A stretch of DNA of 64,000 bases, from the NCBI GenBank assembly GCA_903851365.1, contig CAINOB010000103.1, positions 1-64,000 on the forward strand. The letters run 5' to 3'. Numbering within the stretch: the stretch's first letter is position 1; each line of letters opens with the position of its first letter. Below are positions 1 to 64,000 of the stretch, in pieces. Below the pieces are notes generated by a model. That model ran no database searches. It saw nothing but the letters and a program-made list of their open reading frames with translations, and had not been told where the DNA came from. A program made the position numbers and the translations under genes. This stretch comes from an uncultured Bacteroidota bacterium (GTDB lineage Bacteria; Bacteroidota; Bacteroidia; Bacteroidales; UBA12481).

Positions 1-85
<85 letters not shown>

Positions 86-91
86 TTTTTT

Positions 92-125
92 AAAAGCCCC
101 GATTCACCAGAGTCGGGGCTTTTTG
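92..125 (+). terminator. Intrinsic terminator after 5S rRNA
   Basis: An inverted repeat AAAAGCCCCGA ... TCGGGGCTTTTT with an 8-10 base loop, ending in a T run, lies immediately after the 5S rRNA. It would end the rRNA operon just before the porin gene at 140. A near-consensus -7 box (TATCTTTA, 126-133) follows the stem and could start porin transcription. Confidence 0.88.
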
Positions 126-139
126 TATCTTTACCCGTC

Positions 140-2056
140 ATGAAAAACCCGGCTCCCTTTATTGTTCTCCTCCTGATGCTCTCCGTATCAGGATTTACCC
201 AGAAAACAAAAACCGTGGTAACCCGGTTCAACTATCACTTAAATAACCAGGATACTACCCGCCAAGCTGTTGATACAACCCTGTCAGGTAGCCAGAACCA
301 CCACCCTCTATACTCGACATTCAGCTCCTGGTCCGAACTTGGCAATACCGGACTTCCTGCACTGATCAATCAATACCGGCCGATCCGGGAAGCATCCAAC
401 CCTTTGATGTTTGAAGGCATAGATGGCTATGGCACCAATCCTGTTGATTTAATTTTCTATTCATCGAAGTCTCCCTATTCAATACTTAACTACAATAGCG
501 GCGGGGCAGCTGATAAAAACGGGCAAACCATCAAGGCCATTTTCGCCAGAGATCTGAAAAATCATGGAAACATTACCGTCCTGGGGAATTATTATAACTC
601 CGAGGGCCATTTTAGTAGCCAGAAAGCCAATTCTTCCTCTATCAATGCCAATTATATCCTGACCAGGAAAAATTACAAACTTGTGACAGGACTTTTACGT
701 AAATCTTTCGGCTTTAGTGAAAATGGCGGACTTGTTTCGGATGCTCAATTAATTGGGTCAGGCCAGACGGCCTATTTACCTGTAAATCTGTCTGGCGCTG
801 CTACTAAAATGTCTTCATTCAGCCTGCAGGGCTTTCAGTCAGGGACAATATCGCTATCGAAACAGCGACCCATCAAAAATTCGCCAACCGATTCGCTGGC
901 AAAGGATTCCCTGCCAATAAAAAAGGATACTCTTAGTACTATTCCAGTAACCGGCAAATCCTTGAGGATAGTCCATGTTTTCAGGATATCCAATACTTCT
1001 AGAAAGTATAGCGATAAAGCAACCGATGCCGGCTTTTATCAGAACACGTTTTCGACCAATCAGGCAACAAAAGATTCTTTAAGCTTTTTATCCTGGACAA
1101 ATAGTGTTGATCTTGTTTCCGATACCCTGCATCTGGGAAAATATCCATTTTTGTTGAAGGGTGGAATCAATCCGGATTTTTACCGATACAAACTTACTGA
1201 TACCGTGACCTATGGATACGCTTTTGGTGTCAACGGTATAATCACCAAAAAAGATTCATTGTCAAGTTTTGAATTGTCAGGAGCATGGAGTGCTGCAGGC
1301 TATACCGCAGGCGACTATAATCTTAAAGCCTTTTATAGCATTGCTACCGGAAAAAAAGTAGGAAGTCCCAGTGTTGCGTTCGAACTCTTTGTCAGAGGAT
1401 GCTCACCCGATCCGATTATTCGTTTCTATCGTTCGAATCATTTCAAATGGAACAATGATTTCTCGCGTCAAAACGAATCTGGAGCCAATATCACGCTTTC
1501 TGTTCCGAAGGTTCGGGCTTCTTTGAATCTAGGGGTGGTGACAAACAAGGGTTGGATATATTTCGATCCTATGGGTTTGCCGGCACAGCTGGATAGCCGG
1601 ATGACTGTTTTTTCGGCCAGGGCCTACAAACAATTTGTTGCCGGGGTTTTTCGATCGAATATTTCTCTATTGGTTCAACATAGTACGTCTGACAAAATCA
1701 GACTCCCTCTGTTTGTTGGATCAACATCGACCTTCATTCATCATGATATTCATTTTCCGGAGACAAAAGGTGAATTGGAAGTTGAGTACGGCTTTGATCT
1801 AACCTACAATACCGGGTTTTATGGATATGCGTATATGCCGGCAACCGGGATTTTTTATGCCCAGGATGAAAAGATTCTGGGGAATTATCCGGGACTTAAT
1901 GTCTTCGCTCAAATGAAGGTTAAGCGGACCAGGATCTTTGTTGAGTGGTGCCAAACCTTTGCCAGTCTACTTCCTGAACAGTCATTTGCAGTTCTCCATT
2001 ATCCATCGATGAGGCCCCACCTTAAGTATGGAATCTATTGGCATTTCTATGATTAG
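140..2056 (+). CDS. Putative outer-membrane porin (Porin_10 family)
   Basis: This 638-residue protein has a cleavable signal peptide (about residues 1-20, ending near SGFTQ). The mature part has many alternating aromatic/polar strands typical of an outer-membrane beta-barrel. The pattern near residues 60-110 (trp-rich linker, then GYGTNPVDL and a tyrosine-rich strand) is what I associate with the Bacteroidota 'putative porin' family, which has no assigned substrate. The likely role is passive or substrate-specific passage across the outer membrane. It starts at ATG 140, right after the rRNA terminator. Its last 8-29 bases overlap the Nudix gene, so the two are probably co-transcribed. Family assignment is by recall, not by search. 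Confidence 0.72.
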   Translation: MKNPAPFIVLLLMLSVSGFTQKTKTVVTRFNYHLNNQDTTRQAVDTTLSGSQNHHPLYSTFSSWSELGNTGLPALINQYRPIREASNPLMFEGIDGYGTNPVDLIFYSSKSPYSILNYNSGGAADKNGQTIKAIFARDLKNHGNITVLGNYYNSEGHFSSQKANSSSINANYILTRKNYKLVTGLLRKSFGFSENGGLVSDAQLIGSGQTAYLPVNLSGAATKMSSFSLQGFQSGTISLSKQRPIKNSPTDSLAKDSLPIKKDTLSTIPVTGKSLRIVHVFRISNTSRKYSDKATDAGFYQNTFSTNQATKDSLSFLSWTNSVDLVSDTLHLGKYPFLLKGGINPDFYRYKLTDTVTYGYAFGVNGIITKKDSLSSFELSGAWSAAGYTAGDYNLKAFYSIATGKKVGSPSVAFELFVRGCSPDPIIRFYRSNHFKWNNDFSRQNESGANITLSVPKVRASLNLGVVTNKGWIYFDPMGLPAQLDSRMTVFSARAYKQFVAGVFRSNISLLVQHSTSDKIRLPLFVGSTSTFIHHDIHFPETKGELEVEYGFDLTYNTGFYGYAYMPATGIFYAQDEKILGNYPGLNVFAQMKVKRTRIFVEWCQTFASLLPEQSFAVLHYPSMRPHLKYGIYWHFYD

Positions 2057-2675
2057 CGAACAGATTCTGCATCTGGGTGAGTGCCTTAAAAAAGAACTTC
2101 CGGGACGACCGGCACAGGAACTCATGGCTCCATCGGTGAGACCGCCTGGAATGGACCGGTTCGACGGATCGAACCCCCGGTCGAGCGGTGTGATGATTTT
2201 GCTTTTCCCTGGGGTGGTAGGAATTAGTACGGTATTTATTCTCAGAACATTGGGGGGGCCGCACGGAGGGCAGATATCCCTTCCCGGAGGCAAACAGGAA
2301 CCCGAAGAAACGGATCTGACTGATACTGCCATCAGGGAGACTCATGAGGAGGTAGGCGTGAATCCGGAATTGATTGGAGTAATAGGCAGATTAACTCCCT
2401 TATATGTGCCTCACAGCAATTTTATTATACAACCCGTTGTCGGATATTTGAAATCTAAGCCTGAGTTTATTTTGGATCAAAAGGAAGTCGCCGGGGTGAT
2501 TGTAGTGGAATTACAACAGTTGTTTCATCCGGAGAACCGAAAAACCATGATCCTGAGTCGTTCAGGACTGGACATAACCGCTCCATATTATGACGTTTCC
2601 GGCCACCGGATCTGGGGCGCAACTGCTATGATAATGAGTGAGTTTGAGAGGATCTTTATTTCCTGTATTTCCTGA
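2049..2675 (+). CDS. Nudix hydrolase, CoA pyrophosphatase-like
   Basis: This 208-residue cytoplasmic enzyme carries a Nudix box at about residues 80-103 (PGGKQEP ... RETHEEVGV). It is preceded by HGGQISLPGG, the UPF0035-type signature that marks CoA/acyl-CoA pyrophosphatases within the Nudix superfamily. The expected reaction is hydrolysis of CoA to 3',5'-ADP and 4'-phosphopantetheine. Two ATGs are possible: 2028 (29-base overlap with the porin) or 2049 (8-base overlap). The second is preferred because relatives start close to the LKKELPG helix. The 3' end overlaps the convergent gatD gene by 20 bases. Substrate specificity is inferred from the motif only. Confidence 0.82.
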   Translation: MISEQILHLGECLKKELPGRPAQELMAPSVRPPGMDRFDGSNPRSSGVMILLFPGVVGISTVFILRTLGGPHGGQISLPGGKQEPEETDLTDTAIRETHEEVGVNPELIGVIGRLTPLYVPHSNFIIQPVVGYLKSKPEFILDQKEVAGVIVVELQQLFHPENRKTMILSRSGLDITAPYYDVSGHRIWGATAMIMSEFERIFISCIS

Positions 2676-4041
2676 TAAAATCTTCAACTTCGGGAACACC
2701 CCCCTGATATACCAGGTAACCATTGTATGGTTCCCGACCGGTAATCTCTTCGTTTATAGGCTTTAGCATGATCTCTTTGACCTTTTCGAGGTCCGAAGTC
2801 TGGCCCAGGGCCCATCCCAGCTTGATATAGGCTGCTTCGGGAAGCATGTTTTCCAGCGGTATAACACCCATAGCCATCAAATCACGACCGGTGTCATAAA
2901 CATACATGTGAACATATCCCCAAAGGGTTTGGACCGTCATATAGATGGCAACTCCCCGGTCACGGGCCCGTTCAATGGCAGGATAGAGCTCCTTGTTTAC
3001 GTGCCCGAGTCCGGTCCCGATGATGATAATCCCTTTATAACCAAGATCAACCAAAGAATCAATGGTGTCAGGATTCATGTGCGGATAAAAGTAGATCATG
3101 GAAACACGATCCTCGAAGAAAGGATATATGTCGACATTACGATCTTTCCGGCGATGATTGTAATTCTTTTTTATTGGCCTGATTTCACCTCTTCTAACGG
3201 TGGCTATAGGTGTATCTCCAATTGTGCGGAAGGTTGACCGGTAGGATGAATGCATTTTTCTGACCCGTGTGCCACGGTGTAAAAATCCGTACTCATCGGA
3301 GGTGGGGCCGAACATGCAAACCATTACTTCGGCAATATCTCCATGACCTGCAGCATAGCAAGAATGCATCAGGTTGAGTGCAGCATCGGAGGAAGGCCGG
3401 TCGGAAGATCGTTGTGAACCAACTAAAATTATAGGAACAGGAGGGTTTTGGACCATGAATGAGAGGGCCATGGCTGTGTGTCCCAGCGTATCTGTACCAT
3501 GTCCGATAACAATTCCGTCGACACCGCTTTCGATCTCTTTTTTAATTGCGATCGCCAGCGCCTTATATTGATCAGGACCCATGTTTTCGCTGAAGACCGC
3601 AAATACTTTTTCCGTATGGAGGTTACATATTTCAGCAAGTTCAGGTACTGCACCGTATAATTCGCCAGGTGAGAAAGCGGGAATAACTGCCCCGGTCCGG
3701 TAATCCAGACGACTGGCAATGGTGCCGCCAGTACCGATCAGCTTGACTTTTGGAAGGTTTGGAGTAAAGGGAAATTCCTTTTCGGGAATTTTATAATTCG
3801 CCTTAAAGTAGTTCACTTCCTTCATCGATAATATGGTATGCGTATCGATACCGATATTGTAACCTGTAGCTATTTTGACAACAATATGATGATGATCGTC
3901 ATTTTCGGCACGAGGTAAAACGGTGCCTTTGAAAAAACCACGGGTGGTTTCGAATTCGGCAATTCCCCAAACACGGACATTAAACTTCTTCAATATGTCG
4001 AGGCCTTCACCTTTATATCCCTGGAAAAAATCTTCGTTCAT
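2656..4041 (-). CDS. gatD: Glutamyl-tRNA(Gln) amidotransferase subunit D (archaeal type)
   Basis: This 461-residue protein is an asparaginase-type amidase with an extra N-terminal beta-barrel domain (about 1-90), the layout of archaeal GatD. Active-site elements are visible: GTGGTIAS (103-110, nucleophile Thr107), HGTDT (181-185, Thr183/Asp184) and TRVRKMHSS, with Lys262 as the likely base. GatD releases ammonia from Gln or Asn and channels it to GatE, which amidates Glu-tRNA(Gln). Plain bacterial AnsA/AnsB asparaginases (about 330-350 residues) lack the N-terminal domain and do not sit beside a GatB-like gene. The start codon overlaps the gatE stop (ATGA), so translation is coupled. GatDE is generally described as archaea-specific, so its presence here is unusual. 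Confidence 0.93.
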   Translation of the reverse strand: MNEDFFQGYKGEGLDILKKFNVRVWGIAEFETTRGFFKGTVLPRAENDDHHHIVVKIATGYNIGIDTHTILSMKEVNYFKANYKIPEKEFPFTPNLPKVKLIGTGGTIASRLDYRTGAVIPAFSPGELYGAVPELAEICNLHTEKVFAVFSENMGPDQYKALAIAIKKEIESGVDGIVIGHGTDTLGHTAMALSFMVQNPPVPIILVGSQRSSDRPSSDAALNLMHSCYAAGHGDIAEVMVCMFGPTSDEYGFLHRGTRVRKMHSSYRSTFRTIGDTPIATVRRGEIRPIKKNYNHRRKDRNVDIYPFFEDRVSMIYFYPHMNPDTIDSLVDLGYKGIIIIGTGLGHVNKELYPAIERARDRGVAIYMTVQTLWGYVHMYVYDTGRDLMAMGVIPLENMLPEAAYIKLGWALGQTSDLEKVKEIMLKPINEEITGREPYNGYLVYQGGVPEVEDFIRKYRK

Positions 4042-6050
4042 AATTGATCTGTGGACAGTTGTTCAGAAATTTCTTTTGCTACCTGCACTTGAATCAGCCT
4101 GCTATATTCGTTTAATGGAATATTGCCGAGAGCCTGATTACGTATTTGGCCCATGAGCCAATTCAGTGTTACTGATGATTGATCGGATTTCCTTATTTCC
4201 CTGAATTTTCCGATCAGAAAACTTACTGGTGCAAGTAATTCATCCTGGCTCCTTTTTTTGAATTTCAGGCTGGTTAAGATACTGGCGAAATCCATTTTCG
4301 GATAATCCATCATCACGGCCAGAATGGGTCGGGCAATTGCCTGATCGAGTTTGTTTGAACGGATAAAGCTGAACAGGTCATATATTTTTTCAGCGGAAAA
4401 TTCTTTGTGAGGCTGTTTCTGACCCTCGAGATATTTTAATGTGTGACCAAGAAAAGTGCCGATAAATTTGTGAGTGAATCCGAAGTCATCCGAGATCTTT
4501 TCGATCAGAGGAACCAGATTTTTCTTGAGAACATAATGGTAAGTGTCTGAAGGTATTCCCCATTCCTGCATCTGAGCTATCCGGGTACTTACAGGAACCG
4601 GCAGGTTTTTGCCTAAGCGGTTGATATATTCCTCCTCCAATGGAATAGGGGCAGAATCAGTATCCGGGTACATGCGGTCTGCACCTGGTAGTACTCGTTC
4701 AAAAATCGTCGTTCCATCAGCCAGGGCCTTCCTGGTTTCGCGAGGGATATGGTCGAAAGCCATCAGACAGCGCTCCTCAATGGTTTCCAGGGCTGTTTTT
4801 ATATCAGCTTCCTGTCCCCAGAAAACGATCTGGGCGTCGTTTTCATTGGCGCTCAGCCATTTTTTAATTTTTTCAAAGTCGATATTGTTTTCCTCAATAT
4901 TGATTGATTCTGAAGTGATCATATTGGGTTTTTCGATACAGGCAATAACCTTCAACCGATCGGAGATTTCGTTTGCGAAACATTTCCCTGGCTGGGTGAA
5001 ATGGGAAAGAATCCCCTGGAACATCGGAAGGTTCACGGCAACAATCCGGTACCCACATTTCCTTGCATCACTAATAACCGGGTTATCGGAGTTTAATTTT
5101 TCATAAACAAGAGGAACCGATTTTATATGCCAGCTGGTTTTATCGGCAATGCGTTCCTTGATAATATCGCGGATCCTGAGCAGTGCAAATTGCCGGAAAG
5201 CTTCATTATGGCTTAGTCGGGGGATCCACTTATTATGGGATACTCCTTTAATCTCCACCCTGTCGCCGCCGCGGCAACTAACATTAACATCTTCGCGGCC
5301 TGATCCAATGCCAGTCCTGACCCTGCCGGTGCTGCGATTCAGAAAACGGATATATTCGGCCGCTTCCCTGAGCTCAAATGGAGTTTCGCAATCAGGATAA
5401 GTGACCGTTTCGATCAGTGGCATACCCAGTCGGTCGGTTTTATACATCCTGGTGTGTCCGACATCCGAAATCTCCCTGCATGAATCTTCTTCAATGCTGA
5501 GTTGTATCAGCCTGATTTTCTTATTGGATATCTGAATCTCCCCTTCGACGCCCAGAATGGCGGTACGCTGAAATCCTGTAGGGATACTTCCGTCGAGATA
5601 TTGTTTTCTCGTGATATGGACCTCCCCAACGACGTTCAGGTTCGATAATAATGAAATCTCCAGGGCATAGTCGAGCGCTTCCCGGTTAATTTTAAAAGGT
5701 GGAGTATCATCAATATCATAAGTACAGGCATTTTCGTTATTCAGCCGGTAGATTATTTCTTTTCGCGTTCTGAACTCCATCAGAGCGGTACCATCATACT
5801 CACCCATCTCGCTGAGGGTAGGGCGCATATGACGGATTAATTCTCCGTCATAATCTTCATCCTGGTTGTAAATTCCCGCCGGACAACGGCAGAAAAGTTT
5901 GTGACGGGTATTTAGCTGCTGGTGAACTTCGAGTCCTGACATGAACCCGATCCTTTTCCAGTCTTCAATAGTAGCTTCCGAGAGGGGAACGTAACCTATA
6001 GCGTTTCTGGATTCCAGATGGTTACGGGCAGCATCAAAAGAGTTTCTCAT
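4038..6050 (-). CDS. gatE: Glutamyl-tRNA(Gln) amidotransferase subunit E (archaeal type)
   Basis: This 670-residue protein is the tRNA-binding and kinase/transamidase subunit partnered with GatD. It contains the GatB/GatE signature GLEVHQQL (39-46) followed by KLFCRCP, with CxC residues like the zinc site of GatB. After the catalytic cradle comes a central segment (roughly 300-420) in the place of the AspRS-like insertion that separates GatE from bacterial GatB. The C-terminal helical/YqeY-like tail follows. At 670 residues it is far longer than GatB (about 475-500) and slightly longer than archaeal GatE (about 620-640), mainly by an N-terminal extension of about 30 residues. It converts Glu-tRNA(Gln) to Gln-tRNA(Gln) using ATP. 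It lies 22 bases downstream of the LolC/E-like gene. Confidence 0.93.
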   Translation of the reverse strand: MRNSFDAARNHLESRNAIGYVPLSEATIEDWKRIGFMSGLEVHQQLNTRHKLFCRCPAGIYNQDEDYDGELIRHMRPTLSEMGEYDGTALMEFRTRKEIIYRLNNENACTYDIDDTPPFKINREALDYALEISLLSNLNVVGEVHITRKQYLDGSIPTGFQRTAILGVEGEIQISNKKIRLIQLSIEEDSCREISDVGHTRMYKTDRLGMPLIETVTYPDCETPFELREAAEYIRFLNRSTGRVRTGIGSGREDVNVSCRGGDRVEIKGVSHNKWIPRLSHNEAFRQFALLRIRDIIKERIADKTSWHIKSVPLVYEKLNSDNPVISDARKCGYRIVAVNLPMFQGILSHFTQPGKCFANEISDRLKVIACIEKPNMITSESINIEENNIDFEKIKKWLSANENDAQIVFWGQEADIKTALETIEERCLMAFDHIPRETRKALADGTTIFERVLPGADRMYPDTDSAPIPLEEEYINRLGKNLPVPVSTRIAQMQEWGIPSDTYHYVLKKNLVPLIEKISDDFGFTHKFIGTFLGHTLKYLEGQKQPHKEFSAEKIYDLFSFIRSNKLDQAIARPILAVMMDYPKMDFASILTSLKFKKRSQDELLAPVSFLIGKFREIRKSDQSSVTLNWLMGQIRNQALGNIPLNEYSRLIQVQVAKEISEQLSTDQL

Positions 6051-6071
6051 ACAAGAAGGGAAATTTGAAAA

Positions 6072-7313
6072 TTAATCAAATTTAATTGTTTTTCCGGGGC
6101 TGATCCTGGTTAAAAAAGTTGCCGGGATGAGCATCATCAGGAGTGTCAGTAACAAGGTACCAACATTCAAAATCAGCAGATGAAAAGGATTAATATGGAT
6201 AGGCACGGAATCAACAAAATAGGAGATCGGATTTAGTGGTATCACCCGGAACCGGTCCTGGATGAAGGCGATTGCCAGTCCTATAATATTGCCGAGCAGC
6301 AGTCCCTTGCCGATAATATATACTGCCTGATAAAGGAAAATCTTTGACATGGAGCGGTTGTCTGTTCCGAGGGCCTTAAGTGTTCCGATCATCTTTGTTC
6401 TATCGAGAATAATGATCAGGAGTCCGGATATCATATTAAAGCCGGCGATAAGAATCATCAGTGCCAAGATCACCCAGACATTAGTATCGGTCAAACTTAG
6501 GAAATCAAAAAAACCAGGTGCCAGGTCCTTTAATGTTTTGACCTGCATTAGATTATCAGAATTTATGGTGCTTTTATCTACGACATCGCGGATGTGGGCC
6601 GCCACCTGATCCATTTTTGAAGGGTCCTTTAATCTGATTTCGAAGCCGCTGATATCAGTTGAAGTCCAATTATTTATATCTCTGATCTGCTCCAGATGGC
6701 AATAAACAAAAACCTGATCATATTCTTCGAGCCCGGTTTCATAGATTCCGCAAACCTTGAATGGTCTCATTCTTGGTGGGTCCTGGATGAAATAGGTTGG
6801 AATTTTCATACCGGTAACTATCCTGAGACGGTTGGCGAGTGATTTGGAAATCAGCACTTCGAGCGAATCAGGATTATCCAGGTCGGGGACCCTGCCGGCA
6901 ATAAGATTTCTTGAGAAGAAATCCCACTTATATCCGGGAGCAACTCCTTTCAGAATAATGCCCTGTAATTCCTTGCCAGATTGGACCATACCAGGTTTTG
7001 TGGCAAAAGGATAAATCCCACTTATATCGGGTTCCTGTTTTAGGGATTTCAGAAAAGGCTGATTGAGGCTGATTGGGCCTGTTTCCCAGGAATTATTGGA
7101 AGTTAGTCTGCTGATTTGAATATGGGAGCCAAAACCTGTAAGTTTATCCTTGATTTCTTTCTTAAAGCCTGCAAGAATGGCGATGGAGAGGATCATGACT
7201 GCTACACTCAGGGCGATAGCAATGACAGAAACATTAACCAGGGTATTCGCCCCTGATTTTTTACCGGTTGAGCTCCGGATGATTTTTTTTACGATGAAAA
7301 ATTCGAAATTCAC
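6072..7313 (-). CDS. LolC/LolE-like ABC transporter permease (FtsX superfamily)
   Basis: This protein of about 413 residues has an N-terminal membrane segment (about 25-48), a large periplasmic MacB-like domain and three C-terminal membrane segments (about 275-300, 320-345, 370-395), the LolC/E topology. The role expected is release of lipoproteins from the inner membrane, with a LolD ATPase and a LolA carrier. A LolD-like ATPase is encoded far away at 36023. No ATG is available near the start. GTG at 7313 gives MNFEFFIVKK, the usual N-terminus of the family, and is preferred over TTG at 7319. A minus-strand -7 box lies at 7334-7341. The gene heads an apparent operon with gatE and gatD, an association with no obvious functional logic. 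Confidence 0.85.
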   Translation of the reverse strand: MNFEFFIVKKIIRSSTGKKSGANTLVNVSVIAIALSVAVMILSIAILAGFKKEIKDKLTGFGSHIQISRLTSNNSWETGPISLNQPFLKSLKQEPDISGIYPFATKPGMVQSGKELQGIILKGVAPGYKWDFFSRNLIAGRVPDLDNPDSLEVLISKSLANRLRIVTGMKIPTYFIQDPPRMRPFKVCGIYETGLEEYDQVFVYCHLEQIRDINNWTSTDISGFEIRLKDPSKMDQVAAHIRDVVDKSTINSDNLMQVKTLKDLAPGFFDFLSLTDTNVWVILALMILIAGFNMISGLLIIILDRTKMIGTLKALGTDNRSMSKIFLYQAVYIIGKGLLLGNIIGLAIAFIQDRFRVIPLNPISYFVDSVPIHINPFHLLILNVGTLLLTLLMMLIPATFLTRISPGKTIKFD

Positions 7314-7333
7314 AGGCAAGACCTGATTTTAGG

Positions 7334-7341
7334 CAAATGTA
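7334..7341 (-). promoter_or_regulatory. -7 promoter box (TACATTTG) for the permease-gatE-gatD operon
   Basis: Read on the minus strand the bases are TACATTTG, a perfect match to the Bacteroidota TAnnTTTG -7 element. It sits about 20 bases upstream of the GTG start at 7313. No good TTG -33 element is seen at the usual spacing, so confidence is moderate. Confidence 0.5.
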
Positions 7342-7347
7342 CCAATT

Positions 7348-8538
7348 ATGAAGTTAAAACCTCTGTGGTGTCTGGTAATCCTGCTAAGTTCAAGCATCGG
7401 ACTTCAGGCCCAGTTATTTCCAGGACTAAAGCAATCTGTAATTACCTGCGGAGCCGATCGGACCGATACCTATCTGAAAACAATTTTGGGTAAGGGTATT
7501 GGATTAGTGGCAAATCCAACCAGCCGGGTTGGTTCTGTTCATTTACTCGATACACTGATCCGCTCGGGAGTGAGGATAAAGAGAGTTTTCGCTCCTGAGC
7601 ATGGGTTCCGGGGTGAGGATGAAGCGGGAGCTACCATCAAGGACGGTCTGGATCCGGTGACAGGGATTCCGGTTGTGTCACTTTATGGCAAGCATAAAAA
7701 GCCCACAGCAGAAGATCTCCAGGGGATTGATCTGATGATTTTTGACATCCAGGATGTTGGTGTGAGGTTTTATACCTATATCTCTACCTTGCATTATGTG
7801 ATGGATGCCTGTGCAAGCGCAGGAATACCGTTGCTTGTACTTGACCGTCCGAATCCAAATGGTTTTTATACTGATGGGCCGATACTTGATACGGCTTACC
7901 GGTCATTTGTGGGCATGGATCCGGTACCGGTGGTCCACGGGATGACTATTGGAGAATATGCCGGAATGATTAATGGCGAAAGATGGCTGGAGAAGGGTTT
8001 GCGTTGCAATCTGACCGTTATCAGGTGTTTGGGCTATGATCATCAGACGGAATATATTCTTCCTGTAAAACCGTCGCCTAACTTACCCAACCAGACTTCA
8101 GTTTACCTTTATCCTACCCTGTGCTTTTTTGAAGGAACCGTGATGAGCATCGGGAGGGGCACCGATTTTCCTTTTCAGGTATACGGGCATCCAGCGATGA
8201 CAGCTGATTTTACTTTTACTCCGATATCCTTGCCTGGAGTGAGCCTGCACCCGGACCATGAAAATTTGGTATGTCATGGCATTGATCTTCGAAAAACCGG
8301 AATTCCTGAGCTTTCGCAAAAGCCTGGACTCAAGCTGGAATGGATTATTGACGCTTACCGGAAGATGAACATGAGCAACAAATTCTTTATCGGCTATTTC
8401 GATACACTTGCAGGTACTAATATGCTCAGAGCACAGATAGGGCAAGGTAAAACGCCTGAAGAGATCCGGTCAACCTGGAAACCCGGGTTGATCAAATATC
8501 GCGCGATGCGCAAGAAATATCTGCTTTATCCTGACTAG
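7348..8538 (+). CDS. Exo-beta-N-acetylmuramidase NamZ family protein (DUF1343)
   Basis: This 396-residue protein has a signal peptide (about 1-21, ending LQAQ), so it acts in the periplasm or outside. Conserved DUF1343 features are present: GLVANPTS near residue 55, FAPEHGFRG (about 87-95), the IFDIQDVGVRFYTYISTL segment and the RPNPNG loop. NamZ enzymes remove terminal N-acetylmuramic acid from peptidoglycan fragments, so a role in cell-wall turnover or recycling is expected. No MurNAc transporter or MurQ gene is nearby. The stop codon shares the palindrome CTAG with the stop of the convergent aminotransferase gene. It starts at ATG 7348, divergent from the permease operon. Confidence 0.87.
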   Translation: MKLKPLWCLVILLSSSIGLQAQLFPGLKQSVITCGADRTDTYLKTILGKGIGLVANPTSRVGSVHLLDTLIRSGVRIKRVFAPEHGFRGEDEAGATIKDGLDPVTGIPVVSLYGKHKKPTAEDLQGIDLMIFDIQDVGVRFYTYISTLHYVMDACASAGIPLLVLDRPNPNGFYTDGPILDTAYRSFVGMDPVPVVHGMTIGEYAGMINGERWLEKGLRCNLTVIRCLGYDHQTEYILPVKPSPNLPNQTSVYLYPTLCFFEGTVMSIGRGTDFPFQVYGHPAMTADFTFTPISLPGVSLHPDHENLVCHGIDLRKTGIPELSQKPGLKLEWIIDAYRKMNMSNKFFIGYFDTLAGTNMLRAQIGQGKTPEEIRSTWKPGLIKYRAMRKKYLLYPD

Positions 8539-9725
8539 TCTTTATACTGCTCCAGCGCAACCTTCAGACATTCCACGGCATTTTTGAGGTCATCGAGCTT
8601 AAGCACATAAGCTATTCTGACTTCATTGAGCCCAAGGCCCGGAGTGGCATAAAAACCGGCTGCAGGAGCCAGCATGACCGTTTGATTGTTATACTGAAAA
8701 TCGGTCAGCAGCCATTTCGAGAAATCATCAGCATTCTTAACCGGTAAACGCACGGTGGTATAAAAGGCTCCTTTGGGTTTCGGGCAAAAAACACCAGGGA
8801 TTTTATTCAGTGTTTCGACGAGGAAATTCCGGCGTGCGATATATTCCACAACAACATCATCAAAATAGGATTGAGGGGTTTCCAGGGCGGCTTCAGCAGC
8901 AATCTGACCGAGACCCGGAGGACTCAGTCTGGCCTGTGCAAATTTGAGAACCGTTGAAAGGACATTGCAATTCCGTGTAACCACGCAACCGATTCGAACA
9001 CCGCAGGCGCTGTACCTTTTCGATACCGAATCAAACATGATCGCGTGATCGTCGAGACCTTCCATTTCAAGAACGCTATAGTGTTTAATGCCATCATAGC
9101 AGAACTCGCGGTACACTTCATCGGCAAAGAGATAAAGATTATGCTTCAGCACGATCTCCCTTAATTTAAGAAGTTCCTCTTTTGAATAAAGGTACCCGGT
9201 TGGATTATTTGGATTGCAGATCATGATCCCCCTGGTTCTCGGAGTAATCAGTTTCTCAAATGCAGCGATTGGAGGCAGGGCAAATCCATCCTCAATGGAC
9301 GAGGGAACCGGAATTACCTTAACGCCGGCAGCCACAGCAAAGCCATTGTAATTGGCGTAAAATGGTTCCGGAATGATCACCTCATCACCCGGATCCATTG
9401 TACCCATCATGGTAAAGAGGATTGCTTCGGATCCCCCGGTTGTTACGATAATCTGACTAAAATCGACGTTGATTCCTATTTTTTGATAAGAGTCGGCCAG
9501 TTTGCGCCTGTATGATTCGTAACCTGCCGAATGGGAATATTCCAACACCGGTTTGTTGATTGACCGGATGGCATTCATCGCGGTATCTGGTGTTTTTATA
9601 TCAGGCTGACCGATATTGAGGTGATAAACGATCCTGCCTTTTTTCTTGGCTTCATCGGCAAATGGAACAAGTTTACGAATCGGGGAGGGTGGCATTGCAT
9701 CTCCCCTGAGGCTGATTGCTGGCAT
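8535..9725 (-). CDS. Class I/II pyridoxal-phosphate aminotransferase
   Basis: This 396-residue enzyme of fold type I has the expected landmarks: NPNNPTG (171-177), DEVY (202-205), the PLP Schiff-base lysine in SVSKRYS (Lys236) and CGVRIGC. It resembles the AspC/alanine-type aminotransferases of Bacteroidota; the substrate cannot be settled from sequence. It is cytoplasmic. It lies 26 bases downstream of the DUF1573 gene on the same strand and may share its transcript. Its stop codon overlaps the stop of the convergent NamZ-like gene by 4 bases. Confidence 0.88.
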   Translation of the reverse strand: MPAISLRGDAMPPSPIRKLVPFADEAKKKGRIVYHLNIGQPDIKTPDTAMNAIRSINKPVLEYSHSAGYESYRRKLADSYQKIGINVDFSQIIVTTGGSEAILFTMMGTMDPGDEVIIPEPFYANYNGFAVAAGVKVIPVPSSIEDGFALPPIAAFEKLITPRTRGIMICNPNNPTGYLYSKEELLKLREIVLKHNLYLFADEVYREFCYDGIKHYSVLEMEGLDDHAIMFDSVSKRYSACGVRIGCVVTRNCNVLSTVLKFAQARLSPPGLGQIAAEAALETPQSYFDDVVVEYIARRNFLVETLNKIPGVFCPKPKGAFYTTVRLPVKNADDFSKWLLTDFQYNNQTVMLAPAAGFYATPGLGLNEVRIAYVLKLDDLKNAVECLKVALEQYKD

Positions 9726-9751
9726 GGTTAAGAAATTATGGTATTGTCGGC

Positions 9752-10429
9752 TTAATTCTTTTTGATCGTCGTTGTTGCCTGTTTAGTTTCGGTGGTTGCT
9801 GCTTTTGTCGTATTTGCAGCTGGTTTGGCAGTAGCAGCCGGCTTGGCAGTAGCGGCAGGTTTTGCGGTGTTGGAATTTGCCATCTTATCGGCAGCGATTC
9901 TGGCTTCCGCAGCTTTTTGTTCCTGAAGTTGCTTATTCCCTTCCCTTACATGACCGGCCTCATTAATTACGCCAGCCTGTTCCGGTTCTTTTGCGATAGC
10001 AGAGTTGACAGCTGATTGTACTTCACCTGGCTTAACATTCACCTTGCCCCTGATCTCCAGTCTGACCGGTGAGTTGTTTGCATTGGAGGTAACCACGACG
10101 GTTTTGTTAAATACACCTGGTAATTTGGTGTTGTACTCGACGGTAACGGTACCTTGTTTGCCTGGTTCAATAGGTTCTTTGGTCCAGGTAGGAACCGTAC
10201 ATCCACAGGAGGATTCAACATTTGAGATGGTGATTGGCTTAGTCCCCTGATTGGTGAAGTTAAAGTCGACTTTCCCGTTTGCTCCATAAACTATGGAACC
10301 AAAATCATGGGCGGTGATTCCGTCGACCGTTTTATCAAAAGCCATATCCACTTTATCTTTTGCCTTTTGGGCATTTACCTGAGTGAAAGAAATAATGAGC
10401 GCAAGTGCCAGAAAACCAATCTGTTTCAT
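9752..10429 (-). CDS. DUF1573 secreted protein with Ala/Thr/Lys-rich repeat tail
   Basis: This 225-residue exported protein has a signal peptide (1-20, ending VNA-Q). Its DUF1573 immunoglobulin-like domain lies at about 40-132, with the hallmark SSCGCTVP (73-80) and the GKVNVKPG end. The last 45 residues are low complexity, with three tandem AKPAAT units (189-206) followed by Thr/Lys-rich sequence. This looks like a flexible tail, possibly cell-wall associated. Function of the family is unknown. The ATG at 10429 is supported by a perfect -7 box at 10457-10464. Tail length probably varies between strains because it is encoded by tandem repeats. Confidence 0.82.
   Translation of the reverse strand: MKQIGFLALALIISFTQVNAQKAKDKVDMAFDKTVDGITAHDFGSIVYGANGKVDFNFTNQGTKPITISNVESSCGCTVPTWTKEPIEPGKQGTVTVEYNTKLPGVFNKTVVVTSNANNSPVRLEIRGKVNVKPGEVQSAVNSAIAKEPEQAGVINEAGHVREGNKQLQEQKAAEARIAADKMANSNTAKPAATAKPAATAKPAANTTKAATTETKQATTTIKKN
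9835..9865 (-). repeat. Tandem repeat encoding AKPAAT units
   Basis: Within the DUF1573 gene the minus strand encodes two to three near-identical 18-base units (Ala-Lys-Pro-Ala-Ala-Thr). On the plus strand this is seen as the repeated word GGCAGTAGC.GC. It lies in the low-complexity tail only. Confidence 0.6.
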
Positions 10430-10456
10430 AATATTCTTGTTTTATTTTAAAAACTA

Positions 10457-10464
10457 CAAATTTA
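10457..10464 (-). promoter_or_regulatory. -7 promoter box (TAAATTTG) for the DUF1573 gene
   Basis: The minus strand reads TAAATTTG, matching TAnnTTTG, 28 bases upstream of the ATG at 10429. No clear -33 partner is seen. Confidence 0.45.
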
Positions 10465-10579
10465 TATTAAAGACTAATAATAACGGCTTTTATGCCATCA
10501 TTATTTTGTGGCAGAATGTTGTTAATTTTACGGCACTTTTTTCCGAAGGAATCAATCCGTTAAAATTTAATAACTGCGA

Positions 10580-13222
10580 ATGAATAATCTCGATATACCT
10601 GCCAAATACGACCCATCAAAAACGGAAGATAAATGGTATTCATACTGGATGGAACAGGGCTTTTTCCGTTCTGTGCCTGATTCGAGGGAACCTTATACAA
10701 TTGTAATCCCTCCCCCGAATGTTACCGGTGTTTTGCATATGGGCCATATGCTTAATAATACGATACAGGATATCCTTATTCGCAGGGCAAGAATGACTGG
10801 CAAGAATGCCTGCTGGCTGCCTGGAACCGACCATGCTTCCATCGCTACTGAGGCACGCGTGGTCGCCAAATTGCGTGATCAGGGGATCAAGAAAACTGAC
10901 ATTACCCGGGACGAATTTATCGGACATGCCTGGGAATGGACCGAAAAACATGGTGGTATTATTCTTGAACAACTAAAAAAACTTGGTGCTTCCTGTGACT
11001 GGGAGCGCACAAGTTTTACTATGGATCCCGCCCTGTCAGAAAGTGTCATCCGCGTTTTCGTGGATCTTTTCAGAAAGGGATATGTCTATCGCGGTGTGCG
11101 GATGGTGAACTGGGATCCTCAGGCTCAGACAGCTATCTCGGATGAGGAAGTTATGTACAAGGAAGAGCAATCGAAATTGTATTATGTGAGATACAAGATT
11201 GTGGGTACTGACGACAGTTATCTTACTGTGGCGACTACACGGCCCGAGACCATTCTTGGCGATACTGCAGTATGCGTGAATCCCAATGATCCGAGATACA
11301 CACATCTGAAAGATGCCAGAGTGATCGTTCCGATGGTGAATCGGGAGGTGCCGGTGATTTTTGATGAATATGTTGATATTGAATTTGGTACCGGTGCTTT
11401 AAAGATCACACCAGCTCACGATGTGAACGATTATACGATCGGGATGAAATTCGGTCTGGAGATTATCGATGTATTCAACGATGATGGTACAATCAGCGAA
11501 AGGGCTGGCTTATTTGCCGGAATTGATCGTTTTGAGGCCCGTAAACTGGCAGCAAAAGAGCTGGAGAAGAGCGGCAGCCTGGTAAAAATTGAGGAATACG
11601 TAAATAAGCTTGGATATTCCGAACGAACATCCGCTGTGATAGAGCCAAAACTCTCAAGGCAATGGTTTGTCAGAATGAAAGAGCTGGCCGAACCTGCCCT
11701 CGTGAATGTGATGAACGACGAGGTTCAGCTGATTCCGGCCAAGTTTAAAAATACCTACCGGTATTGGATGGAGAATATCAAGGATTGGTGCATTTCGAGA
11801 CAGCTCTGGTGGGGTCATCGCATCCCTGCCTGGTATCTGGCTGATGGCCGCATCGTTGTTGGTATTGATGAAAATGAAGCGCTGGCAGAAGCCCGGAAAC
11901 TTACTGGAAACCAAGGACTCGAAATTTCGGACCTGTCACAGGATGAAGATGTTCTGGATACCTGGTTCTCTTCCTGGTTATGGCCTATTTCTGTTTTCGA
12001 TGGGATTCGTAATCCCGATAACCCTGATATAAGTTATTATTATCCGACAAATGATTTGATTACGGCACCTGACATTTTGTTTTTCTGGGTGGCAAGGATG
12101 ATCATTGCGGGTTATGAATATCGCCAGGCAAAACCGTTCAGCAACGTTTACCTTACCGGTATGGTGCGGGATGCACAGCACCGAAAAATGTCGAAATCGC
12201 TTGGCAATTCTCCGGATCCCCTCGATTTGATAGCTAAATATGGGGCTGATGGAGTCAGGGTAGGGATGCTTTTATGTTCATCAGCAGGTAATGATTTGTT
12301 GTTTGATGAATCGCTTACAGAACAGGGAAGGAATTTTGGTAATAAGATATGGAATGCTTTCCGCCTGATATCAGGATGGGAAGTCTCAGCAAGTATCGGA
12401 CAACCAGAAACTTCGCGGTTGGCGAATGAATGGTTTATTGCACGCCTCAACCAGGAGTTGGGTACACTAAACGATCATTTCTCAAAATACCGCCTGTCGG
12501 AGGCATTAATGGCGGCTTATAAATTATTCTGGGACGACTTTTCATCATGGTATCTTGAGATCATCAAGCCTGCATATCAGCAACCTATCGATAAACTCAC
12601 CCGTGATCAGGCTATGGAAATCATGGAGAAACTGATGCTGGTACTCCATCCGTTTATTCCATTTATTACGGAAGAAATCTGGCAGCATATTACTCCCAGA
12701 AAACCCGGTGAATCTGTGATGGTGAGTCCTCAGCCGATTGCAGGGAGTTTTAATCCAGACCAGATCGAACGGTTCGAGCGGATGAAAGAAGCAGTTGGTT
12801 TTGTTCGGTCGGTGCGGGCCGAACACAATATCCCGGTAAGGAATTCTTTATCGCTGGAAGTTAAGACTACCGATGCGAACTATGATAATTATCTGGATCC
12901 GATCCTGATAAAACTGCTGAATTTGGAATCAGTCACTGAAATTGAAAAGAAGAGCTCCGGGGCAGCCAGTCAGGTTATCCGGTCGGTAGAATATTATGTA
13001 CCACTCGAAGGTTCAGTGGATGCAGCAGCTGAAATTGAAAAGCTTCAGAAAGAGTTGGATTACACGCTTGGATTCCTCGATACTGTAACGAAAAAGCTTG
13101 CAAATGAGAGATTTGTCAACCATGCACCAGCAGCGGTAGTGGAAACGGAGAAGGCGAAGATGGCTGATGCAGAGGCCAAGATCAGGGCTTTAAGGGAACA
13201 GATTAAGGAATTAGGAAAGTAG
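10580..13222 (+). CDS. valS: Valine--tRNA ligase
   Basis: This 880-residue class I aminoacyl-tRNA synthetase charges tRNA-Val. The HIGH-type motif appears as HMGH (53-56) within [15 protein letters not shown]. The KMSKS motif is at 536-540 ([14 protein letters not shown]). The CP1 editing domain (about 190-330) contains [13 protein letters not shown], which hydrolyses mischarged Thr-tRNA. A C-terminal coiled coil (about 815-880), typical of ValRS, is present. It starts at ATG 10580 after a 150-base AT-rich divergent spacer. Length is normal for the family. Confidence 0.98.
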
Positions 13223-13231
13223 GCAGTCAGC

Positions 13232-13266
13232 AGAAGACAGAAGACAAAAGACAAAAGAGAGAAGAC
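13232..13266 (+). repeat. Minisatellite, five 7-bp units (AGAAGAC type)
   Basis: Between valS and the glutamine synthetase gene the sequence consists of consecutive heptamers AGAAGAC, AGAAGAC, AAAAGAC, AAAAGAG and AGAAGAC. It is a purine-only tract ending nine bases before the next ATG. Confidence 0.85.
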
Positions 13267-13274
13267 GAACAGAA

Positions 13275-14780
13275 ATGGAAGACAATATATTTAAGTTCAG
13301 AGCAAACCCATTGGAGCAGTTTTTGCAGAAATCATCAAAGGAATTCACCCGGGATGATATCATCCGTTTTGTCGCGGGAAATGGGATAAAAATGTTGAAT
13401 TTCAGGTATGTGGCGGAGGATGGGAAACTCAAGATCCTGAATTTTGCAATTCACAGTCTTGAATATCTCGAAGTTATTTTATCCACTGGCGAGCGTGTTG
13501 ACGGTAGCAGCCTGTTCTCCTATATCGAAGCAGCCTCAAGTGATTTATATGTTATCCCAAGGTTTTCGACAGCTTATGTGAATCCATTTTCAATAGTTCC
13601 GACTCTGGATGTTTTATGCTCTTTTTACACCAGTGACGGTGCACCATTGGAAACAGCGCCCGAATACATTCTCAAAAAAGCACACCGACTCTTCAGGGAA
13701 CGTACAGGATTCACTTTCAAAGCGATGGGTGAGCTGGAATATTATGTTCAAGGGAAAAAAGAGGAATTGTATCCGGCTGAAGATCAGAAGGGATATCATT
13801 CAGCCAGCCCGTTCAGCAATTATGAATTTATCAGGTTAGAAGCTATGGACCTGATTGCCCGTTGTGGAGGCCGCATAAAATATGGTCATAGCGAGGTAGG
13901 GAATTTCAATACTGATGCGGAAAGTTTTGAGCAGCACGAGATCGAATTCTTACCAGTGGAGGTCGAAGATGCTGTTGATCAATTAGTTTTGGCTAAGTGG
14001 ATATTGCGTCAACTGGGTGAAAAGTATGCAGTTAACATAAGTTTTGCCCCTAAAATCACTGTGGGTAAAGCTGGATCAGGATTGCATGTTCATATGTATC
14101 TCGAAAAGGATGGTAAGAACATGATGGTTGATCAGAACCGCTTGAGCGATACCGCAAAGAGGATGATTGCCGGCTTGATGGACATGGCAGGTGCATTAAC
14201 TGCTTTTGGAAATACTATCCCAACATCTTATCTCCGGCTGGTGCCCCATCAGGAGGCGCCTACAAATATTTGCTGGGGCGATCGCAACCGTTCGGTGCTG
14301 GTCAGGGTTCCTCTGGGCTGGCTCGTGGGTAAAAATATGGTCAGCGATGCCAATCCGCTAGATTCGAAACTTACCTATGAAGGGGTCAGCAAGCAAACCA
14401 TCGAAATCAGAAGTCCTGATGGTTCGGCAGACTTGTATCATTTGTTTGCCGGTCTGGTTATTGCTTCGCTTCGAGGATTAGAAATGCCTGATGGATTACA
14501 GAAAGCTGAGGCCTTGTATGTTGATGTCAATATCTTCCGTAATGAAAATAAGCAAAGATTGGATATGCTTGAGAAGTTACCGGATTGTTGTTATGGATCG
14601 GCCAGCCTGCTTGAGAAAAGAAGGGATGTTTTCGAGAAGGACGGGATTTTCCCTGCAAAAACTATCGATAATTTTATTCTGAAACTTCGCTCCTACGGCG
14701 ATCAGGGTCTAAGCGAAAGATTGTACGGGAAGACGGATGAGATACGAACCCTCGTTTATAAGTATCTGCATCATATGTGA
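13275..14780 (+). CDS. Glutamine synthetase family protein (type I-like)
   Basis: This 501-residue cytoplasmic enzyme has the catalytic-domain motifs of glutamine synthetase: a metal-site Glu in GELEYYV, a second in HEIEF, the GSGLHVHM loop, the RLVPHQEAPTNICWG stretch (counterpart of the RLVPGYEAP glutamate/ATP site) and IEIRSPDGSADLYHL. It probably joins ammonia to glutamate with ATP. The NLYDLP adenylylation site of enterobacterial GlnA is absent: the corresponding region reads DMLEKLPDC, so control by adenylylation is unlikely. It may instead be a divergent GS-like gamma-glutamyl ligase. The organism also has a type III enzyme (63631 onward). Its 3' end overlaps the convergent brkB-like gene by 10 bases. 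Confidence 0.85.
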   Translation: MEDNIFKFRANPLEQFLQKSSKEFTRDDIIRFVAGNGIKMLNFRYVAEDGKLKILNFAIHSLEYLEVILSTGERVDGSSLFSYIEAASSDLYVIPRFSTAYVNPFSIVPTLDVLCSFYTSDGAPLETAPEYILKKAHRLFRERTGFTFKAMGELEYYVQGKKEELYPAEDQKGYHSASPFSNYEFIRLEAMDLIARCGGRIKYGHSEVGNFNTDAESFEQHEIEFLPVEVEDAVDQLVLAKWILRQLGEKYAVNISFAPKITVGKAGSGLHVHMYLEKDGKNMMVDQNRLSDTAKRMIAGLMDMAGALTAFGNTIPTSYLRLVPHQEAPTNICWGDRNRSVLVRVPLGWLVGKNMVSDANPLDSKLTYEGVSKQTIEIRSPDGSADLYHLFAGLVIASLRGLEMPDGLQKAEALYVDVNIFRNENKQRLDMLEKLPDCCYGSASLLEKRRDVFEKDGIFPAKTIDNFILKLRSYGDQGLSERLYGKTDEIRTLVYKYLHHM

Positions 14781-15700
14781 GACGGGTCGGTTTTCTTTTT
14801 TCGTGCCTGATTGATGCTCAGATTAAGATCGAAGCCAATCAGCAGCACCATGCAATTTACAAACAACCAGATCAGTAAGGCGATAAGCGTTCCAATGGAG
14901 CCGTAAAACTTATTGTAAGTTCCGAAGTTGTTTATATAGGCTGAAAATCCAACCGAGGTAAGTATGATGAAAAACGAACTTAAAATGCTACCCGGTGTGA
15001 TGAATTTAAATTCGCTTCTTTTGGCTGGTGCCAGATAGTACAGCGAGGATATGCTGAAAAATGTGGATATAAGAATAATCAGCCATTTCCCATTTAGAAA
15101 TAATGCAATCAGGAATTTATTAGTCAGGATCTTCCTCGATTCCAGAAAATCAAGCACTATGCCAGAGAATATAATCAGCATGACAGCCAAGGAAATCAAC
15201 ATGCAGAAAATAAAAATCAGGACTATGGAAATGATCTGCCTGTTTATCCATTTGCGGCTTTCGCGCTTGTGATAAGTGGCATTAAAGGCGGTGACCAGCG
15301 CTGCAATACCTCTGGATGCAAAGAACAGTGACAACACAAAGCCGAATGATAGCAAGTCGGTTCGTTTTCGCATGACAATTTCCTGGATCGAAGTTTCGAC
15401 CGCTGAATAAACGTTGGCTGGCATGAGGTCCTTTAATGTAGTCATCAGAACCTGCTGAAAATTCTCGATCGGAATATAAGGGATCAGGGTAAACAAAACG
15501 ATGATTGCAGGAAAAACGGCCAGAAAGAAGTTGTAGGCTATGGCTGAAGCACGTGTTGTAAGGGTGCCATTATTAACTCCCTTGACAAAGAAGCTCGATA
15601 CTTCATAAAGATTTAAACCACCAAATCCGGGCAGGAAAGTTCGTTGTGCCAACCGGGCTATCCCGTCACCGGCTTTCTGTATGAACCGAATTTGTCTCAT
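14771..15700 (-). CDS. YihY/BrkB family inner-membrane protein
   Basis: This 309-residue integral membrane protein has about six hydrophobic helices (roughly 47-70, 105-135, 145-175, 185-210, 225-250, 260-290). The early motif TTRASAIAYNFFLAVFPAI is characteristic of the BrkB/YihY family. The family was once called RNase BN in error; its function is not known, though serum resistance and transport have been proposed. The gene follows nadC with only 5 bases between them and is therefore likely in the same operon. Its end overlaps the convergent glutamine synthetase gene. Confidence 0.85.
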   Translation of the reverse strand: MRQIRFIQKAGDGIARLAQRTFLPGFGGLNLYEVSSFFVKGVNNGTLTTRASAIAYNFFLAVFPAIIVLFTLIPYIPIENFQQVLMTTLKDLMPANVYSAVETSIQEIVMRKRTDLLSFGFVLSLFFASRGIAALVTAFNATYHKRESRKWINRQIISIVLIFIFCMLISLAVMLIIFSGIVLDFLESRKILTNKFLIALFLNGKWLIILISTFFSISSLYYLAPAKRSEFKFITPGSILSSFFIILTSVGFSAYINNFGTYNKFYGSIGTLIALLIWLFVNCMVLLIGFDLNLSINQARKKKTDPSHI

Positions 15701-15705
15701 TCAGG

Positions 15706-16551
15706 TTAGGAAATTGCTTTCAAGCTCATATCCAAACTGAAAATCTGATGAGTAAGGGCTCCAACGGAAATGTAATCAACGCCAGTGAGGGCATATTCCC
15801 TGATATTTTTCAGATCGATGCCGCCGGAGGCTTCCGTTTCTACCTGACCATCAATTAATAAAACTGCTTCTTTTATCTTTTCAGGGTTAAAGTTATCGAG
15901 AAGAATCCGGTTTGCACCCCCATGTTTGATAATTTCATTTACATCGTTCAGACTCCGGGCTTCGATCTCGATTTTTAAATTCAGATTATTAGTATTTAGG
16001 TATTTAAGGGTGCGATCAAGTGCTTTCGATATTCCGCCGGCATAATCTATATGGTTGTCTTTGATCAGTATCATGTCATACAAACCCATTCGGTGGTTGT
16101 AGCCGCCGCCAATTCTTACCGCCTCTTTTTCCAATAGCCTCATGTTAGGCGTTGTTTTTCTGGTATCCAGAATTTTGGCATGGGTTCCGGCAACTTCATC
16201 GACAAAAATCGCTGTCCTGGTTGCAATTCCACTCATTCGCTGCATGATATTTAGTACGAGCCTTTCGGTCTGCAGGATAGTCTGCTGTTTGCCGGTAACG
16301 ATGAATGCCTTATTGCCGGGCTTAATTTTAGTGCCGTCGTTGATCTTAATATCTATGGATAGATCAGGATCAAACGTGTTGAAAATTTTGCGGGCAACCT
16401 CAATACCTGCGATAATTCCTTCCTGTTTGACCAGAAGAACTGCTTTCCCGATAGCATCAGGAGGAATGCAGGCCAGGGTGGTATGATCGCCTGAACCGAT
16501 ATCTTCGAGCAGGGCATCGGCAATGATTTTATCAAGTATATCAGTTGACAT
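15706..16551 (-). CDS. nadC: Nicotinate-nucleotide pyrophosphorylase (carboxylating)
   Basis: This 281-residue enzyme of NAD biosynthesis converts quinolinate and PRPP to nicotinate mononucleotide. Recognisable elements include EDIGSGDHTT near the N-terminus, ERLVLNIMQRMSGIAT, the DTRKTTP loop, GGGYNHRMGLYDMILIKDNH and the C-terminal EASGGI and DYISVGALTH segments. ATG at 16551 is preferred over a TTG at 16569, because that TTG is part of a perfect -7 promoter box (16567-16574). No nadA or nadB is in the window. The brkB-like gene follows after 5 bases. Confidence 0.96.
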   Translation of the reverse strand: MSTDILDKIIADALLEDIGSGDHTTLACIPPDAIGKAVLLVKQEGIIAGIEVARKIFNTFDPDLSIDIKINDGTKIKPGNKAFIVTGKQQTILQTERLVLNIMQRMSGIATRTAIFVDEVAGTHAKILDTRKTTPNMRLLEKEAVRIGGGYNHRMGLYDMILIKDNHIDYAGGISKALDRTLKYLNTNNLNLKIEIEARSLNDVNEIIKHGGANRILLDNFNPEKIKEAVLLIDGQVETEASGGIDLKNIREYALTGVDYISVGALTHQIFSLDMSLKAIS

Positions 16552-16566
16552 CGGAATTGTTTTGAT

Positions 16567-16574
16567 CAAAAATA
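16567..16574 (-). promoter_or_regulatory. -7 promoter box (TATTTTTG) for nadC
   Basis: On the minus strand the sequence is TATTTTTG, matching TAnnTTTG, 16 bases upstream of the nadC ATG. This leaves a very short 5' leader and decides against the TTG start that overlaps the box. Confidence 0.5.
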
Positions 16575-16637
16575 TAAAGAAACTATAAATTGGCGCGGAA
16601 ATTGTAAATTGATGTGCCTTTATTGATCCACTGAAAT

Positions 16638-19600
16638 ATGAAACAACCGGCTGAAATCAGACCCCGCGACCTGCTGATTTCCTTTCGTTTTTTACTGATT
16701 GCAGCTATAATATTGGTGGTCGCACTTATCATCGATCCGCTCGCCCACCTGAAGGAGCCGGTAAAAGTCAATACTCACCGGCTCGAAAGGGATTTTCATC
16801 GAAAAATAAAGAATCTGGAAAGTGTCGGGAATGAGATCCTGGCAGGAGTAGTCAGGTATGGCTGGCCTGGAGTATTGGCAAAAGATCCGGGATTTACCAA
16901 CAGGTATTCAAAAGATGATGATGGAATAGCCCTTTTTGTTCTTCAGCGCGATTCCATGGTTTTTTGGTCGGATAATTCGCTGGTAGTCGGAACTAAAGAT
17001 CTTTTACAGATGGAATCGAGCAGGGTATATACCTTGCCTAATTGTACTGTTTATGCCAGAGTTTACTTATCAGACCAAACAAGAGTTGTGGGAGTGGTAT
17101 TCCTGAAAAAGTTCTTTCCCTATAATAATGAATTGGTGTCCAATGCTTTTCTTGTCGGAAAGAACATTCCTGAGTCCTATAAAATTAGTATACCTCCGTT
17201 ACCCGGTGCGATCAGAATATCAGATGATCAGGGTAAATATGCCTTTTCGCTTTTGCAGAGCAATGTTGTTACCTCGAGGAAAACTTTGCACTGGCTTACG
17301 CTGATGTTATATTTTATAAGCTTTGCTTTCATCCTGCTGTTTTATAACGATATCATGCGACTGGCAGTGAGGATGTGGCAATCTGGCTGGTGGTTACTGG
17401 CCCTGTTGGCTGATTTGTTGTTTTTGCGATGGGTTTTGTGGCATTTCCGTGTTCCCCATTGTATTTTCAATCTTCCCTTATTTGATGGTTTCATACAGCC
17501 TCACTTGTTTCTGGAATCGCGTGGAGATGTGCTGATCAGTGCTGTTTTATTGATCTTATTTGCTTTCTGGTTCTCGAAATATTTCGAACTTTTTCCAGGT
17601 CGAAAACCAGCGTTGAAGGATAAGAAGAAAAAATGGGGCGATGATATGCTTGCCTTATCGGGTTGGGTTTTGGCGTTTCTTTGCTTCCTTGGAACCACCT
17701 GGCTGATCAGGCACCTATTGTTGCAAAGGCCGGGGTTCCTTGAGCTGCAAAGGATACTTACCCTTAATTTTTCAAGCATTCTGGATACCCTGATGATAGT
17801 GGGCATACTCATTGCCCTCATCCTGATCCTTTATCGTTTGATTAACCGGATCCGATCGCGGCTGAGCCTGGGCAGAAGCATGTTTGGCCTCGGAGCCGTA
17901 CTTGCTTGCGGACTGCTTATCGAATCTACTACCCAGCACAATTGGATCGGCCTGTTGTTTTTTCTTTTATTATCTCTGGTAATTTTATGGGTTCAGAAGT
18001 CACACAGGCCCAAATTAAGTCATGGATTGGTAACTGTGATCCTCGTGCTGATTTCCGGATTTATGGTGTACTCCATCGCTGAAGTGAACAAGACTAAAGA
18101 AAAGGACCAGCATAATACAATTCTTAGCAAGTTATCATCAGAACATGATCAGATTGCTGAAATGCTTTTGACTCAGATCGATCCGGATATTCAGGCTGAC
18201 TCAGTACTTACCGATTTGGTACTCGATCGAAGGATGAACCCTGATAATCAGCAGGTGGCTATTACTAATTATTTGAAAAACAAGTATTTCGGTCTATACT
18301 GGAATCGTTTCGAAATTCAGGCCTTTTCCTGTACCACTGAAAGCCGCACTGTGATTCAGCCAGATAATGAGGAAGTGCGCTGCCTTGATTACTTCCTTCA
18401 CTTTATGCGCGATACTTATGGGAAGAAGCTATCTGGAACCACGGGTTTTTATTATCTCGATAACTTTGATGGGATCATCGAATATCTCGGGGTTTATAAA
18501 CAACCCGGTAATGATCCACAACGGGAAACGAGCCTGATTATAAATATTTACTCGAGGTTTGTTGCCCAGGAACTCGGTTATCCGGAGCTTCTGATCACTG
18601 AAAAAATCAACCGCGACAGTCTTGATCAGAGCTATTCTTATGCAAAATACCATTTGGGATCCCTGCAATTGACAAATGGCGATTACGATTATAGCCTAAC
18701 GAGCGACATCTATCCGGGTAAAATTGGTGAAGTAGTTGAATTTAAGGCTGATGGGTATAATCACTGGATCAAAAGGATCGATAATAACAATGAGATTGTT
18801 ATCAGCAGAAGATCCCATAAAACAGTAGATAACCTCGTTGCTTTTTCCTATGTTTTTGTTTTCCTGTTCCTAGCCTGGCTGTTGTTAAATACTATTTTGA
18901 CCTGGCCCCGCGGGTTTAAGATTCCTTTATTAGGCCTGAAGCAAAGGATTCAGTTTACCATGGTCACATTCCTTGTGTTTTCATTCATACTTACAGGTGG
19001 GGGCATGACCTATTATGTGATTCAGCAATACAAGCAAAGTAATCGGAAGCTGATCATTGAAAAGACCGAATCATTGCTGGCAGATTTGCAAAATAAGTTG
19101 GCAAAAGCAAATTCCCTGACCAAGGAGTGGCATGACACGGATTTTCGGGGACTTAATGAATTGATGATTAAGTTTTCGTACGTGTTCAATACCGATATGA
19201 ACATTTTTGATCCTTATGGTAATCTGGTCATTTCATCGCGACCGGAGGTTTTTGATTATAACCTGGCTGGTAGCAAAATGAATCCCCTTGCTTTTGATGC
19301 CATGCATCATCATGGAAAACCACTTTTCATTATCAGGGAAAGTATCGAGAGTCTTGGGTTTTATTCCTCCTATATGCCGTTGTATAACCAATACAATAAA
19401 TTGCTGGGATATCTTAATCTGCCTTATTTTAGCAAACAAAGTGAAACCAGCAGGGAGATTTCCACCATCGTTGTTGCAATGGTGAACGGCTATTTCATAC
19501 TCATACTCCTGACGATCTTTCTGGCGGTGGTATTATCAAACCAGGTAGCTCGCCCACTCCAGCTTTTGCAGGCCAAGCTGGCAGGTCTGCGATTCGGGAA

Positions 19601-20393
19601 GAGTAATCAGACCATTGAATATCATCGGGATGATGAGATCGGCAGATTGGTGAAAGAGTACAACAGGATGGTGAACGAATTACAAGCGAGTGCCGAGAAA
19701 CTGGCCCGGTCGGAGAGGGAAACTGCCTGGCGCGAGATGGCACGTCAGATAGCTCATGAAATCAAAAACCCGCTGACCCCGATGAAGCTGAGTGTTCAGC
19801 ATTTACGTAAAGCATGGAAGGATGGGACTCCTGATCTCGATGCTCATATCGACAGGGTTACCAATACACTGGTTGATCAGATTGAAACATTGTCAAACAT
19901 TGCCAGTGAGTTTTCGAAATTTGCCCAGGTACCCGGAGCTCATTTTGAAGCGCTTGATCTGGTTCAGAAAATCCAGCGGATCACTCATCTATTTGAGGAT
20001 ACCTGCAAGGTAAATCTGGCAAGAAAAAGTAAGAGTCAGACTGATCTTTTGATTTATGCCGATCCGGAACAGGTAATTCAGGTATTTAATAATCTCATAA
20101 GAAACGCAATACAAGCAGTTCCCGAGGGTACTGAACCTGTGGTTGATATCTCAATTGAAGAGACCGAAGATGTTGTTGCTGTTAAGGTTACTGATAACGG
20201 AATAGGTATACCCGAGGAGCTTCAATCGAGGCTGTTTGAACCTAACTTTACGACCAAAACTTCGGGCATGGGGCTGGGTTTGGCCATTGTCAAGAAGATT
20301 ATGGAGGGATCGAACGGAAAGATTTGGTTTGAAACCCGAAAAAATTCAGGTACCAGCTTTTTCCTGGAATGGCCTTTATTTAAACCTGAATAG
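16638..20393 (+). CDS. Large membrane-bound sensor histidine kinase, NtrY-like
   Basis: This 1251-residue protein has a long N-terminal half with around ten hydrophobic helices (20-40, 210-230, 240-265, 290-310, 340-360, 380-400, 415-435, 440-460, 470-485), interrupted by soluble loops. After a further helix (about 745-765) comes another pair of helices flanking an extracytoplasmic sensor region (about 780-960). A HAMP-like segment follows (970-1020), then the dimerisation/phosphoacceptor motif AHEIKNPLTPMKLS with His1040, and an ATPase domain with FNNLIRNAIQAV (N box), DNGIGIPEE and GMGLGLAIV. The HEIKNPLTP box is typical of NtrY-class kinases. No response regulator gene is adjacent on either side. 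Signal unknown. Starts at ATG 16638. Confidence 0.9.
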   Translation: MKQPAEIRPRDLLISFRFLLIAAIILVVALIIDPLAHLKEPVKVNTHRLERDFHRKIKNLESVGNEILAGVVRYGWPGVLAKDPGFTNRYSKDDDGIALFVLQRDSMVFWSDNSLVVGTKDLLQMESSRVYTLPNCTVYARVYLSDQTRVVGVVFLKKFFPYNNELVSNAFLVGKNIPESYKISIPPLPGAIRISDDQGKYAFSLLQSNVVTSRKTLHWLTLMLYFISFAFILLFYNDIMRLAVRMWQSGWWLLALLADLLFLRWVLWHFRVPHCIFNLPLFDGFIQPHLFLESRGDVLISAVLLILFAFWFSKYFELFPGRKPALKDKKKKWGDDMLALSGWVLAFLCFLGTTWLIRHLLLQRPGFLELQRILTLNFSSILDTLMIVGILIALILILYRLINRIRSRLSLGRSMFGLGAVLACGLLIESTTQHNWIGLLFFLLLSLVILWVQKSHRPKLSHGLVTVILVLISGFMVYSIAEVNKTKEKDQHNTILSKLSSEHDQIAEMLLTQIDPDIQADSVLTDLVLDRRMNPDNQQVAITNYLKNKYFGLYWNRFEIQAFSCTTESRTVIQPDNEEVRCLDYFLHFMRDTYGKKLSGTTGFYYLDNFDGIIEYLGVYKQPGNDPQRETSLIINIYSRFVAQELGYPELLITEKINRDSLDQSYSYAKYHLGSLQLTNGDYDYSLTSDIYPGKIGEVVEFKADGYNHWIKRIDNNNEIVISRRSHKTVDNLVAFSYVFVFLFLAWLLLNTILTWPRGFKIPLLGLKQRIQFTMVTFLVFSFILTGGGMTYYVIQQYKQSNRKLIIEKTESLLADLQNKLAKANSLTKEWHDTDFRGLNELMIKFSYVFNTDMNIFDPYGNLVISSRPEVFDYNLAGSKMNPLAFDAMHHHGKPLFIIRESIESLGFYSSYMPLYNQYNKLLGYLNLPYFSKQSETSREISTIVVAMVNGYFILILLTIFLAVVLSNQVARPLQLLQAKLAGLRFGKSNQTIEYHRDDEIGRLVKEYNRMVNELQASAEKLARSERETAWREMARQIAHEIKNPLTPMKLSVQHLRKAWKDGTPDLDAHIDRVTNTLVDQIETLSNIASEFSKFAQVPGAHFEALDLVQKIQRITHLFEDTCKVNLARKSKSQTDLLIYADPEQVIQVFNNLIRNAIQAVPEGTEPVVDISIEETEDVVAVKVTDNGIGIPEELQSRLFEPNFTTKTSGMGLGLAIVKKIMEGSNGKIWFETRKNSGTSFFLEWPLFKPE

Positions 20394-20397
20394 GATC

Positions 20398-20919
20398 TTA
20401 CCAAACGACTACTGAGGAGGTGTCTCTGTTGCTGAGGTTGAAACTTCGGTCAACAACATAATATTCATACCTGAACTCTTTAAAAGGCAGAGGATCCGCT
20501 AATGAGTAAGGATATTCTATAGTTACAGAGATATCTGCAATCAGGGTTTTGTTCTGGCCGGTCGGGGTAAGATTTGGAATCCGGTATGTTTTTAAACCGC
20601 CGGGTGCCGGCACTTCGGTGAATATTCCGTTCTCCCTTTTCGATTCCTGAATAAACAGATTGTAATAGAAAGCGCTGTCGCGATGGAATGGACCTGTCGT
20701 ATCGGTAGTCGAAAGTCCCATATCCCCATTCCCGTCAATTAGATGGAAAGTGAGGGTAACCCTTTTTACCGGATTCTGCAAAACATCGGACGAGTCCTTG
20801 CTTACCACTGAAGTAAAACTGATTGAAGGAGTATCCGGATAGGTTACTACTTTCTTGCATCCGGCAATAATTAGAAGAAGTGCAAGACATTTGGCCGTAT
20901 TTGACAACCTGAGTTTCAT
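20398..20919 (-). CDS. Lipoprotein of unknown function
   Basis: This 173-residue protein has a lipoprotein signal peptide with lipobox IIAGC and Cys21, followed by KK. The body is beta-rich and contains the phrase LIDGNGDMGL (about 60-70), which I recall from a group of small Bacteroidota lipoproteins without assigned function. It is probably anchored to the outer membrane. It begins 5 bases after the der stop codon and so is the last gene of the rluB-era-der-lipoprotein series. The gene ends 4 bases from the convergent kinase stop. Confidence 0.75.
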   Translation of the reverse strand: MKLRLSNTAKCLALLLIIAGCKKVVTYPDTPSISFTSVVSKDSSDVLQNPVKRVTLTFHLIDGNGDMGLSTTDTTGPFHRDSAFYYNLFIQESKRENGIFTEVPAPGGLKTYRIPNLTPTGQNKTLIADISVTIEYPYSLADPLPFKEFRYEYYVVDRSFNLSNRDTSSVVVW

Positions 20920-20924
20920 GCGGA

Positions 20925-22229
20925 TTATTTTTCCCTGAAGAATATTTGAATCGGAACGCCCGTAAAATTAAAATTCTCGCGGATTTTATTTTCAATATAA
21001 CGCTTATATGGCTCCTTTATGTATTGCGGAAGGTTGCAGAAAAATGCAAATGAAGGAGTCTGGTTCGGTAACTGTGTAGCGTACTTGATTTTGATGAATT
21101 TGCCTTTATTTGCCGGCGGTGGATAAGTCTCGATGAATTCCGCCAATAGTTCGTTAAGCTTGTGGGTTGGGACTTTCTGGCGCCGGTTGTTATAGACCTC
21201 AACAGCAGTTTCCAATGCTTTGAATACACGCTGTTTGGTTAGTGCCGAAGTGAACAGGATAGGTACATCGGTATAAGGTGATATCCGTTCCTGAATTTCC
21301 TTGGTGAAAGCCTTTGTCGTATGGTTGTCTTTTTCAACCAGATCCCATTTGTTTACGAGAATGACAACACCTTTTCGGTTTCGCTGGATATTTCCGAATA
21401 TTGTAATATCCTGTGCTTTAACGCCTTCGACTGCATCGATCATCAAGATGCAAACATCTGAATTTTCGATTGCCCGTATTGAGCGCATGACCGAATAGAA
21501 TTCAACATCCTCCGAAACCTTTGCTCTTTTTCTGAGCCCTGCGGTGTCGACCAGGAAGAAATCGAGTCCGAATTTCTGATATCTGGTGTTCAGGGCATCC
21601 CTGGTGGTCCCGGATATCGGGGTAACAATATTTCTGTCTTCCCCGATTATAGCATTAATAAAGGAAGATTTGCCAACATTTGGGCGGCCAACTACAGCGA
21701 ATTTGGGGATGTCCGGCTCGTCCTCGAAAATTGCTTTTTCGAAGGCTCCGGTAACTGCGTCCAGCAATTCGCCGGTGCCGGTTCCGGTGACCGCGGAAAC
21801 AGGGTAGATTTCTTCGAAGCCCATTCCATAGAATTCGTTGGCTTCCATAAACCGGGTGTTGTTGTCGGCTTTATTTACGGCCAGAAAAACCGGTTTCTTG
21901 ACTTTTCGAAGGAGATTGGCGATCGTTTGATCGATATCTGTGATCCCAGCCTCAACATCAACGGTAAAAACAATGACATCAGCTTCCTCGATGGCGAGGA
22001 TGACCTGTTTTCTGATCTCTTCTTCAAAAACATCATCCGAATTGGTAATATATCCGCCGGTATCGATGATCGAGAATTCGTGCCCGTTCCAAAAAGCTTT
22101 GCCGTAATGCCTATCGCGGGTAACCCCGCTTGATTCATGCACGATAGCCTGACGGGTTTGTGTAATTCGATTGAATAGCGTTGACTTACCGACATTTGGC
22201 CGGCCAACGATTGCAACAATATTTGCCAT
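20925..22229 (-). CDS. der: Ribosome biogenesis GTPase Der (EngA)
   Basis: This 434-residue protein has two tandem GTPase domains followed by a KH-like domain, the defining Der layout. P-loops: GRPNVGKS at 9-16 and again at about 180-187. NKAD and NKWD guanine-specificity motifs are visible, as are switch II DTGG and DTAG. It acts in 50S subunit assembly. It starts 17 bases downstream of era, so the two ribosome-assembly GTPases are probably co-expressed. Length is normal. Confidence 0.98.
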
Positions 22230-22246
22230 AATTATATCTTTCTGTA

Positions 22247-23122
22247 TCAGAGTTCATAACCAAATGACTTCAAGCTGTCTGGCCTGTTTCTCCAATCCTG
22301 AGCCACTTTTACGAACATTTCCAAATAAACTTTCTTCTCGAAGAATATCTCGAGATCTTTTCTTGCCTGAACGCCTACCCGCTTTAAGGATTCCCCCTTA
22401 TGTCCGATCAGAATTCCTTTCTGCGAATCGCGTTCCACATATATTATTGTCCGGATCCGAATAATTTCCGGTTCCTCTTTAAATTCTTCCACGACCGGTT
22501 CAACGGCATAAGGAATCTCTTTCTGGTAATTCTCCAGAATTGCTCCCCGGATGATTTCGGTAACGAAGAATCGCTCAGGGCGGTCGGTCAGCTGGTCGCG
22601 GTCGAAATATGGAGGCGCTTCGGGCAACAATTCCAGAATTCTGTTAAAGAGTACATCCAGATTGAATTTAAGCAATGCTGAAGTTGGGAATATCTCGGCA
22701 TTTGGAAATATCCCGTGCCATTTTTCAACGAGCACTTCAACCTGTTGCTGATTGCTCAGATCTATCTTGTTGATTATTAGAATCAGGGGAACTTTTGATT
22801 GCTGAACTATCGATATTATATCCGGATTTTTGTCGACAGTTTCAAAAACATCGGTTACATAGAGGAGGATATCGGCATCAGAAAGGGCGGATCTGGCTGA
22901 TCTGACCATTGCTTCCTGAAGCTTGTACATTGGTTTGATCAAACCAGGTGTATCAGAATAAACTATTTGGTAATCATCGCCGTTGACGATCCCGAAAATC
23001 CGATGTCTGGTAGTTTGGGATTTTGCGGTAATCACCGAAAGACGTTCACCAACCAGTGCATTCATCAAGGTTGATTTGCCCACATTAGGGTTACCGATAA
23101 TATTTACAAATCCGGATTTCAT
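22247..23122 (-). CDS. era: GTPase Era
   Basis: This 291-residue protein has one GTPase domain (GNPNVGKS 10-17, DTPGL, NKID) and a C-terminal KH RNA-binding domain with [11 protein letters not shown]. Era binds the 3' end of 16S rRNA and assists 30S subunit maturation. It lies between the pseudouridine synthase gene and der on the same strand. A heptamer minisatellite sits just upstream of the start (23132-23161), in the spacer after the pseudouridine synthase gene. Confidence 0.97.
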
Positions 23123-23131
23123 AAAACAACG

Positions 23132-23161
23132 GGTATCAGGTGTCGGGTATCGGGTTTCAGG
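23132..23161 (+). repeat. Minisatellite, four 7-bp units (GGTATCG type)
   Basis: The 39-base spacer between the era start and the pseudouridine synthase stop is occupied by heptamers GGTATCA, GGTGTCG, GGTATCG and GGTTTCA plus a trailing GG. It has no coding potential. Confidence 0.8.
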
Positions 23162-23914
23162 TTATTTATTCATTTTGAGCCAGCCAACTTCTTTGGGGGT
23201 CATGAACCGCCATTTTCCACGGGCAAGGGTCTTCTTTGTCAACCCGGCGAAATATACCCTGTCGAGTTTTACAATTTCCAGTCCAAGCTGTTCAAACATT
23301 CGTCTGACGATCCTGTTTTTCCCTGAATGGATTTCAACAGCCAGATCTTTTTTTGACATGGGATCAATAAAGACGACTGAGTCCATTTTCATGACGCCAT
23401 CTTCGAGTTCGATGCCATTCAGCATGGCATTCATCATTTCCTCAGTCACGTTTTGGGCGGTTCGGACTTCATAAATCTTTTTCACCTTGTATTTAGGGTG
23501 AGTCAGTTTACTTGCGAGATCGCCATCGTTGGTAAGCAGCAATACCCCGGTGGTATTTCTATCGAGACGGCCAACCGGAAATATGCGCTCGGTGGTAGCA
23601 TTCTGCACCAGATCGAGAACGGTGCGGCGTCCTTCAGGATCGTCTGTTGTGGTGAGGGTGTCCTTTGGTTTATTGAGAAGGATATAAACTTTACGTTCGT
23701 TTTTTATCGTTTTGCCATTGACTTTCACTGTATCGCCAGGGTTTACCTGCGTACCAAGTTCGGTTGTTTTAACTCCGTTTACCTCTACCACCCCACGGCT
23801 GATCAGGTCGTCTGCGTCACGCCTGGAGCAGATCCCCGAGGAGGCAATGTAACGGTTGAGGCGAACTTTTTCGAACCTGTCGGGCTTATTTACACTGATT
23901 GGTCTCCTGTTCAC
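23162..23914 (-). CDS. rRNA pseudouridine synthase, RsuA/RluB family
   Basis: This 250-residue enzyme has an N-terminal S4 RNA-binding domain (about 16-75) and a pseudouridine synthase domain with the catalytic motif GRLDRNTTG (Asp118) and LLTNDGDLA. It isomerises a uridine in rRNA; the arrangement S4-plus-catalytic domain fits RluB (23S) or RsuA (16S), and RluB is more likely by general similarity. No ATG is available at the N-terminus; GTG at 23914 is used. It is first in a series with era and der, and divergent from glmM. Confidence 0.9.
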   Translation of the reverse strand: MNRRPISVNKPDRFEKVRLNRYIASSGICSRRDADDLISRGVVEVNGVKTTELGTQVNPGDTVKVNGKTIKNERKVYILLNKPKDTLTTTDDPEGRRTVLDLVQNATTERIFPVGRLDRNTTGVLLLTNDGDLASKLTHPKYKVKKIYEVRTAQNVTEEMMNAMLNGIELEDGVMKMDSVVFIDPMSKKDLAVEIHSGKNRIVRRMFEQLGLEIVKLDRVYFAGLTKKTLARGKWRFMTPKEVGWLKMNK

Positions 23915-24014
23915 TTTCCATAAATTATTGAGTTTGCAAAGGTTGGCAAAAAATCGTTGCCCATTGCAAAGTTATGACGAAAACTCAATACCTTGCCGGT
24001 TCGACCATCAACAT

Positions 24015-25412
24015 ATGACACTTATAAAATCAATTTCAGGTATCCGGGGCACCATTGGTGGCCGCCCTGGCGAGGGATTAACTCCTTTGGACATAGTTAA
24101 GTTTACTGCAGCGTTCGGAACATGGGCAATGCACCATAGCCGGGTAACAGGCCAACGGCCCACTATGGTTGTTGGCAGGGATGCGAGGGTATCCGGCGAG
24201 CTGGTTGATTCCATCGTTTGTTCGACTTTGAACGCACTGGGGATTGATGTTGTTAATGCGGGATTAGCCACAACCCCAACCGTTGAGATGGCTGTTCCCT
24301 ATTGTAAGGCTATTGCAGGGATCATCCTGACTGCCAGTCACAATCCTGGTCAATGGAATGCCTTAAAGCTCCTGAATCAGGATGGAGAATTTATATCCGG
24401 GAAAGAAGGTGAGGAGGTTTTGGTTCTTGCCGCCCAGGAAATGTTTGAATTTGTTACAGCTGACAAATTGGGCCGGTCCTCCAGAAAGGATTTTCTTGAT
24501 TATCATATTGCAAAAGTTTTGGAACTGCCGCAGGTAGATCGCGGATTGATCTCCCATGCGGGTATAACGATCGTTCTTGATGCCGTTAATTCCGTAGGAG
24601 GCATCGCCATACCAGCCTTGCTAAAGGCTTTGGGTGTTAAAAAGGTTATCTGCATTAATTGTGTTCCGGATGGAATCTTTGCCCATAATCCTGAACCATT
24701 GCCGGAACATCTTGGTACACTATCAGAAGAGGTTGTGAAAAACGGGGCCCAATTGGGTGTGGCCGTTGATCCGGATGTTGACAGGCTGGCACTTGTGAAC
24801 GAGGATGGTACTTTTTTTGGTGAGGAATATACCCTGGTTGCCGTGGCAGACTATATATTATCGGCAGGTGCAGGAAACACGGTATCAAACCTTTCATCGA
24901 GCCGGGCGCTTCGGATTATCACCGAAAATCATGGTGGGTCCTATCTGGCAACACCGGTAGGAGAGGTTCATGTGGTAAAAGGCATGAAAGATACTGAAGC
25001 CATTATTGGAGGGGAAGGAAACGGTGGAATTATTTTCCCTGCCCTTCATTATGGCCGTGATGCATTGGTCGGAATAGCCCTATTCCTCTCGCATTATGCC
25101 AAAAGCAAGAAAACAATGACTGCTCTGAGGGCCGGTTATCCTGTTTTTGCGATGGCAAAGAAAAAGATTGATTTGCCTGCCGGTACTGATGTTGACCGGA
25201 TTTTTAACGCCATTAGAAAAGCATATAGCAGTTATCCTGTTATAACTTCAGACGGGTTAAAAATTGAATTTCCAGGCGGGTGGGTTCACCTGCGAAAATC
25301 AAATACCGAGCCGATTATCAGGGTATATTCTGAGGCTCCTTCTGCCTTGGAAGCTGATGAACTTGGCACCCGTTTTACTCATGAAATACTTGATTTTGTT
25401 AAGAATTGTTAA
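24015..25412 (+). CDS. glmM: Phosphoglucosamine mutase-type phosphohexomutase
   Basis: This 465-residue enzyme belongs to the alpha-D-phosphohexomutase family. The phosphoserine loop is TASHNP (Ser108), the metal site DPDVDR (252-257), the sugar-binding loop GEGNGG (333-338) and the phosphate-binding loop RKSNTEP (427-433). It interconverts glucosamine-6-P and -1-P for UDP-GlcNAc synthesis. The GEGNGG variant (GExSGG/H is commoner) resembles the archaeal/Bacteroidota subgroup, so phosphomannomutase activity is also possible. ATG 24015 is chosen because family members begin with the residues leading into SGIRGT; frame openness continues upstream but overlaps the pseudouridine synthase gene. 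Confidence 0.88.
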   Translation: MTLIKSISGIRGTIGGRPGEGLTPLDIVKFTAAFGTWAMHHSRVTGQRPTMVVGRDARVSGELVDSIVCSTLNALGIDVVNAGLATTPTVEMAVPYCKAIAGIILTASHNPGQWNALKLLNQDGEFISGKEGEEVLVLAAQEMFEFVTADKLGRSSRKDFLDYHIAKVLELPQVDRGLISHAGITIVLDAVNSVGGIAIPALLKALGVKKVICINCVPDGIFAHNPEPLPEHLGTLSEEVVKNGAQLGVAVDPDVDRLALVNEDGTFFGEEYTLVAVADYILSAGAGNTVSNLSSSRALRIITENHGGSYLATPVGEVHVVKGMKDTEAIIGGEGNGGIIFPALHYGRDALVGIALFLSHYAKSKKTMTALRAGYPVFAMAKKKIDLPAGTDVDRIFNAIRKAYSSYPVITSDGLKIEFPGGWVHLRKSNTEPIIRVYSEAPSALEADELGTRFTHEILDFVKNC

Positions 25413-25460
25413 AAAAGCCTAATTGCCGGGGTATTGTTCTTTGTTCCCGATTGGTTGAAT

Positions 25461-25468
25461 TAAGTTTG
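25461..25468 (+). promoter_or_regulatory. -7 promoter box (TAAGTTTG) for the tripartite exporter genes
   Basis: TAAGTTTG matches TAnnTTTG, 42 bases upstream of the adaptor gene ATG. A possible -33 TTTG lies at 25440-25443, with a slightly short 17-base spacing. Confidence 0.45.
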
Positions 25469-25510
25469 TAGCTGGAAAATTAATTTCAACAATCTTAATA
25501 TCCCATTGGT

Positions 25511-27025
25511 ATGAAAAGGCGTTGGGTCTATGTAGTGGTTCTTGTTGCGGTTTTGGCTTTTGTTGTGATCTACAGCGCCACCCGGAAGGACAAGACAATC
25601 ATGCTTAAAGCGAAGGTTGAGGCGGGAAAATTTGATGTTATTGTCAGCACAACCGGCGAACTTCAGGCATTAAATTCAGTTGATATCCGGGGACCCGAAG
25701 GTCTCAGGGATGCAAGGGTACATAATGTGAAACTGGTCGACCTGATTCCGGAAGGGAGTGTCGTAAAAGCAGGTGATTATATAGCCAGCCTTGATAAGAC
25801 GGAAGCAACAAGTACTCTTGAAACCATGGAGGACCAGATTGAGCGTGATGAAGCTTCGTTGCGCCAGACCCAGCTTGATACAACAATGAGCTTGCGTGAT
25901 TACCGCAATCAGATAAAGGACCTTGAATATGGCATGGAAGAAAAGCAAATTGTTCTTGATCAATCGAAATTTGAGCCACCGGCAACAATCAGGCAGGCTG
26001 AAATGAACCTTGATAAGGCAAAACGTGCTTTTGAGCAGGCTAAAACAAATTACTCCCTACGAAAAGAGCAGTCCGAGGCTTCCATGGTTAAAGCGGAGAT
26101 CAACCTAAAACGTCAGTATCAGCAAAGGAATGAGCTGATCAAGGTTCTTGACCAGTTTATCGTTTATGCACCGCAGCCTGGTATGGTTATCTATAAGAAG
26201 GAATGGGGTGGCGCCAAACGCAAGGTCGGCTCGTCGATATCGGCATGGGATCCCGTAGTTGCCACTCTTCCCGACCTGTCGAAAATGGTGTCCAGAACGT
26301 ATGTTAATGAGATTGATATCAGTAAGATAGACATAGGCCAGGAAGTGACCATCGGTGTAGATGCATTTCCGGAAAAACATTATTCAGGCAAAGTGACTGA
26401 AGTAGCAAACGTTGGTGAGCAATTGCCTAATTCGGATGCTAAAGTATTTGAAGTGCTGGTACTCCTTAATGAAACCGATACCACCCTTCGGCCGGCTATG
26501 ACCACCGTAACCCAGATCAGGACAAATACTTATGATAATGTTAAGTACCTGCCTCTCGAAGCTGTTCACTCAAGCGATTCCATGTCATATGTTTATCTCA
26601 CAAATTCCAAAGAGCGCCAGATCGTTGATCTTGGTGAAGCCAATGAGAATTTCATCATTGTAACAGAGGGAATCGATGCCGGCAGTGAAGTATATCTGAC
26701 CGTCCCGGCAGATGGGGAGAAATGGAAATTGAAGGGCCTGGAGATCTATGAGAAGGTAAAGCAGCGCCATAAAATTGAAGAGCAGAAGAAAAAAGAAGAT
26801 ATGGCCCGGATGCAGAGAGAGCAGGCAGACCGTGAAAAACTGATGCGTGATTCCGGTCAGTCCGGCCCCAAGGGTGGCATGCAAAAGTTTGATATGAAGA
26901 ATCTGACCAAAGAGCAGCGTGACCAGATGCAGAAGATGATGAAACAGGGAGGAGCCCCCGGCATGATGCAGGGCGGAGCTTCCATGCAGGGCGGCGGAGC
27001 AATCAGAATGCAGACACAACGCTAA
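25511..27025 (+). CDS. HlyD/RND-type periplasmic adaptor subunit with Met-rich tail
   Basis: This 504-residue membrane-fusion protein has one N-terminal membrane anchor (about 5-22), a lipoyl/barrel-sandwich domain split around a coiled-coil hairpin (roughly 105-215) and beta-barrel domains (about 240-410). From about 415 the chain becomes charged, then Met/Gln/Gly-rich to the C-terminus (MQKMMKQGGAPGMMQGG and similar). It should bridge the inner-membrane permease encoded next (27036) and the TolC-like channel (28454). The Met-rich tail is unusual for the family and might bind soft metals, but that is a guess. Probably first gene of a three-gene operon. Confidence 0.88.
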   Translation: MKRRWVYVVVLVAVLAFVVIYSATRKDKTIMLKAKVEAGKFDVIVSTTGELQALNSVDIRGPEGLRDARVHNVKLVDLIPEGSVVKAGDYIASLDKTEATSTLETMEDQIERDEASLRQTQLDTTMSLRDYRNQIKDLEYGMEEKQIVLDQSKFEPPATIRQAEMNLDKAKRAFEQAKTNYSLRKEQSEASMVKAEINLKRQYQQRNELIKVLDQFIVYAPQPGMVIYKKEWGGAKRKVGSSISAWDPVVATLPDLSKMVSRTYVNEIDISKIDIGQEVTIGVDAFPEKHYSGKVTEVANVGEQLPNSDAKVFEVLVLLNETDTTLRPAMTTVTQIRTNTYDNVKYLPLEAVHSSDSMSYVYLTNSKERQIVDLGEANENFIIVTEGIDAGSEVYLTVPADGEKWKLKGLEIYEKVKQRHKIEEQKKKEDMARMQREQADREKLMRDSGQSGPKGGMQKFDMKNLTKEQRDQMQKMMKQGGAPGMMQGGASMQGGGAIRMQTQR

Positions 27026-27035
27026 TTGATCAGCC

Positions 27036-28418
27036 ATGTTCCGACGCTATTTACATGATATCATCATTGCGGTTGAGGCTATATTGGCCAATAAACTCAA
27101 ATCAATCCTGACTGCCCTGGGGATAATCTTTGGCGTAGCTGCTGTAATCAGCATGCTAGCCATTGGTCAGGGAGCACAAAAGGAAATTCTGGACCAGATC
27201 AAACTTGTGGGCGTAAATAATATTATTATCGAACCTATTATTGATCAGTCATCCTCGAGCTCGTCAGAAGAGGGAAAGAAAGAATCTAAGAAGTTTTCCA
27301 ACGGCCTTAATTTGCTGGATGTTCAGGCAATCCGGGAGGTTATACCAACTGTTAAAGCGGTAAGTTCTGAAATCCAGCTGAACTCTTTTGTTCAGCATAA
27401 TCAGGTTCGCCGACCAACCGTTTTGATGGGAGTAAGCCCTTCCTATTTTACCTTATTCAATCTGTCAATCGACCGGGGAAATCTTTTTAACAGTCTGCAC
27501 GAAGAAACAGGACAGGCAGTTTGCGTGATCGGCTCAAATGTAGCATCGATACTTTTTCCAGCCGAAAATCCACTGGATCAGTTTGTTAAGGTTGGTCATA
27601 ACTGGTTGCGCGTTATTGGCATACTTGACCAACGCGATGTTATGGTGGCTTCTTCGTCTGCCGGACTGGGTATTTCCAATACCAACGACGAGATCTTTAT
27701 TCCGTCAAAAACCATGCTTATCCGATATCTGAACCGTGCGATTGCCAACCGGAAAAGAGGGGAAGTATCCACAAATATTCAGATGTTTGGCGGCATGGGA
27801 CGTGGCATGATGATGGCCCAGACCATCACCACGGGATCCGATCAGGGGACCACTGAGAATGTGAATTATAACCAGCTCGACAAGGTTGTTGTGCAGGTAC
27901 ATGAAACACAGGAGCTCAAAACCACCACCGAAATTATGACGAGAATGCTTATGCGCCGTCACAATGGTGTTGCCGACTTTAAGATCACGGTACCAGAACT
28001 TTTGTTGAAGCAGGAACAGCGGGCGAAAGATATTTTCAACATTGTTCTTGGAGCTATCGCCAGTATTTCACTGATCGTTGGTGGGATCGGGATCATGAAT
28101 ATTATGCTCGCTTCAGTTATGGAGCGGATTCGTGAAATCGGAACCCGTCAGGCTATCGGAGCTTCAAGGAAAGATATTATCGTTCAATTCCTTTCTGAAT
28201 CAACCTTAATCAGTATTGTCGGAGGTTTAATAGGGGTTGTCCTGGGAATTATTCTTTCCAGGTTAATTACGCAATTTGCTGATATTAAGACTATAGTTAA
28301 ACCATTTTCGGTTTTGATTGCATTTGGAGTTTCGGCAGCGGTAGGTATCATTTTCGGATACCTTCCTGCGAAGAGGGCTTCGGAACATGATCCGGTCGAA
28401 TCACTTCGAGCATCCTGA
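27036..28418 (+). CDS. MacB-type ABC transporter permease without ATPase domain
   Basis: This 460-residue protein has an N-terminal helix (about 20-45, in LKSILTALGIIFGVAAVIS), a periplasmic MacB core domain (about 50-330) and three C-terminal helices (335-365, 385-415, 425-450) ending EHDPVESLRAS, the standard FtsX/MacB fold. The periplasmic domain has a serine/acidic/lysine insert (about 68-85) and a Met/Gly-rich stretch (about 248-260, GGMGRGMMM). MacB of proteobacteria carries a fused ATPase; here it is absent and no separate ATPase gene lies in the cluster. It starts 10 bases after the adaptor gene. Substrate unknown. Confidence 0.88.
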   Translation: MFRRYLHDIIIAVEAILANKLKSILTALGIIFGVAAVISMLAIGQGAQKEILDQIKLVGVNNIIIEPIIDQSSSSSSEEGKKESKKFSNGLNLLDVQAIREVIPTVKAVSSEIQLNSFVQHNQVRRPTVLMGVSPSYFTLFNLSIDRGNLFNSLHEETGQAVCVIGSNVASILFPAENPLDQFVKVGHNWLRVIGILDQRDVMVASSSAGLGISNTNDEIFIPSKTMLIRYLNRAIANRKRGEVSTNIQMFGGMGRGMMMAQTITTGSDQGTTENVNYNQLDKVVVQVHETQELKTTTEIMTRMLMRRHNGVADFKITVPELLLKQEQRAKDIFNIVLGAIASISLIVGGIGIMNIMLASVMERIREIGTRQAIGASRKDIIVQFLSESTLISIVGGLIGVVLGIILSRLITQFADIKTIVKPFSVLIAFGVSAAVGIIFGYLPAKRASEHDPVESLRAS

Positions 28419-28453
28419 CTTTAATTTTTTAGAATATCAAAGATTCTAACCTC

Positions 28454-29944
28454 ATGAGAAAAAGTATCGTTTTACTGATCGTTATCAGCCTGATATTTCC
28501 AATAGTCCTTCCGGCCCAACAGGCACAAATCAGACAGCTCGACTTGCAGGATGTGATCAAGCTTGCACAGGAAAACTCTCTTGATGCGCTTCTGGCTAAA
28601 CACCGGTTTCGCAGCAGTTACTGGGCTTTTCGATCCTACCAGGCCAATTATCTGCCCTCAGTTTCCCTACAGACTGATGTTGTTGACCTGAGTCGAGCCA
28701 TTGTTAAAAACGTAGTACTGGAAAATGGTGAATGGGTGACCAAATACGCACCGTCCAACCGGCTTAACTCCACAGTCAGCCTCGAAGCAAGTCAGAATAT
28801 CCCGATAACCGGCGGCAGGATCTATGTGAGTTCCCAGCTTGGTCGTCTTGATCTGTTGAATAACGATCCGATCACGCTGATGTCCACTCCGGTTAGCATA
28901 GGATTGGTACAGCCTCTTTTTGCATTCAACAAGTTTAAGTGGCAGAAAAAAATCGAACCCCGGAAATACGATGAAGCCAAAAAGACTTATCTGAGTAACA
29001 TGGAAGATGTTAACCTCAAGGCTGTACGCTATTTTTATGATCTGGCATTGGCGCAGATGAACGTTAAAACATCGAAATTCAACGTTGCCAATAATGATAC
29101 CCTATATCAGATTGCAAAAGGTCGGTTTGAACTCGGGATGATCGATCAGGGCGATTTGATGCAGATGGAACTGAACTTGCTAACCAGCCAGGATAACCTG
29201 ACAAAAGGGGTGCTGGATCTGGAGGTTAAAAAGTCGAATTTAAGAACCTTCCTGGGATTTATCGACAAAATTAATATTGAACTTGTTACCACGCTTGATG
29301 TTCCGAAACTGGTGGTAGATGTTGATAAGGCGCTGGCACTGGCTCGTGAAAATAATCCGTCTATGCTATCCATGGAACGATCGATATTGGAGGCTCAGCA
29401 AAATCTTGCGCAGGTGCAATCGAACTCACGCTTTCAGGCCAACCTGATGGCTCAGTATGGGTTAACGCAGCGGGGAACCGACCTGACTACTGCTTATCAG
29501 AAACCTCTTGAATCTCAGCAGTTGAACATTGGTGTTACGATTCCGATACTCGACTGGGGTATGAGAAAGGGGCAGGTGAGGATGGCCAAATCAAGCCTGG
29601 ATGTTACCCAGGTTAATGTTGAGCAGCAAAAAATCGATTTCGAACAGCAGGTTTTTCTTGATATCATGCAGTTTAATATGCAGGATGAGCAACTCTTGCT
29701 GGCGGCAAAAACAGATACGATATCCCGGACCCGATATGATATCACCAAACAGAAATTCATGCTTGGGAGCCTGGATGTTCTGAAGCTGAACGACGCTTTA
29801 TCGCAGAAGGACAGGGCTATTACGAATTATATGAGCGCGCTGAGAACGTATTGGAACTACTTCTATAATGTTAGGAAGACCACCTTATTTGATTTTGAGA
29901 AAAATGTTCCCTTGGAACAGAGTTACGACGACTTGATTAAATAG
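28454..29944 (+). CDS. TolC family outer-membrane efflux protein
   Basis: This 496-residue protein has a signal peptide (about 1-22, ending LPA-QQ) and two repeats of long amphipathic helices with intervening short beta segments, as in TolC trimers. The segment QLDLQDVIKLAQENS at the mature N-terminus is the usual OEP-family opening. It is the outer-membrane channel for the exporter formed with the adaptor (25511) and permease (27036). A likely terminator follows at 29962-29999, closing the operon. Confidence 0.9.
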   Translation: MRKSIVLLIVISLIFPIVLPAQQAQIRQLDLQDVIKLAQENSLDALLAKHRFRSSYWAFRSYQANYLPSVSLQTDVVDLSRAIVKNVVLENGEWVTKYAPSNRLNSTVSLEASQNIPITGGRIYVSSQLGRLDLLNNDPITLMSTPVSIGLVQPLFAFNKFKWQKKIEPRKYDEAKKTYLSNMEDVNLKAVRYFYDLALAQMNVKTSKFNVANNDTLYQIAKGRFELGMIDQGDLMQMELNLLTSQDNLTKGVLDLEVKKSNLRTFLGFIDKINIELVTTLDVPKLVVDVDKALALARENNPSMLSMERSILEAQQNLAQVQSNSRFQANLMAQYGLTQRGTDLTTAYQKPLESQQLNIGVTIPILDWGMRKGQVRMAKSSLDVTQVNVEQQKIDFEQQVFLDIMQFNMQDEQLLLAAKTDTISRTRYDITKQKFMLGSLDVLKLNDALSQKDRAITNYMSALRTYWNYFYNVRKTTLFDFEKNVPLEQSYDDLIK

Positions 29945-29961
29945 ATAAATAGATGATTGGA

Positions 29962-29999
29962 AAGAGGTGATTCTGATACCGGAATTGCCTCTTTTTTTT
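29962..29999 (+). terminator. Intrinsic terminator after the TolC-like gene
   Basis: An imperfect inverted repeat AAGAGGTGATTC ... GAATTGCCTCTT is followed by a run of nine or more T residues. It separates the exporter operon from secDF. Confidence 0.75.
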
Positions 30000-30012
30000 T
30001 AAATAAATCCAT

Positions 30013-30020
30013 TATATTTG
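30013..30020 (+). promoter_or_regulatory. -7 promoter box (TATATTTG) for secDF
   Basis: TATATTTG, a perfect TAnnTTTG element, lies 50 bases upstream of the secDF ATG and directly after the previous terminator. No well-spaced TTG -33 element was found. Confidence 0.6.
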
Positions 30021-30070
30021 CGCGTTCAAATTGGAACGGATTATAAAAGAATAATTTAAATCGGAAAAAC

Positions 30071-33067
30071 ATGCGTAATAAAGGAGCGATCACGCTGGTA
30101 GCTATATTGTTGGCATTAGTTTGTGTTTACCAGTTATCCTTCACCTTTGTGACATCCCGTGTCGAGAAAAAGGCCACAGAGTATGCCAAAGGAGATCCTA
30201 CTAAGAAGATTTTTTATGAGGATTCCCTGGCTGGAGTGCCTGTATACAATTTCTTTTGGCTGAAAAAGTACACTTATCGTCAATGCCAGGAGCGGGAATT
30301 TAACCTTGGTCTCGACCTTAAAGGCGGTATGAACGTCATGTTGGAAGTGTCGGTTGTTGATTTGGTTAGAGGATTATCGAATAACTCTACTGACCCTACT
30401 TTTGTAAAAGCTTTGCAAACGGCAAAAGCGAGAGTCTCTTCAGGTAAGGATGATTTTGTTACGCTTTTTGGAAAGGCATTTTCTGAACTCGATCCGAATG
30501 CCAAATTAGCCTCCATATTCAATACCATACAGCTTCGTGACAAGATAAAGTATAATTCAACTAACGAAGATGTTCTGAATGTTCTCCGCGGTGAAACCAA
30601 GATTGCCATTGCAAACTCGGTTAAGATTCTCCGTGCTCGTATCGACCAGTTTGGTGTGGCACAGCCTAACTTCCAGGAAATGGGAACAGCCGGCCGTGTA
30701 ATGATTGAACTTCCGGGTATCAAGGATCACGACCGTGTAAGAAAACTTCTGCAGGTTTCAGCTAAACTGGAATTCTGGGAAACTTATGAGAATAAGGAAG
30801 TTTTTGGTTTCCTTCAGGATGCCAACAGCAAGCTTGCTGAACTTGAAAAACTTTCAATACTGCCAGCTGATTCCACCGCAAAAAAGGCAGTAACCCCGGC
30901 AGCTACGGATACCACAAAAGCAAATTCACTGCTCGATAAACTGGAAAAGGACACAGCAAAGACCACCGAAAACAAGAGTCTGGCAGAGATCACAAAAAAG
31001 AATCCATTATTTGGTCTGTTGAGGCCAAATGTCAGTGGTAACGATTTAAATCCGGGCCCGGTTGTTGGTTATTGCCATTTCCGTGATACCGCAAAAGTCA
31101 ACAGGTTGCTGGAATTGCCCCAGGTTAAAAATATTTTCCCGACCACACTACGTCTTTACTGGTCGGCAAAACCCATTGACGGAGCCAATGAGATGTTCTC
31201 CATGATAGCCATTAAGGTTACCAACCGCGAAGGTAAGCCTGCTCTTGACGGTGCCGTGGTAAGCAATGCTCAGTATGATCTTGGCGGCTCAGGCAACAAA
31301 CCAGAGGTTTCCCTGAACATGAATAATGAAGGGGCAAAGATCTGGCAACGTCTGACCAAAGAAAACATCAACCGTTCTATCGCTATTGTCCTTGACAATT
31401 ATGTACGGTCGAATCCAACTGTTCAAAATGAAATTTCCGGAGGCCGGTCCTCGATTTCCGGTGGCGGAATGACGATTGAAGAAGCCCAGGACTTAGCTAA
31501 TATTTTGAATGTCGGCCGCATGGATGCTCCTGCCAAGATTATTCAGGAACAGATCGTGGGACCATCATTGGGTCAGGAAGCTATCAATTCGGGTTTGATG
31601 TCGTTCGTGATGGCTTTTATCCTGGTATTCATTTACATGGCGATTTATTATTCCGGTGCAGGTATCATTGCAAGTATTGCCCTGGTTGTTAACGTATTCT
31701 TCCTTCTTGGCGTTCTTGCTTCACTTGGAGCGGTTCTTACCCTTCCTGGTATTGCCGGTATTGTTCTGACGATCGGTATGGCTGTTGATGCCAACGTTTT
31801 GATTTACGAACGAATCCGTGAAGAGCTCCGTGCGGGCAAGGGAATAAAACTTGCCGTGAAGGAGGGCTTCAAACATGCCATGTCTGCCATTATCGACGGT
31901 AACATGACAACGCTTCTTACCGGGGTTATCCTCTATGTATTTGGTAGTGGTCCAATCCGCGGTTTTGCAACCACCCTCGTAATCGGTGTTCTTACCTCCC
32001 TGTTTACTGCAATATTTGTGTCGCGCCTTATCTTTGAGAGACTGCTCTCGAAAGACAGAAATATTCCTTTTGGCACCAAACTGACCAACAACTTCCTGGT
32101 TAATGTAAGTTTGAAATTTCTTGAAAAACGTTTCTTCTTCTACATATTCTCGGGTTCACTGGTGCTTATCTCAATCATCTCCCTTGCCACCCGTGGACTG
32201 AATATGGGTGTTGACTTTACCGGAGGACGCACATTTGTCGTACGTTTCGACCAGCCTGTTAATACAGCAAACCTTGCAAAAACGATATCAACCGCCTTTA
32301 ATGGTGAAACTCCAATGGTTCAGACTTTCGGACCAACGAACCAGGTTAGAATCGTTACTAAGTACCTCGTCACCGATAATGCCAATGATGTTTCAACCAG
32401 AATTGATAAAGCACTGTACGAAGGGTGTAAATCACTACTCCCTGCTGGAACTAGCCTGGAAACATTCTTGTCAAAAAACAGGCTCGACAGCCAGTTGGTA
32501 GGTCCAACAGTGGCCAGTGACATTGTCAGGTCGGCATTCTTTGCCATCCTGTTTGCCCTGGCACTGATTTTTGTTTACATTCTTGTAAGGTTCAGGAACT
32601 GGCATTTTGGTTTCGGTGGAGTTGTCTCTCTTGCGCATGATACAATTATCGTTTTAGGGTTCTTCTCGTTGTTCTACAGTATCATGCCGTTCTCCATGGA
32701 GATTGACCAGGCCTTCATAGCAGCTATCCTGACTATCATAGGTACTTCAGTTTATGATACTGTTATCGTCCTTGACCGTGTTCGTGAACATACGACACTG
32801 TACCGCAAAAGGGACCGCAGAGAAATTATTGACCATGCCATCGACTCTACATTGGGTCGAACGATAAATACGGCAGGTACTCACGTGGTGGTATTACTGG
32901 CTATGTTCCTTTTCGGTGGACCATCAATAAGGGGATTCATCTTTGCAATGTTAGTTGGTATCATCTTCGGATTCTACTCTTCGATCTTCGTAGCTTCCGC
33001 CTTGGTTTATGACCTCCAGATTTGGAAAGAGAAACGACTTGCTAAAAAACAGAAAGCAATAGCATAA
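30071..33067 (+). CDS. secDF: Protein translocase subunit SecDF (fused)
   Basis: This 998-residue protein is SecD and SecF in one chain, as is usual in Bacteroidota. It has a SecD first helix (8-30), the D1 signature NLGLDLKGGMNV (about 77-88) and a periplasmic P1 domain. Five SecD helices follow (about 510-660), then the SecF half beginning near 690 with GVDFTGGRTFVV (about 715) and its own five helices to about 990. The P1 region contains a charged Ala/Thr/Lys-rich insertion (about 275-315). SecDF uses the proton gradient to help pull secreted proteins out of SecYEG. It has its own promoter box (30013) and a strong terminator (33066-33100). Confidence 0.97.
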   Translation: MRNKGAITLVAILLALVCVYQLSFTFVTSRVEKKATEYAKGDPTKKIFYEDSLAGVPVYNFFWLKKYTYRQCQEREFNLGLDLKGGMNVMLEVSVVDLVRGLSNNSTDPTFVKALQTAKARVSSGKDDFVTLFGKAFSELDPNAKLASIFNTIQLRDKIKYNSTNEDVLNVLRGETKIAIANSVKILRARIDQFGVAQPNFQEMGTAGRVMIELPGIKDHDRVRKLLQVSAKLEFWETYENKEVFGFLQDANSKLAELEKLSILPADSTAKKAVTPAATDTTKANSLLDKLEKDTAKTTENKSLAEITKKNPLFGLLRPNVSGNDLNPGPVVGYCHFRDTAKVNRLLELPQVKNIFPTTLRLYWSAKPIDGANEMFSMIAIKVTNREGKPALDGAVVSNAQYDLGGSGNKPEVSLNMNNEGAKIWQRLTKENINRSIAIVLDNYVRSNPTVQNEISGGRSSISGGGMTIEEAQDLANILNVGRMDAPAKIIQEQIVGPSLGQEAINSGLMSFVMAFILVFIYMAIYYSGAGIIASIALVVNVFFLLGVLASLGAVLTLPGIAGIVLTIGMAVDANVLIYERIREELRAGKGIKLAVKEGFKHAMSAIIDGNMTTLLTGVILYVFGSGPIRGFATTLVIGVLTSLFTAIFVSRLIFERLLSKDRNIPFGTKLTNNFLVNVSLKFLEKRFFFYIFSGSLVLISIISLATRGLNMGVDFTGGRTFVVRFDQPVNTANLAKTISTAFNGETPMVQTFGPTNQVRIVTKYLVTDNANDVSTRIDKALYEGCKSLLPAGTSLETFLSKNRLDSQLVGPTVASDIVRSAFFAILFALALIFVYILVRFRNWHFGFGGVVSLAHDTIIVLGFFSLFYSIMPFSMEIDQAFIAAILTIIGTSVYDTVIVLDRVREHTTLYRKRDRREIIDHAIDSTLGRTINTAGTHVVVLLAMFLFGGPSIRGFIFAMLVGIIFGFYSSIFVASALVYDLQIWKEKRLAKKQKAIA

Positions 33068-33100
33068 AAAAAACCCCGGATTCACCTCCGGGGTTTTTTT
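33066..33100 (+). terminator. Intrinsic terminator after secDF
   Basis: A run of A residues, CCCCGGA, a short loop, TCCGGGG and a run of seven T residues form a classical rho-independent terminator. It is symmetric enough to work on both strands. The next promoter's -7 box begins only 4 bases later. Confidence 0.93.
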
Positions 33101-33103
33101 ATA

Positions 33104-33111
33104 TATATTTG
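33104..33111 (+). promoter_or_regulatory. -7 promoter box (TATATTTG) for tatA
   Basis: TATATTTG lies 16 bases upstream of the tatA ATG (33127). A potential TTG start codon at 33109 is part of this box and so is unlikely to be translated. Confidence 0.6.
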
Positions 33112-33126
33112 CTAAAAATACTTTCC

Positions 33127-33423
33127 ATGGGCGGAGGCGAGATTATTGTTGTTCTGTTGGCTGCATTACTGCTTTTTGGCGCTGATAAGATGCCCGAAGT
33201 AGCTAAAGGTTTGGCGAAAGGCATGAGGGAGTTCCGTAAAGTAACGGATGATATCAAGCGGGAATTTGAAGAATCGACACGCGATATCAAGGATGATATC
33301 AATGATGTTACTGCTGAAGTAAAAAAGAATGCCGAAGAAACCCAGAAAAATATCCGGAACTATATTGATGAGTCGGAAGTCGCAAAGAATATCAAAGATC
33401 TTGGTAAAGACCTTAAGGGCTGA
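33127..33423 (+). CDS. tatA: Twin-arginine translocase subunit TatA/TatE
   Basis: This 98-residue protein has the TatA layout: a short N-terminus GGGEI, one transmembrane helix (about 5-19), the hinge FGADKMPEVAKGLAKGMREF and an amphipathic helix, then a long charged coiled-coil tail. It would form the pore of the Tat pathway for folded proteins. No tatC or tatB is in the window. ATG 33127 is preferred to an upstream TTG because the TTG falls inside the promoter box. It follows secDF but has its own promoter. Confidence 0.92.
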   Translation: MGGGEIIVVLLAALLLFGADKMPEVAKGLAKGMREFRKVTDDIKREFEESTRDIKDDINDVTAEVKKNAEETQKNIRNYIDESEVAKNIKDLGKDLKG

Positions 33424-33496
33424 TCCGATTAACTTTTTTTAACAGATTTACTTTCTATTGGCTGATTTGTAACCTTTTTCGGCCATCCCAAAACCT

Positions 33497-33504
33497 TATA
33501 TTTG
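33497..33504 (+). promoter_or_regulatory. -7 promoter box (TATATTTG) for the DUF5916 gene
   Basis: TATATTTG lies 15 bases upstream of ATG 33520. The in-frame TTG at 33502 is inside the box, which supports the ATG as the true start. Confidence 0.6.
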
Positions 33505-33519
33505 CGCAAAATACGCTCT

Positions 33520-35970
33520 ATGAAGAATGTTTTGCTGGGATCATTGTTCCTCTTTCTTTTTCTGCCTGTTTATAGCCTTGGAGAAAAGAAGCAGGTAAGC
33601 GCGGTCCGTTCCACTGGAAAGATTACAATAGATGGAATACTCGACGAAGCTGCCTGGCAAAGCGCTTCCCCTGCCACTGGTTTTGTGACCTATTCCCCAA
33701 CAATGGGATTGCCTGAAACCCAGAAGACCGAGGTGAGGGTTTTATATGATAACAAAGCGGTATATTTCGGTGTATATCTGCATGATACGGCCCCGGATAG
33801 CATTTTAACCGAGCTCACGAAGCGCGATGAAGTATCGGATGGTAACGTTGACCGCTTCAAAATTTCGTTAAATCCGTATAACGATGGTCAGAACTTGTTC
33901 CAGTTTGAGGTATCTGCTGCCAACGTTCAGGCCGATTCAAAACAATCCTCAGCTTCCAGCAGCTCCAGCGATATGTATCATCATGGTGATCCAACCTGGA
34001 ATACGGTGTGGTACAGCAAAGTGAATATCACAAAAGATGGCTGGATCCTTGAGGTCGAGATCCCCTTTGCAGCCATTCGCTTTCCCAAACAAGACTTACA
34101 GGTTTGGGGGATTAATTTCCAGCGCACCGTTCGCCGTACACGCGAAACAACGACATGGAATCCAATAGACCGAAATTTTGGCGAGGAAAGCCAGATTGGC
34201 GAGCTTCAGGGCATTCAATCGGTTAAGTCACCCATACGCCTCGAATTGTACCCCTTTGCCGCCGGTTACTATCAGATCTCACCAGATGGCAAGGGGTCGT
34301 CGTATGCTGCCGGAATGGACCTAAAATACGGCATTAACGACGCCTATACCCTCGACATGACCTTGGTTCCCGATTTTGGTCAGCGTAAATCAGACCAGAT
34401 CATTTTGAATCTTACTCCATATGAGGTTAAATATCAGGAGAACAGGCAGTTCTTTACGGAGGGAATGGAGCTGTTCGATAAATCCGGACTTTTCTATTCC
34501 CGCAGGATCGGTAAACAGCCCATTGATTATTATAACGCCTGGAGCAATCTCGGAGAAGGGGAAAAGGTAGTTCAAAACCCGGAGGAGGCAAAACTGATCA
34601 ACGTCACAAAGATTTCGGGACGTAATACCAAGAATCTGGGGATGGGGTTCTTAAATGCCATGACGGCAAATACGTATGCAACGATTGAAGATGCTAATGG
34701 AAAGCAGAGAAAGATGCTGACCGATCCATTCAGTAATTACAATATGATTGTTCTTGATCAGGTGTTCGGTCGTAATTCTTATGTAAACCTGACCAACACA
34801 AACGTGGTTACCCCATCATCCGGACACATGGCCAATGTATCAAAGGCATCTGTGAAACTGCGCGATAAGGCCAACAGGTACGGAATTTCCGGAAGCGCGG
34901 CAGCCAGCCTGATTTATGATTCGTTAACCGGAAAACCCACCGTGGGTCATTCCATGAATTTCGGAATGGGGAAATATGGCGGGGCATTAATTGCTTCCTA
35001 TAATTTCAGCCTTCTTTCTGATACCTATAATCCCAACGACATGGGGTATTTGCGAAATAATAACTCTATTAATAATTCGGTTATAGTTTCTCACCGGTTC
35101 CTTGAGCCATTTTCGATATTTAACAACCTGTCCAACAGTTTGGAAATTGATTATAGCATGCTTTATAATCCAAGAAAATATTCGGAAGCACTGCTCAGAT
35201 GGTCCACGGATTTATTGTATACGAATTATTGGGATACCAGAATCTCAATAGAGTGCGCACCGGTGGAATCACACGATTGGTATGAGCCGCGTGTTGCCGG
35301 CCGATATTTTGTAAGACCCTCCTATGTGGTTTTTGAAATTGGCGGATCGAGCGACTACCGAAAAAAGGTTGCATTCAATGCAGGGTTTGCCTTTTTTACG
35401 AATGCTAGGGAAAATCGGGCAATGCAGTTTGAAATCGAACCACGACTGAGGTTGAATAATAAATTGAGCATATTCCCAACATTTCAGATCCTGAATGATA
35501 AGAGTGAAGAGGGTTTTGTTTCTCTTCCCGGGGATGGGAATATCATTTTTGGCAAGCGAAATGTTAAAACGGTCACGAATTCCATATCCGGATCCTATGT
35601 TTTTAATAATAAATCCGCGATAAGCCTTTCCATCAGGCATTATTGGTCGCAGGTAGATTATCTGCAATACTATTTACTGGATTCTAACGGTGGATTGCAG
35701 AATTATCCAGAATATACCGGGAACGAGAATCTGGATTTCAATATTTTCAACATCGACCTGGAATATTCCCTCAATTTTGCCCCTGGCAGCTATTTGACAG
35801 CAGTTTGGAAGAATAACATATCGAATGAGAAAACCATAAATAGTGTTCCTTTTCTTTCCTATTGGGATAACCTTCATGGAACGCTTATATCGCCACAGAC
35901 CAACTCCTTTTCCATTAAGGTGATTTACTATCTCGATTATAAGCGTGTACTGCCGGGCAAGAATAAGTGA
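33520..35970 (+). CDS. Outer-membrane protein with CBM9-like N-terminal domain (DUF5916)
   Basis: This 816-residue protein has a signal peptide (about 1-21, ending VYSLG) and an N-terminal carbohydrate-binding module 9-like beta-sandwich (about 30-210; note [14 protein letters not shown] and the [13 protein letters not shown] segment). A long C-terminal region of amphipathic beta strands (about 220-816) ends in an aromatic/basic strand, consistent with a beta-barrel. Such CBM9/DUF5916 proteins are common in Bacteroidota and their function is unknown; polysaccharide binding or uptake is only suggested. The gene stands alone between tatA and the ABC ATPase, with its own -7 box. Confidence 0.83.
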
Positions 35971-36022
35971 TTTTGCCGGGGTTGGATTATTCCGTTACTT
36001 TTACGGAAGAAAGTTTTTTACT

Positions 36023-36679
36023 ATGATCCGCGTTGAGGAAATCAGAAAATCATTTGGAAGCCTGGAAGTCCTGAAAGGGATCGATCTGCACGTTGCTTCC
36101 GGTGAAATTGTTTCGATTGTTGGTCCCAGCGGGGCGGGAAAAACCACGCTTCTGCAGATCATGGGCACCCTCGATCGTCCTGATTCAGGAAATATCTGGA
36201 TCCGCGATACCGGGATCAGTTCATTGGATGACCGGAAACTGGCTGCTTTTCGTAATCGTGAAATCGGATTTGTTTTCCAGTTTCATCACTTACTGCCAGA
36301 GTTTACCGCATTGGAAAACGTTTGCATACCGGCTTTTATCTGCAATACACCAAAAGCAAAAGCTGTAAAACGAGCTGCTGAATTACTTGATTATCTGAGA
36401 TTGTCAGACCGGATGGAGCATAAACCGGCAGAATTGTCGGGCGGAGAGAAACAGCGTGTAGCCGTGGCACGGGCCCTGATGAATAATCCTGCGGTGATTC
36501 TTGCTGATGAACCCTCCGGCAATCTTGATTCGGAGAACCAACGTGAACTCCACCAACTTTTTTTTCGACTGAGAGATGAGTTTCATCAGACCTTTGTGAT
36601 CGTAACTCACGACACTACACTTGCAACCCTGTCGGATCGCGTGATTACCATGCGCGACGGACGTATTGTTGCCAATTGA
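36023..36679 (+). CDS. lolD: LolD-like ABC transporter ATP-binding protein
   Basis: This 218-residue ATPase has Walker [10 protein letters not shown] (34-42), Q-loop [12 protein letters not shown], signature LSGGEKQR, Walker [13 protein letters not shown] and the switch His in VTHD. The [16 protein letters not shown] segment is typical of LolD, the ATPase of the lipoprotein-releasing complex. Its permease partner is not adjacent; a LolC/E-like permease is encoded at 6072-7313, and an ATPase-less MacB-type permease at 27036. ATG 36023 is chosen because the upstream open frame overlaps the DUF5916 gene and does not resemble an ABC protein. It is probably co-transcribed with the next two genes. 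Confidence 0.87.
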
Positions 36680-36682
36680 TCC

Positions 36683-37456
36683 ATGGCTGCGATAATACGT
36701 AAGGACATCAGGGACCTGCTGATTGCCAAGCATGACCAATACAACCACCCTGAATTCATACTAAACGATCCCATACAGGTACCGCATTCCTTTGTCATGA
36801 AGGAAGATATCGAGATTTCTTCTTTCATGACCGCCACAATTGCCTGGGGAAACAGGCTGTCCATTATAAAAAATGCATCTGACCTGATGGATCGGATGGA
36901 CAGGGCTCCTTTTGATTTTATACGGCTGGCAGGTTCGGGCGAGATGGACCGACTGGCCGGATTTGTACATCGGACGTTCAATTCGTCTGATCTGTATTGT
37001 TTTATCAGTTGTCTTCAGCAGGTTTACCTGAATCATGGCGGTTTGGAAAAGGTTTTTACTGAAGGGTATGCCAGTGGAGGGATCTATGGGGCCCTCGTGA
37101 ATTTCAGAAAAATATTTGTTTTGTCGGGCCTGTCGGGGCGATCAGCAAAACATGTATCAGATGTTGAAAAGGGATCAGCGGCTAAACGGCTCAATCTGTT
37201 CCTGATGTGGATGGTTCGTAAAGACACACGAGGAGTTCATTTTGGTTTGTGGAATGGTATTTCGGTTGCTGACCTGATGATTCCGCTGGATACGCATGTT
37301 GGCCGGGTGGCCCGGTCACTGGGCCTTCTGAAGCGTAATTCCAACGATTGGCAAGCGGTTGAGGAGCTGACTTCGGCATTGCGGAACCTGGATCCAAACG
37401 ATCCCTGTAAATTTGACTTCAGCTTATTTGGTTTGGGAATATTTGATCATTTTTAG
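36683..37456 (+). CDS. TIGR02757 family protein (DUF2400)
   Basis: This 257-residue cytoplasmic protein matches the pattern of the TIGR02757/DUF2400 family: an early HPEFILNDPIQVPHSF, the EDIEISSFMTATIAWGNR segment and, near the end, PLDTHVGRVARSLGLLKR followed by LDPNDPCKFDFSLFGLG. The family is widespread in Bacteroidota, some members are seen in other phyla, and the function is unknown. The LDTHVGRVARSLGL segment resembles the helix-hairpin/endonuclease III-type region of DNA glycosylases; that link is speculative. It starts 3 bases after lolD and its end abuts trmN6, so it is mid-operon. Confidence 0.85.
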   Translation: MAAIIRKDIRDLLIAKHDQYNHPEFILNDPIQVPHSFVMKEDIEISSFMTATIAWGNRLSIIKNASDLMDRMDRAPFDFIRLAGSGEMDRLAGFVHRTFNSSDLYCFISCLQQVYLNHGGLEKVFTEGYASGGIYGALVNFRKIFVLSGLSGRSAKHVSDVEKGSAAKRLNLFLMWMVRKDTRGVHFGLWNGISVADLMIPLDTHVGRVARSLGLLKRNSNDWQAVEELTSALRNLDPNDPCKFDFSLFGLGIFDHF

Positions 37457-37457
37457 T

Positions 37458-38168
37458 ATGCCGAACGATTGGTTTCAGTTTCGACAGTTTTTGATCCGCC
37501 AGGATCAGACCGCGATGAAGGTGGGTACCGATGGGGTATTGCTCGGTGCCTGGGCTGAATGTGAAACCTGTAAAAATGTTCTTGATGTTGGAACCGGTAC
37601 AGGATTGATCGCGCTGATGATTGCCCAGAGAGCTCCTTCCTCAATTATCACTGCTCTGGAGATTGACCCCTCTGCGGTGCAACAGGCAAAAGAAAATGTG
37701 GCGGCATCTTCCTGGAAAGATCGCATTGATGTTTTGGAAGCAAATTTCCTTGATTGGCAACCTGATAATCAAACCGGGTTTGATCTGATTGTCTGTAATC
37801 CTCCATTTTTTACTCAATCGCTCAAAAATCCTGATTTAAAAAGAACCATGGCCAGACATGACCACGATCTACCTCTCGGACAGCTAGTTGCAAAATCATC
37901 CGGATTGCTTAGCAAAGATGGCAAACTTGCAATGATCCTGCCGGCTGGAAGGCTTGAGGAATCTATCGCATTGGCTTCTGCTAGCGGACTCTTTCTATAT
38001 CGTCAGCTGAATATCCGGGGTAATCCTGATGCACCAATTAAAAGGGTGATGATTGAGCTGAGCAAGGAGAGCAGAAAAGCGGAAATAGCAGAATTGGTTA
38101 TAGAGACCGGATCACGAGGAGTTTACAGTGAGGGGTATAGGAAGTTGACGGTGGCGTTCTATTTGTGA
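37458..38168 (+). CDS. trmN6: tRNA1(Val) (adenine(37)-N6)-methyltransferase
   Basis: This 236-residue SAM-dependent methyltransferase has motif I DVGTGTGLIALMIAQR (about 46-61), a motif II acidic residue in LEIDPSA and the catalytic NPPF in IVCNPPFFTQS (about 115-125), which marks N6-adenine methyltransferases. The opening FRFKQF-like segment (here FQFRQFLIRQDQTAMKVGTDGVLLGAW) is typical of the YfiC/TrmN6 group, which modifies A37 of tRNA-Val. ATG 37458 is used; it lies 1 base after the TIGR02757 stop. Confidence 0.9.
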   Translation: MPNDWFQFRQFLIRQDQTAMKVGTDGVLLGAWAECETCKNVLDVGTGTGLIALMIAQRAPSSIITALEIDPSAVQQAKENVAASSWKDRIDVLEANFLDWQPDNQTGFDLIVCNPPFFTQSLKNPDLKRTMARHDHDLPLGQLVAKSSGLLSKDGKLAMILPAGRLEESIALASASGLFLYRQLNIRGNPDAPIKRVMIELSKESRKAEIAELVIETGSRGVYSEGYRKLTVAFYL

Positions 38169-38218
38169 GATACTTGGTTAGTGAAAATTTTCCACCTGCT
38201 GAATGCCGCGGTAAGCAA

Positions 38219-38250
38219 CGAGGTCCCCGCCTTCGCCGGGATGACAACTC
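38219..38250 (+). repeat. Possible dispersed intergenic repeat (GTCCCCGCC...GGGATGACA type)
   Basis: The spacer between trmN6 and the saccharopine reductase gene contains GGTCCCCGCCTTCGCCGGGATGACAA-like sequence (stated here as its landmarks: CCCCGCC, CGCCGGGATGACA). The word resembles a short dispersed element seen between genes in many bacteria. Only one copy occurs in this window, so its status as a repeat cannot be shown here. Confidence 0.35.
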
Positions 38251-38270
38251 TGCGAAGTAAATCTTATCAT

Positions 38271-38302
38271 TAGCAAATTAGCACACTAGCAAATTAGCAA
38301 AT
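38271..38302 (+). repeat. Minisatellite, four 8-bp units (TAGCAAAT type)
   Basis: Four consecutive octamers TAGCAAAT, TAGCACAC, TAGCAAAT and TAGCAAAT end three bases before the stop codon of the convergent saccharopine reductase gene. The array is intergenic and non-coding. Confidence 0.88.
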
Positions 38303-38305
38303 TGT

Positions 38306-39640
38306 CTAATTCTCCACTTCTTCTTCGATAAATTTTATGCCATATTGTTCGAGCTCAGTAAGAATCGGCATATAAAACTCTGGTGAGGTAGGCACTTGCA
38401 CCCCGACAGCGCGGATGGCGCCTGTGAGAACCAGGCGCGTGGCAATTGCCAGTGGTGTGCCAACGGTAATAGCCATGGCTGTCTGATGCTGGTCCTTGCC
38501 GATTACAACCAGTGATGATTTATGCTGGTATTTTTTCCCGTTCAGCTGGTAGTCGAACAAATGCTGCATTACGAGCATGTCTTTATCGTTTGGCCCGAGC
38601 CCCCATTTTTGCTCAAGCTTGTGCTGAAGTATTTGTGCCGGGGTAGCGTCATGCAGGCCAACGGCCTTAGTATCAAACATCCCCAGCCAGGCAAGTTTGT
38701 CCATGATAACACCATCCGCAGGAATATTCAGATAAGCTCCGAGCCTCTCTTTAACCGATCCGGTGGTTCCGGCAGGCAGGAACGATTCGGTAAATTCTAG
38801 CCAGCTTTGGTTGCCGGCATAGTCCATGGTGTAACTATCATCCGTCATGCCGAGTTGAACGAATGCATTCCAGGCTTCGCAATAACCCGGACGCCTCATG
38901 GTTCCACGTATCATGGTTTTAATATCCGGCAGGTTATACACCTCCCTGTATTTCAATGAATCGCGGTTGGGATACACTTCAAATTCACCCAGATCGAGGA
39001 CCGTGGTCTTCTCGGCCGACCGGTAAAGCTGGTGATAAGGAATGTATTTATATTTTCCGTCGCGGATGTACATCGATGTCCCTTGTCCGGCGAGGACCAC
39101 ATTCCTCGGGTTCCAGGTAAACTTGTAATTCCAGGGATTATTGTCAGATTCCGGGGCGATCAACCCACCTGTATAAGAGCGAAATCCGGTGAGCTTGCCG
39201 CCTTTTGCCCTGATCGAATCAATAACGCGCATAGCCGACATATGATCGATGCCCGGATCGACTCCCAGTTCATTGAAAAACAGGAGGCCTTTTTGACGGG
39301 TCAGATAATCGAGGCGGCGGATTTCAGGTGAAACATAAGATGCTGTGAGCATATTCCGGCCATTTTCAAGGCAGGCATCAGCTACCATCGGATGAAACCT
39401 TGCTGGCAACATAGATATCACAATATCAGCATCTTTGATATATCTGTTTTTATCTGTCTCATTGAAAATATCGAAAGAAATTGCATTTCCCCTGGGATGT
39501 CCGTCGATTTTTTGTTTGGCTGTGGCAATGTCAATGTCACCTACCATTACAGTCCAATCCTCTTTTTCAGCATGAGAAAGCAGATAATCTATCAGGCTCG
39601 ACGTGCTTAAACCGGAGCCCAGTACCAGAATGCGTTTCAT
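38306..39640 (-). CDS. Saccharopine reductase/dehydrogenase family protein
   Basis: This 444-residue NAD(P)-dependent enzyme has an N-terminal Rossmann fold ([15 protein letters not shown], about 5-19). Its C-terminal half matches Lys9-type saccharopine reductase: [12 protein letters not shown] (about 138-149), [23 protein letters not shown] (described by its landmarks), [15 protein letters not shown] and the ending [17 protein letters not shown] plus LEQYGI. In fungi this enzyme makes saccharopine from aminoadipate semialdehyde; in bacteria it usually serves lysine breakdown or another imine reduction. No other lysine-pathway gene is nearby. It starts at ATG 39640 and is divergent from mutS. 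Confidence 0.87.
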
Positions 39641-39728
39641 TGTGTTTCAGATATTCGGTTGTTCCGCTAAAGTACACAATTGGGTCGGTTCAGAAGCGTT
39701 TTGATCAAGGCAACTACAGGATAAATTT

Positions 39729-39736
39729 TATCTTTG
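39729..39736 (+). promoter_or_regulatory. -7 promoter box (TATCTTTG) for mutS
   Basis: TATCTTTG matches TAnnTTTG, 20 bases upstream of the mutS ATG at 39757. A TTTTG at 39701-39705 is a weak candidate -33 element with a long 23-base spacing. Confidence 0.5.
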
Positions 39737-39756
39737 TTCAAATCGAAATCATAAGG

Positions 39757-42375
39757 ATGGCATTAAACGAACCATTGGTCGATACCCCGCTGATGAAGCA
39801 ATACATGGCGGTTAAGCATAAATATCCCGATGCGGTGTTACTGTTCAGGGTAGGGGATTTTTATGAAACTTTCTCGGAAGATGCGATCAAGGCATCGAAA
39901 ATTCTGGGAATTACCCTCACGCGGCGTGCAAATGGCGCGGCCACCTTTGTCGAGCTTGCCGGATTTCCATTTCATGCGCTCGATACTTATTTGCCAAAAC
40001 TGGTACGTGCGGGAGAAAGGGTGGCGATATGCGAACAGCTTGAAGATCCTAAACTCACAAAGAAGATTGTAAAAAGGGGGGTCACGGAACTCATCACTCC
40101 GGGGGTTTCCATTAATGACCAGATTCTCGAACACAAGGAAAATAATTTTCTGGCCGCGGTGCATATCGATCGTCAGATGGCTGGCCTTTCTTTTATGGAT
40201 ATATCAACAGGTGAGTTTGTTACTGCTGAAGGTTCTTTTGAATATATCGATAAGCTCCTGAACAATTTTGCCCCGAAAGAGGTGCTTTTTGAGCGGGGGA
40301 AAGAAAAACTTTTTGAGAGTTATTTCGGATATAAATTCTATACCTATAAGCTGGATGACTGGATTTTTACTGCTGATGCCGCCCAGGAGAGATTGTTGCA
40401 GCAATTTGAGACGACTACCTTAAAGGGTTTTGGAATTGCCAACATGGAGTTTGCAACCATTTCTGCCGGTGCCATCTTACATTATCTTGATCTTACTCAG
40501 CATGAACGCACCAAACATATCCAATCCATCTCAAGGATTGAAGAGGATAATTATGTTTGGCTCGATAAATTCACGATCAGAAATCTTGAGCTTTTTCAAT
40601 CGATTAATGAAGGCGGCATAACGCTGATCGATGTGATCGATCAGACCATTTCTCCAATCGGGGCCAGAATGTTAAAAAGATGGATGGCCTTGCCATTAAA
40701 GGAGATACAATTGCTGAACGAACGGTTTAATGTGGTGGAGTATTTTTTAAAGCACCCCGATTTTCGTGAGCATATTGAGGACCAGATCAGGCATATCGGA
40801 GACCTGGAAAGACTGATTTCCAAAGCCGCAGTAGGCAGGATCAGTCCCAGGGAAGTGGTGCAGCTGAGGTTTGCCCTATCGGCTATTGAACCGGTTAAGC
40901 TTGCCTGTGAGGCATCCGACGATTCCACGCTTCGCCGGATCGGTGAACAGTTGAACGTTTGTCGCACCATCCGCGATAGGATAGAAAAGGAGATTGTTGT
41001 GGATGCTCCGAATCAGGTTGGCAAAGGTCGCGTGATCGCTGCAGGTGTAGTTCCTGACCTCGATGAACTCAGGGATCTGGCCTATTCGGGGAAAGATTAC
41101 CTGGCTAATCTGCAGGAACGTGAAAGCCAGCGAACCGGCATCACTTCCTTAAAAGTGGGGTTCAATAATATCTTCGGATATTATTTTGAGGTCCGAAACC
41201 TGCATAAAGAAAAGGTGCCGCCTGAATGGACCCGTAAACAGACTTTGGTTGGGGCGGAACGGTATATCAATGAGGAGCTTAAGGAATATGAGACAAAAAT
41301 TCTCGGTGCCGAAGAAAAAATTCTGGAGATAGAAACGCGACTTTTTAATGAACTCGTGATTGCCCTGTCGGATTATATCACCCCGGTTCAACTGGATTCA
41401 CGGCTCATTGCCACCCTTGATGTACTGCGTTCATTTACTTCTATAGCTCTTTCCAATCGATTTATCCGACCTGTCCTGACGGATGAAAATGTACTGGAAA
41501 TCCATCAGGGCCGTCACCCCGTTATCGAAAAGCAGTTGCCTTCAGGGGAGGAATATATTGCCAATGACCTTTATCTGGATACAGAATCACAGCAGATCAT
41601 TATCATAACCGGACCGAATATGGCCGGGAAATCTGCCTTGCTGCGGCAAACGGCATTGATTGTTCTTTTGGCTCAGATAGGTTGTTTTGTACCCGCCGAA
41701 TCGGCGACAGTAGGTATTGTGGATAAGATATTTACCCGTGTGGGGGCATCAGACAACCTTTCGCTGGGGGAATCAACTTTTATGGTGGAGATGACCGAAG
41801 CAGCCAGCATCATCAATAATTTATCGCCGAAATCCCTGGTGCTGTTTGATGAGCTTGGCCGCGGGACCAGCACTTACGATGGGATATCAATCGCCTGGTC
41901 GATCGTTGAGTACATACATGAACATCCTACGGCAAGGGCTAAAACCTTGTTTGCAACTCATTACCATGAACTAAATGAGATGGAAGCTTCCTTTGGCAGG
42001 GTAAAGAACTATAACGTTTCGGTGAGGGAGCTCAATAATAAGGTGATCTTTCTCCGTAAACTTGTTCGTGGAGGCAGTGAGCATAGTTTTGGAATTCATG
42101 TGGCCAGAATGGCTGGGATGCCAAAATCAATTGTTGCCAGGGCTAATGAAATTCTCAGGGAGCTGGAATCGTCGCATCGTACCGAACTGACGAGGGAACC
42201 GGTAAAGGATCTGGCCAATCACCGCGAAGGTCTGCAATTGTCGTTTTTTCAGCTGGATGATCCGGTTTTAAAACAGATTCGCGATGAGATAGCCAAACTT
42301 GATATCAATAATCTTACGCCAATGGAGGCGCTTAATAAGCTGAATGACATCAAGCGAATCACGGGATTGAAGTAA
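39757..42375 (+). CDS. mutS: DNA mismatch repair protein MutS
   Basis: This 872-residue protein has the MutS domain order. The mismatch-binding N-terminus carries GDFYETF (Phe35 and Glu37 of the F-x-E motif). Connector, lever and clamp domains follow, then the ATPase core with Walker [14 protein letters not shown] (about 620-632) and Walker [15 protein letters not shown], and a short C-terminal helical tail. It recognises base mismatches and recruits MutL. ATG 39757 gives the family's usual N-terminus; the frame is open further upstream but overlaps the divergent gene. Its 3' end overlaps the convergent STAS gene by 17 bases. Confidence 0.97.
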
Positions 42376-42673
42376 ATAGCAATAATTGCTCGAGGCCGGC
42401 CATTCTGATGATTTTCAGCACATCTGGTATGGGTTCCGATATATATAGTTTGAAATCATTCTTCAAGGTAAGTTTTGTGCCCGAAAGTAAGAGACGAATC
42501 CCGGCAGAGGAAAGGTAAGTTACTCCGGAGAAATCGATGACTACATTTTTTTTAATATCGTTGAGTAACCCGTAAAACCAATGCGCAATAGAATCGGACC
42601 CGTTGGTGTCGAGAGTTCCTTTAAAAGCCAGCACCAGGTTGACTTCATTTTCACTGACAATCTTCATTTCCAT
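42359..42673 (-). CDS. STAS-domain protein (anti-sigma factor antagonist-like)
   Basis: This protein of about 104 residues is a single STAS domain, with the key [20 protein letters not shown] segment that contains the conserved phosphorylatable serine (in YLSSAG). SpoIIAA-type STAS proteins bind anti-sigma kinases and release sigma factors. No anti-sigma kinase, phosphatase or sigma factor gene is adjacent, so the partner is unknown. ATG at 42673 is chosen (another ATG at 42667); an upstream extension to 42724 would start at a non-ATG codon. It overlaps the mutS end by 17 bases. Confidence 0.85.
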
Positions 42674-42728
42674 GATTCCGATTTTGATGTAAAGTTTATA
42701 ATTTTTTCCCCAATTTCGTCTCAACCCT

Positions 42729-42760
42729 TGAAACTCTGAAACCCTGAAACTCTGAAACTT
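42729..42760 (+). repeat. Minisatellite, four 8-bp units (TGAAACTC type)
   Basis: Four exact-length octamers TGAAACTC, TGAAACCC, TGAAACTC and TGAAACTT fill the spacer directly before the tag ATG (42762). Translation initiation of tag must therefore occur right at the repeat edge. Confidence 0.9.
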
Positions 42761-42761
42761 T

Positions 42762-43325
42762 ATGTCAACATGCGAATGGCCTTCGAATGATCCCCTGATG
42801 CTCGAGTATCATGACACTGAGTGGGGCACACCTGTTCATGATGATCTTAAGTGGTTCGAGTTTATTGTGCTGGATGCTTTTCAGGCTGGTTTGAGCTGGC
42901 GCACTGTCCTTCATAAGCGCGAGAATTTCCGGAGTGCATTTGACCATTTTGATCCGGTTATTGTAGCCGGTTATGATGAAAATAAGATTCAGGAACTGAT
43001 GAATAACGCCGGAATTATCAGGAATCAAGTTAAAATCCGATCAGCCGTGATCAATGCAGCGGCTTTTCTGGAGATACAAAGAGAATTTGGCAGCTTCGAT
43101 GCTTATATCTGGGGATTTACCGACGGCAAAGTAGAGCAGCATCAACTTACCTCCCTGAAGGGGATGCCGGCTAAAACTGAATTGTCCGACAGGATCAGTA
43201 AAGACTTGATCAAGAGGGGATTTAAATTTGTTGGATCCACTATTGTTTACGCATTTTTGCAGGCAGCAGGCATGGTTAATGACCATCTAACCCAATGTTT
43301 TCGATACGCAGAGCTTGGCGGATAA
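42762..43325 (+). CDS. tag: DNA-3-methyladenine glycosylase I
   Basis: This 187-residue base-excision repair enzyme removes 3-methyladenine from alkylated DNA. The zinc ligands of the Tag family are in their usual places: Cys4, His17, His175 and Cys179. The motifs CEWPSNDPLMLEYHDTEWG (landmarks CxW and YHDTEWG) and DAFQAGLSW are conserved. Length is normal. It begins immediately after the octamer minisatellite and is followed by two tRNA genes. Confidence 0.97.
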   Translation: MSTCEWPSNDPLMLEYHDTEWGTPVHDDLKWFEFIVLDAFQAGLSWRTVLHKRENFRSAFDHFDPVIVAGYDENKIQELMNNAGIIRNQVKIRSAVINAAAFLEIQREFGSFDAYIWGFTDGKVEQHQLTSLKGMPAKTELSDRISKDLIKRGFKFVGSTIVYAFLQAAGMVNDHLTQCFRYAELGG

Positions 43326-43377
43326 GTTTGTTTCAAAAAAAAGTGGCCGAATTTTTTCGATAAAAGCAAAGTTCCTT

Positions 43378-43385
43378 TATATTTG
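43378..43385 (+). promoter_or_regulatory. -7 promoter box (TATATTTG) for tRNA-Gly/tRNA-Leu
   Basis: TATATTTG lies 11 bases upstream of the first base of tRNA-Gly, as expected for transcription starting just before the tRNA. The pair of tRNA genes probably forms one transcript. Confidence 0.65.
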
Positions 43386-43396
43386 CAATCCCAAAT

Positions 43397-43469
<73 letters not shown>

Positions 43470-43519
43470 CAGAAATTAGCCTGGATGTTTCTACCGCATT
43501 CAGGTTTTTATTTGTTGAG

Positions 43520-43604
43520 GCCCGGGTGGCGGAACTGGTAGACGCGCTGGACTTAAAATCCAGTGGCCATTACGGTCGTACCGGTTCGATTCCGGTCCCG
43601 GGTA
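43520..43604 (+). tRNA. tRNA-Leu (anticodon TAA)
   Basis: An 85-base class II tRNA with a long variable arm is present: acceptor GCCCGGG/CCCGGGT, anticodon stem CTGGA/TCCAG with loop CTTAAAA (anticodon TAA), variable arm TGGCCATTACGGTCG region, and T-arm CCGGTTCGATTCCGG. CCA is not encoded. It lies 50 bases after tRNA-Gly. Confidence 0.96.
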
Positions 43605-43607
43605 CAA

Positions 43608-43640
43608 AAAATAGCTGGCTTACTGCCGGCTATTTTTTTT
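43608..43640 (+). terminator. Bidirectional terminator between tRNA-Leu and the M28 peptidase gene
   Basis: AATAGCTGGC, a 5-base loop and GCCGGCTATT, flanked by A run and T run, form a symmetric terminator stem. It can end both the tRNA transcript and the convergent peptidase gene, whose stop codon lies inside it (43630). Confidence 0.85.
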
Positions 43641-44637
43641 GATAAAACTGGTCGAACGCCTCCTGATCCCAGTGAATATTCAACGGATCAGCCGCGAGAA
43701 AGATAACCAGTCCCCTGAGATACCCGACCAACGAGGCCATATTATCATAATCCAGTCGCTGCGGCTCATCGGTAACTTTATGGATAACACTCATATCGTC
43801 AGTCGTGACCAACGTAAAGGCAGGGATGTTTAATATCAATTTGTCACCTTCTCGTTTTACGGCAAATGCAGCATTGTCTGATGCCTGAAATACTCCGGGC
43901 GGTGTTTTGTATACGTTGGCACACTCCCATGAGGTGTTTTTATTGTAGCTGTCGAGCAGGTCGTCAAAATCCGTAAACAGGTCGCCTGTAAGAATGTATT
44001 TGTTCTTGCCCAGGGTGGCACACTCTCCTTCCATCTCGAAATTGATATCAAGCTTGATCTGATCCAGCGCAATCGGAGAATGCGCTACGAACCAGCGAGA
44101 GCCACGCATCCCCATTTCCTCACCGCTGAATGCGGCAAAAATAATGGAGCGCTTGGGTTTTACTTCCATGCCTCCAAATACTTTTGCCAATGCCATCAGA
44201 GTAACTGTACCTGAAGCATTATCATCGGCTCCGTTATAAATGGAATCGCCATTAACCGGCTGTCTTATTCCGATATGGTCAAAATGCGCCGATAGGACGA
44301 TCCATTCATTTTTTAAAACAGGATCCGACCCTTCGATCATGCCGATAACATTACGCTCAGCCAGCGTATCCAGATTCCTCCCGGGGGTAGTATATTCCTG
44401 AAAATATCCCGTGGCAGCGGAGAATGGTTTTAGTCCTGCATCCTTAAAAACTGATGCAATATAGTTTGCAGCAATTTTCATCTCAGGCGAACCATTTTTC
44501 CTGCCTTTCATCTCATCACTTGCCAAAAAGTAACACCAGGTTTTAAGTTTTTCGGCGGGTACAGGCAGAGAGTCCTGGGCATACAATCCTGTCATGCCGG
44601 AAATGAGCAGGATCAGGGTGAGAAATAAGTCTTTCAT
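43630..44637 (-). CDS. M28 family zinc aminopeptidase
   Basis: This 335-residue exported enzyme has a signal peptide (1-20, ending LYA-QD). The M28 di-zinc site is visible: HFDH (His118, Asp120), NGADDNASG (Asp138), SGEEMG (catalytic Glu173, ligand Glu174), a later Asp/Glu in the LDINFEMEGE region and His in SVIHKVTD. It should cleave N-terminal residues from peptides in the periplasm or outside. ATG 44637 gives a clean signal peptide; longer starts would put extra charged sequence before it. Divergent from the cyclophilin gene. Confidence 0.9.
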   Translation of the reverse strand: MKDLFLTLILLISGMTGLYAQDSLPVPAEKLKTWCYFLASDEMKGRKNGSPEMKIAANYIASVFKDAGLKPFSAATGYFQEYTTPGRNLDTLAERNVIGMIEGSDPVLKNEWIVLSAHFDHIGIRQPVNGDSIYNGADDNASGTVTLMALAKVFGGMEVKPKRSIIFAAFSGEEMGMRGSRWFVAHSPIALDQIKLDINFEMEGECATLGKNKYILTGDLFTDFDDLLDSYNKNTSWECANVYKTPPGVFQASDNAAFAVKREGDKLILNIPAFTLVTTDDMSVIHKVTDEPQRLDYDNMASLVGYLRGLVIFLAADPLNIHWDQEAFDQFYQKK

Positions 44638-44651
44638 CCCGTAAAGATTTA

Positions 44652-44659
44652 TATTTTTG
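44652..44659 (+). promoter_or_regulatory. -7 promoter box (TATTTTTG) for the cyclophilin-CPBP-GNAT operon
   Basis: TATTTTTG matches TAnnTTTG, 24 bases upstream of the ATG at 44684. The box covers the in-frame TTG at 44657, favouring the downstream ATG. Confidence 0.45.
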
Positions 44660-44683
44660 ATCAATCTGTTAAATAAATCTGTA

Positions 44684-45268
44684 ATGAAAAGCATTTTGAA
44701 AAATATTAGCGGGGTCCTGGCTTTTATTTTAGTGATTGGCACTTCCTGTCAGAAAAAAAATCCCGTGATCGAAATTCAAACCCCGAAAGGGAATATTCAG
44801 GTGGAACTTTATATTGATAAGGCACCTATAACCGCTGGGAATTTTTTGAATCTTGTTAAGAATCACGTGCTTGATGGCGGAAGTTTTTATCGCACTGTAA
44901 GGAGTACTGCCGATGCAAACCCAATTAAAATTGAAGTTCTTCAGGGTGGTACGCAAGGTAAAGAAGGGGTAGCCGATGTTAAGCCAATAAGCCACGAAAC
45001 CACCAAGATGACCGGTATCAAGCATCTCGACGGTGTGATATCCATGGCCCGGTCAACCCCGGGTTCAGCCAGATCAGAGTTTTTCATCTGCATGGGCAAT
45101 CAGCCTGAGCTTGATTTTGGCGGGAGGAGAAACCCGGATGGACAGGGGTTTGCAGCATTCGGAAAAGTGATCAGTGGTATGGACCTGGTTAACGTTATTT
45201 TCAGCGGTCCTGCAGTTGGGCAAAAACTCGACCCGCCAGTGCGAATCTATAAGGTAATTGTTCTGTAA
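44684..45268 (+). CDS. Cyclophilin-type peptidyl-prolyl isomerase lipoprotein
   Basis: This 194-residue protein has a lipoprotein signal peptide with lipobox IGTSC (Cys22) and then a cyclophilin domain starting IEIQTPKGNIQVELYIDKAPITAGNF (landmarks GNI, APITAGNF). Conserved active-site-like segments FYRTV and EFFICMG are present. It catalyses proline cis-trans isomerisation, probably helping folding of exported proteins at the envelope. The segment between LQGG and HLDGVISMAR is the usual loop. The stop codon overlaps the next start (TAATG), so it is coupled with the CPBP gene. Confidence 0.93.
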   Translation: MKSILKNISGVLAFILVIGTSCQKKNPVIEIQTPKGNIQVELYIDKAPITAGNFLNLVKNHVLDGGSFYRTVRSTADANPIKIEVLQGGTQGKEGVADVKPISHETTKMTGIKHLDGVISMARSTPGSARSEFFICMGNQPELDFGGRRNPDGQGFAAFGKVISGMDLVNVIFSGPAVGQKLDPPVRIYKVIVL

Positions 45269-46161
45269 TGGACAGTCATCCACTGGCCATTCGGTTCTCG
45301 GACCGGGGAATGAAAATTCTTCGGTTTCCCGTGATCCGGCTCGTTATCGCCCTCGTTTTCCTGGTTGTGTTTGTCGGACTGGGACTTGGTATTGGTGCGA
45401 TGATTGGGAAATTATTATTGCCCGCAGAGAGTAAATTGCTGGGTTCAGCTATTAAAATGATCTTTGCGTGCATCTTTTCAATAGCTGGATATGCTTTCTA
45501 TTGCGCAGCGGTGGAGGGACGGAAAATGAAAGAACTTGATCCGCGGAAAGGAGTTCGCCAGATCAGCCTTGGCTTACTCCTAGGATTCGGTTTTATTTCC
45601 CTCATTATGCTTATCATGTTTTTAGCCGGGGGATATCATGTTAGAGGAATCAAATCTGCTGCAGTGCTTTTGCCTGTGCTGATCATGTCGGTTCAAGCCG
45701 GGGTCCTTGAGGAAATTATGAGTCGCGGTATTATATTCCGAATTGCTGAGGAAGGTATCGGAACCTGGTGGTCGATGTCGCTTTCAGCTTTGATCTTCGG
45801 TTTTCTGCACCTATGGAATCCCAATGCCACCTTATTCAGCTCCATCTCAATCGCATTAACTGCCGGCGTGATTCTGGCCATGCTTTATGTGATTACCCGC
45901 CAGCTTTGGGTACCCATTGGCCTTCATATCGGTTGGAATTTTGCGCTTGGTGGAATCTATGGCGCTCCGGTTTCGGGTGGGGAGCCCGATGGTATCCTGG
46001 CGGCCTCGTTTTCGGGACCCGATTGGCTCACCGGTGGTGCCTTCGGACCTGAAGCTTCAGTGATCATGGTGGCGGTATTTGTGGTATTTGGCTTTTTCCT
46101 GATCCGGAAAAGTATTAAAGATAAAAGTTGGGTAAAACCCATGTGGAGGAATGATATATGA
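45268..46161 (+). CDS. CPBP family intramembrane metalloprotease
   Basis: This 297-residue membrane protein has about eight helices and the CPBP (Abi, Rce1-like) motifs: EExxxR as EEIMSR (Glu148, Glu149, Arg153), FxxxH as FGFLH (His181) and HxxxN as HIGWN (His220, Asn224). These residues form the catalytic metal site in the membrane. Substrate unknown. It is translationally coupled to the cyclophilin gene (TAATG) and to the acetyltransferase gene (ATGA). Confidence 0.93.
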   Translation: MDSHPLAIRFSDRGMKILRFPVIRLVIALVFLVVFVGLGLGIGAMIGKLLLPAESKLLGSAIKMIFACIFSIAGYAFYCAAVEGRKMKELDPRKGVRQISLGLLLGFGFISLIMLIMFLAGGYHVRGIKSAAVLLPVLIMSVQAGVLEEIMSRGIIFRIAEEGIGTWWSMSLSALIFGFLHLWNPNATLFSSISIALTAGVILAMLYVITRQLWVPIGLHIGWNFALGGIYGAPVSGGEPDGILAASFSGPDWLTGGAFGPEASVIMVAVFVVFGFFLIRKSIKDKSWVKPMWRNDI

Positions 46162-46607
46162 TCAGTATATCAAAGGCAGTTTCTTCAGATATTGAGGACA
46201 TTGCAGCCTTTCAGATTCTAATGGCAAAGGAAACTGAAGGAATTGGACTGGATCGCGATACGGTGATGCGAGGAGTGAAGGCCGTTTTTGATGATCCGGG
46301 CAAAGGGTTCTACCTGGTGGCATCGGAAGCCGGTTGCACTGTGGGAAGTTTGATGATAACCTTTGAATGGTCCGACTGGCGCGCCAGGCAGGTGTACTGG
46401 ATTCAGTCGCTATACGTGATTCCCGAGCGGCGCAGACAGGGAATTTTCAAGCAGATGTTCGCCTGGCTGCATGAAAGAATTGAGCATGATGATTCGGTGG
46501 GAGGCATCAGGCTATATGTCGATCAAACCAATGTAAATGCGCAAAAAGTGTATGAATCGCTGGGAATGGACGGAAACCACTACCGTTTTTATGAATTAAT
46601 GAAATGA
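46158..46607 (+). CDS. GNAT family N-acetyltransferase
   Basis: This 149-residue enzyme has the GNAT fold with the acetyl-CoA-binding stretch YVIPERRRQGIFKQM (counterpart of the R/QxxGxG/A loop; here RRQGIF) and a C-terminal VDQTNVNAQKVYESLGM, typical of the family. The acceptor is unknown; small-molecule or protein N-termini are both possible. It starts inside the CPBP stop (ATGA) and its end overlaps the convergent O-methyltransferase gene by 12 bases. Confidence 0.9.
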   Translation: MISISKAVSSDIEDIAAFQILMAKETEGIGLDRDTVMRGVKAVFDDPGKGFYLVASEAGCTVGSLMITFEWSDWRARQVYWIQSLYVIPERRRQGIFKQMFAWLHERIEHDDSVGGIRLYVDQTNVNAQKVYESLGMDGNHYRFYELMK

Positions 46608-47270
46608 TTTCACCCAAATGATCATCATCCCATCGAAAACCGGTAAAAGAAGATTTTCAACCCGGTCATCGGCCTGTATATAATCATTGAAACGCCTCAG
46701 CCCACGTGTAAAGTGATCGTTTTCAGGGATATCGTTTTCTAAAACTTTACCGCTCCATAAAGTGTTATCCGCGATAATGAATCCGCCCGGTCGAGTTTTG
46801 GCCAATGCAGCCTCATAGTAATCAATGTATTGATCCTTTTCTCCATCGATAAATACCAGATCGAATAGGATTTCAAAATTGGGAATGATCATCAGTGCAT
46901 CTCCAATATGCAGATGAATCTTATGGCTATCGGCTGATTCCCTGAACCAGCCTTCAATGAATGGCTGCATCTCATCATTTATTTCGACGGTATGCAATTC
47001 AGCTTCTGCAGACAGGCCTGCTGCTATTGCCAGTGCGCCGTAGCCTGTGAAGGTCCCTATTTCAAGCACCTTGGAAGGCTTGATCATTTTACAGATCATT
47101 TCGAGAAACTTACCGGTCAGATGGTCGGAAGTCCGGCGGGGATGATGGACCTTGACATAAGTATCACGGAACAGGCTACTTAAAAGCTGACTTTCGGGAG
47201 TGGTATGCCCGATAATATATTGATCGAGTCGGGGATGGATAATGCCCTTATGCTTGAAAAAGTCGCTCAT
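46596..47270 (-). CDS. Class I SAM-dependent O-methyltransferase
   Basis: This 224-residue protein belongs to the catechol O-methyltransferase-like family (Methyltransf_3). It has the SAM motif VLEIGTFTGYGALAIA (about 72-87), HTVEINDE, a conserved Asp in LVFIDGEKDQYIDYYEAAL and IIADNTLWSGKV, including metal-binding Asp/Asn positions. The substrate is a hydroxylated small molecule not predictable from sequence. The start overlaps the M16 peptidase stop (ATGA), so the two are translationally coupled. Confidence 0.92.
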   Translation of the reverse strand: MSDFFKHKGIIHPRLDQYIIGHTTPESQLLSSLFRDTYVKVHHPRRTSDHLTGKFLEMICKMIKPSKVLEIGTFTGYGALAIAAGLSAEAELHTVEINDEMQPFIEGWFRESADSHKIHLHIGDALMIIPNFEILFDLVFIDGEKDQYIDYYEAALAKTRPGGFIIADNTLWSGKVLENDIPENDHFTRGLRRFNDYIQADDRVENLLLPVFDGMMIIWVKSFH

Positions 47271-48487
47271 TTGAAAATCAGCATGGATAATTTTTCCGGG
47301 GCAAAGACCTCATTAGCAGTGTCAATAAGATGGTCGGAAGTAATTTCCTCGATTTTCTTACTGATGGTTTCCATGGAATCAAAGCGATTGAAAAGCATGA
47401 TGCTTTTGCCGAGAGTAAAAAGGAGATTCTCTTTATTATCGGTCGACATGGCGATCTGTCCAAGTATCTGGTTTTTTGCCCGGTGAAGTTGAAGGGTACC
47501 CAGTTTTGTAGACCTGAGTTTATCCAGCTCCTTGTGCACCAAAGCGATGCTCTTGTCAAGCTTTTCGGGATCGGTACCAAAATATATTGTCAGCACACCC
47601 GTATCGATATAAGGAGTGTAGGTTGATTCCACATTGTAGGCATACCCGTGTTTTTCCCGCAGAGACATATTCAGCCTGGAGTTGAGTCCTTGACCACCCA
47701 GGAGGTTATTTAGGAGTATTAGGTTCATGCGGCTGGGATGCTTTGCCGGATACGCAAGGTTTCCAATGACACAGTGAGCCTGAAAAGTATTCAACTCCCT
47801 GATCTGCTGATTTGGTAAATACCCGACGACTGGTGCACGCTCGATTTTGCGGTGTTTTGTCCTGACCTCCCCAAAATACTTCTCGATCATTTTCGTCAGA
47901 CGGGGAAAGTCGATCTTTCCGACTGAGCAGATCACCATCTCATCAGTATCATAAGTCCTCGACATGAATTTGTGAATCGCTTTCTTATCGAAAGTAAGCA
48001 GCGTTTCGGGAGTTCCAAGGATATTCCTGCCGATCGGGTGAGTGGGATAAATCAGCTCCTCAAAATCATCGAAGATCTGGTCTGATGGGTTGTCTTTAAA
48101 CGAGTTGATCTCATCGGCAATGACTTCCCGCTCTTTCTCCAGCTCATTTGCCGGGAACGTGGAGTTAAATATAATATCTGAAAGAAGTTCGACTGCCCGG
48201 TCATAATGCTGGGCCAGAAATCCTGCATAAAAGGCAGTTTCTTCCTTGGTCGTGTAGGCGTTTATTTCACCGCCGACATCATCCAGGCGGCACAGAATGT
48301 GGTAAGCTTTTCGATGGGTTGTTCCCTTAAATATCACATGTTCAATGAAATGGGCAATACCTTGTTCATGTTCCAGCTCGTCGCGTGATCCGGTATTGAG
48401 CAGCAGTCCGCAATAGGCCACGTCGTTATCAGCAGGCATATGCACCAATCGCATTCCATTTTTCAGGGTATGAATAAAATACTCCAT
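47267..48487 (-). CDS. M16 family zinc peptidase (insulinase-like)
   Basis: This 406-residue peptidase has the inverted zinc motif HFIEH (His46, Glu49, His50) and the downstream Glu in the EKEREVIADEI segment (about 120-130). The C-terminal half (about 210-406) is the second, non-catalytic M16 domain. No signal peptide is apparent, so it appears cytoplasmic, like processing-peptidase relatives. It starts at ATG 48487. It forms a two-gene unit with the O-methyltransferase. Confidence 0.93.
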   Translation of the reverse strand: MEYFIHTLKNGMRLVHMPADNDVAYCGLLLNTGSRDELEHEQGIAHFIEHVIFKGTTHRKAYHILCRLDDVGGEINAYTTKEETAFYAGFLAQHYDRAVELLSDIIFNSTFPANELEKEREVIADEINSFKDNPSDQIFDDFEELIYPTHPIGRNILGTPETLLTFDKKAIHKFMSRTYDTDEMVICSVGKIDFPRLTKMIEKYFGEVRTKHRKIERAPVVGYLPNQQIRELNTFQAHCVIGNLAYPAKHPSRMNLILLNNLLGGQGLNSRLNMSLREKHGYAYNVESTYTPYIDTGVLTIYFGTDPEKLDKSIALVHKELDKLRSTKLGTLQLHRAKNQILGQIAMSTDNKENLLFTLGKSIMLFNRFDSMETISKKIEEITSDHLIDTANEVFAPEKLSMLIFK

Positions 48488-48555
48488 TCCAGCTTATTAA
48501 TAGGGTGGCAAAGATATAAAATAGGCTTTATGCGGTTAGTTTTTTCCTCAGGTTA

Positions 48556-48586
48556 TTGCTGATCTGTAATTTTTATTTTACATTTG
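48556..48586 (+). promoter_or_regulatory. Promoter of tRNA-Phe (-33 TTG, -7 TACATTTG)
   Basis: TTG at 48556-48558, then a 20-base spacer, then TACATTTG at 48579-48586. This is the best complete match in the window to the Bacteroidota consensus TTG-N19-21-TAnnTTTG. It ends 16 bases before the tRNA. Confidence 0.75.
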
Positions 48587-48602
48587 CCTCCCCATTGAAA
48601 AT

Positions 48603-48675
48603 GGTACCATAGCTCAGCTGGTAGAGCAACGGACTGAAAATCCGTGAGTCCTTGGTTCAAATCCGAGTGGTACCA
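48603..48675 (+). tRNA. tRNA-Phe (anticodon GAA)
   Basis: A 73-base cloverleaf is readable: acceptor GGTACCA/TGGTACC, D-arm GCTC...GAGC, anticodon stem ACGGA/TCCGT with loop CTGAAAA (anticodon GAA), and T-arm CTTGGTTCAAATCCGAG. Discriminator A. CCA is not encoded. Confidence 0.97.
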
Positions 48676-48691
48676 CCGGTGAAAACAAAGT

Positions 48692-48729
48692 AAAACCCTG
48701 TAGGTCATGAACTTACAGGGTTTCTTTTT
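48692..48729 (+). terminator. Intrinsic terminator after tRNA-Phe
   Basis: AAAACCCTGTAGG, a short loop and a complementary TTACAGGGTTT followed by CTTTTT form a stable terminator hairpin 16 bases after the tRNA. Confidence 0.8.
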
Positions 48730-48832
48730 AGCCTCTAGGTGAAACATAGTAGAAAAATTTTTTTATTTGGCCATCGTCGCGTTCCACTTTATTTCCCGAT
48801 TATCGTAATAGATATTTAGTAGATATTCTGGT

Positions 48833-49078
48833 CTAAGTGAGCACCTCATTTCGGACTAAAGCAAGCAGACCATTGTTTCCAAAGAATCCTGGTCCCGAAG
48901 TGCCATCGGGAACTGTAGTGATAATGCTGTTTATTGGAGGACTTACCGGGATGGTCAGGAACGGAACAGAGTATGTCAACGGATTTGCCCCGTCAGCCAG
49001 ATTATTGGATAAACCCTGACCCAAGGTAATTTGCACCCAAGCAAATAGTAGAACAGCGGTGATGATTTTGCGAAGCAT
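48833..49078 (-). CDS. Short secreted protein of unknown function, possibly truncated
   Basis: This 81-residue ORF begins with a convincing signal peptide (MLRKIITAVLLFAWVQITLG, cleavage before QG) but the mature part is only about 60 residues, rich in Pro, Gly and Asn (PLTYSVPFLTIPVSPP, TSGPGFFGNNG). I do not recognise a family. The phrase SVPFLTI resembles the mature N-terminus of PorV-type T9SS outer-membrane proteins (AVPFLTIAPDSR), so it could be a remnant of a longer gene. The roughly 100 bases downstream of the stop show no continuing frame. It is flanked by the tRNA-Phe terminator and the SGNH lipoprotein gene. Confidence 0.45.
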   Translation of the reverse strand: MLRKIITAVLLFAWVQITLGQGLSNNLADGANPLTYSVPFLTIPVSPPINSIITTVPDGTSGPGFFGNNGLLALVRNEVLT

Positions 49079-49204
49079 GGTTCAGGTTTTTAGAGGTTAG
49101 GAAATTCTTATGCCGCTTGCTATACCTGTTAACGGATTAACAAAGAATAAATTGTATTTGCATTGGAAGGATAGAAGTTGTTAATATTGGTAAATCTTTT
49201 CGCT

Positions 49205-50149
49205 TTGAGAAAGTATAATCTGGTTGTAATAATTTTCGCCATACTTGCTGCCTGTCGCACTAACGAAGTCAGCCCATTACCTGTTGTTGAGTCAATTCAC
49301 GCCGAATTAACCGATACTATTCATGTCGTACTTCTTGGAAATGTTCTTGACGAGGGAACCTCTCCTGTGACATCGAGGGGTTTTTGCCGTGCATTATCTG
49401 CAGATATGAAGCTATCGGATACTATTATCAGCGTTGGGACTGGAAAGGGAGAGTTCGCTTGTACCATGATCCTTAAATCCGGCAAGAAGTATTATGTAAA
49501 ACCTTTTGCGGTAAACGCTTCTGGAACCACCTATGGTTCTTTGATTACACTGTCGGACCCGGGGAAAGACATCATAGCACTGGACGGTGATTCACGCACG
49601 GACGGATATAATTGCAAGTCAGTAAATCCTTATCTGAATTTTCTTCAGCTCCGGGGATCCCCTGTCATTTATAAAACATCCGCTGGAGGGTTGACCTCCG
49701 CTGATCTGATTGAGAGGGCTGAAGTTTTTGTTGACCCCTTCCTTTCAGATATCGCCCATTCGAATATACTTGTTGTCTGGATCGGAGTGAACGACATTGC
49801 TTTTAATCATCGATCCGCAAACTCGACTTATAATAATTTAAGAGAATACTGTATTGCCAGGAAAAGTAAGGGTTGGCGCTTGATCGTTTGCACCGAGGTG
49901 AGTATGAAAGGATCAACCATTTATGGTCAATCCGACAAGGTTAGAAACCTGTATAATAATCAAATCAGATCGGGATGGAATGAATTTGCAGATGGAATTG
50001 CAGATCTTGGAGCAAATGCATGCATCGGATCCATTGGTGCCTACAAAAATTCCCTTTACTTTTGTGATGGTACTCACCTCACTGATGCCGGTAGTGTTCA
50101 AGTGGCAGTGGTTATTAGTCAAGCGGTCAATAAGTTGCTAAAAAGATAA
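49205..50149 (+). CDS. SGNH/GDSL hydrolase lipoprotein with FN3-like N-terminal domain
   Basis: This protein of about 314 residues is a lipoprotein (RKYNLVVIIFAILAAC, Cys17). An N-terminal beta-sandwich (about 20-118, with SPVTSRGFCRA and KYYVKPFAVNASGTTYG) is of the FN3-like type found in Bacteroidota surface proteins. A GDSL-type hydrolase follows, with catalytic Ser130 in DGDSRTDG, GVND (194-197) and the Asp/His pair in DGTHLTD (Asp288, His291). The likely activity is deacetylation or ester cleavage of a polysaccharide. No ATG or GTG exists at the start; TTG at 49205 gives a proper signal peptide, while TTG at 49178 is an alternative. A stop codon at 49172 closes the frame upstream. Confidence 0.82.
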   Translation: MRKYNLVVIIFAILAACRTNEVSPLPVVESIHAELTDTIHVVLLGNVLDEGTSPVTSRGFCRALSADMKLSDTIISVGTGKGEFACTMILKSGKKYYVKPFAVNASGTTYGSLITLSDPGKDIIALDGDSRTDGYNCKSVNPYLNFLQLRGSPVIYKTSAGGLTSADLIERAEVFVDPFLSDIAHSNILVVWIGVNDIAFNHRSANSTYNNLREYCIARKSKGWRLIVCTEVSMKGSTIYGQSDKVRNLYNNQIRSGWNEFADGIADLGANACIGSIGAYKNSLYFCDGTHLTDAGSVQVAVVISQAVNKLLKR

Positions 50150-50281
50150 TTTCAAATTTGTCCGGGAGAAATAGGAAAATCAGTTTAGATAAATATTTCC
50201 TCAGAACTTAGACTTTTTGTAACTCTTTGCCGTTACAAACGTCTATTATCCGGATGCAGCCAATCACAAGGATATTTTAAA

Positions 50282-50289
50282 TATTTTTG
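50282..50289 (+). promoter_or_regulatory. -7 promoter box (TATTTTTG) upstream of the LTA-synthase-like gene
   Basis: TATTTTTG fits TAnnTTTG and lies 15 bases before the GTG at 50305. The in-frame TTG at 50287 is inside it, which argues for the GTG as the start codon. Confidence 0.4.
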
Positions 50290-50304
50290 AAGCTTACTAA
50301 TCGG

Positions 50305-52287
50305 GTGAACGTGTTAAAACTCTGGAATAAATACTTTGCTGATTATGAGCCTCTAAAGAATCTGTATTTATTGCTGATTTGGCGCTTTCTTGTGGTCATG
50401 GTCCTGTTTTCGCTTTGCAGGATTGCATTTTACCTGATCAATATCGGATATTTCCCGAACACCACATTTCATGGAATGATCCGGATCATGGGAGGAGGCC
50501 TGCAGTTTGATACTGCAGGGGTTCTTTATACCAATCTTCTGTATTTTACACTTTTACTTCTGCCTACAACTTACCGGTATACGCAGCCCTATCAGATGGT
50601 GCTGAAATATTTTTACCTGGTGACGAATAGTCTGGCAATACTGGCCAACTGTATCGATTTTATATATTTCCAGTTTGGATTTCGCCGGACAACCGCTTCG
50701 ATATTCAGCGAATTTAAAAATGAGGATAACCTTGGTGCCCTGTTGCCAAAATTCATTGCAGGTTACTGGTATGTCGTGCTAATCTGGATTGCATTGACAG
50801 CAATACTTTATTTTTCATACGGACCACCGCATTATGGGAAATCATGGAAACGCCAGGGATGGAAACCGAAAGTTGTTCCCGTAAAGAGAGGCACTGTTTT
50901 ATTCGTAATATTTGGAATCCTTATTCTCGGCGGATTAAAAGGCGACCTGAAGCATAATACCCCATCGCTTAAGATTAGTTATGCCGGCAAGTATATAAAT
51001 GAACCACTTGAGGCAAATATTGTTCTTAATACCCCTTTTGCGATTTACAGCACGCTCAGTAAGAAGACTTTCGAAAAGGAGAATTATTTCGGAACCATTA
51101 AAGAGCTCGATTCAGTGTACTCCCCGATTCACCTTCCTGTCGTCAATGGCCCATTTATAAAAGAAAATGTGGTTATTCTCATCATGGAAAGCTTCGGTTG
51201 CGAATACACCAAAACCTGGGGCCACCATCTCGATGGCGGCACCTATACCGGATATACGCCATTCCTTGATTCACTGATCAGTAACGGCCGGGTGACAATC
51301 AATTCTTTCAGCAATGGCAGGAAATCGGTAGACGCCATTCCTTCAGTGCTGACAAGCATTCCCATGATGGAGGAGCCATTTCTCCTAACCTCTTACTCTA
51401 AGAATAAGATGAACAGTATAGCTTCCATTTTAAATGATGAAGGTTATCATACTGCTTTTTTTCACGGGGCCCCAAACGGCTCCCTGGGTTTTGAGGCATT
51501 TACGAAATCAGTGGGTTTTAAGGAATATTATGGTATGACCCAATATCCGCATAAAGAGGATTTTGATGGCTCTTGGGGCATTTGGGACGAGGAGTTTTTT
51601 CAATTCTTTGCCAAAACCATGAATAAATTTCCCCAGCCTTTCTGCTCAGCGATTTTTTCGGTCTCTTCCCACCATCCCTTTGAGGTTCCTGAGCGATATA
51701 TTGGAAAGTTTAAGAATGGCCCGATGCCCATCAATAAATGCATAAACTATTCTGATTTTGCTTTGAGAAAGTTCTTCCAGGCCGCCTCAAAAATGCCCTG
51801 GTACAAGAACACCCTTTTTGTGATTACCGGCGATCATACCAGCCAGTCCTCCTACCTGGAATATAAAACCAATATCGGGGCCTTCCGGGTGCCGGTGGTT
51901 TTTTTCAAGCCCGATGGGAGCCTTAAAAGCGTTGTTAATGGACTTGCGCAGCAAATTGATATCATGCCAACCATTCTGGGTTACCTGAATTATGACAAGC
52001 CTTATTTCGCTTTTGGCCGGAATTTGCTTGATTCGGTTGAGGAACCTTTCGTAATTACCTATACCACAAATACCTATCAGTTAGTGATGGGCGATTACCT
52101 ATATCTTTTTAATGGCCTGACTGAAACCGGGTTTTTTAATATCAAAACTGATATCCTCCTTTCCAATAATCTCACCGGAAAATTGCCGGAGATCGAACAG
52201 AAAATGGAAACAAAAGTCAAAGCATTTATCCAGCAATACAATAATCGGATGCTGGATAACCAGCTGACTGTCGAAAAATTGCCTTAA
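50305..52287 (+). CDS. LTA synthase-like membrane phosphotransferase/sulfatase
   Basis: This protein of about 660 residues has five N-terminal membrane helices (about 20-45, 65-90, 100-125, 155-175, 195-215) and a C-terminal alkaline-phosphatase-fold domain. Metal and active-site residues are visible: IMESFG (Glu295), the nucleophile region SNGRKSVDAIPS (Ser341), ITGDHTSQ (Asp510, His511) and SSHHPFEVP. In Gram-positives this family polymerises glycerol-phosphate; in Bacteroidota the role is unknown and may be addition of phosphoethanolamine or phosphoglycerol to an envelope glycan. No ATG is available; GTG at 50305 or 50311 is likely. It is followed by the C1 peptidase gene after 9 bases. 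Confidence 0.87.
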   Translation: MNVLKLWNKYFADYEPLKNLYLLLIWRFLVVMVLFSLCRIAFYLINIGYFPNTTFHGMIRIMGGGLQFDTAGVLYTNLLYFTLLLLPTTYRYTQPYQMVLKYFYLVTNSLAILANCIDFIYFQFGFRRTTASIFSEFKNEDNLGALLPKFIAGYWYVVLIWIALTAILYFSYGPPHYGKSWKRQGWKPKVVPVKRGTVLFVIFGILILGGLKGDLKHNTPSLKISYAGKYINEPLEANIVLNTPFAIYSTLSKKTFEKENYFGTIKELDSVYSPIHLPVVNGPFIKENVVILIMESFGCEYTKTWGHHLDGGTYTGYTPFLDSLISNGRVTINSFSNGRKSVDAIPSVLTSIPMMEEPFLLTSYSKNKMNSIASILNDEGYHTAFFHGAPNGSLGFEAFTKSVGFKEYYGMTQYPHKEDFDGSWGIWDEEFFQFFAKTMNKFPQPFCSAIFSVSSHHPFEVPERYIGKFKNGPMPINKCINYSDFALRKFFQAASKMPWYKNTLFVITGDHTSQSSYLEYKTNIGAFRVPVVFFKPDGSLKSVVNGLAQQIDIMPTILGYLNYDKPYFAFGRNLLDSVEEPFVITYTTNTYQLVMGDYLYLFNGLTETGFFNIKTDILLSNNLTGKLPEIEQKMETKVKAFIQQYNNRMLDNQLTVEKLP

Positions 52288-52296
52288 ATTCTGATT

Positions 52297-54768
52297 ATGC
52301 GGAAACTGCTGGTCATATTGATTGCATGTCTGATTTCTGCACCCGGGTTCTGTCAAAAACTGACAGACGGGAAGGATTTTCCACGCTACAAGGTTCCGGA
52401 TGAAGTTTATCTGAAATCCTCGGTAAAGCTTCCTGCAAAAATTAACCTGGCCAAGAGCAAGTACTTTCCTGATATTTTTAATCAAACCGGATGGAGCTGC
52501 AACCAGTCGAGTTCCATCGGTTACCTGCTGACTTACGAGCTTAACCGGTTGCGTAATGCCGACGGCGGACTACCTGAGAACAGATATCCTCCACTTTATG
52601 CCTGGACCTTCCTGAATTCAGGACTCTATGGCAACGGGGTAAGCTACTTCGATAGCTGGGAAATTATTAAGGCAGGAGGATCGCCAAATGAAGTGGATTA
52701 TCCAAATGTAACGGACCTGAATTTTTGGATGTCGGGATACGACAAATATTATCGTGCCATGCAGAACAGAGTGCTTGCAAACTGGTCGCTCCCGGTGGGA
52801 ACACCTGAAGAGCTTCAGGTGCTGAAACGATATCTATATGATCACTTTAACGGATCGAAATTTGGCGGTATGGCCAATTTCCAGGTTGCCAGCGGTGGCA
52901 TGAGCCTTGCTCCTCTACCGAAGAATTCCTATGATGAAGGCGCTTCTTACATAACTACCTTCGGAACTTATGTTGGTCATGCACTGACTGTTGTGGGGTA
53001 TAACGATTCCATCAGACTGGATAGGAATGATGATGGCGAATACACCAACGATATCGATATAAACAATGATCATGTTATCGACCTGAAGGATTTTGAAAAA
53101 GGCGCCCTGATTGTTGCCAATACCTGGGGTAAAAACTGGGGCGATAACGGATTTGCCTATGTTCCTTACTTTTTACTGGGATATTACGGCTGGGAAGGCG
53201 GCATTTGGAACAAATCGGTTCATATTGTTGATGCAGTGAAAAATATGACTCCGATACTGACACTGCGGGCCGAACTATCGCACGGTTGCAGAAGCTGCGT
53301 CCGTTTAATGGCAGGGATTTCCAATGATCCGAATGCCAATGAGCCGGAGCACATAATCCAATTTCCGATGTTTAATTATCAGGGAAACCTGCTTCCTCTT
53401 TATGGCAATGGAAACCCCGACATTACCCGGTTTGAGGTAGGGCTTGATATTTCCCCGCTCCTGGATTTTGTAACAACCGACGGCCCCGTTCGCATATTTT
53501 TAATTGTTGATGATAAGGGCTCCTGGGGAAGTGGCAATGGAACGATCAGGTCAATGATGGTTTACAATGATTTTAATACGCGCGATTCCACGATTTGCAC
53601 GCAAGCCAATGTTCAGGTCAATAGCAATTCCCGGACCCTCCTGAGTGTTGTTCGGCCGGTTAGGTTTAATCAGATTAAAATCAAGGAAGTTCCTAAGCTC
53701 ATTGCAAAAGCGGGAGAGTATGTGTCTGTCCAGCTTGAAGTTGAAGGTGCTGCAAATCCCTATGTCTGGGAACTGGTACCCGATTATCAGATCGGATTCA
53801 AAAAAACTGTTGTTCCGGAATGGGGGGGTAAGCTTTTATTCAACGGACAATCAGGGAATATGGTCAACAGGATTGATCTGCCGTTCAAATTCCGGTTTTA
53901 TGACAAGGAATATGATCATTTTTCGGTGACACAAGATGCCCGGATTTTGTTTGATCAGGAGGAGTATGGATATCCTTATGTTATCGACCCATCACTGGTT
54001 TTTCCTTCGATTAAGAAGATCGGCGGTCTCGAAATGGCTCTTGACTATTACATGCCAGGCAACGGAATCTCCTGTTTTGCCAATGATACAATTCTTGCCT
54101 TAACCTGGAAAGCAATGGCTCCCTCGCTGCAGGGTGGTACCGCAGTGACGATTGTTTGTGAGTTACATCCAGATGGAAGGATCTGCTTTATTTATGATAA
54201 ACCGGATGTTTTATTTCCTTCTGGGGCAGTTAACGATATCGGGGTTTCAAATGGCGATAACCTGCAATTCCGAAGGGCATCAACATTTAATCCGGACAAG
54301 ATTGAGGGGGCGAATTGTTTGTTGATCAATCCGTATCTTCTTCCCGGGGAAACCAAGTTTGATCAGACAGGCTGGCTGTTTTGCCATCCGGATAACAGCA
54401 ATAAGTTGTACGAGATAAAAGTGCAGGTTACGGATAAAAATAATCGTAAGGCTTATTCCACCATCAGGATATCTACACAGGATTTGTCATCTTCCAGATT
54501 ATTGTCGCTGTGTTTCCCCAATCCATTTCAGGAGAAAGCGCGTTTCTCGATAATTGTTCCGGAAAAGGCGACGGTTTTGGCAGAAATTTATGATCTTCGG
54601 GGTAGCAAGGTTGCTGTTTTGTGTGACGGAGAGTACATACCGGCAGAATATGAGCTGGGCTGGGATGGAACCAGCAGCACAGGTTCACAGGTTAGTCCCG
54701 GAGTTTATATTTGCCGCCTGACTGTTGGAAATCGTGTAGAATCGTGTAAATTCATCAAGTCGAAATAA
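52297..54768 (+). CDS. Papain-family (C1) cysteine protease with T9SS sorting domain
   Basis: This 823-residue secreted protein has a signal peptide (1-19, ending GFC-Q). The catalytic domain shows Cys68 in GWSCNQSSS, His228 in YVGHALTVVGYND and Asn275 in VANTWGKNWGDNGF, the C1 triad. Between His and Asn lies a dockerin/EF-hand-like insertion (242-267; DINNDHVIDLKDFE carries Asp254, Asn256, Asp258, Asp262, Asp265), suggesting calcium dependence. Beta-rich domains fill about 310-735. The C-terminus (about 740-823: FPNPF, YDLRGSKV, SPGVYICRL, KFIKSK) is a type A T9SS sorting domain. It should be exported by the type IX system and act outside the cell. Separated from the LTA-synthase-like gene by 9 bases. 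Confidence 0.9.
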   Translation: MRKLLVILIACLISAPGFCQKLTDGKDFPRYKVPDEVYLKSSVKLPAKINLAKSKYFPDIFNQTGWSCNQSSSIGYLLTYELNRLRNADGGLPENRYPPLYAWTFLNSGLYGNGVSYFDSWEIIKAGGSPNEVDYPNVTDLNFWMSGYDKYYRAMQNRVLANWSLPVGTPEELQVLKRYLYDHFNGSKFGGMANFQVASGGMSLAPLPKNSYDEGASYITTFGTYVGHALTVVGYNDSIRLDRNDDGEYTNDIDINNDHVIDLKDFEKGALIVANTWGKNWGDNGFAYVPYFLLGYYGWEGGIWNKSVHIVDAVKNMTPILTLRAELSHGCRSCVRLMAGISNDPNANEPEHIIQFPMFNYQGNLLPLYGNGNPDITRFEVGLDISPLLDFVTTDGPVRIFLIVDDKGSWGSGNGTIRSMMVYNDFNTRDSTICTQANVQVNSNSRTLLSVVRPVRFNQIKIKEVPKLIAKAGEYVSVQLEVEGAANPYVWELVPDYQIGFKKTVVPEWGGKLLFNGQSGNMVNRIDLPFKFRFYDKEYDHFSVTQDARILFDQEEYGYPYVIDPSLVFPSIKKIGGLEMALDYYMPGNGISCFANDTILALTWKAMAPSLQGGTAVTIVCELHPDGRICFIYDKPDVLFPSGAVNDIGVSNGDNLQFRRASTFNPDKIEGANCLLINPYLLPGETKFDQTGWLFCHPDNSNKLYEIKVQVTDKNNRKAYSTIRISTQDLSSSRLLSLCFPNPFQEKARFSIIVPEKATVLAEIYDLRGSKVAVLCDGEYIPAEYELGWDGTSSTGSQVSPGVYICRLTVGNRVESCKFIKSK

Positions 54769-54783
54769 ATCAAAATACCCGAA

Positions 54784-55560
54784 ATGGACTATAAGATTTT
54801 GAAAACCGAACGGTTTGGAAGAGTCGAACTTCTAACCATCTCACGACCGGCTTCCTTGAATGCCTTAAATTCAGCTTTTTTTACTGAATTGATTGATTAT
54901 ATTGACTATGTCATTACAGATGAGCCGTTTGATGTCCTGGTAATAACTGGCGAAGGAAAAGCATTTGCGGCAGGTGCAGATATTGCCGAAATGGCCGGCC
55001 TTGATGCCGAAGGAGCACGCAGGTTTTCGGAACGCGGACAGCAAACTTTCCTTATGCTTGAGGATTTACCCATTCCGGTGATTGCCGCAGTTAACGGATA
55101 TGCACTGGGTGGCGGATGTGAACTTAGCATGGCTTGCGATATCAGGCTTGCCTCTACCACTGCCGTTTTTGGCCAGCCCGAAGTAAACCTGGGTCTCGTT
55201 CCGGGTTACGCCGGAACTCAGAGGTTATCAAGGTTGATTGGTCTGGGCGGTTCGTTGAAATGGATATTATCGGGATTGAATATGGACGCCAGTGAGGCTT
55301 ATCGTATAGGCCTGGTTCAGGGGCTTTCGGAACCGGATAAGCTTATTGACGACTCATTAGCGTTGGCAAAACGAATTTCCACCAGGGGACCGAAAGCCGT
55401 ACGTACGGCTAAAATGCTGCTTCGCAAAGGATTCGATATGAATTTCCAGAAAGCGCTCGATATGGAAAAAGAGCATTTCGCCGAGCTGTTTTCTGATGAA
55501 GGCATCGAAGGCATGAAAGCCTTCCTGGAAAAAAGGAAGCCTTCGTGGGAAAAGGAATAA
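54784..55560 (+). CDS. Enoyl-CoA hydratase/isomerase (crotonase)
   Basis: This 258-residue enzyme matches short-chain enoyl-CoA hydratase (crotonase/3-hydroxybutyryl-CoA dehydratase). The oxyanion-hole segments AFAAGADIAEM (60-70) and ALGGGCELSMACD and both catalytic glutamates are present (Glu113 in GCEL, Glu133 in GQPEVNLGLVPGY). It hydrates crotonyl-CoA in beta-oxidation or dehydrates 3-hydroxybutyryl-CoA in butyrate synthesis. The convergent butyrate kinase gene next door favours a C4 acid pathway. Starts at ATG 54784. Confidence 0.93.
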   Translation: MDYKILKTERFGRVELLTISRPASLNALNSAFFTELIDYIDYVITDEPFDVLVITGEGKAFAAGADIAEMAGLDAEGARRFSERGQQTFLMLEDLPIPVIAAVNGYALGGGCELSMACDIRLASTTAVFGQPEVNLGLVPGYAGTQRLSRLIGLGGSLKWILSGLNMDASEAYRIGLVQGLSEPDKLIDDSLALAKRISTRGPKAVRTAKMLLRKGFDMNFQKALDMEKEHFAELFSDEGIEGMKAFLEKRKPSWEKE

Positions 55561-55573
55561 TCGCTGCTGTCTG

Positions 55574-56674
55574 TTAATCGGGGTAGTATTCCTCTATTCC
55601 TATCTCTCCCTGAAGAATATAATAACCGTTGAGCGCCAGTGCCTCAACATCATCCTCATGCGGATAGCTGTGAACAGGAGCTATATTTTTAATTCTCATC
55701 TGCAGTTCTTCCATAAAAATAGTGCTGTTCACCAACCCTCCGGTAAGAATTATTGCGTCAACTTCCGCACATAAAACTGCATACATGGCTCCAATTGTTT
55801 TAGCCACCTGGTAAGCCATGGCTCTGAGGTAAAAAGCCGCTTTTTCATCACCGTTTGATGCCATATGGTCGGCCGAATATCCATCGTGCACACCCAGGTA
55901 AGCAAAGAGCCCGCCATCGATGGTAATCATGGAATATAATTGATCATGCGTATATTTTCCGCTGTAGCATAGATTGATGAGATCACCGATTGGCACGGAA
56001 CCTGTGCGGGAAGGGGAGAATGGCCCGTCGCCGTCGAGTCCCTGGTTGGCATCGATAACACTGCCTTTGCGGTGAGCTCCAACCGTTATTCCATTACCCA
56101 ATTGAGCAACAATAAGATTCAGCTCTTCATATTTTTTCTGTACTGTTTTTGCATATTTTCTGGCAACGGCTTTCTGCTCAAGGGCATGGAAAACCGACCG
56201 CCGAACAAATTCGGGGTGACCGGATACTTTGGCAATTTCGTCGAATTCATCCACAACAACCGGATCTGCAACATAAGCCGTTGATCCCGGAATCTGTGCC
56301 GAGATCTGATGCGCAATTAATCCGCCAAGGTTAACGACATCTTCGCCTGAAACACCGGCTTCCAAATCCCTGAACATGGTTTCATTTACCCGGTAAATAC
56401 CAGCATGAACCGGGCGCACCAGGCCACCGCGGCTGATAATTACCTTGATGTCCTCAATCGGTAGTTCATTGGTCATTAATTCTTTCATGATCTGCTCAGT
56501 CCGAAAATCAGTTTCAGCCGCATATCTGCCGAATTTTTTCCGATCTGCCTCAGGGTGAACCACTTTCTTTAGAAAAACCAGCTGTTGGTTACGGAATAAT
56601 CCAATGTTGGTAAAAGGAACCCTTGGGTTGATTGCGAGGATCAGATTACCGGGGAAGGCGTTAAAGGCATCCAT
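55574..56674 (-). CDS. buk: Butyrate kinase
   Basis: This 366-residue enzyme of the acetate/butyrate kinase family has the nucleotide-fold segments NPRVPFTNIGLFRN near the start, ISRGGLVRPVHAGIYRVN (about 88-105), GNGITVGAHRKGSVIDANQGLDGDGPFSP (landmarks GNGITVGAH, DGDGPFSP) and GGLVNS near the end. These fit Buk rather than AckA. It makes ATP from butyryl-phosphate. No phosphate butyryltransferase (ptb) gene is adjacent, which is unusual because buk commonly follows ptb. Isobutyrate or other branched acids are alternative substrates. Confidence 0.94.
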   Translation of the reverse strand: MDAFNAFPGNLILAINPRVPFTNIGLFRNQQLVFLKKVVHPEADRKKFGRYAAETDFRTEQIMKELMTNELPIEDIKVIISRGGLVRPVHAGIYRVNETMFRDLEAGVSGEDVVNLGGLIAHQISAQIPGSTAYVADPVVVDEFDEIAKVSGHPEFVRRSVFHALEQKAVARKYAKTVQKKYEELNLIVAQLGNGITVGAHRKGSVIDANQGLDGDGPFSPSRTGSVPIGDLINLCYSGKYTHDQLYSMITIDGGLFAYLGVHDGYSADHMASNGDEKAAFYLRAMAYQVAKTIGAMYAVLCAEVDAIILTGGLVNSTIFMEELQMRIKNIAPVHSYPHEDDVEALALNGYYILQGEIGIEEYYPD

Positions 56675-56747
56675 AAATTCTACTTATTGAATGGTGAAAA
56701 TATAAAAAAATAGAACGGGTACAGTTAAATTCACTAATATTGAAAGC

Positions 56748-58139
56748 ATGAAAAAGATGAATTTATTTCGATTTGTGGCAGTTGCCATGTGCCTGCTGTC
56801 CTTTATTCCTGCTCGGTCACAACAACCTGAAGAGGCAACGGTAATCAGGAATATCTTCAATGAAGCCCTCACAAGTTATGAAGCCTATCATAATCTGGAA
56901 AAACTGTGTAAAACCACCGCAGGAAGAATTTGCGGACGCCCTGAAGCTGCCGAGGCAGTAGAATTAACCAGGCAGATCATGATTGGCATGCACCTCGATT
57001 CGGTTTGGCTACAGCCGGTAATGGTGAAAAGCTGGGATCGCGGAGAAAAGGAGATCGCACGGATTGTATCAGGTAAATTCGGCACTGTCGCTGTTCCTTC
57101 CTGTGCTCTTGGATGGGCCATTGGAACCGGCGATCCCGGACTATCTGCCCGCGTGGTGGAAGTGAAAAGTTTGCAGGAGCTGAAAGCGAAACCGAGAAGT
57201 GAAATCGAGGGCAGGATAGTTTTTTTCAATCAACCAATGAAACAGACCAACCTCGGGACATTCACCTCCTATGGCGAAGCTGTCTGGCAAAGGACCTCCG
57301 GTCCCGCTGAAGCTGGAAAACTGGGAGCCATAGGTTGTGTTATACGTTCGATGAGTATTGAGATTGACGATTTCCCGCATACCGGCATTACCCATTATGA
57401 AGATGCCGTAAAGCCTATACCTGCCATAGCTATTTCAACGAAGGCAGCCGAAATTCTATCTTCCTGGCTGGCTGTCGATAAGGACCTGAATTTCTACTTT
57501 CGCACCACCTGTCTGGCTGGTCCCGATGTTCCTTCGTTCAATGTGATCGGGGAGCTCCGGGGTTCGGAATCTCCAAATGAAATAATCACTGTTGGCGGGC
57601 ATCTCGATGCCTGGGATATTGCTCAGGGAGCACATGATGATGGAGGTGGATGCATCCAATCAATTGAAGTACTGCGATTATTCCAGAAAAATGGAATCAG
57701 GCCAAAGCATACCGTCAGGGCGGTAATGTTCATGGATGAGGAAGTAGCTCAAAGGGGCGGACAGCAATACGCCAGCGAAGCTTCGGCTAAAAAAGAAAAG
57801 CAGATTGCGGCCCTGGAATCCGACCGCGGAGTTTTTCAGCCGAAAGCTATGGCCGTGACAGGCAATGCTGAACAAATGAAAAAATATGCAACCTGGCAAC
57901 CACTTTTTGATCCCTATGATATTAAATTGATCTCGGGTGGAGGTGGTGCTGATGTCGGACCATTAAAGAAATTTTATCCGGATATCCTTTTTATGGGAAT
58001 AATTCCTGAGGATCAACGTTATTTTAAGTTGCATCATGCAACCACCGATACTTTTGATCAGGTGGATCGCAGGGAAATGCAAATGGGTGCAGCCGGAATG
58101 GCCACGTTGATTTATCTTTACGACAAATTTGGCTTATGA
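56748..58139 (+). CDS. M28 family peptidase (carboxypeptidase Q-like)
   Basis: This 463-residue exported protein has a signal peptide (about 1-24, ending PARSQQ). A PA-type insertion lies at about 110-250. The M28 zinc site follows: GGHLDAWD (His285, Asp287), AHDDGGG (bridging Asp297 or Asp298), MDEEVAQRGG (catalytic Glu pair) and HHATTDTFD near the C-terminus. It resembles plasma glutamate carboxypeptidase, so dipeptide hydrolysis in the periplasm is likely. Two ATGs are possible (56748 and 56757). It overlaps the next gene by 4 bases (ATGA). Confidence 0.9.
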   Translation: MKKMNLFRFVAVAMCLLSFIPARSQQPEEATVIRNIFNEALTSYEAYHNLEKLCKTTAGRICGRPEAAEAVELTRQIMIGMHLDSVWLQPVMVKSWDRGEKEIARIVSGKFGTVAVPSCALGWAIGTGDPGLSARVVEVKSLQELKAKPRSEIEGRIVFFNQPMKQTNLGTFTSYGEAVWQRTSGPAEAGKLGAIGCVIRSMSIEIDDFPHTGITHYEDAVKPIPAIAISTKAAEILSSWLAVDKDLNFYFRTTCLAGPDVPSFNVIGELRGSESPNEIITVGGHLDAWDIAQGAHDDGGGCIQSIEVLRLFQKNGIRPKHTVRAVMFMDEEVAQRGGQQYASEASAKKEKQIAALESDRGVFQPKAMAVTGNAEQMKKYATWQPLFDPYDIKLISGGGGADVGPLKKFYPDILFMGIIPEDQRYFKLHHATTDTFDQVDRREMQMGAAGMATLIYLYDKFGL

Positions 58140-58828
58140 TGAAAAAAACGTTAATTGTATTTCTGCTAATCGGCCTTGGGATAGCCGGTTACGCACAATT
58201 GGTTAATAATCCAAGTATTTCAATAAAACCCATTGCCTCACTGTCAATAACCAAGGTGGTGACAAATGATTCAACAACGAGCGTTTATATCAAGATTGTC
58301 AACTCCAAGCAACTACCGCCATTTAGCCTTAAAACACGCGATCTTTTTATCAGGCCGGTAAGCGATCCCAATAATCTGAAACTTCTGCGTTCGGTTAATG
58401 CGCCTTTTGCCCCGGAAAAGCATGCCTTCCATACCCTGAATGAGGTTTTTGAATTTACACTGGTATTTAAAGCCTTGCCAAAAGGGACCAAGTATTTCGA
58501 CCTGATGGAGAACGATACTAAACGGGATTTTTATATTCAGGGAATCGTACTCGATGCCAAGCTGAATGAAATTATTGCCCGTGGATTCGATTGTTATGCC
58601 AGGGCCGATGGAAATGGTGCTTTGAAGGCATTTATTGAGATGGCCAATACAGATCTGTATTTTGAATACGGACTGGCCTATTTCAATATTATCTACCTGC
58701 TCACGGTATCCAATCGTATTCCTGAAGCGCAGGAATGGTATGACAAGTGGAAAAACCGGTTCTTCTACGACAAGACTTTGCTTGAGAATGAAATGACCCG
58801 CATGGGTATTAAACAGAAATTGAAATAG
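58136..58828 (+). CDS. Exported protein of unknown function
   Basis: This 230-residue protein has a signal peptide (about 2-21, ending GYA-Q). The N-terminal half looks beta-rich (NPSISIKPIASLSITKV, TTSVYIKIVNSKQL) and includes FTLVFKALPKGTKYFDLME, a pattern like domains that compare an observed with an expected value in Bacteroidota envelope proteins. The C-terminal part is helical, with a TPR-like ending (NIIYLLTVSNRIPEAQEWYDKW). I do not recognise the family. It is translationally coupled to the M28 peptidase (ATGATG) and followed by another unknown exported protein after one base. Confidence 0.7.
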   Translation: MMKKTLIVFLLIGLGIAGYAQLVNNPSISIKPIASLSITKVVTNDSTTSVYIKIVNSKQLPPFSLKTRDLFIRPVSDPNNLKLLRSVNAPFAPEKHAFHTLNEVFEFTLVFKALPKGTKYFDLMENDTKRDFYIQGIVLDAKLNEIIARGFDCYARADGNGALKAFIEMANTDLYFEYGLAYFNIIYLLTVSNRIPEAQEWYDKWKNRFFYDKTLLENEMTRMGIKQKLK

Positions 58829-58829
58829 A

Positions 58830-59261
58830 TTGGTTAAGCTATTCTCCTATATCCTCCTGACCATCTTCCTTGGCTGGGGCAGCAAAATGAAAGTGGTGGA
58901 ATCAACCTCGCGCGATTGGGTCGGAGGGTTGCAGGAATCTGGTTATGGTACTGATTTTGAGGTTTCCCTGCAAGTCAAGGCAGGCTCTAATGACTTAAAG
59001 ATTGAGGAACTTTGGGTGGGTGATGTACACATGAAAGTCCGTGTAAACGCTTTCGAAAAAGATGCCCGCGTAAAAGTCAGGGCAGGGTATACAACCAAGC
59101 CGGATGCCAATCATAAGATGGCGCTTTCTGGTGCAGATAATGCGCCAAAACCTTTTAACTATAAGGGCGAAGGATTGTTAAAATATAGTTGCAAGGGGAA
59201 AATACTTTATGTGGTAATACCGGAATTTAAAAAACTTGAAAAAATAATTTATCCGCAATAA
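58830..59261 (+). CDS. Small exported protein of unknown function (TTG start)
   Basis: This 143-residue protein has a short hydrophobic N-terminus ([17 protein letters not shown]) that reads as a signal peptide only if translation begins at TTG 58830; the first ATG (58887) would remove it. The mature part is beta-rich and basic ([33 protein letters not shown]). No family recognised. It begins 1 base after the preceding stop codon and ends 5 bases before gpmI, so it sits in a compact operon. Confidence 0.65.
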
Positions 59262-59266
59262 CGACG

Positions 59267-60784
59267 ATGAATAAGAAATTAATTCTCTTGATTCTTGATG
59301 GATGGGGTTGTGGCAGCAGGCCAGCAGCTGATGCCATACGCGCAGCCAATACGCCATATATTGATTCATTATTAAAAAAATATCCACATTCCCGACTCAA
59401 GACCTCAGGTGAGGATGTCGGTTTGCCCGAAGGACAGATGGGCAACTCCGAGGTTGGTCACCTGAATATTGGTGCAGGCAGAGTGATGTACCAGGATCTT
59501 GTTAAAATCAACCGCGCTGTGGCAACCGGCACCATTAAACAAAATCCTGAGCTTTGTGAAGCATTTGATTATGCTAAAAAAACAGGCAAAAAGGTCCATT
59601 TTATTGGTTTAGTCTCAGATGGCGGAGTGCATTCACTTGATCTTCATTTGTATGCATTGTGTGATATGACAAAAGATTTTGGTCTGGATAAGGTTTATAT
59701 CCACGCGATTACTGATGGCAGGGATACCGATCCATTCAGTGGCAAGGGATTTGTTGCCCAGCTGCAGGCTCATCTCGATAAATCTAATGGAGAAATAGCT
59801 TCGGTGATTGGCCGGTATTATTCCATGGACCGCGATAAACGCTGGGAGCGCGTGAAGCTCGGCTATGATCTGTATGTTAATGGCACAGGTACCCCGGTAG
59901 ATAATATTACAGATGCAATTCAAGCCAGCTACGACGAGGGAATTACCGATGAATTCATCAAACCTGCCTACCGGACAAATGCCGCCGGCGAGCCTTTAGC
60001 AAAAATCGAGGAAGGCGATGTGGTTATCTGTTTTAATTTCCGTACCGACAGGCTCCGGGAAATGACCGTTGTTCTTACTCAGCGCGATATGCCTGAATTC
60101 GGGATGCACACGTTACCATTACAATATTATACCATGACCCGCTATGATGATACCTTTGAAGGGATTCATGTTATTTATGACAAGGATAACCTGAAGGAAA
60201 CTCTGGGTGAACTGATGGCCGATGCCGGAAAAAAACAGATCCGTATCGCTGAAACGGAGAAATACGCACATGTAACGTTTTTCTTTTCCGGTGGACGTGA
60301 AGAACCTTTTGAAGGCGAAACCAGGATAATGATCCCGTCGCCCAAGGTTGCCACCTATGATTTACAACCCGAAATGAGTGCTTATCTGGTGAGGGATGCC
60401 ATTGTTAAACAATTGAAAACCGGGGAACCGGATTTCGTGGTCCTGAATTTCGCCAATGGTGATATGGTGGGCCATACCGGCGTATGGGATGCTATTATTC
60501 AGGCAGTTGAAGCAGTTGATGATTGTGTTCAGGATGTTGTCGAAACAGCCAGGGCAAACGGATACACAGCTATTATCATCGCTGATCATGGAAATGCCGA
60601 TAATGCTATCAACCTGGATGGTACACCCAATACCGCACATTCACTAAACCCTGTTCCTTGTATTGTTGTTTCGGATGAATACAAGGAAGTTCATAATGGA
60701 ATTCTTGCAGATGTTGCACCCACTATACTGAAAATTATGGGAATGAAGCAACCTGACTCTATGACCGGTAAACCATTGGTTTGA
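59267..60784 (+). CDS. gpmI: 2,3-bisphosphoglycerate-independent phosphoglycerate mutase
   Basis: This 505-residue glycolytic enzyme interconverts 3- and 2-phosphoglycerate. Metal-binding Asp11 in LILDGWG, the phosphoserine nucleophile Ser61 in [13 protein letters not shown], the HAITDGRD segment (about 149-156), [13 protein letters not shown] and ADHGNADN near the C-terminus all match GpmI. Length is typical. Its stop overlaps the DUF3109 start (TGATG). Confidence 0.98.
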
Positions 60785-61368
60785 TGATAGAAATTGGCAA
60801 TGCACTGGTGAGCTTTGATGTTTTGCAGCAAAAATTTTGCTGTGATCTTCAGACTTGCAAGGGCGCCTGCTGTGTACATGGTGATGCCGGAGCCCCGCTG
60901 ACTATCGAGGAAGCAGGGGATCTCGAAGATTATCTCGATGAACTCAGTCCGTATATCAGTGGCGAAGGGCTCATGTCGATTATTGAAATTGGAGCTTTTA
61001 CCCACGATATCGACGATGAAATTGTTACCCCTCTTATTAATAATAGTGAGTGCGCCTATACCGTTTTTGAGAATGGAATCGCATTTTGTGCCATTGAAAA
61101 AGCCTTCCATGATCAGGCTGTCCCATTTAATAAGCCTTTATCCTGTCATCTTTATCCCATCAGAATAAAAACCTTTGATGATTATGATGCCGTGAATTAT
61201 GATATCTGGGATATCTGCAATTGTGCGCGCACCAAAGGTAACCTGGAAGGGATTCCTGTTTATCAGTTTGTTATGGATGCCTTGATTCGTAAATATGGCG
61301 TGGATTGGTTCGATCAGCTGGATTATGCAGCGCGAAACCTGGATTTTGAAAAATATCCGGGACATTAA
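60784..61368 (+). CDS. DUF3109 family protein
   Basis: This 194-residue cytoplasmic protein has the cysteine-rich opening CDLQTCKGACCVHGDAGAPL and further cysteines in SECAYTV, FCAIEKAF and LSCHLYP, plus CNCAR near residue 150. This is the DUF3109 pattern, related to YkgJ-type putative zinc/iron-chelate-binding proteins. The cysteines suggest metal or Fe-S binding; function is unknown. ATG 60784 overlaps the gpmI stop by one base (TGATG), implying coupled translation. Confidence 0.88.
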   Translation: MIEIGNALVSFDVLQQKFCCDLQTCKGACCVHGDAGAPLTIEEAGDLEDYLDELSPYISGEGLMSIIEIGAFTHDIDDEIVTPLINNSECAYTVFENGIAFCAIEKAFHDQAVPFNKPLSCHLYPIRIKTFDDYDAVNYDIWDICNCARTKGNLEGIPVYQFVMDALIRKYGVDWFDQLDYAARNLDFEKYPGH

Positions 61369-61408
61369 AAGTTAGGATTGTTTATTTTCGATGAATATTT
61401 AAAACCTT

Positions 61409-61414
61409 AAGGAG
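61409..61414 (+). promoter_or_regulatory. Unusually strong Shine-Dalgarno sequence (AAGGAG)
   Basis: AAGGAG lies five bases before the ATG at 61420. A full SD of this kind is rare elsewhere in the window, where starts have AT-rich leaders. It firmly sets the start of the following gene. Confidence 0.7.
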
Positions 61415-61419
61415 CAGTT

Positions 61420-62052
61420 ATGACTAAAAAATTTTGGATCCTGCTGCCTTTGTCTTTCCTCATTGGTTTTTCAGTTTTCGGCCAGGACAAACAGAAGAAA
61501 AAAGCCACTTCTGAACCTGCCGATTCTGCGGTTGTTATCGGTAAAGGCCGACTGGTGCTTAAAAATCACATTTATCGCCAGAATGCTTCCTATGTGACGT
61601 TTGGTTATGGTGCTGGCTGGAGCTTTCAGGAAGGCGCGATTGAACAGAATATGGCTGTTTCTTATCAGCACTTTATCAAGAAATTCGGGTTGCAAATCGG
61701 TTATCATTCCTCGTCAGACAGACAAACATGGTGGAATTCCGATCAGAAGCTCAATGACCTCTTTCTCGGTGTTGGCAAACGCTGGGAAGGAAATAATTTC
61801 AATTTTGCGGTTTTCGGTGGACCTAGCCTGGCTTACGGGCGCTACACCTGGTGGGATGAGGCTAATCAGAAGACCTGGGTGCACTATTTCTCCACCCTCG
61901 GATTACGCACAGAGGTCCTGCTTACCTATAAAATTGCCTATGATATCGGGCTGGGATTGTCGGTTTATGGCAGTATGAATAAGGAATATTCGGTTACCGG
62001 CGCCCAGATACATATGTTTTTCTCGACGGCATTTGTTCGGAATTATAATTAA
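61420..62052 (+). CDS. Putative outer-membrane beta-barrel protein
   Basis: This 210-residue protein has a signal peptide (about 1-21, ending SVFGQ) and, after a basic linker (DKQKKKATSEPAD), alternating amphipathic strands with Trp/Tyr girdles (YVTFGYGAGWSFQEG, FGLQIGYHSSSDRQTWW, YGRYTWWDEANQKTWVHYF), ending in an aromatic residue region. It looks like an 8-stranded barrel of the OmpA/OmpW size. No specific function is recognisable. It has a strong Shine-Dalgarno sequence and lies 51 bases after the DUF3109 gene. Confidence 0.72.
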   Translation: MTKKFWILLPLSFLIGFSVFGQDKQKKKATSEPADSAVVIGKGRLVLKNHIYRQNASYVTFGYGAGWSFQEGAIEQNMAVSYQHFIKKFGLQIGYHSSSDRQTWWNSDQKLNDLFLGVGKRWEGNNFNFAVFGGPSLAYGRYTWWDEANQKTWVHYFSTLGLRTEVLLTYKIAYDIGLGLSVYGSMNKEYSVTGAQIHMFFSTAFVRNYN

Positions 62053-62080
62053 CTCATCACCACTAAACTCCTTACCTGTA

Positions 62081-63442
62081 ATGGATACTATCAAAGAATA
62101 CATCTCGCAGAATCAGTATCGTTTTCTCGAAGAACTTTTTGGCCTGATCCGGATCCCATCCATTAGTTCGATAGCCGCCCATAAGCCCGATATGTATCGG
62201 GCAGCGGAATATTTAAAGCGGATGTTGCTCGAAGCTGGGGCCGATAGTGCTGCGGTGTATGAAACAGCGGGCAATCCGGTAACTTTTGCCGAAAAGATTG
62301 TTGACAGGTCCTTACCTACAGTACTGGTTTATGCTCATATGGATGTAATGCCAGTGGATCCGATCGATCTATGGACAACCGATCCGTTTGATCCGGTAGT
62401 GGTTGATGGTAAAATTTTTGCGCGGGGGGCAGATGACGATAAAGGCCAGTCCTTTATGCATATCAAGGCATTTGAATATCTGGTAAAGACCGGTCAGCTG
62501 AAATGCAATGTTAAATTTCTTATCGAAGGAGAAGAAGAGGTAGGATCTCCGAATCTGGGAGATTTTTGTAAAAAGAATAAGGAACTTCTTCAATGCGACA
62601 TTATCCTGATCTCTGATACCTCAATGATAAGTCAGGAAATTCCTTCGATCACTACGGGGCTAAGGGGATTGACTTATCTTCAGATTGAGGTGACAGGGCC
62701 CAACAAAGATCTCCACTCCGGACTTTTTGGCGGAGCGGTCGGGAATCCGGTAATCCTTTTATCGAAGATGCTCGCTTCGGTGCATGACGAGAATAACCGA
62801 ATCACGATTCCTGGATTTTACGACGAAGTTATGGAACTGACTGCCGAGGAGAAAGGCCTTCTGGCACAAGCACCCTTCGATGTTGAACACTATAAGTCGA
62901 TGCTTGGAATCGGCGAGGTTTGGGGTGAAAAGGGATACCGGGTTCCGGAGTTAACAGGCACCAGGCCAACTTTTGATGTGTGCGGGATCTGGGCAGGGTA
63001 TACCGGCGAAGGGAGTAAAACAGTTCTTCCATCAAAGGCCTATGCCAAGGTGAGTTCCAGGATAGTTCCCAATCAGGATCATCACCAGATAGCTGAATTG
63101 ATAAAACGGCATTTTGAATCTATCGCTCCCCCGCAGGTAAAAGTAAACGTGGAAATCCTGCATGGGGGTCCTGCTTATATATGCCCGATCACACTCCCAG
63201 CCTATAAGGCGGCCGAAAAGGCATATGCCGATACTTTTGGAAAACGACCCGTCCCATTTCGCAGTGGTGGCAGCATCCCGATCATTTCGACATTTGAAAA
63301 GGTGCTTAATGCTAAATCTCTCCTGATGGGATTTGGTTTGGAATCTGATAACATACATTCACCCAATGAAAGTTATCCGGTCTGGAATTTTTTAAAAGGC
63401 ATCGAGACCATAACGAAGTTCTACGAGCATTATACAGCTTAG
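62081..63442 (+). CDS. M20 family metallopeptidase (dipeptidase)
   Basis: This 453-residue cytoplasmic enzyme has the M20 di-zinc site: VYAHMDVMPVD (about 80-90, first His and catalytic Asp), ARGADDDKGQ (bridging Asp), IEGEEEVGS (catalytic base and ligand Glu), ISDTSM and the final His in DNIHSPNES. The dimerisation lid domain lies in the middle (about 195-330). It resembles CNDP/PepV-like dipeptidases. ATG 62081 is chosen; an upstream TTG at 62033 would overlap the previous gene. Confidence 0.93.
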   Translation: MDTIKEYISQNQYRFLEELFGLIRIPSISSIAAHKPDMYRAAEYLKRMLLEAGADSAAVYETAGNPVTFAEKIVDRSLPTVLVYAHMDVMPVDPIDLWTTDPFDPVVVDGKIFARGADDDKGQSFMHIKAFEYLVKTGQLKCNVKFLIEGEEEVGSPNLGDFCKKNKELLQCDIILISDTSMISQEIPSITTGLRGLTYLQIEVTGPNKDLHSGLFGGAVGNPVILLSKMLASVHDENNRITIPGFYDEVMELTAEEKGLLAQAPFDVEHYKSMLGIGEVWGEKGYRVPELTGTRPTFDVCGIWAGYTGEGSKTVLPSKAYAKVSSRIVPNQDHHQIAELIKRHFESIAPPQVKVNVEILHGGPAYICPITLPAYKAAEKAYADTFGKRPVPFRSGGSIPIISTFEKVLNAKSLLMGFGLESDNIHSPNESYPVWNFLKGIETITKFYEHYTA

Positions 63443-63443
63443 T

Positions 63444-63464
63444 AGGCAGCAGGCAGTCGGCAGT
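63444..63464 (+). repeat. Minisatellite, three 7-bp units (AGGCAGT type)
   Basis: Three heptamers AGGCAGC, AGGCAGT and CGGCAGT follow directly after the M20 peptidase stop codon. Confidence 0.75.
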
Positions 63465-63564
63465 ATCCCATATTTTTCGTATCTGTCTAAAAAATGCGAA
63501 TTTCTTGAATTAGGTATCAAGATTTCAACTATTTTCTAAAAAAGTTGATAAATATTTCTGAACA

Positions 63565-63585
63565 CCCCCTGTTTTTTAGGGGGGG
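63565..63585 (+). promoter_or_regulatory. GC palindrome upstream of the type III glutamine synthetase gene
   Basis: CCCCCT, a 7-base loop (GTTTTTT) and AGGGGGGG form a palindrome in an otherwise AT-rich leader. It lies where the -33 promoter element would be for the -7 box at 63601-63608, 46 or more bases before the ATG. It may be an operator or a transcript-independent binding site. Its role is inferred. Confidence 0.5.
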
Positions 63586-63600
63586 TATCGGAATATTATA

Positions 63601-63608
63601 TAATTTTG
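63601..63608 (+). promoter_or_regulatory. -7 promoter box (TAATTTTG) for the type III glutamine synthetase gene
   Basis: TAATTTTG matches TAnnTTTG, 22 bases upstream of the ATG at 63631. No TTG -33 is seen; the C5/G7 palindrome occupies that region. Confidence 0.55.
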
Positions 63609-63630
63609 TCCCAAAATAAATAAACCCGAT

Positions 63631-64000
63631 ATGTCAAACATCCGCGTTGAAGCCGTTAAGGAGCTGTTCTCAAGAAAACCTTTAGAGGTGGTAGCTCCGG
63701 GTGAAAAAGTATCCGATTATTACGGAGTACACACCTTTGGATTGGAAACGATGAAAAAGTACCTCCCAACCGAGGCTTATGAAAATGTTAAAAAAGCTGT
63801 TGATACCTGGGGATATATCGACCGCAGGTCAGCCGATTCAGTGGCTGCAGCTATGAAAGCATGGGCAATGAGCTTTGGCGTAACGCATTACACACATTGG
63901 TTTCAGCCTTTGAACGGTTCAACTGCAGAAAAGCATGATGCATTTTTTGAGCCGACGAAAGATGGGAAAATGTTTGAACATTTCGGTGGTAAAGAATTGA
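63631..64000 (+). CDS. glnN: Glutamine synthetase type III, N-terminal part (runs off window)
   Basis: The first 123 codons of a gene that continues beyond the window end. The sequence contains VSDYYGVHTFGLETMKKYL and THYTHWFQPLNGSTAEKHDAFF, which are signatures of the large (about 700-residue) type III glutamine synthetase of Bacteroidota, followed by FGGKEL. It makes glutamine from glutamate and ammonia and is the main assimilatory GS in Bacteroides. ATG 63631 is supported by the -7 box 22 bases upstream. Truncated only by the window edge. Confidence 0.93.
   Translation, partial: MSNIRVEAVKELFSRKPLEVVAPGEKVSDYYGVHTFGLETMKKYLPTEAYENVKKAVDTWGYIDRRSADSVAAAMKAWAMSFGVTHYTHWFQPLNGSTAEKHDAFFEPTKDGKMFEHFGGKEL

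Follow-up and report, generated by a model that had tools for sequence, protein, structure and literature searches.

Does a bacterium of the order Bacteroidales possess GatDE, an amidotransferase that passages of PMC9499178 and PMC8007984 call archaea-only, and what might such an enzyme do there? The window analysed here, a stretch of 64,000 nucleotides from an uncultured Bacteroidota bacterium, carries two genes on the minus strand, gatE (4038..6050; 670 aa) for the transamidase/kinase subunit and gatD (2656..4041; 461 aa) for the asparaginase-like ammonia-releasing subunit. A preliminary description of this DNA had read them as a translationally coupled pair, and by their coordinates the stop of gatE and the start of gatD share 4 bases (4038..4041, minus strand).

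GatE scored 480.8 bits against NF003107 (cut-off 456) and 423.7 bits against TIGR00134 (cut-off 319.55), whereas its score against the GatB model TIGR00133, 121.9 bits, was far under the cut-off of 314.8. GatD scored 498.3 bits against TIGR02153 (cut-off 324) and matched the Pfam families GatD_N, Asparaginase and Asparaginase_C. As a control, each of the two models passed its cut-off in four of 14 control genomes, from a list that has four archaea in it, the passing genomes being given as a count without names. The nearest PDB relatives by sequence were two archaeal GatDE enzymes (GatE, 311 and 273 bits, with 76 for the best GatB; GatD, 389 and 367 bits). The structure model of GatE (pLDDT 87.5) was closest in fold to 2d6f (Z 35.0) and 1zq1 (Z 31.1), followed by GatB chains (Z 25-28.7). 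The AspRS-like insertion, whose absence from a structural model the preliminary description had named as evidence against its reading, was recognised by fold: model residues about 304-435 (4746..5141, minus strand) aligned with AspRS insertion domains (VIA-align, eight entries, Z 7.9-10.4), while a Pfam search gave no GAD match in GatE. Support was weaker for the helical region and probable YqeY-like tail at residues about 485-670 (4041..4598, minus strand). This C-terminal part aligned with 3tl4 at Z 8.0 and rmsd 5.5, GatB chain 3ip4_B aligned to residue 670 with residues beyond 595 barely tested, and Pfam GatB_Yqey gave 26.1 bits, slightly below the cut-off of 27. In GatD, on the minus strand, the GatD_N barrel match (37.7 bits) covers residues 37-69 (3835..3933), and the asparaginase domains cover residues 98-425 (2767..3750).

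Of the 11 residues checked in the active region of GatE, ten do not vary across 81 + 19 bacterial and 30 archaeal sequences, and the eleventh, H145, differs in a single archaeon; the acidic and His residues among them presumably form the active region common to GatB. T107, T183, D184 and K262 of GatD, which we take to be its Thr/Thr/Asp/Lys catalytic set, lie where they had been placed and show no variation among the 69 + 18 bacterial and 30 archaeal GatD sequences compared. The Cys pair C54/C56 is not a defining GatE feature, since P. abyssi GatE lacks it. gatE is under purifying selection, with dN/dS of 0.021 and 0.023 for the two computable genus relatives, at a dS near 2, which is saturated. 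Besides, at 27 GatE columns the residue is fixed across the two bacterial subclades and different in archaea. Curated models, fold and active-region residues thus agree on the GatDE-type identity proposed earlier; the pair represents a bacterial branch of tRNA-dependent amidotransferases of the GatDE type, and judging from its residues the bacterial enzyme looks catalytically competent.

The pair shares curated models, fold, AspRS-like insertion and active-region residues with archaeal GatDE (Methanothermobacter, 2D6F; Pyrococcus abyssi, 1ZQ1), at about 30-34% identity to archaeal loci for GatE and 40-46% for GatD. Archaeal GatDE differs in forming its own clade, in the order gatD-gatE instead of gatE-gatD, and in its hosts, all known archaea being without GlnRS according to a passage of PMC9499178, while the present host has it. 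Bacterial GatCAB has the GatB/GatE catalytic domain in common, as the fold comparison reflects, but GatE falls far below the GatB model cut-offs, GatB forms a separate clade, and the ammonia subunit of GatCAB is the amidase GatA rather than an asparaginase-like GatD. GatD resembles type I L-asparaginase (AnsA) in its asparaginase domains and in its score against the broad subfamily model TIGR00519 (373.6 bits, above the cut-off of 260.5); it differs in having the GatD_N match, passing the GatD-specific model and being linked to gatE. A separate asparaginase-like protein is encoded on contig C62 of the host (201.7 bits, under the GatD cut-off).

GatDE was present in all seven other same-genus genomes drawn, and GatE exceeded its cut-off in 26 of 60 relatives. 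A draw across the phylum gave GatE in 22 of 296 genomes, and in the same draw none of 70 same-class and neither of two same-order genomes passed besides the host. The distribution is patchy; it spans many families of the host's order, other classes of the phylum and, by the labels in the records, five bacterial phyla, including cultured Marinifilum and Labilibaculum and MAGs labelled Aminicenantes, Cloacimonadota, Zixiibacteriota and Neomarinimicrobiota. The earlier view that the pair is unusual for a bacterium therefore holds in that a GatDE-type enzyme is encoded in a Bacteroidales genome, but the enzyme is widely spread and not peculiar to this genome. Nearly all readable bacterial loci have the order gatE-gatD, whereas the archaea sampled have gatD-gatE; in one archaeal locus (L195), where the ORFs overlap by 71 bases, the order by coordinates is likewise gatD-gatE. 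gatD was not seen downstream in eight of 79 bacterial scan loci, in six of which the sequence stretch ends too early; the other two (L131 and L166) have no gatD across about 4 kb downstream of gatE. No relative was found on the viral contigs searched, and a plasmid search returned GatB-type matches and one frame-broken Natrinema gatE.

The pair might be archaeal contamination in the assembly, as the preliminary description had allowed. Nothing was found in support of this, whereas GatDE lies on a 218-kb contig among neighbour genes common to same-genus genomes and also occurs in cultured isolates, including on a 727-kb contig of Marinifilum flexuosum DSM 21950. Contamination is refuted, and we give it next to no weight.

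The bacterial GatE sequences grouped together in a single clade (bootstrap 100), which stood next to that of the sampled archaea and was not nested within it (100/99 and 100/98), with archaea represented by one phylum plus P. abyssi. GatB formed a separate clade. Rows removed to thin the tree were ten Bacteroidota, one GatB, three archaeal rows and the half-length Natrinema row, which stood in the first tree only; the last tree held 51 of the 82 rows of the preceding one. The GatD tree agreed (bacterial branch 98, archaea 89) and was poorly rooted because the branches of its asparaginase outgroup have a length of 10. The grouping with bacterial GatB or AnsA that would have spoken against the earlier reading did not appear: GatE stood apart from GatB, and GatD from the two asparaginases used. 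With the second bacterial subclade included, the bacterial GatE stem measured 0.95 per column, the same as the archaeal one; an earlier value of 2.93 arose from leaving that subclade out. As to origin, we consider a single old transfer from an unsampled archaeal lineage, followed by spread among bacteria, only somewhat more likely than not. This agrees with the patchy distribution in both the relatives and the phylum draw, and with L113 (labelled Neomarinimicrobiota) and L303 (another class) nesting among Bacteroidales sequences, which indicates that bacterium-to-bacterium transfer, or mis-binning, occurs. Against it stand the position of the bacterial clade outside the sampled archaea, the reversed gene order, and a phylogenetic argument for GatDE already in LUCA cited in part of the review PMC9499178. 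A tentative possibility is that GatDE is no archaeal invention but includes an old bacterial branch of its own (Bacteroidota, Cloacimonadota, Zixibacteria and Aminicenantes), whose members stand beside GlnRS and sometimes GatB and may have acquired a different acceptor or taken on quality control of bacterial tRNA-Gln.

The preliminary description proposed looking for gatA, glnS and asnS in the rest of the genome and implied a puzzle over how this cell makes Gln-tRNA and Asn-tRNA. The answer is ordinary: the host encodes full-length GlnRS on contig C39 (730.6 bits) and full-length AsnRS on contig C3 (623.3 bits), and thus there is no gap in making either product. The best gatA match in the host genome (G000), 173.9 bits, was under the cut-off of 481.1. 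Of the bacteria with GatE, 24 of 26 in one sample, 43 of 48 in a second that overlaps it and 19 of 21 in a third have kept GlnRS, and GatB-sized frames occur beside GatDE in some genomes of another class (G319, G371 and G474). The GluRS residue aligned to T. thermophilus R358 was Arg in all 21 GluRS examined, and the evidence leans towards a GluRS that would be discriminating. This test is weak because G025, with GatA over and GlnRS under the cut-off, also has Arg, and because of a cited H. pylori GluRS mutant that showed no effect (PMC3927822, in the part consulted).

Archaeal GatDE is reported to read tRNA-Gln with A1:U72, whereas both host tRNA-Gln genes have U1:A72. The same holds for every one of the 24 genes read, the host's two included, which come from 22 genomes in the order. 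The D-loop of host tRNA-Gln, read by hand, has 8 nt, as does that of host tRNA-Glu, and thus the reported discrimination by a small D-loop is not obvious in the host. No tRNA property examined in the tRNA-Gln genes of the order separated genomes with GatDE from those without. An A37 pattern search for tRNA-Gln returned 22 loci; ARAGORN, run on nine, detected no tRNA-Gln, and RF00005 and a tRNA query were used instead. RF00005 gave 39 host matches; ARAGORN typed those within 30 loci, and nine matches, save one or two neighbours, were left untyped. The tRNA query was run on 53 genomes, with matches in 32 at E up to 1. These yielded 23 complete genes from 22 genomes, to which the second host gene was added, with further matching places unread; a truncated gene (L277) was dropped, and L023 repeats L272. 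The tRNA-Gln result covers the order only, since the non-Bacteroidota genomes and the cultured strains included yielded no such gene.

We lean slightly to the view that bacterial GatDE is active and strongly conserved and serves to repair or supplement Glu-tRNA(Gln) beside GlnRS. GatD would free ammonia from Gln or Asn, the ammonia would move to GatE, and GatE, with ATP, would amidate a mischarged aminoacyl-tRNA after activating its side-chain carboxylate. The acceptor would most likely be Glu-tRNA(Gln), arising from occasional GluRS error or Gln shortage, so that GatDE would supplement the GlnRS route and not replace it. This reading is supported by the models, PDB relatives, fold, invariant residues, dN/dS of about 0.02 and the retention of GlnRS. 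It is weakened by U1:A72, the equal D-loops, Arg at the R358 position and the 27 differing GatE columns, and further by the lack of a tRNA contrast between genomes with and without GatDE and by the two loci without gatD. Those 27 columns and the missing A1:U72 would also fit the main rival, in which the chemistry is kept and the acceptor has changed to another aminoacyl-tRNA, a special tRNA or a non-tRNA carboxylate, as would the coexistence of GatDE with GlnRS and AsnRS in the host, with GlnRS in further samples and with the GatB-sized frames mentioned above. We regard this change as doubtful: the checked active-region residues are retained, no conserved neighbour suggests another pathway, and the bacterial stem is not unusually long.

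That GatDE is the main Gln-tRNA route, with GlnRS minor or decaying, is quite unlikely. Five genomes with GatDE are without GlnRS over the cut-off, namely G044 (96% complete, no GatA match), G008 (95%), G020 (88%), G438 (98%) and G474 (99%, with a GatB-sized frame), and so are five of 48 in one sample, one of them with GlnRS in pieces. However, a full-length GlnRS is encoded by the host and most genomes with GatDE, and GlnRS is missing about equally often with GatE (three of 28) as without (three of 32), and likewise in two of 21 versus three of 20. The 28 genomes with a strong GatE signal are the 26 over the cut-off, G057 and the contig-cut G008, and about 1.9 GlnRS losses are expected over them from the hand-summed values of 100 minus completeness.

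Two published statements fail in the face of these observations, namely that GatDE is confined to archaea and that it does not coexist with GlnRS. PMC9499178, in the part consulted, holds that GatDE co-evolved with archaeal tRNA-Gln and offers this as the reason why GlnRS was not transferred to archaea; bacteria with GatDE, GlnRS and bacterial-type tRNA-Gln allow a direct test of that argument, and cultured Marinifilum and Labilibaculum provide living material for it. The role of GatDE in bacteria is likewise testable, as most carriers also have ordinary GlnRS. Table 2 of PMC3685469 counts COG2511 (archaeal GatE) with the families that occur, at about 30% identity, in every one of the 11 archaeal groups and in 20 or more of the 30 bacterial ones; this bacterial presence may come from clustering with GatB, and the consulted part of that paper does not discuss the rows as bacterial GatDE. 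The literature searched, subscription papers lying outside its scope, gave no report of bacterial GatDE, and database annotation may already name the genes.

A comparison of 99 neighbourhoods, in which some genomes occur twice, found no common partner besides gatE-gatD itself. In the window, a gene for a LolC/E-like ABC permease (6072..7319, minus strand) lies 21 bases upstream of gatE, outside the enzyme, and possibly forms one transcript with gatE-gatD. The same permease family occurs in 22 of the 99 loci.

The gatE (4038-6050) and gatD (2656-4041) genes lie on the minus strand with a four-base overlap. In a profile search, their products each scored above the cut-offs of the curated GatE and GatD models, and scores against the GatB and asparaginase equivalog models fell far under theirs; GatD also passed the broad type I asparaginase subfamily model. 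For both proteins, the nearest solved structures by sequence were the two archaeal GatDE complexes. Modelled with AlphaFold2 (pLDDT 87.5), GatE matched 2d6f (Methanothermobacter) and 1zq1 (P. abyssi) with Z values of 35.0 and 31.1, respectively, while GatB chains ranked after them (Z 25-28.7). Model residues about 304-435 matched AspRS insertion domains (Z 7.9-10.4), and residues 485-670, whose final part was barely tested, matched the tRNA-binding domain of GlnRS (Z 8.0). The AspRS-like insertion proposed in the preliminary description was thus recovered by fold, though the Pfam GAD model found no match in GatE; the Pfam YqeY model scored just under its cut-off. The pair is firmly identified as GatDE in a Bacteroidota genome, as had been suggested.

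Of eleven GatE active-region residues checked, ten never varied among the bacterial (81 and 19) and archaeal (30) sequences compared, and the eleventh was changed in one archaeon only; this set left out P. abyssi, whose GatE is without the two Cys counted among the eleven. The catalytic Thr/Thr/Asp/Lys set earlier assigned to GatD held without variation in 69 and 18 bacterial and 30 archaeal sequences. With dS saturated, dN/dS came to 0.021 and 0.023 when gatE was compared with two relatives from the genus, and to 0.004 and 0.033 when gatD was compared with two relatives; the remaining pairs yielded no dS.

The spread of GatDE among bacteria is equally firm. GatE was over the cut-off in 26 of 60 genomes from the genus, family and order of the host, including all eight of the genus (host counted). 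The score was 292 bits in genome G057, and gatE of genome G008, with GatD encoded beside it, was interrupted by a contig end. In a phylum-wide draw, 22/296 genomes passed, namely the host and 21 genomes from other classes; host aside, none of the 70 same-class and two same-order genomes did. A contig scan gave at least 583 confirmed relatives, a number that may include archaeal GatE and GatB; in its best 80, to which the analysis was confined, Bacteroidales records dominated, with cultured Marinifilum, Labilibaculum and Perlabentimonas present. Seven records bore the names of other bacterial phyla and one was an archaeon, labels to be taken with caution since MAG titles may be wrong. In two MAG contigs (L170 and L171), gatD spans two frames, by sequencing error or decay. 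GatDE is stated to be restricted to archaea in the available parts of two articles (PMC9499178, PMC8007984), and no earlier report of a bacterial GatDE was found in the openly accessible literature searched.

How such a cell makes Gln-tRNA and Asn-tRNA had seemed puzzling; the puzzle disappeared, since the host has GlnRS (730.6 bits) and AsnRS (623.3 bits). One GluRS was detected via the GlnRS model, and a profile search of the genome gave no GatA over the cut-off. Aligned with 20 other GluRS, the host enzyme shows additional charged stretches that most of them lack. GlnRS was retained in 24/26 GatE-bearing bacteria of the genus, family and order, in 43/48 of a second sample (one more having it in fragments) and in 19/21 of the phylum draw; the first two samples are not additive because some loci share contigs and the samples therefore overlap. 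The seven genomes whose titles name other bacterial phyla all had GlnRS over the cut-off. GlnRS was missing from 3/28 genomes with GatDE versus 3/32 without among the 60 relatives, and from 2/21 versus 3/20 in the phylum draw; its loss shows no clear excess in GatDE-bearing genomes. GatA passed in only two of the 60, G025 (GatE under cut-off) and G024 (GatE present). In one relative (L066, genome G049, 6701-10502), gatE is directly preceded by the GlnRS gene in the same orientation; in another genome (G201:C45:508058-512924), it is about 1.4 kb away on the opposite strand, with gatD in between.

We favour a role in which bacterial GatDE would act on Glu-tRNA(Gln) as a repair or supplementary amidotransferase; the main rival is an enzyme with a changed acceptor. 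Archaeal GatDE reportedly recognises A1:U72 and the D-loop (PMC9499178, in part) and exploits the smaller D-loop of tRNA-Gln (PMC4810234, in part). In contrast, U1:A72 is present in every one of the 24 tRNA-Gln genes examined (loci L254-L276), which came from 22 genomes in the host's order, 16 with and six without GatDE, and the D-loop is 8 nt in both host tRNA-Gln and likewise in its tRNA-Glu, folded by hand. Either bacterial GatDE therefore recognises features other than these, or its acceptor differs. The discriminator was A73 in all 24 genes; the part of a review available gives G73 for bacterial tRNA-Gln (PMC9499178). In five relatives, a gap of about 80-121 bases separates tRNA-Gln genes from the edge of the glnS match (G034:C4, G017:C339, G016:C22, G050:C27 and G058:C48).

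In a tree with GatB as the outgroup, 29 bacterial GatE formed a single clade (support 100/99) and 15 archaeal GatE their own (100/98); bacterial GatE thus stood beside the sampled archaeal GatE and not with GatB. Two subclades make up the bacterial clade, one of them drawn from other classes of the phylum; with that one included, the stem length was 0.95 per column, equal for bacterial and archaeal GatE. A sequence titled Neomarinimicrobiota (L113) nested among Bacteroidales GatE. A Cloacimonadota pair fell outside them, as did L170 (titled Zixiibacteriota) and L162 (titled Aminicenantes), and the two remaining Aminicenantes sequences had an unresolved position at their base. Bacterial GatDE may nevertheless have been transferred from an archaeal lineage outside the sampling, because that sampling comprised one phylum, in which 78 of 80 genomes searched pass the GatE cut-off, and P. 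abyssi; a half-length Natrinema row entered one earlier tree only. On a Natrinema thermotolerans plasmid (L213, 2402-4350), gatE is frame-broken; the PLSDB gene table of CP031304.1, from which pseudogenes are left out, lists no feature for it. The order was gatE-gatD in all 71 bacterial scan loci where both genes were found and in 19/20 phylum-draw loci (the remaining one cut), and the reverse, gatD-gatE, in 30/30 archaeal loci (29 by script, L195 by coordinates). Outside the 71, the sequence stopped too early for gatD in six scan loci, and two (L131, L166) had gatE with no gatD seen in about 4 kb downstream. Two loci, L070 (9846-11123) and L068, carry a gene between gatE and gatD, which in L070 is assigned by Pfam to a secreted M28 peptidase.
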